The notes below the pieces were generated by a model. The model searched no databases. It worked only from the letters and a program-made list of their open reading frames with translations, and was not told the DNA's origin. A stretch of DNA of 64,000 nucleotides from Phaseolus vulgaris (Eukaryota > Streptophyta > Magnoliopsida > Fabales > Fabaceae), in assembly GCF_000499845.2 (NCBI RefSeq), contig NC_023757.2, forward strand, positions 40,841,162 to 40,905,161. Reading direction: 5' to 3'. The position numbers and the translations under genes were made by a program. Of this stretch, positions 1-64,000 are shown one piece after another (the stretch's first letter is position 1; each line of letters begins with the position of its first letter).

Positions 1-960
1 GCAGATAACCACGTGGACCACTCGCAAGGTGACACGTGGATCAGGTGGCAGAGAAATCAGGGAGGAGATCACCCGGTATGGTGATCGATGGTCAGTAACC
101 GAGTGGCCACCGGCAGATCAGTTCCAAGATAAACACCCGGGGGAGAATGCGAGAAGCAATAGAGCACCGATCAGTCATCGGGTGCATGGTCATCGGGGTT
201 TCGTGTTACACGCAGTTAAACTGGGACTCAGATTCCCAACGAGAGCGTTACGCATGGACCTCGCATGATCATACCTCAGAGAAAGAAGAGCTCCTCGCCG
301 GAATAATTGTGCACGAGAGTGGCCTGAGGGAGTTAGTAAACCAGCCAGTGATTGGTGACTTCCTCAACCCATTACGTGCATGACGTAGTGGAGGGGGAAT
401 CGCGTATGCAGAGAGCAGTGCTTGGTGTGTGTGCCTAGTCCAGCCACACCTGGCGTTCTCCTGGGAATGTGCGATTCACCCAGATGGAAGAAACGCGCCA
501 AGTTACTCCGCAAGGGAATAACTTCGGGGCACAAAGAGATGCGCTAGAGCCCTTCAGGTGGTGGCACGTGTACGGTTATATGTGAGTTGCATGCCTCCAC
601 GTGTCACTATCTGAGAGGGGCGCGGCCCAGATAAAGGTGCACTCCGTGTCGTGAAAGGTACAGACAGAAAACCCAGACACCCACGACCCTGACTGTGGTA
701 CGTTTTCGTACAAAAGCATAACAGAATTCTGACACACGCAGAGAACAGCGTAACAGAACTCTGTTAGGCACAGACACAGAGGGGGATAAAAAGAGAATCA
801 AAGAGTAATACACACACACATTATTTTTGTTAGTGATTCTGCGATCTAACTTGAGCGTTGGAGTGCAAACGGCTACTAGAGGCGCCGTCTGTGTGTTTTG
901 CAGGTTGCATTTGAAGTTCCCAGAGAAGGTTCTAAGAGCACTCTTGCAGATAGCACAGTT
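1..960 (+). mobile_element. LTR-like block of a Ty3/gypsy (Tat-type) element, left end outside window
   Basis: GC-richer than the rest of the window and without a coding frame. Near 851-905 it carries a U5-like end signal (ttgagcgttggagtgcaaac, then gcaggt about 30 bases on), familiar from legume gypsy LTRs. The same signal recurs at 3840-3900, in the same orientation, so LTR sense is probably +. G-box-like cacgtg motifs occur near 565 and 598, and a possible TATA-like gggataaaa near 783. The 5' boundary is not in the window and the 3' boundary is approximate. Family assignment is inference from layout (tandem repeats and an antisense ORF to the right); no gag or pol is visible. Confidence 0.5.
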
Positions 961-1072
961 GCCATAGGCGGGGCAAGGAAGCGACGAGGCAATTCCTCCA
1001 CGCTTGAGTTGTCGGCAGGATCACCATCCTTCCGGAAACCTTCTCCTTAAGCGTAATCACCAAGTGTCTGGT

Positions 1073-1420
1073 CATCTTGGTGTTTAGACACACCGGGGAC
1101 GATACGGTAATGCTCTCAGCATGCCTCTCCTCGGGCGTGGGCACCAAGAATACTTATCACCTTGATGTTTTTAGACACATCGGGGACGATACGGCGTTGC
1201 CTCCGGGCAGGCCTCTCCTCAGGCGTGGGCACCAAGTGCGCATTGATCAGGGCTAGTTACCTTGGTGTTTAAACACCCCATGGACAATACGGCGCTGCTT
1301 CAAGCAGGCCTCTCCTCGAGCGTGGGCACCAAAGCGTCACTTTGTCCCAAGTGTCTAGACATGCTGAGGACGAAATGACCTTGCGTTCAACAGGTCTCTC
1401 CTTGAGTGTGGGCACCCAGT
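1073..1420. repeat. Four-copy degenerate tandem repeat, period about 85-100 bp
   Basis: Four imperfect copies of a unit running from (c)ttggtgtttagacac through ggacgatacgg to cctctcctcgggcgtgggc acc. Copies lie at about 1073-1146, 1159-1236, 1258-1333 and 1344-1420, with short divergent spacers. Hypervariable tandem arrays of this sort are known from the 3' untranslated region of Tat-lineage gypsy elements, which fits the neighbouring antisense ORF. Confidence 0.8.
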
Positions 1421-1446
1421 ACTACTAAGCAGGCTTCAGCCAAGAT

Positions 1447-1568
1447 AAGTCCTCCCAACCTTTGAGCGACGACGAGGCCAGAAGAGTTAAGTCCTCCTTC
1501 GCCCTCGAGCGATGTCGAGGCCATAGAAAAGATGTGTCCTCTTTCATCTTTAAGCGATGACGAGGCCA
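1447..1568. repeat. Three-copy tandem repeat, period about 43-45 bp
   Basis: Units begin at 1447, about 1489 and about 1534. Each runs from (a/t)gtcctc through a variable CT-rich stretch to a conserved gagcgatgacgaggcca-like end (ends 1480, 1523, 1568). It sits between the longer array and the antisense ORF of the same retroelement. Confidence 0.75.
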
Positions 1569-1841
1569 TTAACACCTTCGACAGTAGGTGCCTCAGGGCC
1601 ACGAAGGGTAAGCAAAGATCAAGCTAAAGGTTTATTACGAGTTAAAGAAGCAGAAGGAATTCGCGGAGCAAGAGAAAGCAAGTAAACACGATGGTCGATA
1701 CGAAGATAAAACACGAACACGTTTACCAAGCAGTAAAAGAAGAAAGGCATAAGTAAAGATATGAAGATGAAATGATTGACTATAGTGAGTGTGGCAGTAC
1801 AAAGAAATATATGTTTATAAAGGTACAAATTAGAAAGGAGG

Positions 1842-3078
1842 CTAATCCTCAGGGATATCTAAGGGAATGACTTTGCCTTCAACGATGTGGTTGAGAGGGA
1901 TGTAGCAAGAGGTGTCGATCCCTGGGTTTGCGCAGGCCGTTTGGGCTAGAGCTTCTACGAACCCATAAGCGAAGGTGTCAACGGTGTTGTCGATCAGCTC
2001 TTTCTCCGCCTTCTCGAAGCGCTCGGCTTGGGAAGCCAGCTCTTTGTCTTTGGCTGCTAAAGCTTCGTCCCACTCAGCCCGCAGTTTTGCAAGGTCAGCT
2101 TCCAGCAGGTCGAATGCTTTAGTCTTGGCATCGAGCGTCGCCTCCGCTTCGCCCAGCTTTACCTCTCGATCAACACTTTGGTCCTCGAGTTTCTTCATTT
2201 TGACCTCGGAGGCTTTAGCAACATCTTTGAGCTCCGCGATTTTCACGCGAAGAGGCACAACTTGCCCCAAAAGTTCAACGTAGGTTTGCCCAGCTTCGTG
2301 GAGTCTTTTGTTGGCGGCATCTTTTGCCTTCTGAGCCTCCTTCAAGGAGTCCCTGTAAGCGTCCTCTTGACGAGCCCAGTGACACTCCTGGATCTGCTTT
2401 TGTTCCTTCAGGGAAGCCAACTCTTTTTCAAGAGCCTGAATAGTTGAGAGCTCGCTAGCATTGGCTCTAGCCTGGTCACACCAAGAGTTGGTGCAAGCAA
2501 GGAACGCCCTGAGATAATAAGCCATACTCTCCTCTTTGGCCTCATCAGATGGGCCCCCTGGCGCAAGTAGCCCCTCGGTAACTCTTGGACTGGTTGGGGA
2601 AGCTCTGGGGCCGGCACAGGAGTAGGTGTGGGCTCAGACTCGACCCCACCCCCCAAGGCTAGTTGATGGGGCGATGAGGTAGCACTTAGTGGATGCTCCC
2701 TCGAGGACTCAACGCCATGGTTCGAAGAAGAATGAGAGGTGACGACCTTATTGGTCCTCCTCCTCTCGAAAACTTGTTTGTCCTCAGTGTCCTCATCATC
2801 TTCGGAAGGGATCACCATCACCCCTTTGCCTTTATCTAGGGGGATTGGTGTGGTTGCAGTGTCGACCATGGTGAGGGGCATTGCAGCGATAGGGGGAGGG
2901 GAGGCAGGTGTTTGGGTGGCAGGCGAAGAAGGACGGTCTTGCATGGGCACAGATGGGGCTGGTGTTTAAGATGTTGGGGAGGTTTGATGGGCAGGCTCAG
3001 GTGCTGGGTGTTTGGAGGCGCCAGCTCCTTCAGGCGTGGGCTTGCCACGGGCCTTCAAGGCCTTGGCAAGCTTCATGC
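1842..3078 (-). pseudogene. Broken antisense ORF of a Tat-type gypsy retroelement
   Basis: Read on the minus strand, a frame starts at an ATG near 3078 (K/A-rich start MKLAKALKARGK). It hits an in-frame TAA near 2968-2970, continues as a P/S/T-rich stretch with KGKGVMVIPSEDDEDTED, then shifts frame around 2560-2600. It ends as a 227-residue, strongly helical, E/K/A-rich coiled-coil segment (2525 to 1842). Another in-frame stop lies just upstream of the ATG. The protein runs opposite to the apparent LTR sense. Antisense ORFs of unknown function between pol and the 3' LTR are known in the Tat lineage (Grande, Retand), and this matches that layout. At least one stop and one frameshift make it a decayed copy. 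A pyrimidine tract ending in gtgcag just upstream (near 3105) could be a splice acceptor, which would explain the missing N-terminus. I know no function for it. Confidence 0.55.
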
Positions 3079-3292
3079 GTTAGTTCGCATCCATCACCGA
3101 GTCTGCACCAAAGAAGCAAACAAGCAAAGGTTAGATACAAGCCAAGTTAAGCATAAAACACAATATGCGCTATGGAAACCTAAAGCAGATGCCCACATTT
3201 TGACCACAAGATGCACGAGGGAGGACAGTGGAGGGGACGGCACAATAAAAGGCCACAGGTACCTCAGAACAGTAATCAAGAGAGGAGAAAGG

Positions 3293-3975
3293 TGACTTCA
3301 AGGCCATATTCCCAGTACCAGTAGGGAATATCCTGACTCGTGAAGTACCCACGCCACCTCTGGAGAGTCCCTAGGACAGATACGACCCAGGAGAGGGTCA
3401 CGTCCCAGGGGTAATCCACATGCATGGTACGAGAGAAAGGCTGATACACTCCTAGGGCGAATGACTAGAGGCTGGGGCACATGAGTTGGCACCCAGGTCG
3501 TCACCCCTTGCGCCAGATGCACTTCGAGGAAGGAAGACTTACACTTTGGGATTTCCTTAAGTTGGATTACAACGTTGTAAGGCCTTCCACGTGGAGTTGC
3601 AATTAAGTCAAAAAGGCCACGTGACAATAAGCACTGAAACCCAAGGTAAATAAGCTTCTCTGAAAGCTTAGTGAGGTACGTTTTACCGATTCTACACACA
3701 CTCTAATCATTTGCTCGTTGACACCCTTTACGCACGAGTGATTGGAGAGAGAAAAAAGTTAGTAACAATTCAGTTACGCACCTTCAGAGCATCACAGTTA
3801 CGATGCTTCGATACGGAGGTGTTTAGTGTTTTCTGCTTGCTGACTTGATCGTCGGAGTGCAAACAACCGCGAAGGCACCCTTTGTTCTCTCTGTTTCAGG
3901 TACTCACGGCGATGTTGGATGAATATCTGGAACCAAGACGAAGGTGTCCTTGATACGCGAGTCTACGCGCGAAGC
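3293..3975 (+). mobile_element. Second gypsy LTR-like block (probable 3' LTR)
   Basis: It is preceded by a purine tract (agagaggagaaagg, about 3279-3292) suitable as a polypurine tract, followed by TG at 3293. Near 3840-3900 it has the U5-like signal gacttgatcgtcggagtgc followed by ttcaggtac. Its overall sequence differs from the block at 1-960 beyond that signal. The two are therefore either strongly diverged LTRs of one element or LTRs of two related families. The right edge is approximate. Confidence 0.45.
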
Positions 3976-4396
3976 ATATAAGAATAATAACTCCTACTAC
4001 GTAAGACTAACTGTATATGTGGAGTTGAAAAAACTGGTAATTCTTACTACGTGTAAGTAAAGACTACAGGGAGTTCTAGATTTATAGATAGGTATCGGAT
4101 AAAAAAACCTATTGAACAAACTCTAGATGCTCTAGCTAGAGTGGTGAGATTTAATCTATAGCCTTTGGCTAGAAAAAAAAAACACTATTTAATAACAAAT
4201 ACACATACAATGCAGGCACCAGTATTGTTGAAAATAAAAGGGTAGTGCACGAACGAAAATACGATAAAATTCAGAATCTTGAAGCACTATTATGTGGGGG
4301 TTGAATTATCCAATGTCTACAAGGTAATACTTTTTTCTCTACAAGCCGTACTAGCGTATTTTTACGCCCAAAGTAAACGACTCGCGTATGCAATAA
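3976..4396. other. Intergenic, 3' of the HDA5-like gene
   Basis: About 420 bases between the retroelement and the stop codon of the histone deacetylase gene. Part must be that gene's 3' UTR. I see no further coding or RNA feature. Confidence 0.6.
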
Positions 4397-7300
4397 TCAC
4401 AAAGATTTAGCAGCACCTTCTATGTAAGCAATGGCTTCCGCCTCCGAAAGTTGTTCTCCCTCTACCAACCCTTTAATTAAGGAGTTGGCATATGCTTTAT
4501 TAGGAGCACGTAATGGTAGCTTCCCAGATTTGAAACGTTCAATATCAAGAAGCGAAGACCTGGATAAAAGTAACATAAATGCCATGCTAATACAGATCAA
4601 CAATTATGTTACCCAAATGCACAAATACAAAGTATAATTTGTTACTCACGTCATGGTAATTACAGGAATATCCTGCTCCTTTCCTAAGTACACAACATTA
4701 CCATACCAAGCACCCTGCACGACATTAAGAAAAAAAGGTAATGAAGAGACGCTGGAACTAAACAAAATAAAATAAATGCATTAGTTACTATCAGAAAAAT
4801 GAGTCGGGACAAGGGATACGTACCTTGACAACCTCCAGGAAGTTGAACTCCTTGTCAGAGACAGCATTCAAGGTGGTTATATCAAATAAAGGAGAGCCCG
4901 CATCAAGGCTTAAAATGTTTTCCTGAAATAAAATATCATTGAACTGCTCTAGCCTGTAACAAATGTGGACGAGAATCTAAAGTCAAGGCCTCCATCGGAT
5001 ATATAAGAAAGCCCCGCAAGAAATTATTCAATAATGTCACGCTCTAACAGGAAATGAAAGAAACAGACTATCTGCGCAAATAGAAGCAGATTCGAACTAT
5101 AGATTTACTTACGAAATTTTGTACATGCACATGTGGGTCTTGCCTTCAATTATTTTTTCAGGATTAAGAAATGCAACACCTCCCAGACCCCACGAATACG
5201 ATGAATCACGACCAAAGAATATATCACAAGGGAAAGTCTTCCACATGATCTCCTTTGGCAGAGTTCTGTTCACTGAACCAGAACACTGCTTCACCATACC
5301 ATCCACCTGAAAGTCATTCATAAATTCTTCAAAAAAATATAACAGATACAAAAGAAACAAAACTACAGAAAAAGAAAGAATGGAAACAAAAAGTAAAAAG
5401 GTTTCAAATTCCTTGTGAACTGAACAAACAATACATATATTGATCACCCTAAGCCAGAAAGCAAGAGATTTAATATTGTCAGATAAGAGAAGTTCGCCAT
5501 TTATCGTAAAAACACAATCACCTGCAACAAAGTATAATATATATTTTTTTCAAATAAAATAAAAATTCCACGGCTAGTACCTTTCCCTTGACAGATATTT
5601 CAGAGCATTATGAAAAAAGTGCCAAAAGCTAACAAAAAAGAATAACTTTTAAAATATGACTATAAATATCATAAATGCTGATGAAAAATGAAATGAATGA
5701 AATATGAACATCTGATTCGACATTGTATTATTGCTTATCAGTTTATATATATTCCTAGCACGCTTGTTTTGGTGTTTAACAGCAGCGATACTTTGGGGGT
5801 TTTATAAGTGTTTCAATCCCTATATATAAAAAAAAAACAATATGACTTGAATGTTGCGTTACCTGTCCACCTTCTAGGTAGCAATTAAATCTTGCTTTCC
5901 ACATATTTGATCCATACGAGGCATACCATATATAAACATTTGACAATTCAGATCGCCAAGTACTAGAAACATGAATCTCTTCATCTGCATGAAGCATATA
6001 ACTTGTCAAGTAATAAATACGTGAAAGAAAGGTCACGACCATCCTTTTTGCCAATGTATTGCACCAACTCTAGTGGATCCAGACAAAATTTGGTCTAGAA
6101 GTCTCATGAAACACATCAATGACCAAACATACGGAGTTAACATTATATTTCACGAAAAGAAAAGTACTAATACTTCTGAGATGTTTCTCCAATTATAAAA
6201 GAACATCTAGGGATAAAGGTTACCAGCATCAACTTTCAGTTTGGAAAGTGGTTTTATGACATCCTCAAGAAGTTCTCCAACATTTTCTAAACTTGCTGCA
6301 CCCTTATCATCCTCATCTTCGGAGTCAGAGCTCGAAATTAGAGTATGCTTGCAAAGGGGAACAAAACAGCAAAATATTTAATGAGTACCTTGCCCATATA
6401 AAGAAATGAAAATAAGATAGACACAGACAGAAATGAATGCAAGAAAGGCGTACAAAATTGAAGATTTGAAAATAAAACCCAATCTTGATAAATTGTAACA
6501 TTGCCACCATGTTTTCCCTTTTATCGAAAACACTGAAAAACACTTTATTTTGTTTTCAATTTTCAGTGGATTTTTTAAGATTTCTTTTTTCTAAAATGTA
6601 CCTAAACTATTTTTTATCACTGTTTCCTAACTTTTATAAAAACAAAAACAAAAGATGCTCAAAATAAAGGGGTCCAAACCCATTAGTAGAACATCAAAGT
6701 CCCTTTTTCAACAGAAATCGTCTGATTATTTTGGGAACCATTGGGAGCAATTAGTTGAGCATTCGGCTCAATTCTCACACGACAACTCCAGGAAAAACAG
6801 TTATGGAAACTACATTACCGGAGGGGGTGCTATTTGTGAGACTAACTCTTGTGGTAGTTCAGATGCAAGTGTAGGCCAAAAGGGACTTAACGTCTGGCGA
6901 ACCTGCAAAATATTCATGCCACTTTAGCACTAAGTTAAAGAATTTCATGCACATCTCAAGTAGCATAAATGTCATGTGTATGGTAGGAAAGAAATAGAGA
7001 ACCTCACCCCTCCCTCGGCGAAGGAGAGAGAAAAATAAGTTATTTTTATATCCCTAAGAGAGAAAGGACGTACATCAGTATAACAAGTTCTTACCGCTTG
7101 AATTACATTCCATGTAGACTGAAATGGATAGGCCTCTAAGGATCTGATAACAGGCTTGTCTTTTAGCAAAACTTCCAAGCAAGCATGCATTGATCTTGCA
7201 ATGGAATCAAGATTATATCCCCCTTCTAAAATCAATACAATCCTACCTTCAGCAAAATTCATCAACTGAAATAAAGAAAGGAAAAAAAGTTCTGTTACTG

Positions 7301-9461
7301 ATACAGTGATCAGCATATTGAACTTGTTTCATATTTCTCAGAATTTAAAATTAATGAGAAGTAATATCAAAATATTAAAAAAAGGTACCATAATAAAATG
7401 GTATGCTGATAATGATGTTAAGAAATTAATCAATAGACAAACTTATAAACCTACATATTTAATTGAGTTTTTCTAACAGCTAACTTTTCTTCAAATATAG
7501 CAGTTTTGATTTATCAAGTAACATACTAGCATTAGAATAAACAGTATGAAGGAAGCGATCACTAAAATTCAATCTTTAAAGTAACCTCTTTCAACAGAAC
7601 AGAATAACCAAATGGTGTGACACGACATCCTCCCAAAGGGTCACCAACAGCTGTGACAATTAAAGAAGTGAATAATTATTACTTATTGCAGTTATAATAA
7701 ATTAACATATCAACTGACCCAAATCCACTTCCTTCTTGCAAAACAAGTAAACTAGGCTTCAAGAACAAATGCACCAAAACCAGGTGAAGAACAAGTGACA
7801 CCACCCTCCCACATAGATAACAGAAAATCCCAAACGTTACAGTAACAGACCTGCATCAAATCCCGCGGAAACTATAATTATGTCTGGATTAAATTCTTTG
7901 GTTACAGGAAGCAAAATGTGGTCCCACACTGCAAAGTAATCTGCATCACCACATCTCCCATTCTCCCAGGGGACATTTATATTATATCCAGCACCTTCTC
8001 CTTCTCCCACCTTAGTATAAAATCCATCGTCATTAGCAGGATAAAAACTCCCAAACTCATGCCTGTATGAATAGAAAAGTTTAGTTGATTGAGGATCAAC
8101 TGATCAACTATGAAATCGAGACCAAGTTTAACTGAAGTCCTTAAAGCGAAAGTCCTTCTCAGAGGTCCAACCCTAAAAACTAGTAAAGAAGGCAAAATGA
8201 TCTGGCAGTCAAGCCCATTGCAGTACCTAACACAACCATGAGCAACAAATTTTTACCTTCCCGGATGTACTAAGAAACAACTACTAGATCACCAACCAAT
8301 AAAACTGACCAGAAAATATGTGAAAATAATTAACACACCTGTGAACGGAGAAGAATAAAACTCGAGAGTCATTCCAGAACATCTTTTGAGTACCATTTCC
8401 ATGATGGACATCCCAATCAACAATTAAAATTTTCTTCACACCTAAATCAGGCTGTCGCAACAGAAAAACCAAAAAAATAAAGGTGGCAATAAAGTAACAG
8501 ACTACTAAAGGCTAAACATTCTTAGTAAAATTGGAATTGGTAGTAGGTGTTATGTAACTTACTCTTTCGTCTAAGAGATATCTTGCAGCAACTGCCACAT
8601 TGTTGAAGAGACAAAACCCCATAGCTTCATTCTGTTCTGCATGATGACCTGGAGGCCTAACAATGGCAACAGCCGAATCCAATTCCCCGCTTGCCACTTT
8701 TTCAACAACCTACTTGTCAAAAATATCTTAAATTAGGTTCTCAAAGTTAGTGTACGAATAAGATATAAAGCTTAAATTAATCAGATTAAGCGCAAGGCCT
8801 GCAGGGGTTAATCTTTGAAAACCTATGTCCACCCCGTCACTAGGCAATAAACCATAATTTTCACCAAAACAGAGAGAGATAATATAGAGACAGATAATAA
8901 TCTAACTGAAGAAATCTTGGCTACCGAGATAATGAAAAACTAACAAGTAATGAAAAACACAAAATCTTAAGAAAGAATCGTCGAAAACATCACCACTACA
9001 GCAGAGCCAGCAGCAAGGTACGCAGCTTCAGATGAACCTTCGTTAAAGTATATGGAATTCAATTTGGAGGCAATCTCGGGTCTCCGCGAACTGAATTGCT
9101 TGGAGCTAATGTTCTTAATCAGATTTACATGAACTCTGGAATGCACTAACCGCAGATGTTTGTCTTCAGCTTTCTTGGCCTCCAGAATCAGGCATCTGGA
9201 ATACGATAAAGAAAATCAGCAAGAACAAAGATAAGAGAAAAAGATTAAGCGAAACCCTAAAGCAACGTGCATGCGTTACCGTTGAGGAATGCCGGCGCTC
9301 TCGAGGTGGTTCCAAGTTGACCTAATGCGATTAGGAGTCTCGACGTGGTCCTCGTTGTTCGGCGTGTGGTGCTTGCACATTCTCCTATCGTATAGTAAAC
9401 CCACACGGGGTTGACCGTTCACACTGCTTTCGCTACTCTTCTTCGCACTCTCGCCCTCCAT
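4397..9461 (-). CDS. HDA5: Class II histone deacetylase HDA5/HDA18-like, with C-terminal GGCT-like domain
   Basis: Zinc-dependent deacetylase removing acetyl groups from lysines of histones; Arabidopsis HDA5 acts in chromatin repression. Fourteen exons join in frame to about 642 aa (the Arabidopsis protein, from memory, is about 660): 9461-9280, 9195-8994, 8709-8563, 8451-8339, 8062-7851, 7650-7586, 7265-7095, 6902-6819, 6347-6224, 5984-5863, 5306-5113, 4908-4824, 4714-4650, 4559-4397. The deacetylase domain (about residues 20-390) shows [16 protein letters not shown], a metal-binding AGFDA and the GGY tyrosine, so all catalytic residues are present. An acidic linker ([10 protein letters not shown]) leads to YASYGSNM and a region resembling gamma-glutamylcyclotransferase folds, a fusion typical of this plant subfamily. 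Start: the first ATG of the exon encoding the conserved N-terminus ([15 protein letters not shown]). The exon 12 acceptor at 4908 was chosen because the nearer AG at 4923 breaks the frame. Confidence 0.93.
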
Positions 9462-10878
9462 GGCTACACCAACTTTTCAGTTTATGTCACTCTGCTACTC
9501 AACTTCATATGCGTACAAACCGGCCAATTTACACTATTTCTAATTCTAACGTTTTATAGAGCGATTTCATATACCATTTTTTTGTTGTTGTAGCATTGTA
9601 TTGTTTTAAAACCTTTTTACAAATTTTACTTTCATAAAATAACTATTATGTTGAAATAGGAAATGCATTTATTCTTAAAACTTAATAAAAAATTAAGAAA
9701 CCTATATCTTAAATTTAATATTCTGACTTCTTAAGCTAATTTTATTTATTATTTAATCGGTTCCTCTTTCTCTCCTTTGTTTTCATTGGATTTTACCGCG
9801 TAAGAAAAATTTGAACAACCTATTCCCACCTTTCGACTGTTCCAATTTCTCCCGCAATTCATATTTTATTCTATTTTAAAAAATGGAATATAAGGAATGT
9901 AAAAGATGTTCCTTTTGTTTTGAAGGCATGCGCTTACACGTTCTAGATAAAAAAAAATACACATTTTTGGATTAACGAATTTGAAACTACTCTAAAATAT
10001 ATTTTAAGATTTAAAAATATATTTTTAATTTTTCCAGATTTAATAAAAAAATTATAATTTATTTTAGATTTTTTAATTAGAAAATATTACAGTTGTTACT
10101 ACCATAATTTTGACACCCAATAGATATGTAAGAATAAATTTCAGAACTCTAAGAAGTAAGGCCATTTTTTTCTCCAATCCCATTGGGTGTTTCTTTGTGA
10201 ACTCTCTCAAAGTTTTTCCTATACTCCAATTAAATTGGTAAAATATCAAATATCTTTTCTAATTTACCCTTATTTTGTGAAAGTCGTGGAAAAATTATTC
10301 TGGAAAATACGTTTCCAAATATGTTATAATATACTTCCAGAATAGATACACAAAATAATGGGAGATTATGAACCAGAGGTTATGGCAAAATTCTTTTTCC
10401 GTCTTTCCCCCCTTCTGTAATTCTCGCCTCACTTTGTAATTAGAGATGCCTACATTTTCTTAAGGTTCGTGTCTCTGGTACTATGTTGTTGTGTCTTTTC
10501 TTGCCAAGCTATTTTTGAAATCTTGATGTTTTGACATGATTTGATGTGGTTCACTATAGTGTTTCTATTAAATGTTATATAAAAAAAAAGGGGATTTGGT
10601 TGTATGTAAGTTATAAAAATTTATTTTAGAATCTATAATTTAGGATATAATTTTTTATTCTGAATTGTTTGTTTTGCAACTTAAAAAAGTTTAACATTTC
10701 AGATTGTATAATTTATAAGTGAAACTCAAAATATAAAAACAAAAGAGTAAATTTGGAATATTCAAATTTTCGGGGTGTAGTTTGAAATTATGGACGTGTA
10801 AGAAGAAATACTCGAGAATTAATTTTCTAAAAAACCATCTTGCATATTTGGGCCTAGGACCAAACAATCACAAAACAT
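9462..10878. other. AT-rich intergenic, HDA5-like promoter side
   Basis: Upstream of the deacetylase gene, which reads away on the minus strand. It contains the probable promoter and 5' UTR. AT-rich homopolymer runs; no convincing coding sequence, RNA gene or TIR element seen. Confidence 0.6.
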
Positions 10879-10887
10879 ATATAAATA

Positions 10888-11735
10888 GGCAATTTCTTCC
10901 TGCACTCTTACATTTTTCTTCTTGCACTCCCACAGTGTTTTATAAAGACTAAATTGTTCTTATTATTTTTTAAAAACTCTAAAATGCCCCTAACTCCTAA
11001 AAATCCTAAAAATCCTAAAACTCTCACTTTCATTTTATTCTTCCCAGCGCAGCCGCAACTCCCAAGTCTCCAAATCTCCATTCTTTGCGGCGCAATTCCA
11101 TAACTCCACATCTTTTGGTGGTTTAGGGTGATCTTGGTAACTTGAAGCTAAGTAAAATTTATGGTTTTTTTTTATTTGTACTTCAATTTTTCTTCAGATT
11201 TTCGTTTGCACATTTTAGACAATGCAATTCAGTAGTTTAACGGAATAGAGAATCTGTATATTTTTTCACATTCTGGGATATGGAATCCTCAAAAATCTTG
11301 GATTGATGCTTCTGGTAAATCTTGAATTGGTAGTTTTGGTAATATTTTGGATTGTTGTTTTCGGTAATATTATGAATTGATGAATTCGTAGTACATTATT
11401 CAAATCCGGATTGATGAATCCGTTGCACATTACCCAATCCCGATTTCCAAGAACCATGAAAACTCCATAACCACCAATGTTCCTAAACAAAAACTTATTT
11501 CTTATCTCTAAATCCCAAACAACGCTTCGACAACGTAGCTTACTCCTCCACCTTACTCCGCACAACTACAAAGATCCTGCACCAGCACCTGAGATGAATG
11601 AATGAAGAAGATGAATAGTGGCATAGAAACTCCACCACGATGCCCCTTTTCAAATAATAGGTCAAGGTCATTTTTGGAATTTTAAAAATTATGGGGTGCA
11701 GGAAGAAAAACGTAGGAGTGCAGGAAGAAGAAGCC
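10888..11735. mobile_element. Mutator-type MITE, copy A
   Basis: Terminal inverted repeats of about 50 bp. The left end begins ggcaatttcttcctgcactc and the right end is the reverse complement of ggcttcttcttcctgcactc. Both are followed inward by a second 'tttttcttcctgcac(t/c)cc' block, so each end carries a short direct repeat. The flanking 9 bases are atataaata on the left (10879-10887) and ataaaaata on the right (11736-11744), matching at 8 of 9 as expected for a Mutator-superfamily target duplication. Inside are short palindromic gattgatgaatccg-like motifs. No transposase. Confidence 0.75.
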
Positions 11736-11748
11736 ATAAAAATATAAG

Positions 11749-12282
11749 GGCAGTTTCTTCCTGCACTCCAACATTTTTCTTCCTGCACCCCCACAATGTT
11801 GGGCAAAGACAAAATCTTCCTTATATAAAATTTGTACATTTATTTCTTTTGCATTCCAAATTATGAAATCCGGTAAATTTTCGGATTGACACTTCCGGTA
11901 ATACATGAATGACATTGTTAATCCAAAATAAAAAATGTAGAACATCCATTATTAAAAAATTCATTCCAGATTCGTCAATTCATAATTCAAAATATGCATT
12001 TTGGATTCAAAAATCCATAATTGAAAAAAATATCATTATAATCCACCAATTCGTAATAGAAATTAGGCTTCCAGATTCAGCAGTCCAGAAATCAACAATT
12101 TATGCAAACTTTGCTTCCAGAACACCCCCTCATCCGAAAAGCAACATGATTCACTTCCCGATTGATGAATCTATAGCACTCTCCCAGATCCCGATTTCAA
12201 ATAAAAAGTGAAGGTCAGTTTCGAAATTTATAAAATCTTGGGGTGAAGGAAGAAAAATGTAAGATTGCAAGAAGAAACTGCC
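11749..12282. mobile_element. Mutator-type MITE, copy B, perfect 9-bp target duplication
   Basis: Same family as copy A, lying 13 bases to its right. The TIRs are ggcagtttcttcctgcactc on the left and the inverse of ggcagtttcttcttgcaatc on the right. The flanks are aaatataag on both sides (11740-11748 and 12283-12291), a perfect 9-bp duplication. The left duplication overlaps that of copy A, so B landed at A's edge or the reverse. No transposase. Confidence 0.85.
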
Positions 12283-12410
12283 AAATATAAGTTTAATTAA
12301 GTTTTAATTTCTTATTTTCAATTTATTTATTATTAAATTTATTTTCTTTTATTGGTAACTCAAAAGATACTATATTTTCTAATTGAGTTTCTATAATGAG
12401 ATCTCACTTA

Positions 12411-12656
12411 TGTGTTTCACATGTTAAGAAATGTAAAATTTTATAGTTAATATAAAATTATATTATACTAATATAAAACGATTTATGATTTTTATTATTT
12501 TAATTAAAAGTGTGTGGAATATGGAGGTTTCCATGTGTTCCACATGTTAAGAAATGTAAAAATTTATAGTTAATATAAAATTATATAGTACTAATATAAA
12601 ACGATTAATGACTTTTATTATTTTAATTAAAAGTGTGTAGAATAATGAGATTTTTA
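12411..12656. repeat. Tandem duplication, period 123 bp, two copies
   Basis: Units start at 12411 and 12534, both with tgtgtt(t/c)cac followed by atgttaagaaatgtaaaa. The second differs from the first by a few substitutions. A third unit may start at the right end but is not recognisable for long. AT-rich, non-coding. Confidence 0.8.
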
Positions 12657-14168
12657 TGTTCTTCGTTCACTTTCACGATCTCACCTATAATAAAGATAAT
12701 TTGTCTTGTTTTATAATAATCCAAGTATCATTTTATATTAACCACAAAATTTTATATATCAAATAAAGTGGATAATGGGAAAAATAATAACAATATCACT
12801 CCTTTAAGAGAAGGATTAAATGATAAAAACTTAATTGAAAAATATAAAATACTTAATAGATTTTTTTTAATAAGAATTCAATTAAAAATAATGAAATTTG
12901 TACACCAAAAATATATGCCTATTTACTTTCTTGTCACACGAGTAAAAAAAAGTTGAAAATGGTTGGATTAAAAGTAAGTTTTTTTGTACAGAAAAATTAA
13001 ATACAAATAGAAATGAATTTACATCCCTTCAGAGCTTTTAATCATTTGAGTTCCTTGGTGTTAAAAAATAAGCTTTTGTTTAACACGTTTAAAGGAGTGT
13101 ACAAGAGTTTTATATGGTTATTTAATTACAAATCAATGACTTAAAAAATAATTATATTTAAACATGTTTTAAGTTTATGTAAACACGCATATGATTTTAG
13201 TCTCTGTAAAAATATTTCCCAGCTTAAACTTTTTATATTTTTTTAATCTTTATCTTTAACTATAGTTAATTTAAAGTTAAAAATAAAAATTTTAGAAACC
13301 CATGTGCCAATAAACAGACATGTGGGGAATACAAGAAAAACAAACAGAAAGGTTGTGATGGACAACAGAAGAAGCATCAAACACAACCTTGCATAAAATG
13401 GAGAAATAAATAATGTATTGGGAAGACAAACATCATATTATTTAAGCAATCATGTGTTATTTGGGAGCCACCTCACTCCACACTCAGCCTGACAAGAGAA
13501 TCAGACATCAGCCCATACGGTGTCTTAAAAAAATGAATCCAAAAATGGTTTGCCATGTGATTTTTCATGCTCAAATCCACTCTTCTCACTACCCTAATGC
13601 TTCCACAAACATCTTATTCACACACTGCTACCGTATTTTATCGTGCTTTCCCTTTCTTTAGGCAAATCATCATTTCAACTACAAGGACCACACACTGTTT
13701 GAGTACAACAAGACCAAAGTCAATCACAAAATTGGTATTTCACACATTACTGAGAAGTCTGCAACATAACATTTTTTCATGGTTTGAAATTGACATGGTT
13801 TTTGTATCAACCGGGATTCAGGTGATCATTCCATTACTGATAAGTGACTTCCTAAAGAAATATTTGTGTTCCACACATTGGTCAGCAAGATAGACAATTG
13901 AAAAACCCTTTCATAGATTAGATAGAAAGGTCATGTTTGAAGCATACATATTAGTATCTCCAGGTGCCACCATCTCATTGACAACGTTGTGTGCTTCTTG
14001 GGACAGTAGAGTGAAAATGCTGCCAAATTCAATAATTAAATAATCAAAAACCCAATAACCAGTGGAAGGTGGAGAAAGATGCCCAAAAACTAACGTCCCC
14101 AAGTTCAACACCTAGAAAAATAACATTCACAATAATACAGTGACATTGAGCAGTTTGCACTCGTGTTC
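12657..14168. other. Intergenic, 3' side of the PDCB-like gene
   Basis: AT-rich DNA with small open frames of ordinary length and no recognisable domain. The few hundred bases next to 14169 are less AT-rich and probably include the PDCB-like 3' UTR. No RNA gene or mobile element identified. Confidence 0.5.
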
Positions 14169-17100
14169 TCAACCCCAGCAGAAGATCACGAAGGAAGAGA
14201 ACAGAATGATTAAGAAACTAGACTGCACTAGTCTAAGGCCACCGTGACTCTCATCATTCATGCCAGGTCCTGAAGGTCCCATGCCACTGCCAATGCCTCC
14301 TAACACTCCAGGTGTTGTGCTGTATGGAGTAGTACCAGGGGTGGTTCCGGTGCCGGTTCCGGTACCGGTTGTTGGGGTTCCCGTGGTGGGAGTGGTGCCC
14401 ATGGTTGGTGTAGTTGTGACAGGAGTTGTACCAGTGCCTGCAGCACTGATAAGACAAAGGAAGGAATCAAATGATCAACCCACAATGCTATGTCTCAAAA
14501 CAACAACAAAAAACACCAATAGCTAACTACCAGTTACATATTCACGGTCTTGGCTAACCTCATCTTCACATGATAAATAATCAAGTTTTACAATCAAAAG
14601 GGTTAATAAAACTAAATGAAATTATCCGCATTATTATTACACATACACTCACAGCAAACACACCCAACTAACTATTTTGTTTGGACTCAATTCGTACCCT
14701 TCTTCAGCTGAATAAACCAGCTTTTAATGCCCATTAAGTTTTAAACCGATCTACCTCCATGCTCATTCTCAATTCCCAACTACTTTTCCTAAGTTGACAA
14801 TGACTCCAGCATGAACGAAATTATGGTTTTTTCATAGTAACATAACCTTCAAGAATATTTCAGAACATAAAATCTTTCGTGAGATTTGCTTTTCTACACA
14901 ATCGTCCTTCCCCCTTTAACTTGACAGACAATAATGGAAGTACTAGCAGTATTAACTGTTAGCCAAATTAACTGAGGTAAATAGAAGTAGCAGTAGTATT
15001 GTTTAGCGAGAAAAAAAACAGCTTTTCACAAATTTGCAGGTTAAAAACAGAAACAGACGAGAAAAACTATAGAAAGCGATGGGTGACGAGAAGGGTCATA
15101 CACCACGATAACAAATATGTGGACTTTTTTAAAAGTTTGATGGCCCAGATTCCGAAGCAAGTGTTGTCCATTTGGCTTTTGTGCAACATCATCATCCATC
15201 ACCAAAATTCAAACTTGATCATGAAATGTGGAAACAAAAATACACACTTCTCAGTGCTCATTGTTAACTTACCCAAACACCCTCCTCCACTTACTTTTTA
15301 TTAACATACACATAAATAAGGGCATTTATGTCTTGCTACTATTTTGTATTGCCAAAACTGCTAAAAGCAGGGCAGCTAAGGATAAGATCGTTCAATTGGG
15401 ACAAACTTGTCATTTATTAATGATAATGTCCAATTTTTTGTTTAAAAAGATTCAAACTTTAATTCAGCATCGGATCCCAATTATTGAAGCATCTTTAATA
15501 ACTTAAAAAAGTTGAGTGTCTCGCTGCAACGGCTATAATCACCAATAAATGGGTAATGAGTTGCACACCCAATTGTGAAGTTCCGACCGATATTGTCAAA
15601 ACCAAATTAAAAAAAAAACAGTTCGTAAACGTAGGACAGAACCTCGTCAAAGCGACAATAATAGAACGGAGAAATTAAAAACGAACGTCTAATAAATTTG
15701 TAAATGCAGATGAATATATTTAATTTCAGAATTAAAGATAATAAACCTTATTCTGCTTGTACCCAATAATTTATTTTCTTAGTTTTATCCTTTTGCCTTC
15801 ACCAAAAAAATATACTCCTAAAAATGCAAGTTGAATAAATATCTGAGTAATGTTTGTTTTATTTCTGTTTCCTTGTACACTACTTTCACATTTTCTTTTA
15901 TCATGATTAAAAGACAATTTGAATTTCAACTTTTCTCCACTTTCTTTTATGATACAAAAAAGTAAGCACGGCTGTAGTACTTTAGTATCAGGAAAAAAAA
16001 AAGTGAAAAAAACATTCAAAGCGGTTGTGAAGTTCCCCTTCAACAAAAATCTAGTACTTATTTAAGAACAAATGTTACTTTATTTTATAAAAAATTAACC
16101 TAATTGGTTTCCTTTGAAAACATTATTTATGACCGAACTATACTCATAAAAAACTCTCTTCCCGTAGCAACACTGCACTGTGTGAAACCTTACAAAACAC
16201 TGCTACACTACCACCCAGCGAATATGCCTATTGCAAACCAAATAACCCTTTCATAGTTAAAATAATGTACTAATCTATGCAAGTGCCCAATCCCCGATTA
16301 TGTTTTATTATGATAAAAAAAAAAGTAAGTTCACTACCAACGTTAACAACGCCAACCTTCAAAATCAGACAACCACGTTAAAACTTTAAGCAAAAAAGAA
16401 AAGAAAGCATATTGAAACTAACGAACAACAAACATGAAGCTTGTGAATAAGGAAGATAAGAGTGGACGAAATCCATACCTGACACTTGACGGGTAGGAAC
16501 AACCGCCAGTGCCTGTTCACCAAAGAAGGAGAGAAAGAGAAACAGGTAAAAGGGTCAGCTACTTTTGTTGTTGGAAGGAATATATGCTAAGAAAAAGAAC
16601 AGAAAAGAGAGATCGAGGATTTACTGGGGTCAGATGCAGTAACAGTGGCTGTTCCAGCAAACTCACAGGACCCTTGAGCTTGACCCTTCTTTTGGAAATA
16701 GCTATTCACGGCGTAGTTGCAGTGGGCCCTCACGGTGTTGGGCTGGAAACAAGGACCGTTTTGATGGAGAGGGTTACAGTCAGCACCAGCTCCACAAGCA
16801 TAGTCCAATGTTTTCTGCAGGATCGCGTCGCCTCCATCCTTACAAACGCACCAAGTTGCAGCTGTAACAGTTTAAACACATTAGCAAACAAAGACAGCGA
16901 GTGTGAAAGAAGAAGGAAAGGTTTAGATTTTGGGGAGGAAATGATTTTATGGTTAGTGCTGAAGGTTTGGACGAATGAAGGTATACATGGTAGACTCTTT
17001 TGAAGAATCTATGCTAGCAAGGTGAGATGTTAGTAGATCATGATGTTAAGAAATGTGGAATGGCACACTCGCATGACTAATTTTGTTCCTAGCTAGGATA

Positions 17101-17311
17101 AAGTTTGCTCTTTGAAGATTATGTGAAAAAATAGAAAGCAGAGAGATAGATCCAGTGGTTAGAATATGGAAAGGGTGTCTAAAGTAGAAAAAAGAAGTAA
17201 AATTTTGAAGGTTGAGGTTGAGAAGGGAGAGTAGAAGAAAAGGGAAGTTGGAAGCATACTTGAAGTGCCAGTGAGAGCCAAAAGAAGCAGTGCAAGAGCT
17301 AGAGCAGCCAT
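14169..17311 (-). CDS. Plasmodesmata callose-binding protein (X8 domain, GPI-anchored)
   Basis: Cell-surface protein of the PDCB family: its X8 (CBM43) domain binds callose and members localise to the plasmodesmal neck. Four exons join in frame to about 199 aa: 17311-17260, 16861-16625, 16512-16479, 14445-14169. A hydrophobic signal peptide (MAALALALLLLALTG) is followed by the X8 domain with WCVCKDG, LDYACGAGADC, CFQPNTVRAHCNYAVNSYFQ and GSCEF, giving the expected six-cysteine pattern. Exon 3 supplies the conserved TGGCSYPSS. Exon 4 is a Thr/Gly/Pro linker (repeated TTGT and GTGTGTT units) ending in a serine/glycine region and a hydrophobic tail (about SSFLIILFSSFVIFCWG), consistent with a GPI attachment signal. 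The start is the only ATG giving the signal peptide. Which PDCB paralogue it is cannot be told from the sequence alone. Confidence 0.9.
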
Positions 17312-17460
17312 GGTAGGAGATGAGGTAGAGAGCAATGGTGTTGTGAGATGGAGAGAATAGGTAGTAGAGCAGAGAGTGGGAGTGAGAGTGAGAGAGAGGA
17401 AGGAGAATGGTGGGTGGGTGCGTGACAGAGTGTGAGATGAGATGAGAATATGAGGACAAA
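17312..17460 (-). promoter_or_regulatory. Pyrimidine-rich 5' leader/promoter of the PDCB-like gene
   Basis: On the gene's sense strand this stretch is rich in CT/TCTC (on the + strand, gagagtgggagtgagagtga near 17372-17391). CT-rich leaders are common at plant transcription start regions. The boundary is inferred; no transcript evidence. Confidence 0.4.
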
Positions 17461-20224
17461 ATATAACACGGGAAGAGAGGAGATGGTAAAGTTGTGTAAT
17501 GTGTAAACGGTGGGATGATGGTTGGCCTCCTTTTGTGTCGGCTTGTGAATGCTTTTTGTACTTTTGCAATCTCAGTCTCACTGTTACTACAACTACTTAA
17601 TGTGGTTAAAAATAATGTAAATAATAGTTGTGTGTTTGTTTCTAATCACGCTCCTCTTTTCTTTACCCTATATCAAGGAAGGAAAATAGTTACATAGGGA
17701 CTCGTAAAAGGCTAACAGGGTGAGTGAGGAGGCCTAAGCAGCGAGTGAATAACGCACCTTTGGTAGTGGGTCATTGTTTATCTTTGGGACTGGTCTTTTG
17801 CTAAGGTCCAGCTAGAGTAGAAAAAATGGGAAGAATTAAATAGTATTAGTCAAAATTGATGAAAATTTGACAGAAAGTTATGAAAGTGTTTAAAGAATTA
17901 ATTTGCATTGCAGAACTTTTTTGGGTTCAGCCTCACATTATAAATATTGGAGCTGTGGAAATAAAAGATTTATTGTTGCACGTCTCGTGTTAACGGCTAG
18001 AATTGTAAAACCGCACATGTATATGTTCCATGCGCCATGGTCCCAGGTAATTCAATGTTATTTCGCTAGTTGTACTTGTGGGTTGCCAGAAGTAATGACA
18101 GGAGTCTGGTCTCCGAACTATCTTCTGCTTCTCCTCTTAATTGAATATCTCAACTGCACCAACGGTCCAAGAATTTTCTTCCTTTTAAAATAAAGAGACT
18201 AACCAATAAAAATAATTAGTGTGTGAGAAAAAGTTGTTACACAACACAGTGTTTGTGAACTTGATTAGTGTTGGTGATTACATGAGAGATGAAATGTTTG
18301 CTTACTTTTTTCGCTTTCAGCGTCCAATGCTTTATACAGAGAGTCTCGGGTCTCGAGGAAGTGTAACATGACTCACTGGGCCATCATCGAATGGGTGAGA
18401 CCACGACCCGAACTAAGGGCATGGGCCGGAAACCCAGTTGATTAACACAACATGGGTTTGGTTAGGTCTAATGGAAGGGCAAAGAGGTCTACGATTCACA
18501 ACAAGTACAGAATTAAATTAACTTTGAACCCCGAAATACTATTAATTTAGCTTTGAGCCCCCCAAAAGCTATTAATTCAATATCATAACTTTTGTTTCTT
18601 TCACACTACCAACTATATATGCTCATCTTTTAGCGAATTTATACATGACTTCTTATATCTAAACACTCCCACATGGCAAACTCCCTCTTAACAACTATCA
18701 ATACAACTATTAATGTAGAAAAAAAAAATTAATGAGTTGAGAGCTTTGAATGATTTTAAAAATCGATTTAGGTTTGTTTTAAGTTTTTTTTTTCATCATT
18801 GAGGACTTCTTTAATCGTTTCTCTCATCTATTTTTTCGATTTCGTCCTTATGACATTGAAGGTGATTGGTTGTGTTGGCGTTTCAAGCATGATGTTGGTT
18901 AGTTTACAGACATTTCGTGTGGTGGAGTCTGTTTGGTGTGTGGTTGATGTTAGTTTGTGTTGTAACTTTGTGATAATCAGTTTTAAACTATTTATTGGTG
19001 GTTGTTACCGAAACTAGGTAACTATAATAATATAATGAATCTAGCTAGTGACTGAAAAATTAAAATTAGTATTGTGCAAAACAAAAAACTTAAATGATCA
19101 CATATATCAACCTGGATAACCACATGTTTGTGTAAAAGAGTCACTTATTCATGTTATAGTCGTAGTGGTCGATTTTAGATTGTTCATTAGTAGAGTACAT
19201 AGTGATTGTGGTTACCGAAAGTGGATAATTATGATGATACGATGAAATCAACATGTGATTGATAACAAGAGTCAATAATATAAAAAAACAAAAAATTTAA
19301 ATGACTATATATATCAACTTAAGACAACACTTAAATACATGTAAATATAAAGATTTTATTTTATAGTATAATTTTCCAAGTTTTCAAATGATATTTTACA
19401 TTTGTTATCTCAAATTTCTATTAGTGTCAACAATATTTTTCTTTATATATTTCTTTTTAGTTAGAATAACTTTTTAAATTAGATAATACTTGGAGTATTC
19501 CTTTATTGATACACACTATTTTAAGATATTTCAACAACGGAAAGGTTTTGACTAGAGAGTCTTCTTAAAGTAGTTATTGAATGCATCAAATATAATAAAG
19601 ACTACAGAAATTAACAACCTAAAGCTAGAATGTTTCCATTCTTTATGAAAGATTCATTTATTAGGAAAAAATAATCAGTCAATAAATATCTCCCCGACAG
19701 TTCCTTACTACCCTTGAATGCAAACCAACATTCTCCAAAACCAAAAGCCACGCAATGCAAAATGCTATGCATCGGAAGGCGCATATTATAAAATATAAAA
19801 TGCAGAGGCCAATATATGTTTAATCCAATATCATGTGGGTCTTTGATATGGAGATGATGGACAAGATTTTACCAAAACTATGAACTTTTCATACGCAGGT
19901 AAAATTGCAAAATGAAGTTGCTGATGACAACCTGAGACACTACCTATTCTTCAGAAATACATTTTAATGCTATGTGGATTCTGGAGCCTATTTTGGTTTT
20001 CATGAACAAGCTCATTTCTTGGTATGTTAGTTGATAGAAATATGATGAATATGAAAGCACTGTTCCTATAAAAGCATTTCACAGGCAGGTACGATCATAC
20101 AATCCAACATATATCATCGAGATGTTGACGGAGCAGAGTTGAGCTTGAATTTGTTAGAAAGTCTAGTATTTACAGTGCACAGACAACATATGCATGTCGG
20201 TTCCATTTATAATTTGTTGAAGAA
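17461..20224. other. Intergenic between the PDCB-like and Tmemb_40-like genes
   Basis: It contains the PDCB upstream region, a GC-richer stretch near 18340-18500 of unknown nature, and from 18895 an old diverged duplication. The part adjoining 20225 should hold the 3' UTR of the Tmemb_40-like gene. No credible ORF or RNA gene. Confidence 0.5.
18895..19322. repeat. Old diverged tandem duplication, about 200-bp unit
   Basis: Two blocks share the order ttttaaactatttattggtgg / ttttagattgttcattagta, then gttaccgaaa(c/g)t, gataa-rich sequence and aatgaactatatatcaac-like endings (about 18895-19110 and 19140-19322). They are diverged and AT-rich; no coding potential is seen. Confidence 0.5.
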
Positions 20225-23200
20225 TTATTCCCAGTCAGCATCAAAGAATCCAGCATCTTTCATCTCGGAATAATATGCAGTGTCCAAAAGGAAATCTTCC
20301 TCCTGCAGTACAAGTTATGATGTTCATGCATATATTATAGAAACCAAAAAGAAACAGTAAATAACACTGAATGTTTACCCGGAAGAAATCTGCAAGAAAA
20401 GTAACGTAAAGAAATGGAAGATACAAAGAGTGATAACAAAGCACAGTGACATCATACAACCTGCAGATGGAAAGCATTATCTGTTATTCAGAGTTTAAGT
20501 TATCGAGATGATAATTAAATACCTCTTCTAAGTCCTAATTGAAAAGAAGATATATAGTGTTACCAATTGCCGAGTCCAATGCCAATTCCTGCGAGTCCAC
20601 AAGCAAACAGGCTAATCACACTGAGGACAAACATTACGGCAACATAGTTGTAAAAAGCTGGTCTTGCTGCAAAGATGAAAGAAAATTAATCTTTTGGAAT
20701 ATAACTGGTAACAGAATTAGGGTGTTTGGCAGAAAGTTGTGCCTAATGTCTATGTAAACAGATGTTCTACTCAATGATACACTAATATCACTTCCATGTT
20801 TCCTCATTTGGAAAGTGTGAATGTCCCTTCTAGGTGCACAAAAAAGCTATCCACACAGTCAGAAGTTATACTCACGTGGTAGCTTCTCTCTCCATTTGGA
20901 GAAATGTGCAAACAAAATGAAACTATATGCTGCAGCAAGCAATAACTTATGTACTATCCATAAACTCCACTTGATTGTATGAGTGCTTCCAACATGGTTA
21001 TTGAACAAAGGGACCCCAAATCCAAAAACATATATTGCCTGATAAGGAAATGCTTAATCAGCAAAAGATAAATCACGAAATAATGCATAAAAGGGGATGA
21101 CAGTTAAAGGCAGTTTGAGTAATTAACACCTATAGAACAATGAACACTTGACAGGGCATAAACGATGTGGCACTGTGTCTAATATCATATGCAATGAGAA
21201 ACAGACATGAATGGAAAACCATTGCAGGTTGAAACCACCGTATTTTTTTGTTTGTTTAGGAAAGAAACTGCAAATTGAAATTCATATTGAAGAGAATGGG
21301 AAAGTTACAGATCAAGGATAAGTAATCCTCAAAGAAATGAGATACAGCATATAATCACAATTGAATAGAACCTAACTCAAATGACAAGTTAAATTCTAAA
21401 ACAATAAAATAGTGTCCCTAGAATAACTGCAACAATTTGTTATTTCCTATTTGATACATCATACATCTAAGGTGGGGTGATGCGAGCAAAATTTCAGCTG
21501 TATTTTAACGTATTGAAGACATTTATGCAGATATATAATTAGTAATTTATGGTAACAATCCGAGAATAATATTTCCTCATTTATTAAAATATCATATTTG
21601 AATCCTCACTGGGATATCTTTTAGCCTAACAGTCTTGAATTGCGCTAAAACTTTTTTAATAAGAGTTTCACAGCATGCTATGAATCTTGTGTCACAATTG
21701 TAGCTAATGTCTTGAAGTGATCTAGAAGGAAGCTTCCAATTGAAATTAAAGACTAAAGTCTCCGCAGTTAAAAGCACCCCATTGACATATCACGTGATTA
21801 AAGAGAAATATATTACAGTTTAAAAAATATACCATACTACATGCGAGCATTTAATTAAGAGAGAATAAGCTACATCTGTCAGACCAAGACGACACATCTA
21901 GGTCCTTTTATGTATTCAACTTGGCAGCTGTGCCGTAAGGGAAAATTTAATATGGAAGTGATAAAGCACTATTAATTAGGATATGGGAGTAAAAAATGGT
22001 GATGCAACCACATTAATCCATACACGAACTTTCTATTAGAAATTAAGAAAAACTTGTAAGGCACAAGCCTATGGGTTTTCAATTCTGAGAAATTTGAGAG
22101 ATGCCTAATACTGGCAAGGACGAATACAGTCAAAATTTGGGAGCTTATGAACTTCTTTTAGTAAATAACAACCACCTTTCTCATTTTGTTAGTATTAAAG
22201 AGATTACATAAAATACACATGACGTTTTCCGTAGAATGATGGAGTTGAGTTCAACAATATGACAAAAAGAAAAGGCTCAGAAACATTTTGGAGTAAACTC
22301 TCTAAAAGGAGATGGCTAACTCAACATGACTTTTGGAAATTTGGATCATGAACATTTACTGCAGAAGGAGACTAATTAATAGTTGTTACAGAAAGCAGCC
22401 ACCCATGAACACAGCAACAGGTACCACAAATGTAGAATCACTGCCAAAACAAGTTCACTTATCATTTCAAAGGCAAAGTTTGTTTAACATTATGTTTCAT
22501 ACTGCAAAACTTTCTTAAGAGCTGTGTTTGTTGCACCCATTAGTTCTTCAATGAAGGTTGCACCATTGGTAGAGATCAATGTAGCTAATATTAGTGACTT
22601 CTTTCCTGAGCTGTTATATTTACAATTGTGATGTAGAGTAAGACCAAGTTACATTGACAACAAGAAACAAACCAGGGTAGGAAGAAAACCAAATGCTATT
22701 CATAAAACGGAAAGTTTAACGAAACCAAGAAAGAATAAGCAAGTTGAGACATAACTAATGTGAATGAAAATCAAACTCACCTTAAGAAGGGTATCCACAA
22801 AGACAACAATCCCTGATGCAATGAAAGAGTGTGCTAGAGCTTCCATGCCATTCATATAGTTATCCTTCAGTAAGAAAGCTATCAAGCTTATCTCTAGACA
22901 TAGCATACCAGACGCTGTGAATAAGGACAGCAGATTCCATGCAACCTCCTTTCCATGAGAACACTGCCATGCCTGCTTAAGCAAAAAAAGCAAGAACTGA
23001 AAGGCTAAAAGAAGGAAAGGTACAAATCCTACTGCCAACTGAATGGGAGTAAATTAAAGTGATAATCAAAATTTACAATGAAGCACACACAGAAATGGAA
23101 AAGCTATGACGTAGATTTTGCACCCATACAGATTACTTTTACCCACTGGACTCAAAAGCAAACAGAGCCACGTAGCTGAAAAACTTAAATGCAGATTTTT

Positions 23201-24238
23201 AATTGTATAATATATAGCATGTGGGTGTATACTCTGATGGTAACTGGTATGCTATTTGCGTCTGTGATACATTTCAAAATATTACTTGGTATGTCCTTAA
23301 TGTATATATTTTTAAATTTGAAAAAATTACATGTTATACACTCACGCGCAATTTTGAAGTAATAACATATCCATAGTCATAGGTGTTGGGAATTATGAAT
23401 AGATAGCATAGTAAATTAAACATTTTAAATAAAACTTATCACTTCATCTATTTTTCCTTTTGTTCTGAATTAACGCCAACCTTGATGTTGGACCCCGGTC
23501 ATGAACACCGTCATCGTTGGTACTCTCGTGCACCCTCATGAGATCACAGCTTCGCAAACACACCCACCACTCCATGAGCCTTGTTCTTGACTTGTTGAGA
23601 GTTCTTGCAGGTGACTGCCTCCCATCCTTCCACCTCGACCGCCTGCTAGAAATCATCATTGCCTCGCCGGAACCACCCTTTTGCTTTCATCTTGAACACC
23701 TATCTTTGTTCATTCACAAAGATATGATAGATCCAGCTCACAACGCCACTCTTGTTAATTGAACAATTTAAATAAAACTAGTTGTTTCATGCTTCTTCTT
23801 TTTTTACGTAATTATGCTGTTGGACTTCAAAAGTCCTCTTCCCAGCTTTCAGTCTCTAAAGATTAAAATCATGAGTAGAACGATTTCTTACTTCGTCATA
23901 GTGTGAAACATTTTACACCACCAGTCCATAGATATCTCAAATGAGCATGGAAGCAGAGGAGAAAACAATATATAAAAAAAGGAAAGATGCGATGTGGTGT
24001 GGTGTACCTGAAGAGAAGACCATGCGAGGTTTAAAAGCGTAACGAGCCAGAGGAGGGCATAATAGGAAACAACAACATAGGAGCCTCGATGACAGAGGCT
24101 GCTGAGATTCTTCTTGGCGTGCAGCGCAAGATACAGAACGAACAAGACGGACGAAACGACAAGGAAGATGCCGTACCCATCGCACTTCAGATCGCTGCCA
24201 AGTGGCGACAAAGCCTCATCTTCGATACTCTGTGACAT
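20225..24238 (-). CDS. Tmemb_40/TPRA1-family seven-TM protein (candidate GPCR, CAND2-like)
   Basis: Predicted plasma- or endomembrane seven-helix protein of the family called Transmembrane-40 (TPRA1/GPR175 in animals; plant members are listed as candidate G-protein-coupled receptors). The ligand and biochemical role are unsettled. Six exons join in frame to about 282 aa: 24238-24008, 22972-22781, 21038-20876, 20666-20564, 20460-20379, 20302-20225. Hydrophobic segments fall at about residues 22-40, 53-72, 88-113, 124-140, 165-187, 198-223 and 235-257. Recognisable stretches are AIYVFGFGVPLF, HFSKWREKLP, RPAFYNYV, CYHSLYLPFLY and the acidic tail EEDFLLDTAYYSEMKDAGFF. Length is near the family norm. 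Introns 1 and 2 are 1.0 and 1.7 kb; the first holds an unassigned, less AT-rich patch near 23470-23760. Family is recognised from remembered sequence, so moderately sure. Confidence 0.8.
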
Positions 24239-25136
24239 GCTTTCAGGGGCTGAGATCGGTTAACAAGAAAAGGGGTTTGCGGGAACCATAGGACATTGTT
24301 TGGTCCCTGCCAATGTGGATTTTTCTTCAACGAGATCGTGAAATTGAGTTGATGATGGAGTTAACTACCCACTTTCTTTTCTTGTGATGAAAGTTTCCGT
24401 GTAATGATATCAATCATGATTTACAACTTTTTATTACATTTTTAACGCCTTTAATATGCTAACAATAATTTTGCACTAGGCGTGTAAATCTACTAATACG
24501 GAATCATTACACCTTAATCATACTCCACTCAAGAAAAATTGTTCAGTCAAAAGTCATATATAATAATGTAAAATAACTTTAGATAAGATGTGTTTTACAA
24601 GTAAGAAAAAGAAAATTGAAGGAATATTTTTTCTTATATTTTTTTGTCTTTATTCTTTTGTTTTCTTCATCTTTTTTTTTTTTTTATAATACAGTGGATA
24701 TAAAATCTTTATAAAGACTTATTTTACAATAAAAATAAAAAGTATCCCCTTTGAATAACTTGATCTAAACAATAAGATGGTGATACTTTAATATCTCATA
24801 CAATAAAATACATACACTCTACATTCTATTGTATTATTATTTTATTTTTTAATTTAAAATATTATTATAAGTGTCAAAATAAACTTTTCCAAACACTAAC
24901 CTTTTTTTTTTCAAGTTCCACTATCATAAATTATGACTTAGGTTTTGTCATTTTTTATAGACCTTAAAGTAGTATCCTTCTGCAGTGAAAGTTACTATCT
25001 TATTGTTATGGGCTTTCATGATCAACCATACACCTGTCCAGATTTGAAAATGTGAGGAATTATTTAACCCACCATTTATTCATTACATTCATGTTAGTAA
25101 AAGAGGAAGGTGAGAAAACATAGGATAGCTTGAAAA
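24239..25136. other. Intergenic, AT-rich
   Basis: Promoter side of the Tmemb_40-like gene and 3' flank of the P450 gene. Homopolymer T and A runs; no additional feature found. Confidence 0.55.
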
Positions 25137-28100
25137 TCATGGAGATGATGATGAATACAAATGGTGTGAGAGCCTAGGACGAGGGTGGACAGAAAGAGGC
25201 ACCGCTCTCTGGAGGGTGAGCCCATACGCTTCATCCATATTGAGACTTTTGGGGTCAAGTCCATTCTCTAACTCCCAGTCAAATGCATGGGCTAGGGTAG
25301 CAGTGAGTAGCTGAACCTCCACTAGACCTAAGCTCATACCAGCACATATTCTACGCCCAGCACCAAAGGGTATTACCTCAAAGTTGTTGCCCTTAACGTC
25401 AACGCCACCCTTCTCACCACCAAGGAGGAACCTTTCAGGCTTGAACTCCAATGGGTCTGACCACTCCTTAGGGTCACGTCCTATGGCCCACACATTGACC
25501 AAGAGAGTTGCACCTTTCGGAATGTGGTAACCAAATATCTCACAACTCTCTTCAGAAATTCGTGGAATAGAAAGAGGGGTTGGTGGGTGTAAACGAAATG
25601 TCTCCTTCACCACAGCCTGTAAGTAAGGAAGATGGGGCAAGTCAAGTTCTGTCACAAGTCTGTCTTCACCCACAACACTATCTATTTCTTGTCGCACCCG
25701 AACCATGCTTCTCGGGTTCCTAATTAGTTCAGCCATCGCCCATTCAATTGTGCTTGATGGTGTGTCTGTTCCAGCTCCAAACATGTTCTGCAAGAGACAT
25801 CGCTTTACATCAATTGTGAGAAAAGGTAGAGTTACACATAGTCTGTGGAGAATATACGTACCAAAAGTATTGCTTTGACCTCCTCATCAGAAAGCTTGCA
25901 TCCTTCTTGAGGAGTGTCTTTCAGTGACAACAGTGTGGTTAAGTATATGTTTTGGTGTTTCTCATTCTTGGAAATCTGATGTTCCTCGATAATACTAGTT
26001 AAAAATGCATTAAACCTCTTGCGTAGTTTTTTTGCTTTGGCTTTTACTCCATTAAGGTCTAGCCAATCCAGGAATGGAATGAAGTCACCAATATTAAAAA
26101 CTCCTGACAATTTCATGAGCTCCACCACCATAGATTTAAACTCATCTGCCTTTGGATCCCAGCCACTGCTTCCATAATCGAAAACTCTTCGTCCTATCAT
26201 TATCCTTGTCAATGTGTTGGTGGCACATACGTTCAACAATTGTCCCAATTTCACAGCTTTTGAGTCTGAACTTGCCAGATTACGTGTTAATTTTTTTACC
26301 TCTTTCTGTAAATACATTTGTTTAGGTTATGTGTTGCTTTATTATATTATTTCCATTAGAAAAATTGAATGGACTTGCAAAGTCGGGAAAATGAGCAAAA
26401 TGGTGTAATTAGGTAATCAAAATAAGAAAAATAAACAAATGCAACAAAAATTATGTAAAGAAAAATATAATTTGACAACCTAGTTGTATACAATTTCTTT
26501 TTTTTCTTTATATATAAATTTAAAATAAATATATATAATAAAAAGCATGTTTAGAATTAAATATATATAAAAATAATAATAATAATATTATAAATTATAA
26601 TATGATTATATAAAAAATGTGAATTACGAATGATTCTCTTTATAAAAATATATAAGTCATCATTAACAAGTAAAATCTCAAATTTTTATAACAGTAAAAG
26701 ATGTAAATTATGAGTATGAATTTCAGTTTAAAACAAATATTCTCAACAAAAAATACGATTACTATGTAAAATTTGAATAGAAGTGATCATTAATGTGTAC
26801 AACCCTAAACCCACTAATCTACCCAATTTTTATTTAACGGAAGATTGTAGTTGGGATGATAATTTCCATATAAATAACATACAACAAAAAAATTATATTT
26901 GACGTTGACAACTACCGTATATATTATTTAAACTGAAATTCTCATTGGGTAAATTCTCTATCTAGCACCATTTAGACTTTTATTTCCCTAACTAGCACCC
27001 TTTTGTTTTTATTTCCCGCACCTTTTTTTTTTTCCTATCTAACACTCTTTTATTTTTTATTTCCCTAACTAGCACAATTTCCAAAATAAATAAATAAATA
27101 TTTATTTATTTATTTTTTGATAATTTTAATTTTGAATGCATTAAAAAATAAATATTTTTAATGTTTAAAATAGTTAAAAATATAATTAATGAATAAAGAA
27201 ATGAGTTTTTATAAAATAAAAAAAAATTAAATGTTTAGTTTAAAATTATTTTTTTAAGAATGAAGAAAATAAAAAATTAAACCCTACAGCAACATAAAAG
27301 TTGAATTTATAAACATAAATTACTATTTATTTTTATTATTATTGATGATGTAATCATGTTAATTTCAAGTAAAAAATACATGACATAATTACAAAAAAAA
27401 ATAAAGTCAATTAGTATTAATTAATAGTGGATACACAAGTAATATTGAAGTGTCTATCCTAAATGCAAAATCCTAAAAAAAACTAATGCAAATGTTACAC
27501 TTAATGCTTAAAAATGAGAAGCAAAAAATGAAAAAAAAAAGTCTAGAAAATAAAAACAACAACAATAAAAAAAAAGAATGGTAGAAAAAAAAATAATAAC
27601 TAAAAACATAAAAGATATAAAATAAAGGCAAAACAAATTAAGATAAAGATAAAAGATATAAAAATAAATTCAAATAAGATAAATATAAGAGATATAAGGC
27701 GATACTAAATAAGTATATGTTGATCATAAAAATGAAAATAAATGAAAGATGATAATTCATTTAATATTTTATTCAATGATACATTAAATAGTTTATGCGA
27801 AATGAAACATAATTAATGACGAGAAGTGCACAATCCAGTAATGTTGGGACATATTCTTTATGTGTGTCTTGGTGTTTGACAATATGAACATTTTTTTTTT
27901 CTTGTTCCTTTATGTACATATCAGTCCTTATTTAACTTTGTTTTTTTTTATAATTATGTCCTGTATTTTTTACTTTAAATTAACATAATTACATCATCAA
28001 TAATAATAAAATAAATACTAATTTATGTTTATATATTCAACTTTTATGTTCTCGTAGAGTTTAATTTTTTATTTTATTCATTCTTAAAAAAATAATTTTT

Positions 28101-29887
28101 AAACTAAACATTTTAAATTTATTACTTTTTTATTTTTATTTTGTAAAAACACATTTCTTTATTCATTAATTATATTTCTAACTATTTTAAACATTAAAAA
28201 TATTTATTTTTTAATGCATTCAAAACTAAAATTATAAAAAAAAAATTAATTTATTATTTTTTAATTTATTTTTGAAGTGCTAGATAGGGAAATAAAAAAT
28301 AAAAGGGTGCTAGATAGGGAAATAAAAACAAAAGAGTGCTAGATAGGGAAATAAAAACAAAAGGGTGCTAGTTAGGGAAATAAAAGTGTAAATGGTGCTA
28401 GATATGAAATTTACCCCATTTTAGTTGACGACGACTTAAATTGTTTTTTTTTCTCTCATCAAAATGATAATAAATATATTTTTTAAAATAAAAATATGTA
28501 TATAATAATTTAATAACTGGCTAACAATCTTGTGTAAAATTTTATTTTATAGTATATAATTTCAAAAATATTATTTAGAAAAAGCATAAAAAAATAAAGA
28601 ATTAATTTTATTTTTTTAAATCTTGATATATTAAAACTATAGAAAGTATTTTAAATAAATTTGGTTAAAAATAGATTATGCGATAAATTAAAAATGTTTA
28701 CATTTTTTTTAAATATTATTAAAGTCTACAATTTGTTAAAAAAATAGTTTTAAATTTTCAATTTTATTTATAATTTTTTAAATAAAAAAATTAAGCTTAT
28801 ATACTTTAAAATAAAACTTTATAAATGGTACATGTAATTTTAAACAAATTTTAAATATTATACACACATTTTTATTTAAAAATATATTAATTATTTCTAC
28901 GGAAAAACAAATTAAAAGTCATCCATAGAAATGACAAATTCCACTCAAATGAAATACACTAAAATCTGAAGTGCAAATTTTTATATAATTTTAACACTAA
29001 AGTTATTATCCGAAGTGACAACTTTCTTTTAAAAAAATTGAGACAGACTTAAATAAAATCGTATATGAATGGGTTAATTCTATTCAAATTTTACAAAACA
29101 GTCGTAATTCCTGTTGACACTGTTGTTTCGTATTCACAGTATACGACTTTGGAATCGTAAATTTTTGTTCATTTGTCCATTTTCATATTTTCATCCACCA
29201 ATCCTGCAAAGTCTCCCCAACTACCTCTTTCAGTACTTGTTATGATAAGTGAGAAATGAAACTAATAATTTATTTAGATTTTTTTTAATATAAATTTAGG
29301 TGGGAAAACAAGAAAAAAATCTCATTAATAAACTAAAATTAGTTTATGAAAAAAGAGAAGTTTTTTAAGTCGATAAATAATACGATAATATTGCTATATG
29401 ATTAATGGAAATTGATATGGAATATGGAAATGATGCTGACCTCACGCAGTTCTCTAAAATCATCCAGGGCCTTACCAGAGAACATATGAGTTGAGCTTAT
29501 TTTTCTCAGTAACCGCCACCTTGGGCCATAGGAAGCAAACCCAAAGTCTTCTTTGTAATAGCTCATGTACTTGTTCACGAAATTCCGTGGCCGGTTCGAA
29601 AACTTCGCATCGTGAACCTTCAAGAACTGCTCTGCCACGGAGGCGGAAGCCGCCACCACAACGTCAACAAAGCCCAACCGGAGGTAAATGAGCGGGCCAT
29701 ACTTATGGGCCATAGCTGCGAGGGCCTGGTGTGGCGCACGGCCCATGTGAGGCAAATTTCCTACTATGGGCCATGGGCTTGGCCCTGGTGGCAGTGGTAC
29801 TGAATGCGCGGTTCTGAGCTTGAAAAGACTGTAAATAAGGATAGCTGCTACGATAGTAGTAGCAAAAGCTAAAAGCCAAGGTGACAT
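25137..29887 (-). CDS. F3'H: Flavonoid 3'-hydroxylase (cytochrome P450 CYP75B)
   Basis: ER-bound monooxygenase hydroxylating the 3' position of the flavonoid B-ring (naringenin, dihydrokaempferol, kaempferol), steering pigment towards cyanidin/quercetin types; in soybean this is the T (pubescence and hilum colour) gene. Three exons join in frame to 513 aa: 29887-29441, 26305-25862, 25787-25137. N-terminal membrane anchor, then proline hinge LPPGPSPWPIVGNLPHMG, the F3'H signature VVVAAS, I-helix AGTDT, K-helix ETFR, FKPERF, GGEK, VDVKG and heme loop FGAGRRICAG. Oddities: I-helix reads AGTDTP where a Ser/Thr normally follows the Thr, and FASYGPRWR replaces FAPYGPRWR; exon 1 is more diverged from the soybean enzyme (from memory) than exon 3. 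Intron 1 is 3.1 kb and carries a foldback element. The sequence is intact; whether it is the main F3'H or a diverged paralogue is open. Confidence 0.92.
26947..28416. mobile_element. Foldback element with about 470-bp inverted arms in F3'H intron 1
   Basis: The left arm (26947-27410) and right arm (27931-28416) are near-complete reverse complements. The ends match as gggtaaatt(c/t)..tatctagcacc. Each terminus carries three to five direct copies of a gtgctagatagggaaataaaa unit, inverted between arms. Flanks are catt on both sides (26943-26946, 28417-28420), a candidate 4-bp target duplication. The 520-bp loop contains sequence related to the retroelement at 42600-49021. No transposase. The superfamily is not assigned. 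Confidence 0.8.
27446..27720. repeat. Foldback-loop segment related to the 47160-47430 retroelement leader
   Basis: gaagtgtctatcctaaatgc followed by aaaatccta.. and actaatgcaaatg(t/c)tacac matches 47162-47220 almost base for base. Further on both share ataactaaaaa.., aaaataaaggcaaaa and agataaagataaaagatata in the same order and orientation. This is the 5' leader of the Athila-like element (between its primer site and ORF). Confidence 0.7.
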
Positions 29888-30281
29888 GGATATGGATTAT
29901 GTATGTGAGCAACGTGCTTTCAACAATGGTGTCGGATACAAAAGCAGCACAACCTAGTGTGTTATATAAGGGAAATTTTATGTGTGTTATTCAGTGGAAG
30001 ATTTTTCTTTAGTATTAGACAATCATTAGGCTGTGTTTGGATTTAACTTTCAGTCAAATGTTAGTATGTGTGATCATTGTCATGATAGAAAATTGCATTG
30101 AACAAAGTAGAATTAATATATAATAATATTTTCAAAATCAGAACAACCTGCAATCTTTAGAAGAATGAGCTAATATCGATATGTCTTAATTAATCTTGAA
30201 TTTAAACTTTATAAATGAAAAAATAAATAGTTGTGAGAAGATAACAAATTTTCTTCCTAAAATTAATGATGAACTAAAATA
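29888..30281 (-). promoter_or_regulatory. F3'H upstream region, truncated by a copia LTR
   Basis: Only about 390 bases separate the F3'H ATG from the copia LTR at 30282, so the proximal promoter and 5' UTR must lie here or extend into the LTR. A ttatataag motif near 29960 (on both strands essentially palindromic) is a plausible TATA element about 70 bases from the ATG. Confidence 0.45.
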
Positions 30282-30640
30282 TATTAAAGAAATAATAATT
30301 ATCAAATTATAGGTGATTATACATAATTAATTTGATAATGATAAAATCTTATTATTAGTAGACCATCACATAATTTAGCTTGTAATTTAGGGACTCTGAT
30401 TTAGAAATAAAGTGTATATATTTTTTTTTCTATACATGGACACAAAAGAAGAAGACATTACCATTTTTTCTTACCATCTTCTTAAATATCATATTCTTTT
30501 CTTATCTTCTTATTTTCTTACCATCTTCTTAAATATCATATTCTTTTCTTGTCTTCTTATTTTCTTACCATTTTCTTATATACTTATATACAATTTTCTT
30601 ATATGGTCACCGATCTTGATGCTCACTAAATAAAGGATCA
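30282..30640 (+). repeat. Probable 5' LTR of the copia element, with 47-bp internal tandem repeat
   Basis: It matches the block at 34331 onward through its first half. Inside, cttaccatcttcttaaatat-starting units begin at 30470, 30517 and 30564 (the last partial), a 47-bp tandem repeat absent from the other LTR, which has only short cttacc-type remnants. Confidence 0.6.
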
Positions 30641-32900
30641 TGTTTGGCAAAGAAGGCGCGAGTCCGATGGAAACTTGGTACAAGGCTTCACTACAGAGAG
30701 CAAATTCAGCAATTAGCAAAGGTTGTTTACTCGCTGCACTGCAGGTCATGTCAGTTTGCCCATAACTCGTCTATTGATTCTGCTTTTACGAAACCATGAA
30801 TTTTAGATAACGGAGCAACCGATCACATTGCATCTGATTCACAACTTTTCGCACACACTTCATCATCATTTATTCCAAATGTTAATTTGCCCATTGGCTC
30901 ACCTGCGACCATCTCATATACGGGCACAATTAAATTCAATGACAATATCACTCTCAAAGATGTTATTGTTTGCGTTCTTTCTTTTAATTTAAATCTCAAG
31001 TCTATTAGTAAGATAACCAGTTCACTAAATTGTTGTGTCATTCTTTTTCCACATGGTTGCGTTTTTCCACATGATTGGTTCAGGTAAACAATACGCAGGC
31101 TTATACTACATATCCCTCTTCCAAACCAAATTTCGACCGACCCTGATTTATGGCACAAGCGTCTACAACTTGCATTTTCATTACTACCTATTAGTAAACA
31201 TCTCACTTTCATTCATAATAATTGTATTATTTGTCCCGAAGTTAAACAAAGAACACTACACTTTCCTTGAAGCACAATAAAATCTCATTCTCCATTTAAT
31301 TTATTGCATTGTGACATTGGGTCCTCATAAAACCCCAACTCATTTTGTAAAACTTTTTTTCGATGACTATACTAGATGTACTTGGCTATTTCTTATGAAT
31401 CATGAATCTGAAACATCTCTTAGAATCCTTCCTTACATTTACATAAAATCAATTTCAGGCATCTATTAAAACCATTCGCGTTGACAACGAATTGGAATTT
31501 ATTTCAATGCGTAATTTTGTTTTCAAAAAAGATATTGAATGTCAACACACTTGCGTCTACACTCCTCAACAAAATGGAGTTGTAGAACGCAAACATGGAC
31601 ACATTTTAAACACAACACAAGTTCTCCTATTTTAGTCTCAAATAAATCACCTTTTGAGTTGCTATATAATCACCCACCTTCACTTTCTCACCTAAAAAAC
31701 TTTTGGTCGCCTCTATTACGCAATTGTTATTTCACCTAAGCAAAAATTTGATACGCGCGCTCGACTATGCGTTTTCATTGATCATCCTCACAATAAAAAA
31801 AGATAGAAGTTATTTGATATAGGTGCAAACACGTTTTTTACAAGTTGAGATGTCACCTTCCATGAAAGTGTTTTTCCATTCTGCTAACCGTCTCATACGC
31901 AATCCTCACCTCCATTACAAGATATTTTGCCCGCTATTGACATTGACTTACCCACTCCTATCCGACATTTACTCAATCCACCATCTTCTCCTACTCGTCA
32001 CAATGCACCTGAACCTCCAACAGACCAACATTTTTCTCCGCGCTAGGAAGTCTAGCACCCATTACCGAACCTTCTCCAACCGACCTTCCTGTTCGACGAT
32101 CCAATCGCACATCAACCCCACCTTCTTGGCTTCAAGACTACGTAACGGGATCACAAGTCAATCATTCGACCACTACCGAAGACCAACCGAATGTAACCAG
32201 TATCCTATGTATAATTTTCTTTCTAATTCATGATTTTCTTCTACACATAGTGCATATCTTGGTAACATCACAAGCACCAAAGAACCTCACACTTATGCTC
32301 AAACTATCCTTGATCCAAATTGGCAAAAAGAGCTTTTCGCCTTGCATCTAAATCAAATGTGAACCTTGACACGTTACTCGTCAGGTAGAAACCCATCGGA
32401 TGCAAATGGATTTATAAATAAAAGTACAAATCGGATGGCAGTGTCCAACAAATATAAGGCACGCCTTGTCGCAAAGGGTACACTAAGATTAAAGGTGTTG
32501 ACTATTGTGAATTTTTTTTACCAACAGCGAAATTAACAACTTTGAGGTGTCTTCTCACCATTGGAGCAGCTAAAAATTGGTTTATTCACGAGCTAGATAT
32601 GCAAAATGCCTTCTTACATGGCAAATACACAAAATTATTTACATGGACTTGCCACATGGGCATCGTCGATAAGGGAGAACATTGTATGTCGACTCAACAA
32701 ATCTCTTTATGGTCTTAAACAGGCATCCCAAACATGATTTTCAACATTTTCTCATGTGATTAAATCTGCAAGATTTCGACAATCCAAGGTGGACTACTTT
32801 TTATTCACAAGACATAATAACTCATCATTTGCCTTCTTTTATTTATGTGGACGATATTCTTTTGACAAAAAATATCTGACACAAATGCAGCTTCTTAAAG

Positions 32901-33764
32901 AGGTTTTTTGACCATGATGGGGTTATTTTTTTTGGTTTTTACCAAAATGGGGTTCGTTTAAAAAAAATTACAAACTTAGGCAAGTCGTGCCTAATTGGGA
33001 CGACTTCATATGCAGAAGTTGTCCTAATTAGGCACGACTTCTGCCATGTCATACTAAAGTCGTGCCAACTTGGGACGACTTCTGCCCTGTCATACTTTTT
33101 TTTATTTTATTTTTAATTTTATTGTTTATATATTGGGTAGTAAGTTATGTAATGTTACAAATTAATTTATTCTCATCATTACGTGTTCCGTAAAATCATT
33201 ACTTCTCAAACTATTTATTTTTCAAATTCACAACAATAATTCTCTATTTATTTTCCAAATATAATAATTTTTCATTTATCTATTTATTTCCAAATTCAAT
33301 AACAATTTTCTTCATTTTTTAATTAATCAAATAATCAAGTTATTGTATTACATTACCGTCAAACATGATCCATACACGATTATCCAATTTTTTGTTCCTT
33401 AAAACTAACACTCTTAGAAAATTATGTATCAAATTAATTTTTAACATTATATAACTTACTATCCAATATATAAATAATAAAATTTTTAAAAAATGACGTG
33501 GCAGAAGTCGTGCCAAGTTGGCACGACTTCAATATGACGGGGCAGAAGTCGTGCCAAGTTGGCACGACTTCAGTATGACAGGGCAGAAGTCGTGTCAAGT
33601 TGGCACGACTTCATTATGACATGGCAGAAGTCGTGCCTAATTGGAACGATTTCTACATATGAAGTCGTGCCGAATTGACACGACTTGCCTAAATTTGTAA
33701 TTTTTTTTAAACTGACCCATTTTGGTAAAAACCAAAAAAAATAACCCCATCATGGTCAAAAAAT
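32901..33764. mobile_element. Mutator-type MITE inside copia reverse transcriptase
   Basis: TIRs exceed 100 bp: left begins aggttttttgaccatgatgg and continues through accaaaatggggt and ggcaagtcgtgcc; right is its inverse. Flanks are ttcttaaag (32892-32900) and ctcttaaag (33765-33773), a 9-bp duplication with one mismatch; removing the element restores the copia frame context on both sides. The interior holds palindromic gaagtcgtgcc..ggcacgacttc units. No transposase. Confidence 0.85.
33493..33680. repeat. 41-bp tandem array of palindromic units
   Basis: Units start at 33493, 33534, 33575 and 33616 (atgac..gg), each containing gaagtcgtgccaag followed by ttggcacgacttc, a near-perfect inverted repeat. 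Similar units occur in inverse arrangement at the left end of the same MITE (about 32985-33095). Confidence 0.9.
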
Positions 33765-34330
33765 CTCTTAAAGACCGTCTATTACGACAATTTCATGTTA
33801 AAGATCTTGGAGACTATATTTTTTAGGGATTGAATTTTCCCATTCCAAAGCTGGTGTTTATATGTCACAAATAAAATATGCGTTTGATATTTTGCAGGAT
33901 AATGCTCGTCAAAACAAATTTTCAATGGAGCAATACCTAAAACTCACATCGAACGATGAAGAGTTATTAAAGGATTCAGTCAAATACAGGCGACTTGTGG
34001 GACGACTGATATACCTCAGGATTACTCGACCTGACATAGTGTTTTCGGTTCGGACCCTAAGTCAATATATACCAGCTCCACGAAAATCTCATTGGATGCC
34101 GCAATTCGAGTCCTAAAGTACATCAAAAGATCATCGGGACAAGGATTGTTATTGTCATCCGAGAACAATTTGAAATTGACAGTTTATTGCGACTCAAACT
34201 TGGAGATTGTCAAATAACTCGAAGATCAATATTTGGGTATTGCATTTTTCTTGGTTATTCTATTATCTAATGGAATAAAAAAAACAGACAAATGTATAAA
34301 GATCATCTGCACCTACCAACTTGAGAGAAG

Positions 34331-34620
34331 TATTAAAAAAATAATAATTATCAAATTATACGCAATTAATTTGATAATGATATAATTACATGATTAGTGG
34401 ATCAACACATAATTAACGGATCAACACATAATTAGTAGCTTTTTGTAATTGGGAGACAAAGTCTCCATACACTTATATATATATATTTTTTTATACATGA
34501 TGAAGTGATGTACACACAAGAGAATAAGACATTATATTTTTATTACCACTTTTATTACCATCTTTTTATATACCATTTTATTTTCTTACCTTTATGTATA
34601 TTTTTTTATAAAGTAAGTTG
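34331..34620 (+). repeat. Probable 3' LTR of the copia element
   Basis: It starts after cttgagagaag with tattaaaaaaataataatta and shares tcaaattata and taatttgataatgat with 30282 onward. Its end is not sharply defined. Confidence 0.55.
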
Positions 34621-34928
34621 TGATATACAAGAAATTTAAGTATCTATTAATTTTCTCTAAATTTCTCTTTATCTCTTTTTCGTATAATTAGATTATAGTG
34701 TTATTAATAATTTCTTGATTTATAATTGAAAGTAATGTATGATGAAATATGAAATTTGCAATATCAGTATGATTATTAATAATGAGCCCCAAAATTACAT
34801 AATTCAACTAGAAAAAAAAAAGTTAAGGATTGACATCACAAACAATAATATTTTATAAATTTTCACAAAATTTATAAGATTAAATAGTTTTAAAGTAAAC
34901 TGTAATGAAAAAATTTCATACACGAGTT

Positions 34929-35114
34929 GCAAATTTTGAAAAAGGAAATTGAATAATTTTTGAGAGGTCATGTTACATCATGTAAGAAAAATATAGTTTT
35001 GAAAAGTATTTCCATGGATCTGCAAATTTTGAAAAAGGAAATTGAATTTATTTTTGAGAGGTCATGTTACATCATGTAAGAAAAATATAGTTTTGAAAAG
35101 TATTCCCTTGGATC
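34929..35114. repeat. Recent tandem duplication, period 93 bp
   Basis: gcaaattttgaaaaaggaaa begins at 34929 and again at 35022. The following 70 bases (including gaggtcatgttacatcatgt) are almost identical, differing by a few substitutions. No coding role. Confidence 0.9.
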
Positions 35115-36329
35115 TCAATCAAAAGAATAGTAAGAACACGTGAGTTGAAAACCGTATACAAAACAGTAACAATATTAATTTTCACAATAGAATATTTGAG
35201 TTTCTATATTTTTCTTTGTTCATCTAGAATATTAATTTCGTGTCTTCAGAGAAATTTAAAAAGTTAGTAACAACGTCCAAACACGGCCCATTATTTTTGT
35301 GAATGTAATGAAACAAGTTAGTATAAAGAAGAAACAATGTGTAGAATTTGATTAGGGAATCACAAGTTATGATAGTTTTGTGGTGAGGTAATGGAGATTC
35401 ATAAAATTGACTATTCAAGATTCATATTTATTAATATGATATGAAATGTTTTTATACTTTTTAATTAAAGCGAGATTTTAAATATATTATCATTGTATCA
35501 AAATGTATCGACTTTACATTAAACTATATATTTATGGAAATTATATATTTATGTCGATAACTTAATAAATTTATAAATTATAAATTATTTTAATATTATA
35601 TTAAAAATAAAATTTTAATTTTAATTCAATTTTATAAAATTAATTTATTAAATAAATTATACATTTACTTATATATTATACTATAAAATAATGATATTAT
35701 TTGAAAGAGAAAAAGCAACCGATGACTTCTTTACATTTCCCCCTTTTTTGCCTTTTATTTTATTTGATCAATGTAATACTTAGTTTCTTTTTAACAAGTG
35801 TAATTTTTTTAAAAAATTACTAAAATAGTTAAACTTAAAAAAAAATAAAACATAACTACCAATTGAAGCAATTAATTATAACTACTAAAATAGTTCTTAG
35901 TCTTGCTTGCAGAGTGGTGAGGTGAGGGAGAATATTCAGCAATGGTAGGTATCTCAATTGAAGCAAGTTGTTTTGTCAATGGTGGGTGAGAAAGAAGACA
36001 TTTGAAACACCTTTTTGTTTTCCTACTAATTACCAAATTTTTTTTTTCTCTAAACCTTTCTTAATTATGAGACCACCATACAAACTATCAACACTCCCAA
36101 TTTATTCTCGATAAAAAAAAAATATGTATTGTATTAATGGTACAACTTCTAAAAATGAGAAATTTAAAAAATCAAAATCTCATACAAGTTTATTAAGGAA
36201 TCGCTATAGATGGCAGTTAACAACTAATATTCAGTCCATAAGGATCAAAACTCATAAACCAAACATTATAAATAAAGCTTTATGTAAAGAAGCAAAGTAC
36301 GTTTTTATATTCTACTATAATACACCTAA
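35115..36329. other. AT-rich intergenic
   Basis: No convincing gene. Small frames here have no recognisable domain. Confidence 0.5.
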
Positions 36330-36480
36330 ATCAGAGCATTGACTTGAGTGTCGGAATGCAATCTCAGGTATCCCGACCGATCGAGTATCGACATTGGAAA
36401 AATGAGACTTAAAGGAATTTGGAGATCATCGACATGTCAATAATTGTACATCCAGGCAGAGGTATCTAGGTTCCTTATCC
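36330..36480 (+). mobile_element. Fragment of a gypsy LTR (U5-like end)
   Basis: gacttgagtgtcggaatgca followed by ctcaggtatcccgacc resembles the U5-like signal seen at 851-905 and 3840-3900. The rest of the LTR is not recognisable, so this is probably an old truncated remnant. Confidence 0.4.
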
Positions 36481-38498
36481 TATACAAGTACACAACTTCT
36501 ATTTTAATATAGAATTTGTGTTTTCATGAGTTATTATTTTTAAATCAAATTTTTAAAATACAACTTATTTATTAATTTTTTAAATATTTACTTATTTTGG
36601 TAATCTTAAAAAAACATACTAAAAAAACATACTAAAAAACATACTATTTAATTTTGTGAAAAAATCATAAACAATCATCTATTTAGATTTAAATTATGTA
36701 AAATATATTTGATTAAACATTCTAAAAATATGTTTTTCCATCAACTTGAAATATAAGGAAAAAAATATTAGGTAAATATTTCAGTGTGTGAACACTTATA
36801 TGAACGTTTATATTATTTTTGTGTACATGTGCAAACGTTTGGGCTATTGACGAAGATAAATATAAAGAAATATTTGTTGTTTATATTATAAACATTTATT
36901 TTTGTTGCAAATCTTAGGGTTCTTGACGAAGATAAATATGAAGAAATGCTTGTTATTTGTATTAAAGGAGGGAAAAAATGGAATTACATAAAACGTGAAA
37001 AATGATTTACAAAAATATTCAAGTTGAAAATCAAATAAAACAACTGTTTTTCTTATTTTTTTTCCAAAAAAATATGTGAATTTTATTTTCTAGTTTTTAT
37101 AATATAAATAATTTTCAAAAGTAAAAATAAATAAATTTACATAAATTTTAATTTTAAAAAAAATTATGAATGTAAAATATAAATATTTGATTATGTTTGA
37201 TTTAGATGTTTGATTAAAAAATAATATATATATGATAAAAACAATTAAAGTTATTTAAAAAAAGTTTTTCAAAACATATAAGTTATATTACAAAATAAAA
37301 ATATTAAATATATTTATAATAAAATGAAAATACTATATATTTATAATAAAATAAAAATATTATATATTTATAAGAAAATAAAAATAATATATATTTATAA
37401 TAAAATGGAAATAATATATATTAAAAAAATTAATTACATTATAAAATTTATATACTTTTCTATAATATATAATTGATTATGTATATACATAATCATAGAT
37501 TAACTATCTATATAAATTTTATAATATAATTAATTATAATAATATAATAATAATAATAATAAATAATAATATAAATATTAAAAATATTAATATTTAAATT
37601 AATTTATAAAATAATAATAAAACTATAAATAATTATATTAATTAAAATAAATTTTTTAAATAATGATAATAAATATAAATTAAATAAATTGATAAAAAAT
37701 AAATAATAATATTATTATTATTAATTATTATTTTAATTTAATCAAATATTGAATAATAATAATTAATGAAAAAATATATTTATTTATATAAAATTAAATT
37801 TATATAATAATAATATTATTATTAATTATAAAAAATATATAAATAAATTAATTAGTTTTTTGTTAAGATGGAAGAGTAGATTTGTAATCTTAATATTTTA
37901 TTAATTAATTATTTAACGAAAAATAATTTATAAAATTTTAATTAACTAAAATCTAAATAAATAAAAACTTCTTACATTTAGATTAGGGAGAAGATGTGTG
38001 AGAATTTGAGAAAATAAATTTAAATTGATTTTTAAAAAAAGTTTGAAAAAAAAGTTAAGTTGTTTATATAACTGAATTTGTGTGAAAAATTTATTGAAAT
38101 TCGTAAGTGATAGGATGATTATGAGAGATTTTTTATTTTTTTTAAAAGGTTAAAAATATGAATTTATAAATTTATTTTTGTTTTTGTAGATTTCAGTTAA
38201 TTAAAAATATGTATTGAATGATTATTTTTTATATTTGAATTGTTTGTAATTAAAACATTACATTTTGTAATAAGAGCTGTCAGTGAAACAAATTTGAATT
38301 ATGTAAAATTGTTGAAATATAAAAAATTATTAAATAAAATAAATAATATTTTAATATTTATAAGTATAAAATTTAAATAAAAAATTATATTAAATTTAAA
38401 TAATAATAACAATATGTTTATATTTATTTTATAATAATAATAATAATAATAATAATTATATATATATTACAACATTAATATTATAATTTTATTATAAC

Positions 38499-38540
<42 letters not shown>

Positions 38541-40100
38541 TATTAAATATTTGTTAAAAATAAAAAATAAAATAAAAAATATATTATTTAATAAAAAAAT
38601 TAACCATTATTAATTTTTTTAGTTTATATTTATTATTTTTTAAAAATTTATTGAAATTATAATGTTTTATTTTATAAATTAACTCTAAATAATATTCTTA
38701 TTTTGTAAAATTTAACTTTTATATTAATAATATTTATAATTTTATTATTATTACTATATAAATATATTTATATTATTATTTATTTTATATTATATAATTA
38801 ATTATATTATAAAATGTATAACATAATCTATTATATATTATTAATAATTATAAAATTGTATGCATAAATTGTGTAATTATCATTATTTTTTACAACTTTA
38901 CTTATATAACATTTATAATATAATTAAAAAAATTAATTTTTAAAATATGTGTGATATAGGTTTTTTTGACTTTATTTACATTATTCAAAGTCAATATTAT
39001 TATTTTTCAACAAATGCGACACTTCCTTTTTTTACCCATAGTTCAAACACAGTACAAAGGTACCGTTAATGTTTTTTTTTTTTTATTAGGGAGTGAATTT
39101 AAGATAGGAGATTTGAGATGATTTAGGGAAAAAGTATAGAAAGGTACTGTTAATGTTTTTTTTTATTAGAGAGTGAATTTAAGGTAGGAGATTTGAGATT
39201 ATTTAGAGGAAATTATGAAAAAGTGTGAGATGATTTAGGGAAAAAGTATGAAAAAGGTACTGTTAATGTTTTTTTTTAATAGAGTGAATTTAAGGTAGGA
39301 GATTTGAGATTATTCAGAGGAAATTATGAAAAAGTGTGAGGTTGTTTGAATTAAAGTAAATATAATAGTAGAAAAAATTTATGAGTGATTGATAGGTGTA
39401 ATTGAAATTATATTTTTTAATTGATAAAAATATAAATTTATAAATTTACTCTTATATTTAAAAATTATTTTGATTCATTTATTTATAAATTATAATTATT
39501 TTTAATTAAAATATTTTTCTATTGAAATATTATTTTTGATAATGTGTTAAAGTCAACTTTAGAAAAAATACAAAATAATATAAAATTTGATAAAAAATAT
39601 TTAAATATTTATAATAATAAATATTTGATAAAAAAATATTTTTATATTAAATAACATTATTATATTTATCTTATTTTTTATAATTATTATATAATTTATT
39701 TTTTATTATTAAAATATATTTTTTATTATTATTATTTATATTTATAATATAATATATATATTATGATTAGTTATGTTATTTTATAATAATTATTTTTTTT
39801 ATAATTTTTATTATATTTGAATTGTAATCCTATTTTAAATAAAAATAATAATAATCTAAGTTTAAAATAAAGACTAGTTAAGTAAATTATAAATAATTAA
39901 TTATATATATATATAAACTTCTTCATAATTCTTTTCTAAAACGTAAAAAAAAATTAAACGTGTATAACTGTTCTCATTTTTTCGTGTTTTTTATTATTTA
40001 TAAAAAAAAATCATATTTTTCACTTATGCGCATTAAACATTTACTTTTTCTCGTCAAAAAACAAACTATGCCTAAATGATGCAAACGGGTTCAAAGGTGA
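36481..40100. other. 3.6-kb AT-rich desert with simple repeats
   Basis: Nearly all A and T, dominated by ataata, tattta and aaaatt words. It includes (ATT)n and (TAA)n microsatellites (about 38428-38456 and 38499-38536) and two blocks of a less AT-rich G-containing motif (37975-38170 and 39059-39360). No coding potential. It could act as a scaffold/matrix attachment region, but that is speculation from base composition. Confidence 0.7.
39059..39345. repeat. Three-copy imperfect tandem repeat in the AT desert
   Basis: ggtac(c/t)gttaatgttttttt begins at 39059, 39143 and 39256. Each copy continues with gtgaatttaag(g/a)taggaga and tttgagat(g/t)att. Spacing varies (84, 113). The unit resembles motifs at 37975-38170 and, inverted, at 55390-55570. 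Confidence 0.75.
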
Positions 40101-40179
40101 TGTACACAATAAGGAAAAGGTGGAGACTTTTGAACTTCCAAAATTATAGGTTGTGAATAAAAGGGTATCAGAGAAAAAT

Positions 40180-40420
40180 TGAAAAAGGTTTTCATTTACA
40201 GAGGCAATAAGAAAACATTTGAATACATGGGATCATTTGTGGCAGATAAGAAACTCAAAATTTATTAAAAGAGTATTTTACATAAAGCCCTAAAAGGGGT
40301 ATAAATACATGGGATGCAAAGAGATAGCAAACGATAGACATAACAAAAAAAACTAAAACTGGAAAGAGAAATAGGTCTAACATTCCAAAAGCTGAAAATA
40401 AAAGATTTTCTCCACACCTC
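40180..40420 (-). repeat. Probable 3' LTR of the second copia element
   Basis: Collinear with 51215-51470 (for example ataagaaaaca.ttgaat, gataagaaact, tataaatac.tggg.tgcaaagag, aaactggaaagagaaatagg), with many substitutions and small indels, so the insertion is old. Confidence 0.65.
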
Positions 40421-40449
40421 AAACTAGGAATAAATGTCTTTTATTCTTA

Positions 40450-42594
40450 GCTTGGAAAAGATAATGTTGTATTGAGTAGTGGGTGGAGGCTTAGTGAAAA
40501 ACTTTGCTGCTTGTAAGAAGGAAGGAATTGGAAGAAGTTTGAAAAGGCCTGTGTTGAGTTTCTCCCTAAAAACATGACAGTCAATCTCAATGTGTTTGGT
40601 TTATTCGTAGAAGACCTGATTGTGAGCATTCTGGATGGCAACTTGGTTATCACAATAGAGAAGGGTTGGTTGTTGATGTTGAATGTGTAAATCATGCAGC
40701 AGGTATGTTATCCATTGAAGCTCACAAGTGGTTGCAGCAAGGGCACATTATTCTGCCTCAGATGAGCTCCTGGATATGGTTTGTTGTTTCTTGGATTTCC
40801 AAGATATGAGAGACTCCCCCAAATATATAGAAAAACCAGTTATGGATTTGCGAGTTTCAGGGCATGTAGCCCAATCAAAATCACTATATGCTTTTAATTG
40901 AATAGGAGATTTATTGTGTAAGAATATACATGTGTCGGGAGTTCGTTTAAGATAGCGAAGAATGCACATTGTTGCCTGATGATGCTCATTGGTTGGGGGT
41001 GTGAGACGAACTAACTGAGGTGATTAACTGAGAAGGAGATGTCAGGTCGGGTGTTGATCAGATAAATGAGACGTCCTGTCAGACGTTTGTAAGTAGTGGA
41101 TTATGCGTCTCCAAGGGGAATGCCTTTTGTGGTTGAGAGTTTGGTATTATGAAGCATTGGTGTAGGAGCATGAGGACATCCCAACATGCCACTATCTTTT
41201 AGTAGGTCCATAATGTACTTTCATTGACTTAAGTGAATGCAGTGGCATTACAAGCCACTTTAATGCCCATAAAATAAGTTAAATCACCACGATTTTTAAT
41301 ATGAAAAAAATTATATAACAAACCAGTGATGGTAGATATTTCCATAGGATTAGTCCTAATGAGAATAATGTCATCCACATAGACCAACAATGTCGTGGTG
41401 TGTTTGCCATCATATTTCAAAAATAAAGAATGGTCAACATTTGAGATTTTGTAAATTGTATGAAATAAAAAGTTTGAGAGTTTAGCATACCATTATTTAC
41501 CTACTTGTTTGAGGCCATAAAGAGATTTCTTGAGGCGACAAACAAGATTGGGAGAAGAGAATGGAAAACCTGAAGGCAATTGCATGTAAACTTCTTCATC
41601 TAGGTCTCCATGTAGGAAGACATTATTCACATCAAGTTGCTTGAGTGTCCAATTTTGAGTTGTTGCTAGAGAAAGGAGTAGACGTAGGGTAGTTAACTTT
41701 GCTATAGAAGCAAAGATGTCTAAGAAGTCTAGACCTTCAATTTGATTGTACCATTTTGCTACCAAGCGGGCTTTGTAGCATTCAATAGAACCATCTGCAT
41801 GATGCTTGACTTTATTGACCCATTTACACCCAATTGTTATTTTTCCATAAGGAAGTTTGGTCAAGGACCATGTGTCACTATTTTGGAGTGCTTGCAATTC
41901 TTCCTTCATAGATTGGATCCAATGTGGGTATAAGACACCTTCCTCGTAATTTCGAGGTTCCTCAACATAAGAGATTAACATTATTATATTTTTTAAATGC
42001 TTGGATAAAGAATTGTAATTTAAAAAGGAATGAATAGAATGTTTAGTACTTACAGTATTATTGCTGAAGTTTGGCATATCAAAATCTTAGAGATAAGCAT
42101 AGGGCCTTCTGTTGCGGGTAGATATTCTAGGAGAGACAATTATAGTCTCACTTTGCTAAACATTAGTATCAATCTCAAAAATATTATCAGAAAAACTATT
42201 ATCAATACTTTCAGTGTGCATATGAAAATCATCATGAGTCTGGACATAATTTTGAGGAATGGGTAAAGAAAGGCTGCTTGAATAATTATTTTGAATATGT
42301 TTTGAATGATAGGGAAAAGAGTTTTCAAAAAAGATAACATTTCTTGACAAATCTATCTTAAGATTTAAAAACAAGAAACTTTTTGTGTTTGATTTGAAAC
42401 CAAGAAAAACACTTGGAACAACGCGACTGTCTAGCATTTTTGTTGTGAGCGAGGATAGTTGAAGAATAACACAAACACCCAAAAACACGAATAGAATAAA
42501 TTTTACAAACCTTTTTATGCATTTTTTCACCATAGGAGTAACATTATTAAGTAGCGGAGTAGGCATACAATTAATAAGAAAAACAACATGTTGT
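40450..42594 (-). pseudogene. Copia integrase C-terminus, reverse transcriptase and RNase H, broken
   Basis: Read on the minus strand. Integrase tail and chromodomain-like segment with VFLGFKSNTK (42594-42156), then reverse transcriptase with GCKWVNKVK, YKARLVAK, LDVNNVFLHGDL and SLYGLKQ (42077-41493). The YVDDIIL active-site motif follows after an in-frame stop (41420-41229), then RNase H with YSDFDWA.. and SKKQQTISRSSSEAE (40969-40748). Several stops and frameshifts separate the pieces. The catalytic DD pair is still readable but the frame is not continuous. Confidence 0.85.
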
Positions 42595-42599
42595 ACAAC

Positions 42600-43728
42600 T
42601 GATAGCTGTCGTTTTGCTGTCAAATTAATATGATTCTAGCGTAGACTTCTCTAACACTAGAGAGATGATAGTATAATTGTGGACAAATGTCCCCAAGTCG
42701 TCTCCCAACGAATCCAATAGTAAAATCAGTTGATTAGGGTTTAAAATCTATCTGCAGACAATAAAAGTTAGCAATAACAATAAAGATAAAAAGGGGGTTT
42801 GAGATAGTTGTGCAAAAAATATAAAAGAGATTAAAATAGCAAATAAAAAGCGGTTGATCCCTAGTTCTTCCACCATTAAATTCTTCACAGGTTCTCTAAA
42901 GATTAATCTTTTCTCAATCCTCCAACAGAGCTAAACCAGATTGAACATGCGCCGATCTGATTCAACTGAAACTCACCAGTAAAGCATGCGTCTACTGGTT
43001 TAATCAATACCCACTTTGTTCCATGCGTATACTCCATGGGAATGCTTACCTCCTCTCCCTTGAATCATGCGCCCAAGAAATTAATTAGAACAATGCGAAC
43101 TAACTAAGAAACCAAAGTTTAAGATAAGGAAGACTCTCAATTATGCGTTCAAGTACAACCTCTCACAAAAACTAGTTTTCCAGGAGATTAGACAATAAAA
43201 ACAACTACTATAGAGACTTAAAAATCAAAACTTGTATAGAACAAAACAAAAGAATTACAAAGAAGAAAATAAACTAAGAAAACCCTATGAAGCTCTCTTT
43301 TCTCCTTGATGCTTGTGTCCTTTTATAGGCTTTTCACCTCCAAGGATCTTGAGAGAATATTGTAGTTTATATTTTGTTAACCGTTTCCAAGTTTCTATCT
43401 TTCCATAATTCTTGTATTTTGCAGAAGATTTGCTTCCAATTCTGTTTCTGAGATATTGTAGATTTTATTTTCTCTTTCTTCTCCTCAAAATTTGTTTCCT
43501 GTTTTGGTTCAAGAAGCAACTTGGACTTTTGCATATTTGGCCCATTCACAAAGGTAGATGCTTCCTCTGGATAATTTACTCTAAAAACACAAAATTAACA
43601 ATAATAATAGTTAAGGCCCAAATAAACCCAATTATAAGAATATTAATTAAAACAATGGATTTATTTATTATTATAGTCCAATAATCTATGAATAAGGCTA
43701 GTGAGTGTGAATAAATATATGCTCATCA
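42600..43728 (-). repeat. 3' LTR of the young element (1129 bp)
   Basis: Identical to the other LTR except two substitutions (in ttatgcgttcaag versus tcatgcgttcaag, and aactactatag versus aactgctatag) and lack of 69 bp that the 5' LTR has at about 48470-48540. On the minus strand a TATA motif cctataaaagg lies at about 43318-43329. Confidence 0.92.
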
Positions 43729-43746
43729 AATACCCCCACACTTATC
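43729..43746 (-). other. Polypurine tract of the young element
   Basis: On the minus strand, aagtgtgggggtatt directly precedes the TGATGAGC start of the 3' LTR, the expected place and composition for plus-strand priming. Confidence 0.75.
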
Positions 43747-45143
43747 CTTTTGCACTCCCGGGCAAAGCACTCTAAGGTTTAAAAAGAAAAGAAAAACAAT
43801 GCAAATAACAAATAACAAATTCTAAGAATGCATAATGGCAAACATGATATAATTTCAAGAAATTAAGGAATCAAGAAAAATGTGAATGGAAATTTGTATA
43901 TTTTAATATACAAGCAGGTAATTGAAATCGAAGGTTGAATCAAAATTGACAGAACTTCACTGGACACTCTCCAACTCTCAGTGTTTATTAGGGTTTGTAT
44001 TTACACTCAGCACCCATGCAGACAAAGACTACCATATGCTTAGCAAGACTCTAATATTCATAACAATCGAAAAAAACATGCAATCAAAGATCAAGAGGAC
44101 TTCATAAGGGATGTAATGAGGCTAAGGTAAAGGTAGGTAAAAGGGGAAAAAAGGCTTAAAACCATAGAAAAACAAAGGAGCAATGGTGGGTAGGTCTAAA
44201 AACAAGTGTAAGTATTTATGACAATTCAACTCCTCTTTTTATTTCAAGATATAATTTTTTTTCATATGGTAGACAGTCAATCCAATGTATTAGATGATCC
44301 ACTCTTATTTTATTTATTTTGCTTTGCTTTTCTTTTTCTTGATGTTTTCATTTTTTGTCTTACCCCTTTCCCTTTTTTTCTTTTCTTTTTTCTTTAAAAC
44401 TGAAGAGGTAAACTATGAAAATGAGATACACCCCACACTTATTCAAAAACCTATTCCCAAATAATTTCAACGCTCCTTCATCTTCTAAGGTAGGGACAAA
44501 CATGATTTTTCTGTTTTGAGGCTTGCAATGAGGGTTAAAAATAAGAAAAAGGCTATAGGCTCAAGGGGTTAACAAATGGATTATCATAAAGGTAGGCTAA
44601 TATGGCTAGTGGGTTAATTTAAACAAAGAATGCCTCTATCATATCAATTCATGCACGTAAATCACAATTGTAAAACAAAGAATCAAGCTAAGTTCTAGAG
44701 TATAAGCAAACATGAGTAAAAACACACTAAAAAGAGTATTAAATGATATATCAATTAAGGCTCAAAACTCACTAGGGACATTCTATCAAAAGATTCAACC
44801 CAAAATTTCTCATAACCAACTTATTTATCAATTTTTAAGAAAATCAAACAACAAAGATCAAGAAACCAAGATTTTCAAGAATTATAAAACATGTCAGCCA
44901 TTAGACAATCCTAAAGAACTTATTTATTTTAACAAAAGCAAAAAGAAATTCAAACAAATAAAAGAAAAACAAAAAACACAAAAACAAATCAACAAAAGAT
45001 AAATCCTAAACTATCATTCTCCTCCCCCACACTTAAATCATACATTGTCCTCAATGTAAAATCAATAAATAAATGTGTATAATAAAAGTGAGAGAAGAAG
45101 TACTCCCTCATTCAGCTTGAGGGAAGTGGCAGTTGCAGCTGTT
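43747..45143 (-). other. Internal non-coding region of the young element (3' part)
   Basis: 1.4 kb between the ORF stop and the polypurine tract. AT-rich, with no pol-like motif in any frame. A T-rich stretch at about 44290-44400 and A-rich sequence at 44700-45000 dominate. This is where an autonomous relative would carry pol, so the region is replaced or deleted. Confidence 0.6.
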
Positions 45144-46952
45144 TCAACCATCCCCTTTACAATACAAGCCAAGACTCTTCATCCATAGTGGTGTAGAAAC
45201 ACTGTCAACTGGATCGTCTAACCAAAGCATGCAGTACCTTGGTAAACTATGTAACAAAAATATTATGTTGAAGAAGCCTAGTGGATGGAACTGGGGTAGG
45301 TCTGGAGGCCGTGTGAAATGGTACAGTTTCTTCCATGAATGGATGATGGTACTTTCTAGAGTATAGATGGAAGACAAAAATTTATTCATCATAGACGATC
45401 TGATATGGTTAGTTGTTTGAGGATCGTCTAAGGGTGGTGGTCTAAGGCTAGACAGTCTAGCTAGAGTAGACGATCTAGTTGGGGTGGGAGATGGAATGAA
45501 ATGTAAGTTAAGAGGTGGTGGTGGCTGGTAAAGGCTGCTTTCAAACGTTCCAATTATGGTAGAAGGTGTAGCCAGTGGAGATGATGGAATGAGTGATATG
45601 GGCTTCACCTTAAATAATGGAGGTTGTACTCTTTGAAGCTTTAAGGATGGAAGAATAATATCATCTTCTTCTCCACTAGCAGTGTCTACTTGAAGGACGG
45701 GTAACATTTGCTCTTCCTCTTCTTGTATTACCTCCAAAACTATGTTAGAGCCATCTGCTAGTGCACAATCTTGTTCAGTAGATTCAGCAAATATAACAGC
45801 ATCAACAACTTCTCTATCAAGACCTGTATCACAAGAGTTAGTGCATTCTATCTCAACATTTGTACATTTAATTGGATTGGAGAAGTTAAAATCTCCTAGA
45901 AACTCAAGCACATTTTCATCCTTAGTGTTTATGTGATGCACTAAATGATCTTCACATGTCACAACTTTTAATTCCTCATGATTTAGCAATGATTTCTCCT
46001 CCATCAGTAGAGGTTGGACAGTAGCATTCAATGGTGTAGCAATCTTAGGTTCAGCTAGCTCAACTTCATGCAAATCATTCGGATTAACTTTAAAAACAGT
46101 TGATATGCCCCACTTCTTTTCGAGAGTGTCTATGGCAGAGGTAGGTGCTTCAAGGTTAGACATTCCATCAGTGTCTGGAAGAGTTATATCTGGATCATGA
46201 GGTGATTTCATCTCTTGAACATAATCTGCAATCTCTCCAATCATTTGATCAGTTTTCTCTCTTCTTGCTATAACATCAGCCTCCTTTTGCATTAGAATTT
46301 TTTTAGCCTCCCATTCTTGATCATATTTCATGTTCATCTCCTCCATCCGCCTCACCAACTCCTCTAAAGTTGGTTCTTCCTTTTGAATTGCAATTTTTTT
46401 AGCCACCCATTCTTGATCATATTTCATGTTGACCTCCTTTATTTGCCTTGGTTCTTCCTTTTGAATTGCAATTTTTTCAGCCGTCCATTCTTGAAATTTT
46501 GTGTTACTCTCCGTCATTTTCCTCATCAACTCCTCTAAAGTTGGTTCTTCAAGATTACGAGGAGTATTATCAGTTTGCACAAATGGTTGAAAAGATGTTT
46601 GACTTTCATCAAAATAGTTTTGCTGATAATATGATTGTTGTTGAGGTTGCTCATAAGGCGGTTGACAGTATGGATTATAACATTGAGGCTGCTGAAAGTG
46701 AGGTTCACATTGTTGTAGAGGCTGTTCATATTGCTGATAATATGAATTATAATGTTGAGGCGGTTGAAAGTAGGGTTCACATTGCTGCAAAGGCTGCTCA
46801 CATTGTTGATAATATGAATTATAATTTTGAGGCTGTTGAAAGTAGGGTTCACATTGTTGTAAAAGCTGCTTATAAAACTGTGAAGATTGCTGCAAATATG
46901 GCTCACAATGATTATCATAATTGTAAATTTGTTCAGCTAATTTCCTTTCCAT
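45144..46952 (-). CDS. Q/Y-rich retroelement ORF of unknown function (about 602-643 aa)
   Basis: The open frame runs from 47075; the more likely start is the ATG at 46952 (MERKLAEQIYNYDNH), after a leader unlike the rest. Order: a Gln/Tyr/Pro-rich stretch with three imperfect repeats of about 29 residues (QQCEPYFQQPQNYNSYY type); a charged, helical block with three imperfect repeats (EEPTLEELVRRMEEMNMKY and DQEWEAKKI types); an acidic middle region; and a Ser/Pro-rich tail with PLASPS-like and SLRPPPL stretches. No zinc knuckle, protease, reverse transcriptase or integrase motif. The helical PTLEEL block followed by a heptad-like stretch recalls the C-terminal part of Athila-type gag proteins, so a gag derivative is my best guess, weakly held. 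The frame is intact, consistent with the element's youth. Confidence 0.65.
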   Translation of the reverse strand: MERKLAEQIYNYDNHCEPYLQQSSQFYKQLLQQCEPYFQQPQNYNSYYQQCEQPLQQCEPYFQPPQHYNSYYQQYEQPLQQCEPHFQQPQCYNPYCQPPYEQPQQQSYYQQNYFDESQTSFQPFVQTDNTPRNLEEPTLEELMRKMTESNTKFQEWTAEKIAIQKEEPRQIKEVNMKYDQEWVAKKIAIQKEEPTLEELVRRMEEMNMKYDQEWEAKKILMQKEADVIARREKTDQMIGEIADYVQEMKSPHDPDITLPDTDGMSNLEAPTSAIDTLEKKWGISTVFKVNPNDLHEVELAEPKIATPLNATVQPLLMEEKSLLNHEELKVVTCEDHLVHHINTKDENVLEFLGDFNFSNPIKCTNVEIECTNSCDTGLDREVVDAVIFAESTEQDCALADGSNIVLEVIQEEEEQMLPVLQVDTASGEEDDIILPSLKLQRVQPPLFKVKPISLIPSSPLATPSTIIGTFESSLYQPPPPLNLHFIPSPTPTRSSTLARLSSLRPPPLDDPQTTNHIRSSMMNKFLSSIYTLESTIIHSWKKLYHFTRPPDLPQFHPLGFFNIIFLLHSLPRYCMLWLDDPVDSVSTPLWMKSLGLYCKGDG

Positions 46953-47159
46953 TTTAGAATTGAAAACAGGGGAGATATGTAATGGACACCAACACCTATT
47001 AGACGCCTCAGAGCAAACTTTTTTTTTAATTGAAAAGCAAACCAAGTAAACTCCCAGGAAAGAGAGGTGAGTCACAAGCGGACAAACTTAAAAACCAAGT
47101 CTTTCCTAGCCAGAGTCTTCCCTGAATTGCTTTCAATTTAAAAACTTAAAGAGTAGCAA

Positions 47160-47620
47160 CTGAAGTGTCTACCCTAAATGCAAAATCCTATAAAAATAAA
47201 AACTAATGCAAATGCTACACTTAATGCTTTAAAAAAAATAGTTAGAGAGAAAAAAAGAAAAAAGAAAAAAAATATTATGTAAAAATAAATAAAATATAGA
47301 AAATAAAAACAGTAAACAAAAACAAAAATAGAAATAAATAAAGATGACAAAACAAAACAAAAGAAATAACTAAAAAAAGAAAATATATAAAATAAAGGCA
47401 AAATAAGATAAAGATAAAAGATATAAAGGAATAAAATAAAAACAAAAAAAATAAAATAAAGATAAAAGATATATGACATAAAATAAAATCAAAACAAAAT
47501 AAAGATAAAAGATATAAAGAAAGAAAATAAAACAAATCAAAACAAAATAAAGATAAAAATATAAATATAAATAAAGAAAATAAAAACAAATCAAAATAAA
47601 ATAAAATAACAGATATCCTA
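47160..47620 (-). repeat. 5' leader of the young element, with A-rich 45-50-bp repeats
   Basis: Almost pure purine on the + strand. ataaagataaaagatata recurs at about 47408, 47456, 47499 and 47547. The part 47160-47430 is the segment also found in the foldback loop at 27446-27720. Confidence 0.7.
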
Positions 47621-47801
47621 AATATTGGATTTTTTATTTTTTTATTTTTTTATTTTATTTTTCGTTTTTTTTATTGCTATAATAAATAAATAAAAACTAA
47701 AAGGAAGAAAATAAAGGTTAAATATGCAGAAAAAAAAATTGGGAAAAAAAATAATTATGCAGATAAGAAAGAAAAACCTGATAACCAAAATCAAATTGAA
47801 T

Positions 47802-47819
47802 TCCCCGGCAACGGCGCCA
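47802..47819 (-). other. Primer-binding site complementary to tRNA-Asp
   Basis: The + strand reads tccccggcaacggcgcca, the 3' end of plant tRNA-Asp(GTC) including CCA; the element's sense (minus) strand is therefore TGGCGCCGTTGCCGGGGA. It lies 4 bases from the inner edge of the 5' LTR. This primer is typical of Athila-type and some other plant gypsy elements. Confidence 0.92.
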
Positions 47820-47823
47820 AATT

Positions 47824-49021
47824 TGATAGCTGTCGTTTTGCTGTCAAATTAATATGATTCTAGCGTAGACTTCTCTAACACTAGAGAGATGATAGTATAA
47901 TTGTGGACAAATGTCCCCAAGTCGTCTCCCAACGAATCCAATAGTAAAATCAGTTGATTAGGGTTTAAAATCTATCTGCAGACAATAAAAGTTAGCAATA
48001 ACAATAAAGATAAAAAGGGGGTTTGAGATAGTTGTGCAAAAAATATAAAAGAGATTAAAATAGCAAATAAAAAGCGGTTGATCCCTAGTTCTTCCACCAT
48101 TAAATTCTTCACAGGTTCTCTAAAGATTAATCTTTTCTCAATCCTCCAACAGAGCTAAACCAGATTGAACATGCGCCGATCTGATTCAACTGAAACTCAC
48201 CAGTAAAGCATGCGTCTACTGGTTTAATCAATACCCACTTTGTTCCATGCGTATACTCCATGGGAATGCTTACCTCCTCTCCCTTGAATCATGCGCCCAA
48301 GAAATTAATTAGAACAATGCGAACTAACTAAGAAACCAAAGTTTAAGATAAGGAAGACTCTCAATCATGCGTTCAAGTACAACCTCTCACAAAAACTAGT
48401 TTTCCAGGAGATTAGACAATAAAAACAACTGCTATAGAGACTTAAAAATCAAAACTTGTATAGAACAAAACCTCAGAACTCAATGGGAAATTACAAAGGA
48501 ATCAACCAAAAAGGTTTAGCCTTCCATGCGGAGGCAAAACAAAAGAATTACAAAGAAGAAAATAAACTAAGAAAACCCTATGAAGCTCTCTTTTCTCCTT
48601 GATGCTTGTGTCCTTTTATAGGCTTTTCACCTCCAAGGATCTTGAGAGAATATTGTAGTTTATATTTTGTTAACCGTTTCCAAGTTTCTATCTTTCCATA
48701 ATTCTTGTATTTTGCAGAAGATTTGCTTCCAATTCTGTTTCTGAGATATTGTAGATTTTATTTTCTCTTTCTTCTCCTCAAAATTTGTTTCCTGTTTTGG
48801 TTCAAGAAGCAACTTGGACTTTTGCATATTTGGCCCATTCACAAAGGTAGATGCTTCCTCTGGATAATTTACTCTAAAAACACAAAATTAACAATAATAA
48901 TAGTTAAGGCCCAAATAAACCCAATTATAAGAATATTAATTAAAACAATGGATTTATTTATTATTATAGTCCAATAATCTATGAATAAGGCTAGTGAGTG
49001 TGAATAAATATATGCTCATCA
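47824..49021 (-). repeat. 5' LTR of the young element (1198 bp)
   Basis: Starts TGATAGCTG and ends ATGCTCATCA on the + strand. It carries 69 bp (about 48470-48540, cctcagaactcaatgggaaa and onward) missing from the other LTR; both edges show caaaac, so the other copy probably lost it by microhomology. Minus-strand TATA motif cctataaaagg at about 48611-48622. Confidence 0.92.
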
Positions 49022-49032
49022 ACAACAAAGCA

Positions 49033-49914
49033 CTAAAAAATAGTAGGGAGTTTAAAATGAAAAATAAGAGTTTGTGTAACATTTAAGAGGTGTTGGTGTT
49101 TTCTTTCAACAATGTCATTTTGCTCAGGTGTCTCAACACAAGTGATTTGGTCGATAATACATTTAGAGAAAGAAATCATGCATAGAAAATCATTTCCAGC
49201 ATAAGTAACAAAATTAATAACACTAATCTTGACTTTAGATATGTTATGCATGGGAAAAAGCCAATTATATCTAGTAAAATCATCAACGATAGTAAGAAAG
49301 TATTTAAAACCAAACATGGATACAACAGAAAAGGACCTCCAAATGTCAATATGTAGTAATTCAAAAGCATGAGCAGTTTGAGTATTACTAGGAAAGAAAC
49401 ATAGCTTTCTTTGTTTTGCTTGATGGCATGCATCCAAGATATAATACTTGTCAATATAAATATAAATATTAGGATAATAGTTTTGTAGAATTTTTAACCT
49501 TTCCTTTGGATGTCCCATTCTGAGGTGCCAAATGTTATTTTGCCTTGTAATACAACTCATAATACTGCTATCAATTTTATTGAGAACATATAAGCCATCA
49601 ACAATATCAATTGTACCAATCTTGTCTTTGGTCATGGACTTCTGTATCAAACACTCAGTATGTGAAAAAATAAGTTCACATTTAAGAGATGTTGTCAATT
49701 GGGATATGGAAATAAGATTAAAAGAGAAGTATGGTACATATAAAACATTTTTAAGAATGAATTTTTCATTAAAGGAAATTGTGCCAGGACAAAAAGTAAT
49801 AACAGAATTTCCATTAGGAAGCTTAATAGTAATAGGTTTAACATGATTATATGATGTAAAATTAGACAGAAAAAAAAGCAAATATGATATGTGGCACCAG
49901 AATCTAGTATCCAA
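49033..49914 (-). pseudogene. Copia pre-integrase and integrase N-terminal part, interrupted
   Basis: A 293-residue open frame: protease remnant, then ITIKLPNGNSV and FILKNVLYVPYFSFNLIS, the pre-integrase zinc region (HLRMGHP), and the integrase core with DIWRSFS, FLTIVDDFTRYNW and PEQNDIVERKHQHLLNVTQT. It breaks off where the nested element begins; the missing part continues at 42594. The protease active site (LDSGAT) is encoded just upstream but in a shifted frame. Confidence 0.85.
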
Positions 49915-50620
49915 GTATATTCATTAAATTTGGAGTTTTTGAGTTTATGGATATTACATGTGATAACTAAAATATGATCTTGTGAACATTTTTAAGAAGG
50001 TCTGAGAGAATTTGATATTGATGTTGAGTGATGCAGAAATCTCTTCCATTATTCTGTTTGTTCTGCAATGCTGATGTTGTTGAATTGAGGAAGCTTACCA
50101 TACTGAGATTTATATCCAAGGGATACCCATGTTTCTTGTAGCAAACATCAATAGTATGACTAGTTCTATTGCAGTAAATACAAATCCTTTATTGCTAAAT
50201 TTGGGTCCTTTGTTATCTTGATTAGGAAAATCATTTGTCTTTAAACAAACACTTTCACTGTGACTCAATTTTCCATAGAATGACAGGTAGTGTTATTGGT
50301 ATGAGTAATAGGGGGAACATTTTTTATATTAGCAACAATAACATTTCTATTAAACTGGTGTTCTTGTTGAACAACAACATATTTTTTTTTTGGTAATAAC
50401 TAGGATGGGTTCCATGAGAAGGACACGAGCTTTTATATTGTAATATTGATCATTAAAGTCACCTAAAAACTGCATTGTCTGATCCTCTCTTTTTCTTTCG
50501 ACAATAATAAAAGGCACATTGCAAGAACATATAGGACCAATCCTAAAATGATCTAATTCATCCCAAATAACCCCAAGTTTTGTGAAATAATCTACCTTGA
50601 TTGAGAGAGGAGGCGTTCAT

Positions 50621-51034
50621 TTAAAGATCAAATATACGAGATAAATCCATTTGTGAGAAACTAGCCTTGAGATCATTCCAGATGTCTACTCTATCCATCC
50701 ATATGATGCTCTGGTGTATACGAACAGAGACTGATTGCACAAGCCAGGATGACACCATGTTGTTGTTGTAATGTGTCCAATGTGATAAGGAAGGATCGGT
50801 CTCTGAAGGTTGGGGAGTAGTACCGTTAACGAACTCAACCTTGTTCTTTGTGCTTAATGCAATGATGACCAAACGACTCAAAAAATGATAATTGGTTGAA
50901 TCAAGAACAAGAAGCATAAGAGAAGTTGCAGGATTTTCACTAGGATATAGATACAAGAAACCGTGGGTAAGATTTTCACCTTGAACAGGGTTCTTACTTT
51001 AACTAGGATTAAAGGTTTAACTAGCAACCATTTG
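50621..51034 (-). pseudogene. Copia gag N-terminal remnant
   Basis: Minus strand: a start-like MVAS followed by an immediate stop, then YPSENPATSLMLLVLDSTNY, typical of the N-terminus of plant copia gag, to VDIWNDLKASFSQMDLSRI. Stops precede and follow the open part. Confidence 0.75.
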
Positions 51035-51149
51035 AACACGAAATCACAAACTGAAGAAAAAAAAAAAAAAAGTTGTCAAAGAGAAAACAATAAAAACGTA
51101 AAGAGGAAAAATGTGTGAAATGTAAAAAGAACTAAAGAAAATAAATCTT

Positions 51150-51480
51150 GATAGAACGAGGGAGCAAATTCAGAGTGCACACTCTTCATAAAATGAAATC
51201 AACACAAGGCTTTGTGAAGCTGATATTTACAGAGACAATAAGAAAACACTTGAATCTTTGGTGTAGAACAGAACGAGAGAGAAGATAGCACTCGTGAAAG
51301 ATAAGAAACTGGAAATGTATTTAACAAAAAGCACTAAAAGGGATATAAATACGTGGGGTGCAAAGAGAAAGCACAACAACAAAAACATAAAAGAAAAATT
51401 GAAACTAAAACTGGAAAGAGAAATAGGCCCAACAGATGCCCAAAACTCAAAAGGTGAAAATAAAAGATTGTCATGGAGAC
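51150..51480 (-). repeat. Probable 5' LTR of the second copia element
   Basis: Counterpart of 40180-40420; see the shared blocks there. It lies upstream of gag on the minus strand. Edges approximate. Confidence 0.6.
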
Positions 51481-52033
51481 ACAATTTTTAACTTTTGGAT
51501 GAATATGAAATTGCAGGTGCAATTCCAGATCAACTTCAGTATCAATTGTAGCTACAATTGTACCAAAAAAAATCTATAATAAGAAATCTGACATTCATAA
51601 TTATATTTATGAATACGTGTTATCAAATGAATTGTCTGTTTTTTAACTCAAAACTTAAACAATATTATTTCAATTTTCATAGTATGAAACTTGTTTAAAA
51701 CGATATGTTCCAATTCAAAAATAATTTTATTTTAATTATGGATTGTATAATATGGGTCATTCGATCTTTTTAGCATATACACTTTATAATAATACTAAAA
51801 TTAAAATTATTATTTTAAATTGTTTAATTTAGAAAACTTTTAAATTGCACAAATTTGAAAATGCTCTGAAAATAAAGTTAAACACCTCCATTTTTATACT
51901 TGTTATAACATAGAATAACAAATCCGTTATTTTAAAAAAATAAGGTGCAGAAAAAAAAATGAATATGCAAATAGAAAAAGTCTCGGTGAACTTGAAAAAT
52001 TTTGTTTTTCTAGTCCATGATGACTAAGTCCAT
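51481..52033. other. Intergenic, AT-rich
   Basis: Short AT-rich stretch between the copia LTR and MITE copy C. It contains ggtgcag-aaaaaa near 51944 that resembles MITE ends but has no partner I could find. Nothing else seen. Confidence 0.5.
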
Positions 52034-52042
52034 TTGTTTTAT

Positions 52043-52474
52043 GACTGTTTCTTCCTGCACCTCCATACCTTCTTCTCTCACCTCCATATATTTTCAAAAA
52101 TGTCCTTCTATAATATTTCGGATTACGTAATCTGAAAGTCATTTTTTAAATTTATAATTAGATTTCGGATTATGTAATCTGGAAGCCTTTTTTCATATGC
52201 ATGATTACTTTCCAGATTACATAATCCGGAAGTCTTATTTAGCTTCCGGATTATGTAATCCATAAGTCTTTTTTCAAATGTGTTCCAAATTACATAATCT
52301 GGAAGTCTTATTTAGCTTCCGGATTATGTAATCCAAAAGTCTTTTTTCAAGTGTGTTCCAAATTATATAATCCGGAAACTAGTCTATGGGGTGACAAAAA
52401 AGGATAAAAATATATTTTCAATTTGTGTATAGAGGTGCCAGAAAAATATATGGAGGTGCAGAAAAAAAACAGTC
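52043..52474. mobile_element. Mutator-type MITE, copy C, perfect 9-bp target duplication
   Basis: TIRs of about 60 bp: gactgtttcttcctgcacct on the left and the inverse of gactgttttttttctgcacc on the right. Flanks are ttgttttat on both sides (52034-52042, 52475-52483). The interior (about 52140-52375) is an array of palindromic cttccggattatgtaatccg-type words in both orientations. Related to copies A, B and D through the ttcttcctgcac block. Confidence 0.88.
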
Positions 52475-52517
52475 TTGTTTTATAGATTAGAAAACCTAAA
52501 ACGCTAAACTAAAGTTA

Positions 52518-53151
52518 AGCTTATTCTTCCTGCATCCCTGTGTTTTTCTTCCTGCATCCCTGTGTTTTTCTTCCTGCACTCCCACAATTTTAAAAATTTT
52601 GAAACTGACCTTTACCATTTATTTGGAAAAGGACACCGTGGTGGAGTGTGCTACGGATTCATCAATCTGGAAGTGAATCATGTTGTTTTCCAGATGAGGA
52701 GGTGTTCTGGAAGCAAATTATTAATAAATTGTTGATTTCTAGATTATTGAATCCCAAAATCTATATTTTGTTACAGATTGATAGATATGAAAGATTTACA
52801 GATTCTCCAATCCAAAAGATTTATGGATTTCCAAATCCATAATGTGAAAAACCAATGCGAATTCCTGATTTCGTAAAATTACCGAACTGCATTGTCTATA
52901 ATACTATATATAAACTGCGAAAATGATAATTCGGGACACTACCGGCCACCACCAAAAGAAACACCTTCCTGTGCTAAGAGATGGAGCAGCGTCGCCGCTG
53001 TTCAAAGAGAAATAGAATTCGTGTGTGTAGTTTGTGGGCAAAGGAAGAAGAAAGAGTAGTGTGGATCTTACGTGCGTTTTGGGATTTTTTAAAAATAATA
53101 AGATTATTTTTGTCTTTGCATAATATTGTGGGGGTGCATGAAGAAACTGCC
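52518..53151. mobile_element. Mutator-type MITE, copy D
   Basis: The left end carries ttcttcctgcatccctgtgt in two direct copies plus ttcttcctgcactcccacaa; the right end is the inverse of ggcagtttcttcatgcaccc. Flanks are ctaaagtta (52509-52517) and ctagagtta (53152-53160), 8 of 9 matching. The gaaactgacct and ttcatcaatctgg-type interior is shared with copy B, so D and B are closest. Confidence 0.75.
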
Positions 53152-53746
53152 CTAGAGTTAAGTTCAATGTATTCTTATTAGATAATGGACTTACTTGAAT
53201 TCGTGCCTATATTTGTTCTCTTAAAATTTTAAATATTAATTAAATATTTTTTATAATTATTTTTATTGAAATATGATATTATTGTTTATGGCATTGAAAA
53301 CTTGAAATTGAAAATTAAATATTTTTATATAAAAATAAATAATAATATTAAAAGGAAGTATAAATAATTAATTGTGCGTCATAAAAATGTTTTCTTTAAT
53401 GAAATTAAGGTTTATGTGTTTATAAAATGCAATATACCATTTAAACGAAATCAGACAAAGAAAAAAAAATGTAAATATCAAATAGTTTTTTTTCATTTTG
53501 ATTTTCTATGTTCACATTTAACTAAATTTCAAATATGTAATACTATTTTCTTCTTTGTTAGTAATGACTTTTAATCAACAACTTCTACTACATATGTCTT
53601 TACTCTGTCTTCAACATAAGCATGTCATGAGGATTTATGGGAAAACAATCAAAGATTTCTACACTATTGTAGAAATCTTTTTAGACAATGATTTTTAAAG
53701 AAAGCACAAAAAAATATAAAAAATAACATAAAAAGCAATAAGGACA
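53152..53746. other. AT-rich intergenic
   Basis: No gene, RNA or repeat structure recognised between MITE copy D and the CACTA-like element. Confidence 0.5.
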
Positions 53747-54121
53747 CACTACAAGAAATGAAAGCAATGACAACAGGGATAAGTTACAAAGAAGACAACA
53801 ATGAGAACAACGGTGAAGAAAACGCAAAACAAAAACACATAGAATAGAAAATAAAAAAGCATATAAATGACGGCTATGACCTAATAACCATAGTCTATAT
53901 GGTAGACACATGTATAGGCGATGATTGCCTAAAAAACATAGTCTATAGTGACCATTATAGGTGACGGTTGCCCACTAAATAGTAATTTATGCGCTTTATT
54001 TTCAAATAAATGATAATTATATGTTGATCTTACTTTCAAAATTGTCATTTGTTTTTGTAGACAACGCTCCCGCTTAAATAAGTGTTTATACACGTTGTAA
54101 AACTCTATTTTTGCATTAGTG
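53747..54121. mobile_element. CACTA-like MITE (candidate)
   Basis: Left end cactacaagaaatg is the common CACTA terminus; right end gcattagtg is the inverse of cactaatgc. Between them are short subterminal motifs (tgacggctatgacc, ggcgatgattgcc, ggtgacggttgccc). I could not find a clean 3-bp duplication (aca versus cta), so the call is tentative. Confidence 0.45.
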
Positions 54122-54315
54122 CTACAACCTAAACATCATTCAATATAGGTGCTAAATCATCTAGGACATGGTTGATGCACGAGTCCAAAATTTAATTCAT
54201 GAAACTGAAATTCTTCACATTTGAAAGTATTAACATCAACCATCATTTATTAACAACTTTAGTTGAGAGATGAAGAACTAAAACACATACATTTCATTTA
54301 CCTGTCATATAAGTA

Positions 54316-54498
54316 ACTGTTACTTTAGCGGATGTAGCGTTGCAACTTGGTTTGCCAATTGATGGAGAACCAGCTACTAATGTTAGCAGTGATGACCTTG
54401 TGTCCATGTGTGAACCATTACTTAGGTTGTCACCACCATCAAGTGTTGTAAAGGGAATTACATTAAAGTTATCTGGCTTAATAACAATATCTTTATAA
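54316..54498 (+). pseudogene. Plant mobile domain (PMD / MAIN-like) fragment
   Basis: A 60-codon frame reading LADVALQLGLPIDGEPATNV and CEPLLRL, ending at a TAA. The DVALQLGLPIDGEP motif is characteristic of the plant mobile domain, found in MAIN/MAIL proteins and in many transposon-encoded copies. An in-frame stop precedes it and the domain ends early, so this is a fragment, probably of transposon origin. Confidence 0.7.
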
Positions 54499-56300
54499 TC
54501 TAATACACTAGAACACGTATTTTAACGTTGATTGAGGGATTGTTGATGCTAGTTACTTCAGCTAACCAAATTCATTTAATATTTCCAACAATATCCAAAT
54601 ATTATGTGATTAATATTAATAAATTGTTTGTATAATACTTTTTTTAAAGTTAAATCACCATTCTTTATGAATGTAATAAACATTTATATTTATTAAAAAA
54701 TACTCTATAATATTTTTAATACACTCTCATTACAGAAACATTTACTTGTGCTGTATTTTCAGGGGTTGGCGCAGATGGGAGGGAACAGGGACTTCATTTT
54801 TTATCTTATATTATATGAGAGATTATAGAGGGTGTCACGTAAACTTCAATGAATTTACTTGCGTACCTTCCATGCACCAGAGCATAGTTATATATATCTC
54901 ATTTTACTAATATGTTTACATTGTACATTATTTTTAAAATATAGTAATTATTCAAACGGTTAATAATATTAATTATTTTTATTACTATTATACTTATTAA
55001 TATAATTATATATTTATACAATATACAAAATTAATATATTAAATATTATATAAATTTATGTAACAAAAATATTTAATTATACTATTAATAAAAATACATA
55101 ATTATAAATAATGAAAAGAATAAAATAAAATTATAATATCAATAAAACATATATAGTTATATATATAGTTATATAAAATAACAAATGTATATAACAATTA
55201 TTATTATTTCATAAATTTTAATATATTTAATAACATTATTTTAATTAAATACAAAATTATTTTATATTATATTTTTTAATTTTTCATTAAAAATATTAGC
55301 AATTATAGATATTATATATTACAAAAACTTAATTAATTCAAAACTAAAAATGTATAATTTATTATTCAAATATTTGTTAATAACAAGAATAAATTTATAA
55401 ATAATTTGTAAGTTTTCTTCCAACTATCATCACAAACTTCAATAAATCATTCTCACAAATTCACTCAAATCCCAATTCAAACAATTTTACACATACTCTC
55501 AAATCCTCTAATTTCCCTAATCATAAATTCTCTAACAATCCAAACCCAAACCCAACAACTTGGGTGACAAAATTTACTATTGTACGATTTTATTTTATTT
55601 ATTAACAAAGTTTACTATTGTACGATTTTATTTTGATATCTTTTCTTACAATCATTAGTTGCTACAGTGTATGATGATGCATCGCCTACTAAATGACAAA
55701 ATCTCTCCATATAACCTCTGAAACTCCACATCTAGGGATCATAGCACAAGGCTGGTGAAAAAAAAAAACTTTACCACGTGGCTTGGGCAACAAACAATGA
55801 ATTAATCACATGAAATTTTGTCATTTGTTTCTCTCATACATTCAAACATCATTTCATTCATGCTTTCATTATTGTTCAATACTTTATAATACTAACAATT
55901 AAAGTACTGTAGAGAACATTTGTTGAAGACATACTTTACATAAAAAATGAAACAAAAACCTACCAAAAGTTAGATGAAGTTGTTACAATGCAAAGGAAAA
56001 GATGCAAGAGAATATAATAAAGAGAAAAGAGGTACCCGCTCTCTAAGTTTTCAAAAGTAGCCTTTAATTTACTTTGTAATAAAGGTTAGTTGTGCCGTCA
56101 GCTTAGCTTTGTTTCTAATTATTTCTGAAGTAAAATCTATACATTTTTCACTGTTAAAATGAACTAACATTTCAGTTCATGCATTATGCACAATAAATAA
56201 TAAATATTTTAATATATAAGCTATAGTTAGACTTATAAAAAATAATAATTTGAATTCAAACATAAAAACTAAATAAAGTCAACTAGATGATTGAGAGTTA
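54499..56300. other. Intergenic, AT-rich with one AT-element terminus
   Basis: Mostly A/T words. About 55390-55570 is the inverted counterpart of the less AT-rich motif seen at 37975-38170 and 39059-39360 (inverse reads gtgatgatagttgg, gagaatttatgattagggaa). No coding sequence found. Confidence 0.5.
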
Positions 56301-56596
56301 AACTTTTAAGTAACTACAATAAATAAATTATTGTTTTGTTTTGATAAATGTTTATAATGAACTGTTTTCAAAGAAGCAATTATTTTATCACGTTTTTCTG
56401 AAACAAAGTGATTGGGCTTTTTCGCCCAGCAGTTTATTCCCGCTCCAAAAAAGGGATTGTGCCGTCACTTTGCCACGTGTCGAAATTCAATTGGATGTGT
56501 CATTTACCTTCAACAACTCTTCACGTGCTATCTTCCCCTCTTGGGCTCACTATAGCTCATACAACCTATCTTCTAAAAAAAGCCTGAAAGAGCCCA

Positions 56597-56612
56597 GCTT
56601 CGGATCCGAAGC
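56597..56612. promoter_or_regulatory. Perfect 16-bp palindrome gcttcggatccgaagc upstream of the DSPP-like gene
   Basis: Self-complementary and partly repeated 10 bases on (gagcttcggatcgcc). It sits in the GC-richer stretch just before the probable first exon. It could be a dimeric factor site; function unknown. Confidence 0.4.
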
Positions 56613-56659
56613 AACGAGCTTCGGATCGCCGAGCCTCACGTTGGGGCCGAGCCTGAGTA

Positions 56660-56828
56660 TTGTTGCTGTGTTCGTTGAAAATTTCGCACTATTTCGATCA
56701 CTTTATCTGTGTGAGCTGAGAGAGTCCTGTTTTCTTCTGCTTCCCACCGCTTCAAACCCTAACGCATGCTTCTTCAACACTCTCGCGGGATCAATTTGGA
56801 GCTTCAATGGAGCCTTCTCAATGTCACT
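56660..56828 (+). other. Probable non-coding first exon of the DSPP-like gene
   Basis: The GC-richer, CT-containing stretch ends at a strong donor (cact|gtgagt, GT at 56829). The next coding exon has an acceptor-like ggctgag|ttatct ending at 59005, six bases before the ATG at 59012. This gives a 2.2-kb leader intron. Start of transcription is inferred. Confidence 0.45.
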
Positions 56829-59011
56829 GTGAGTTCACGGGCTATCTTTCTATCTCTCAAAACCCTAGCCTTCTTTCTCTACGAACCCTTTCTTTGAGAA
56901 AATTAAAGAAATAAAAAGAAAAACCAAATCTGCGCTTGCGTCTCTGGCTTTTCGCGTTGGGCGCCAATTCGCAAGCATGTGCACTCGTTTTGCGTTGTTT
57001 CATCAATTTGAATGCTGATTGTGAGCTCGAATTGTGCCGCGCTTCCGATCTTTTGCGTCTGGGTCGTATTTTTGAGATTTTCGAGCGATTTTCTGTTTTG
57101 AGACAAACTCAGCTGATGGGAGAGTTGGGGAAGGGGAATAGTAATTGCGTGTTGAGTGCTTAGCTTCCTCCCATTTCTTTAAGAAGTTAGAATGTTTCAG
57201 CTCAGGTGAATTGTGCGAATTTGATTGTGGATTTTCGTGGTTGATTGCTTCAATTACCTTGTTTCTAGTTCTCGCTCTATACGGTATTAGGAAAGAGAGT
57301 GTGAATTCTTGGCATACTTATATAACATTATAGTATGTGGAAAGTGAAGTGGAAGGGTTTCTTCCGCTGACAAATTGATTCACCCAAGTGATTTGTGCAA
57401 GGAGATTATACTCGGTTAATTTTAGGATAGGTGTTAAAGATTGGTTTCAGATTCTATCTTTGTGGGTGCAATATGAGCCTGGAACTGGCAGCAGAGATGA
57501 TGGAATTTTGTTCTAAACCACTTTTTAATAGCTGTAGTTGAAGTGTATGTGTACGTGCAGAACTAAAGGGGAGAGCTTTGAAGATCTTGGATAAGTTCAT
57601 TTGTTGGGATATTTCTGGTTACCATGCTGCAAATAGTTGGAGTTTGCTTTCAATTTTGAGAAATAACTGCCAGTTTCCGTAAATGCAATGCATTTCTAAG
57701 ATGTCTTGAGGACGATAAGTTAAAAACTAAGGGGTGCGAGTATGTGAAAACGCCGGTAGTAATATTGAATGCCATTACTAGAATAACATGCATTTGTAAA
57801 TAGAAAAGGTGAAGCTGCATATGGGGAATACAAAGCAGAAGCTTTGCAGTGGGTTTTTTTATTCCCATTTTCTGCATGCCTCTGGTTTGCCAGCACATTA
57901 ATTTGGAGCAAGTATGTTTGAGGTTATGCATTTCACTTTTAAAAGTGTGTTCTTTCTTTCGTTCTCAAGATTCTCACCATGGTTGATTGGGAAGTTGTTG
58001 CAGCCTCTATAAATATTCTCCAATTCAATTCCTTTTGTGCACCAATCCCTCAATTAGCCGAAGAGGGTGAAGGCTAAGCATATTTTATATATTTATTTAT
58101 TTGTTAGTGGTGGTGACACATTGGTCCAGAAAGAAGAAATCCTTTTTATAAGTAGACATTTTTTGAGGAGGATAATTTCTGTTTGAACCTTAGTTTTTCA
58201 ATACTAGGCTTGTATAATAGTTACAGTGCAAGTAAGGGAGAAAATCCTGTAGTACAAGAATGTTTAAGAAAAACATGGATTAGGCTTAGAGTGCCTAATA
58301 TACTTAGTGATTTGACCTTGTGATGCTGGAGGTGCTTCCAGTATTATAACTTGGAAGTTGGAACTGCATTCCTTTTTTTCTCATATTTTCTCTTCCTTTT
58401 TTGTCATATTTTTCTTCATTTAAGAAGGAACACAGAATCTTGATGTTGGAATTGAACTTCTATGCTTTGTCTTACACTTTACCAAAGGATTTGATACGTA
58501 AGACATGTGCTTTTGTTCAGTTAAGAAGTAGTAGTCCAAAATTTTTACCCACAAACAAATAAAAGTTATAGGGCTTTTTTTTATAGGTAATTTCATTGTG
58601 CATCACAATGCTTATCACATTCAATATTCATTCCTGGAAGCCTATTCTTGCCTTATAATGTTTTTTTGTGCGTGAATTTTTTGCATCTCACTATTTTGCA
58701 CTAATCCTCAGTATTCTGTGCGATACATGGTGCGGTTGATTAATAGTGATCAAGTATTTCATCTTGCATGGGATGTCAGTTGTTATTTTACATTGTGCTT
58801 TCACAACATTCTATGCATAAGTATATACAAATGGATTTTTGCTTGCACTCTAATTCTTTTCCTTTAATAATTTCCAGGATTAAATGATTGTCCCTCAAAG
58901 GTGTATTTTTGGACAGCATAATTTTCGGAGGAACTTTTTCTTTATCTTCCTTGATTTACTATATTTTCTTATAAATAGTTATTTGCTGAAAATTTGTGGG
59001 CTGAGTTATCT

Positions 59012-62000
59012 ATGCCTGGAAACGAAGTAGGAGACAGGGTCCATAATTTTTTTGGTCAAGAGAACTTGTCCCAGGGCCAGTATCATTCACAGGCAGTTGA
59101 CGGGAATTGGCCAGGGCTAAGCAACAATTTGTGGGCTGGTAGCCAGAGACCAACTGGTGCACCTTCTATTTCCAATTTGAAGAATTTCAATATACAGCAA
59201 TCAGGTAGAACTAAATGTCAAATTCCCCTTTTATATAATAGCTTACTTATTTCTTATTGATAGTTTATCACTTGCATTTACCATTTTTTTTGATAAATCT
59301 CTATTGGTTTAACATACCTTGTAAGTTATAACTTTATTGTCTTCCCCCCCATCACTAATCGAATTATGCGTACCAAGATTTTGAGCAGGGACACCCAAGC
59401 ACACCACATTTACGACATGGTTTGAACTTGGCACAATCAAATTTGAGGCCTGACTCTGGTAGAAATCAACTCCCAAACCAACAGACAACTGTAAATGGCT
59501 ATATGCAGGGGCATCAGGTTTTTCAGTCAAGGCAAAATGAAGCAAACATTTTGGGAATGGATACAGAGGCTGATTTGCATGGCATTTCAAATCTTTCAAG
59601 AGGAATGACTGTACTAGAGTCACAACAAGGGCCTGGTCTTGAACACTACAAGAAAAACATGACTAGGACTGATGCATCAGAGTCTCCTGTTAATTATGAT
59701 TTTTTTGGAAGTCAACAGCAAATGAGTGGTCGGCATTCAGGCATGCTTCAGTCTTTTCCTAGACAGCAGTCAGGGATGAATGACATGCAGCTTTTACAAC
59801 AGCAAGCAATGCTCAACCAGATGCAAGAACTTCAAAGGCAGCAACAACTTCATCAACTAGAAGCTAGGCAACAGAGTTCTATGAATCCAGCATCCTCCAT
59901 TTCAAAACAGACAGTTGGAGGGCATTCTGCATCTCTTATTAATGGCATTCCCATCAATGAGGCATCTAACCTTGTGTGGCAGCAGCCTGAAGTTATGTCT
60001 AATGCGAATTGGCTCCAGCATGGTGCATCTGCAGTTATGCAAGGGTCCTCTAATGGACTTATGTTATCTCCTGAACAACTGCGCCTAATGGGCTTGGTTC
60101 CTAATCAGGGAGAGCAGTCTCTTTACGGGCTTCCAATTTCTGGCTCAAGACCCAACCTGTATTCTCATGTTCAAGCAGATAAGCCTGCAGCATCTCAGGT
60201 TTCTTCTATCCAACATCAACAACACCACCAACACCAACATCAGTATTCTCGCATTCAAAGTGACAAACCGGCTTTGCCACACATATCAGCCAGTGGCCAT
60301 TCATTTCCAGTTCATCAATATGCTTCAATTTCAGATCAAACAAACACAAATGATGGAAATTCAGTTTCAAGACAGGATGTTCAAGGAAAAAGTATGTTTG
60401 GTTCTCTGTCTCAAGGTATAAACAGTGGATTAAATATGGATAACTTGCAGCAAGTAAATTCTGAGCAAAGAGATGTACAAATTGAAGATTTTAATGGGAG
60501 GCAAGAACTTGGTGGATCTTCTGACACTTCTCAGGACAAGGTGGCAGCGCAGGTTCCTCCTTCACAAAACGTGGCTACCCTAGATCCAACAGAAGAGAAG
60601 ATTTTATTTGGTTCAGATGACAGCCTTTGGGATGGAATTGGTTTCAATATGCTGGATGGTACAGATAGTTTAGGTGGAGTTCCATCAGTTCAGAGTGGGA
60701 GTTGGAGTGCACTTATGCAGTCTGCTGTAGCTGAAACTTCTGGTAGTGAAATGGGTATACAGGAAGAATGGAGTGGTCTAAGTTTCCGGAATAATGAGCG
60801 TTCCGGAACTGAGCGGCCTTCAACCATGAATGACAGTAAACAGCAATCAGTGTGGGCTGACAATAACTTGCAGTCAGCACCTAATATAAATTCAAGGCCT
60901 TTTATGTGGCCAGATGATCTCAGCAGCAGGCCCAGTACCGCTGTAAACTATTCTGGTCTTCCTGGATTTCATCAGTCAGGTGCTGATACTGCACAGGAAC
61001 AGCAAGACAGATTACAGACCGATTCATCTCAAAGATCAATTCCACAGTTTTTAGAAAGAGGCAAATGGCTAGACTGCAGCCCTCAGCAAAAACCAATTGG
61101 GGAAGGGAGTCATAGTTATGAAACTGCTGCTAATACCTCAGGCTTGGAAGTAACTGATAAGGTTATTTCAGGTTCTTGGACCCATCAACAGACGCTGTCA
61201 TCCCCCAATAGTAGGGGTGAGCAATTCAATAGATCCAATGGATGGAATTCTATTAAATCACCCACTCCTAGTAACAATTCTCGTACGAAAATTCGTGAAA
61301 ATGAAAGTGTTTTGCAGCCTCATCATGACAAAGCTGTGCAAGAGGATATGAGTCAAGTTCCTGCAATTTGGGAGCCTGATTCTGATACTAATTCGTCTGG
61401 TGTGTTGGAACATGCAAAGTCTTCAGGTAATATGCAGGTTTGTGGGGAGGATTCTGGTATGAATGGTATTGCTGGCATACCCAATTCATGTGCCACATGG
61501 GTCAGCAGGCAAAGCAACCATCAGCTCCCTAATGTTGATGTATGGAGACAAACAGATTCTGTGGGTAGCTATAGAAGAAATGAAGCTGCAGGAAAGTATA
61601 GGCATCATTTGGAGAAGAATCCTTTAGTTTTGGAATCATTGAACAACGAAAAGTCAGAAGGAGAGGCACATGATATGGAAAACTTTAACAAAAAGGAGAA
61701 ATCAGTGGACGGTCTTGCCTCTAATTCTTCACATCATAGAACTGGTGGTTTGAGAGAAAGTCCCAGTTTTGATGGTGATTTGCACAGTCCAAAGTTATCT
61801 GGGCAGGGAAATAGAAGACCTCCTGTAACTCGTAAATTTCAGTATCACCCAACGGGGGTTGTCGGCATTGACATAGAACCTTATGGAAACAAACATGCCA
61901 TAAATTCACAGCCTACACCACATCAACCCATCGGAGGATTTAAAGGTCAGGACCAAAGCTATCCTGGCCAGTCAAAATACAGTCATTCTGATGGGATTTA

Positions 62001-64000
62001 TAATGAAACAGAGAAGGTAATATTAGGACTTTACCCTTATTATGCAAGTGTGACTAGATTGATTGCACACAGTTTTCTCTATTCATTGCAGAATCAAAAA
62101 GTTGTTAAATCCTTTTGAATTTGACATAGGAATGCATCTGCTTTTCAGGTTGACTCAAAACCCACAGATGACAATGCTTCAAAAAACATGTTATCTGGTC
62201 ATATACCCAAAACATTGACTACATATGATAGAAGTGTTGGTAATTATGCCTCGAACAAGACTGCTTCACCCAGGTAGCTGAATATGAAAATTTTGTTTGT
62301 TTTGTTGAGCTAAGAAGTTTAGTGTGTCATCATGTGGCATTTAATTCTAAATTATTGTTTTGTGTTCTCTTATAGGAGGTAACCATGACTTGTGTTTATT
62401 TTACTTTTTCATATGCATACTACTGGTCTAATTGGGCACTAAAACCTGGTTTTACTTGTTTCTCTTTCTTTTGTTTGCATACAACTCTACTCTTCCATGA
62501 CGTACATGGTGACCTTAGCTCAACTGTTTGCTTTATTTGTTAAATTATTGTAGTCAAAATATTCTTGAGCTTCTTCATAAAGTGGATCAGTCAAGGGAGC
62601 ATGGCATTGCAACAAACACAAGCACTTCTAACCGCCCTTTATCTTCCAGGGCGATGGATACAGAATCTTCTGATGGGTCTTCTGTACATCCTCAACGAAA
62701 TCAAGGTTCTTTGTCACAGGGCTTTGGTTTGCAACTGGCTCCTCCTACTCAAAGGCTTCCTATGACATCTTCTCATTCTACACCACAGCATGTTGCATCT
62801 GAGGCAGCAGATAAGGGTCCTACTTGGTTGTCTGCTACTCATACTTTTCCTTCTCGAGAGTCATCTCATGAGCTTAGAAATAACATAGGTTCCTCTGGAC
62901 AACTATTTGACAAAGCCTCACAGTACAGTGCACTGGGAAATATTCCACAGGGTTTCACTTCGGGCTTTCCTTTTCCAAGGATCCATACTCAAAATCAGAA
63001 TGTGGCTAATCTTGGTGGGCAAGTAACAAACACCCAAGCTGATAATGCAATGTTTTATGATCGGAGTGCTTCCAGTAATCAGGTAGATGAGTATGAAAGA
63101 GCTCAAACTAGTCAATCTGAATTGCAATCTGCTCAGGACATGTCCCAGATGGATAGTATGAATCAAATCCGTGCTGGAGATCCTATCATGAAATCTTCGG
63201 CATTGGAGACTGGCATTGCTCCTCATTCTTCTGTTGCATCATCTCCACAGGGTGCCCATTCAAAAGTATTACACAATGTATGGACAAGTGTTTCCAACAA
63301 GCAACATCCTAATGCTTTGAAGATTCCATCCCATCCCCAACCAAATAATATTTTTGAAACCACTACAGGACCACAGAAGCCAGGTATTGAAGATTCAGAG
63401 AATGATGGTAACCTTTCCGTGCAGCAGGTGTTGTCTGAGAGTGTTGATGCTGTTGAAGAGACTGCAAGTGCTTCACACATGAAGGAACAAGTGAAATATA
63501 CACCCGATGCACCTCAATCAAGCCCAGCTGCTACCTCTAAAGATATTGAAGATTTTGGCCGATCTTTAAGACCAAATAGTTTCATGCATCAGAATTTCTC
63601 TATGCTAAATCAAGTTCAGTCCATGAAAAATATGGAGATTGATCCTAGTAATCGGGATGTCAAGAGATTCAAGGTTTCAGATAATATGATGGAAAAGCAA
63701 CAGATAGATTCCATTTCCAACCGTGGACAACAATCATATGGATACAATAACATAGTCAAAGATGTGTCAGATAATAGTTCTTCAGTGCCACCATCAGATG
63801 TGAACTTGGTAAACTTTTCAACAAAGGCAGGTGATGCTCGAGATACTAATGCATCTTCTCAGGAGGTGATTGGATACGGTCAGAGAAATGCTCTTAATGC
63901 TAATATTAACAAATTAACTTCTATTAGAAGTGAGCATTCTGTAATAAATCCTCAGATGGCTCCATCGTGGTTTGAGCAGTATGGAAATTTTAAAAATGGT
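59012..64000 (+). CDS. Dentin sialophosphoprotein-like plant protein (At5g07980 family), 3' end outside window
   Basis: Large low-complexity plant-specific protein, probably nuclear; molecular role not known to me with confidence. Exons so far: 59012-59204, 59378-62016, 62149-62273, 62554-beyond 64000; all junctions keep phase and give about 1,400 residues. It starts MPGNEVGDRVHNFFGQENLS, the conserved family N-terminus, which is why I chose this ATG over the one at 58994. Features: Gln-rich block (MQLLQQQAMLNQMQELQRQQ, about residues 200-260), conserved TEEKILFGSDDSLWDGIGFN (about 460), a long Ser/Asn/Gln-rich middle, and MAPSWFEQYGNFKNG at the window edge, another family hallmark. The open frame running on to 62118 past the donor at 62017 is intron read-through. 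C-terminal region unseen. Confidence 0.82.

Follow-up and report, generated by a model that had tools for sequence, protein, structure and literature searches.

What kind of sequence is the long foldback that lies in an intron of a flavonoid 3'-hydroxylase (F3'H)-like gene of Phaseolus vulgaris, and does it bear on pigment? The window, by which we mean the whole stretch of 64,000 bp that was analysed, is located on chromosome 3 (C3:40841162-40905161). The foldback described in the initial annotation was confirmed. Self-BLAST returned one dominant inverted match (467 vs 488 bp, 86% identity, 492 columns, E 5e-169), and when the element was folded as RNA in the transcribed orientation the minimum free energy was -550.1 kcal/mol, compared to -218.5 ± 8.2 kcal/mol for 40 dinucleotide shuffles. 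This energy is far outside chance expectation. The two arms had been said to pair almost completely. The pairing is indeed long, with 432 of the 488 bases of the right arm paired with the opposite arm in the predicted fold and an uninterrupted run of 84 bp at its longest, but the arms are 86% identical and their alignment contains gaps. The element begins and ends with GGGTAAATT...AATTTACCC (at 26947 and 28416), and arrays of units with the core GTGCTAGATAGGG are placed just inside these ends (Table 1). A terminal unit of 21 bp had been proposed; TRF reported a period of 30 bp at 26954-27017 and of 29 bp at 28277-28404 instead. Cores resembling GTGCTAGATAGGG, with at most 2 mismatches, start at 26956, 26986, 27033 and 27063 in the left array. 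With inverted repeats making up most of its length (955 of 1470 bp) and tandem units inside them, the element has the structure of a foldback.

Table 1. Coordinates of the foldback element and of the gene that carries it, in window positions.
Feature	Position	Strand	Remarks
Foldback element, non-autonomous, Mutator-like	26947..28416	.	1470 bp; from arms, family copies and family target duplication
Left arm (terminal inverted repeat), 467 bp	26947..27413	+	Self-BLAST
Right arm (terminal inverted repeat), 488 bp	27929..28416	-	Self-BLAST
Loop, 515 bp, AT-rich	27414..27928	+	92-95% identity at 39 other places scored
Terminal array, ~29-30 bp units, middle irregular	26954..27075	-	Cores like GTGCTAGATAGGG
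Terminal array, 29-30 bp units	28277..28407	+	Cores at 28277, 28307, 28336, 28365, 28395
Left flank catt	26943..26946	+	Not the family's 8-10 bp target duplication
Right flank catt	28417..28420	+	Not the family's 8-10 bp target duplication
Exon 1, F3'H-like gene, 149 aa	29441..29887	-	Absent from reference protein P0029
Intron 1, 3135 bp, GT...AG	26306..29440	-	Element at positions 1025-2494 in transcript order
Exon 2, 148 aa	25862..26305	-	Gene model from sequence
Intron 2, 74 bp, GT-AG	25788..25861	-	Gene model from sequence
Exon 3, 216 aa + stop	25137..25787	-	Gene model from sequence

The three-exon gene model was built here from sequence alone. Its exons join in frame to give an intact protein of 513 aa, and a Pfam P450 match is present in all three exon frames. 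The element fills 1470 of the 3135 nt of intron 1, which is AT-rich (20% GC), and the hairpin is separated by 1024 nt from the donor and by 641 nt from the acceptor. The location within intron 1 of an F3'H-type gene, and with it the capacity of the RNA to fold into a long hairpin, agree with what had been claimed.

Sequences closely related to the element are dispersed through the genome (537,678,788 bases searched). The best 40 of 905 candidates found with the whole element all matched most of its length at 87-100% identity, and the best 40 of 732 candidates found with the loop alone matched nearly the full loop length at 92-100%; both sets include the window copy. The terminal 27-mer, allowing up to 3 mismatches, occurred 467 times genome-wide (229 forward and 238 reverse), while the reversed 27-mer used as a control occurred on neither strand (0 and 0). 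The 39 other copies that were read each cover most of the length of the window element. In an alignment of 34 of the 40 copies (6 were dropped) mean pairwise identity was 0.952 without gaps, the window copy was 0.977 identical to the majority sequence, and long terminal inverted repeats were present in every copy. The idea that gene conversion had recently made the arms alike was considered and rejected because, in these 34 copies, the two arms of one copy are no more alike (0.912) than arms of different copies (0.910). Since arms of the same side are about 0.95 identical (left-left 0.952, right-right 0.950), the difference between left and right arms is ancestral. Both samples bias the age and divergence of the family towards young values: the first 40 copies are those that match the window copy best, and 20 further loci were chosen, among the matches listed, because one 27-bp end was perfect and its partner could not be seen.

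Target-site duplications were counted with the 20 further loci added. Of 57 copies tried, 44 with both ends recognised were kept and 13 dropped, and a duplication was defined as 8-10 bp with a slip of up to one base per end. Allowing no more than one mismatch, direct repeats of this kind flank 31 of the 44 copies (9 bp in 17 of these), and 24 of the 44 have a perfect one. Among mismatched pairs of flanks, the control, at most one mismatch was reached in 1.16% and a perfect repeat in 0 of 1892. In a fixed 9-bp register, with 3 of 40 copies left out because an end was not recognised (n = 37), the repeat was perfect in 10 copies and at least 7 of the 9 positions agreed in 19; control pairs reached 7 positions in 1.35% of cases and never reached 8. 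Copy L044 interrupts the loop of a second family member; when it is removed along with one AAATAAGTA, the rejoined flanks read like the unbroken loop in the window, an empty site that demonstrates a 9-bp duplication. L026 and L027 likewise border on family sequence, and neither showed a clear duplication. Long inverted ends together with 9-bp duplications are a mark of Mutator-like elements (MULEs), and the long arms with tandem units and the 8-10 bp duplications seen here fit a non-autonomous foldback element of that type. The tips (GGGTAAATT) and the duplications of 8-10 bp do not agree with a CACTA element, for which CACTA tips and a duplication of 2-3 bp are described (PMC4093653).

The duplication of about 9 bp is thus a property of the family (31 of 44 copies, and L044) and was not found at the window copy, where 4 of 9 positions match in register and no repeat of 8-10 bp was detected. 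The best slipped fit at this copy has 3 mismatches in 9, and 12.9% of the 1332 mismatched pairs fit at least as well. The catt reported on both sides is present, but as a 4-bp target duplication it was rejected, since the family duplicates 8-10 bp. An exact 4-bp match of the flanks occurs in 1.2% of mismatched pairs, so that the catt/catt match is unexplained and chance is not demonstrated. The missing duplication, set against its presence in 31 of 44 copies, could also point to an origin other than simple insertion, either recombination that joined two dispersed copies or a later rearrangement of a flank, and composite copies do exist in the family. We consider this rather unlikely: both flanks come from one gene whose three exons share their nearest relative, and a clear duplication is missing from 13 of the 44 copies, the window copy included, so such absence is common.

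In our view the window element very probably belongs to a non-coding foldback family of MULE type that is present in high copy in Phaseolus vulgaris. Its movement would have depended on a MULE transposase produced at another genomic locus and able to recognise the GGGTAAATTCCCTATCTAGCACC ends, and its insertion into intron 1 of the F3'H-like gene, a paralogue, would probably date back a million years or more. No member with family ends that encodes a transposase was found among the 20 further loci. Both ends were recognised at 11 of these, and none of the 11 contains a stop-free stretch of at least 200 aa; at 5 of the 20 (L048, L051, L054, L065 and L067) there was no closing end within the stretch examined. 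Frames of at least 200 aa are present at L051, L067 and L054, and we take these to resemble a Ty3-type polyprotein and a CAAX-protease-like gene. Those at L053, L060, L062 and L066 fall outside the element pieces. Miniature inverted-repeat elements (MITEs) are usually shorter than about 800 bp, non-coding and present in high copy. The bean family shares the high copy number and, in the 11 closed copies, the lack of a long frame, but at ~1.5 kb it is long for a MITE.

The window copy carries private differences at 21 of 1363 conserved columns (1.5%; median of the 34 copies 1.67%); a column was called conserved when it was shared by at least 90% of the other copies. With substitution rates of 1.3e-8 to 6.5e-9 per site per year these differences correspond to 1.2-2.4 million years, in a sample that favours copies like the one in the window. 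Such dates precede the domestication of bean. The private divergence of 1.5% suggests that the insertion is a million years old or more. A recent insertion behind differences between cultivars was therefore rejected on the 21 private differences in 1363 columns (in a sample biased to close copies), and for a copy of this apparent age, presence/absence polymorphism among cultivars would be unexpected.

A link to colour variation had been suggested on the premise that the host is a pigment gene. By sequence, the window gene groups with F3'H proteins (CYP75B), with catalytic activity as a prediction. Its closest full-length relative among the matches listed (120 of 4884) is a flavonoid 3'-monooxygenase-like protein of V. 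umbellata (84% identity). In a tree of 33 chosen proteins, rooted at the midpoint and with support of 84/92 at the two deepest forks, the window gene pairs with this V. umbellata sequence (P0001) at 100/100, and the pair lies within a clade of 11 proteins that also holds Spatholobus, some Glycine, Mucuna, Cajanus and Psophocarpus proteins. The bean protein V7AX70 groups elsewhere, in a set of 13 (100/98) with Vigna proteins and soybean P0098, which we take to be the soybean T-locus (T) protein. The window gene as "the" pigment F3'H was rejected on this basis, as it pairs with P0001 apart from P0098 and V7AX70. It is a paralogue, and its position outside the P0098/V7AX70 clade leaves the pigment story unsupported. 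PMC5445279 names a different gene, Phvul.009G192400, as F3'H. No mention of the identifier PHAVU_003G185500 was found in the literature searched, and it does not occur in the main text of two papers on bean flavonoids (PMC9736660, PMC11443926). With the gene outside that clade, its frame intact and the hairpin distant from the splice sites, the proposed link to colour is unsupported, and nothing found shows that the element changes pigment. A seed-colour candidate that was plausible but unsupported is thereby removed.

The gene might still be affected by the element in another way. The reference protein PHAVU_003G185500 (P0029) is 100% identical to our model over 71% of its length, corresponding to exons 2 and 3. 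It has 368 aa, begins with MYLQ by reading through the acceptor of intron 1, and is without exon 1. Among 89 matches to exon 1 the sole 100% match comes from a metagenome contig of 5306 bp, where the ORF has no name, and none of the named matches, in a set where most are nameless, is from bean. The missing exon reflects either a slip of annotation or an exon 1 that is not joined, and intron 1 could accordingly be spliced abnormally. In rice, intronic transposable elements can be heterochromatic, and genes with heterochromatic introns of this kind depend on a dedicated factor (PMC7145194). Together these observations would be compatible with an intronic hairpin that cuts off exon 1 through transcription, splicing or methylation and leaves a 5'-truncated or silenced F3'H paralogue. 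We regard this as improbable, given that the 513-aa frame and the GT-AG splice sites are intact, that all three exons are nearest to the full-length V. umbellata protein (86, 78 and 90% for exons 1 to 3, among nine proteins compared), and that a predictor can drop an exon over a long AT-rich intron without any biology. Less probable still is a split of the gene caused by the hairpin or by promoter-like arms of the element, after which the only bean product would be 5'-truncated and start at exon 2; if true, an F3'H paralogue would have become a new or dying gene through a foldback. In either case the reference protein of this paralogue stops at the intron that bears the element, which flags its annotation. 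On the preferred reading, an old insertion of an ordinary family member, the element is most likely removed by splicing together with the intron.

The transcribed hairpin was also considered as a putative source of small RNAs (24-nt siRNAs or a MITE-derived miRNA) that regulate this gene or others. The long predicted helix would suit such a role. It is described that 24-nt siRNAs can come from MITE transcripts and that, in dicots, Mutator MITEs contribute to MITE-miRNAs (PMC12595863). We nevertheless hold regulation of this kind to be doubtful: an Rfam search of positions 25000-31000 gave one match, to a nematode snoRNA below the gathering score, and the many sibling copies would yield much the same RNAs, which would make the signal a shared one and not particular to this gene. 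Any small RNAs from the hairpin of this MULE-type copy would be aimed mainly at its own family and would affect the gene little or not at all.

Placed beside known systems, the window element is an ordinary foldback MULE, non-autonomous and of a high-copy family, that lies in an intron. FARE elements have long palindromic ends of MULE type, and some of them carry coding sequence; by description, it is in these ends that they are like the bean family. These Arabidopsis elements are cited in PMC4486113 as foldbacks now classed with MULEs. Tm1, a Mutator/Foldback family of root-knot nematodes (PMC3169594), shares with the bean family composite inverted repeats that hold tandem motifs. Its arms are 93% identical on average, and duplications of 8-10 bp were reported for 45 of 53 elements. 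It differs in its animal host, its internal motif of ca. 14 bp and its asymmetric terminal motifs, and in that members with a putative transposase are known (PMC3169594). MULEs that carry whole ends in tandem are also known (PMC3310237), although they resemble the short units of the bean family only loosely.

For bean itself, a transposable element library of the same species lists 45 MULE sequences obtained by transposase searches and MITE-Hunter (PMC4093653), and the family of the window element may already be among them. No description of the family was found, by title, in the literature searched. A sequence-string search of the literature with GTGCTAGATAGGG gave no match, and the papers matching shorter family strings were, by title, none about bean or transposons. 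This description of the ends, arms and target duplication of an abundant foldback MULE family of bean is of use for masking repeats and annotating genes.

Among the systems compared, MuTAnT, a foldback MULE of Medicago truncatula, shares with the bean family a legume host, the foldback form, long inverted repeats, a G-rich tip and a target duplication of 9 nt (PMC4486113). The type element of MuTAnT is 292 bp long with arms of 144 bp, compared to ~1.5 kb and arms of 470-490 bp in bean, although members of its family range from ca. 200 bp to over 1.6 kb (PMC4486113). The tip also differs, with the mask GGGGTTTGCTAGAACA in MuTAnT (PMC4486113) and GGGTAAATTCCC in the bean family. MuTAnT targets TA microsatellites (PMC4486113), whereas the flanks of the bean family, judged by eye, have no general preference for (TA)n. 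One bean copy, L045, lies in an AT run.

The F3'H-like reading frame of 513 aa is intact in the window sequence, compared with 368 aa in PHAVU_003G185500, the reference bean protein of this gene. The reference protein is without exon 1, and its N-terminus is made up of codons from the region of the intron-1 acceptor (sites concerned, 25137-26317 and 29441-29887).

The exon-1 frame (29402-29887) is also encoded on a JGI metagenome contig of 5306 bp (P0121). Relative to the window frame, P0121 differs at one residue, located immediately beyond the splice site. This contig is probably DNA from another bean genotype and may cover part of intron 1.

Within the window, a portion of the foldback element's loop (27446-27514) resembles positions 47161-47234 over approximately 70 bp, with 66 of 69 aligned letters identical. 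Close to the latter site is a stretch resembling an LTR-retrotransposon primer-binding site, and the loop may contain a piece common to an element of that type. Elsewhere in the genome, family copies L044, L013, L026 and L027 are composites in which the element lies inside, or adjoins, a second copy from the same family.

Other repeats and transposon remnants in the window
Feature	Position	Unit or basis	Remark
Tandem array	33493-33662	41-bp unit, 4.1 copies	Palindrome-like GTCGTGCCAAGTTGGCACGAC within unit
Copia-type reverse transcriptase fragment	41493-42077	Pfam RVT_2	
Tandem repeats	52121-52377	Units such as TTCCGGATTATGTAATCC
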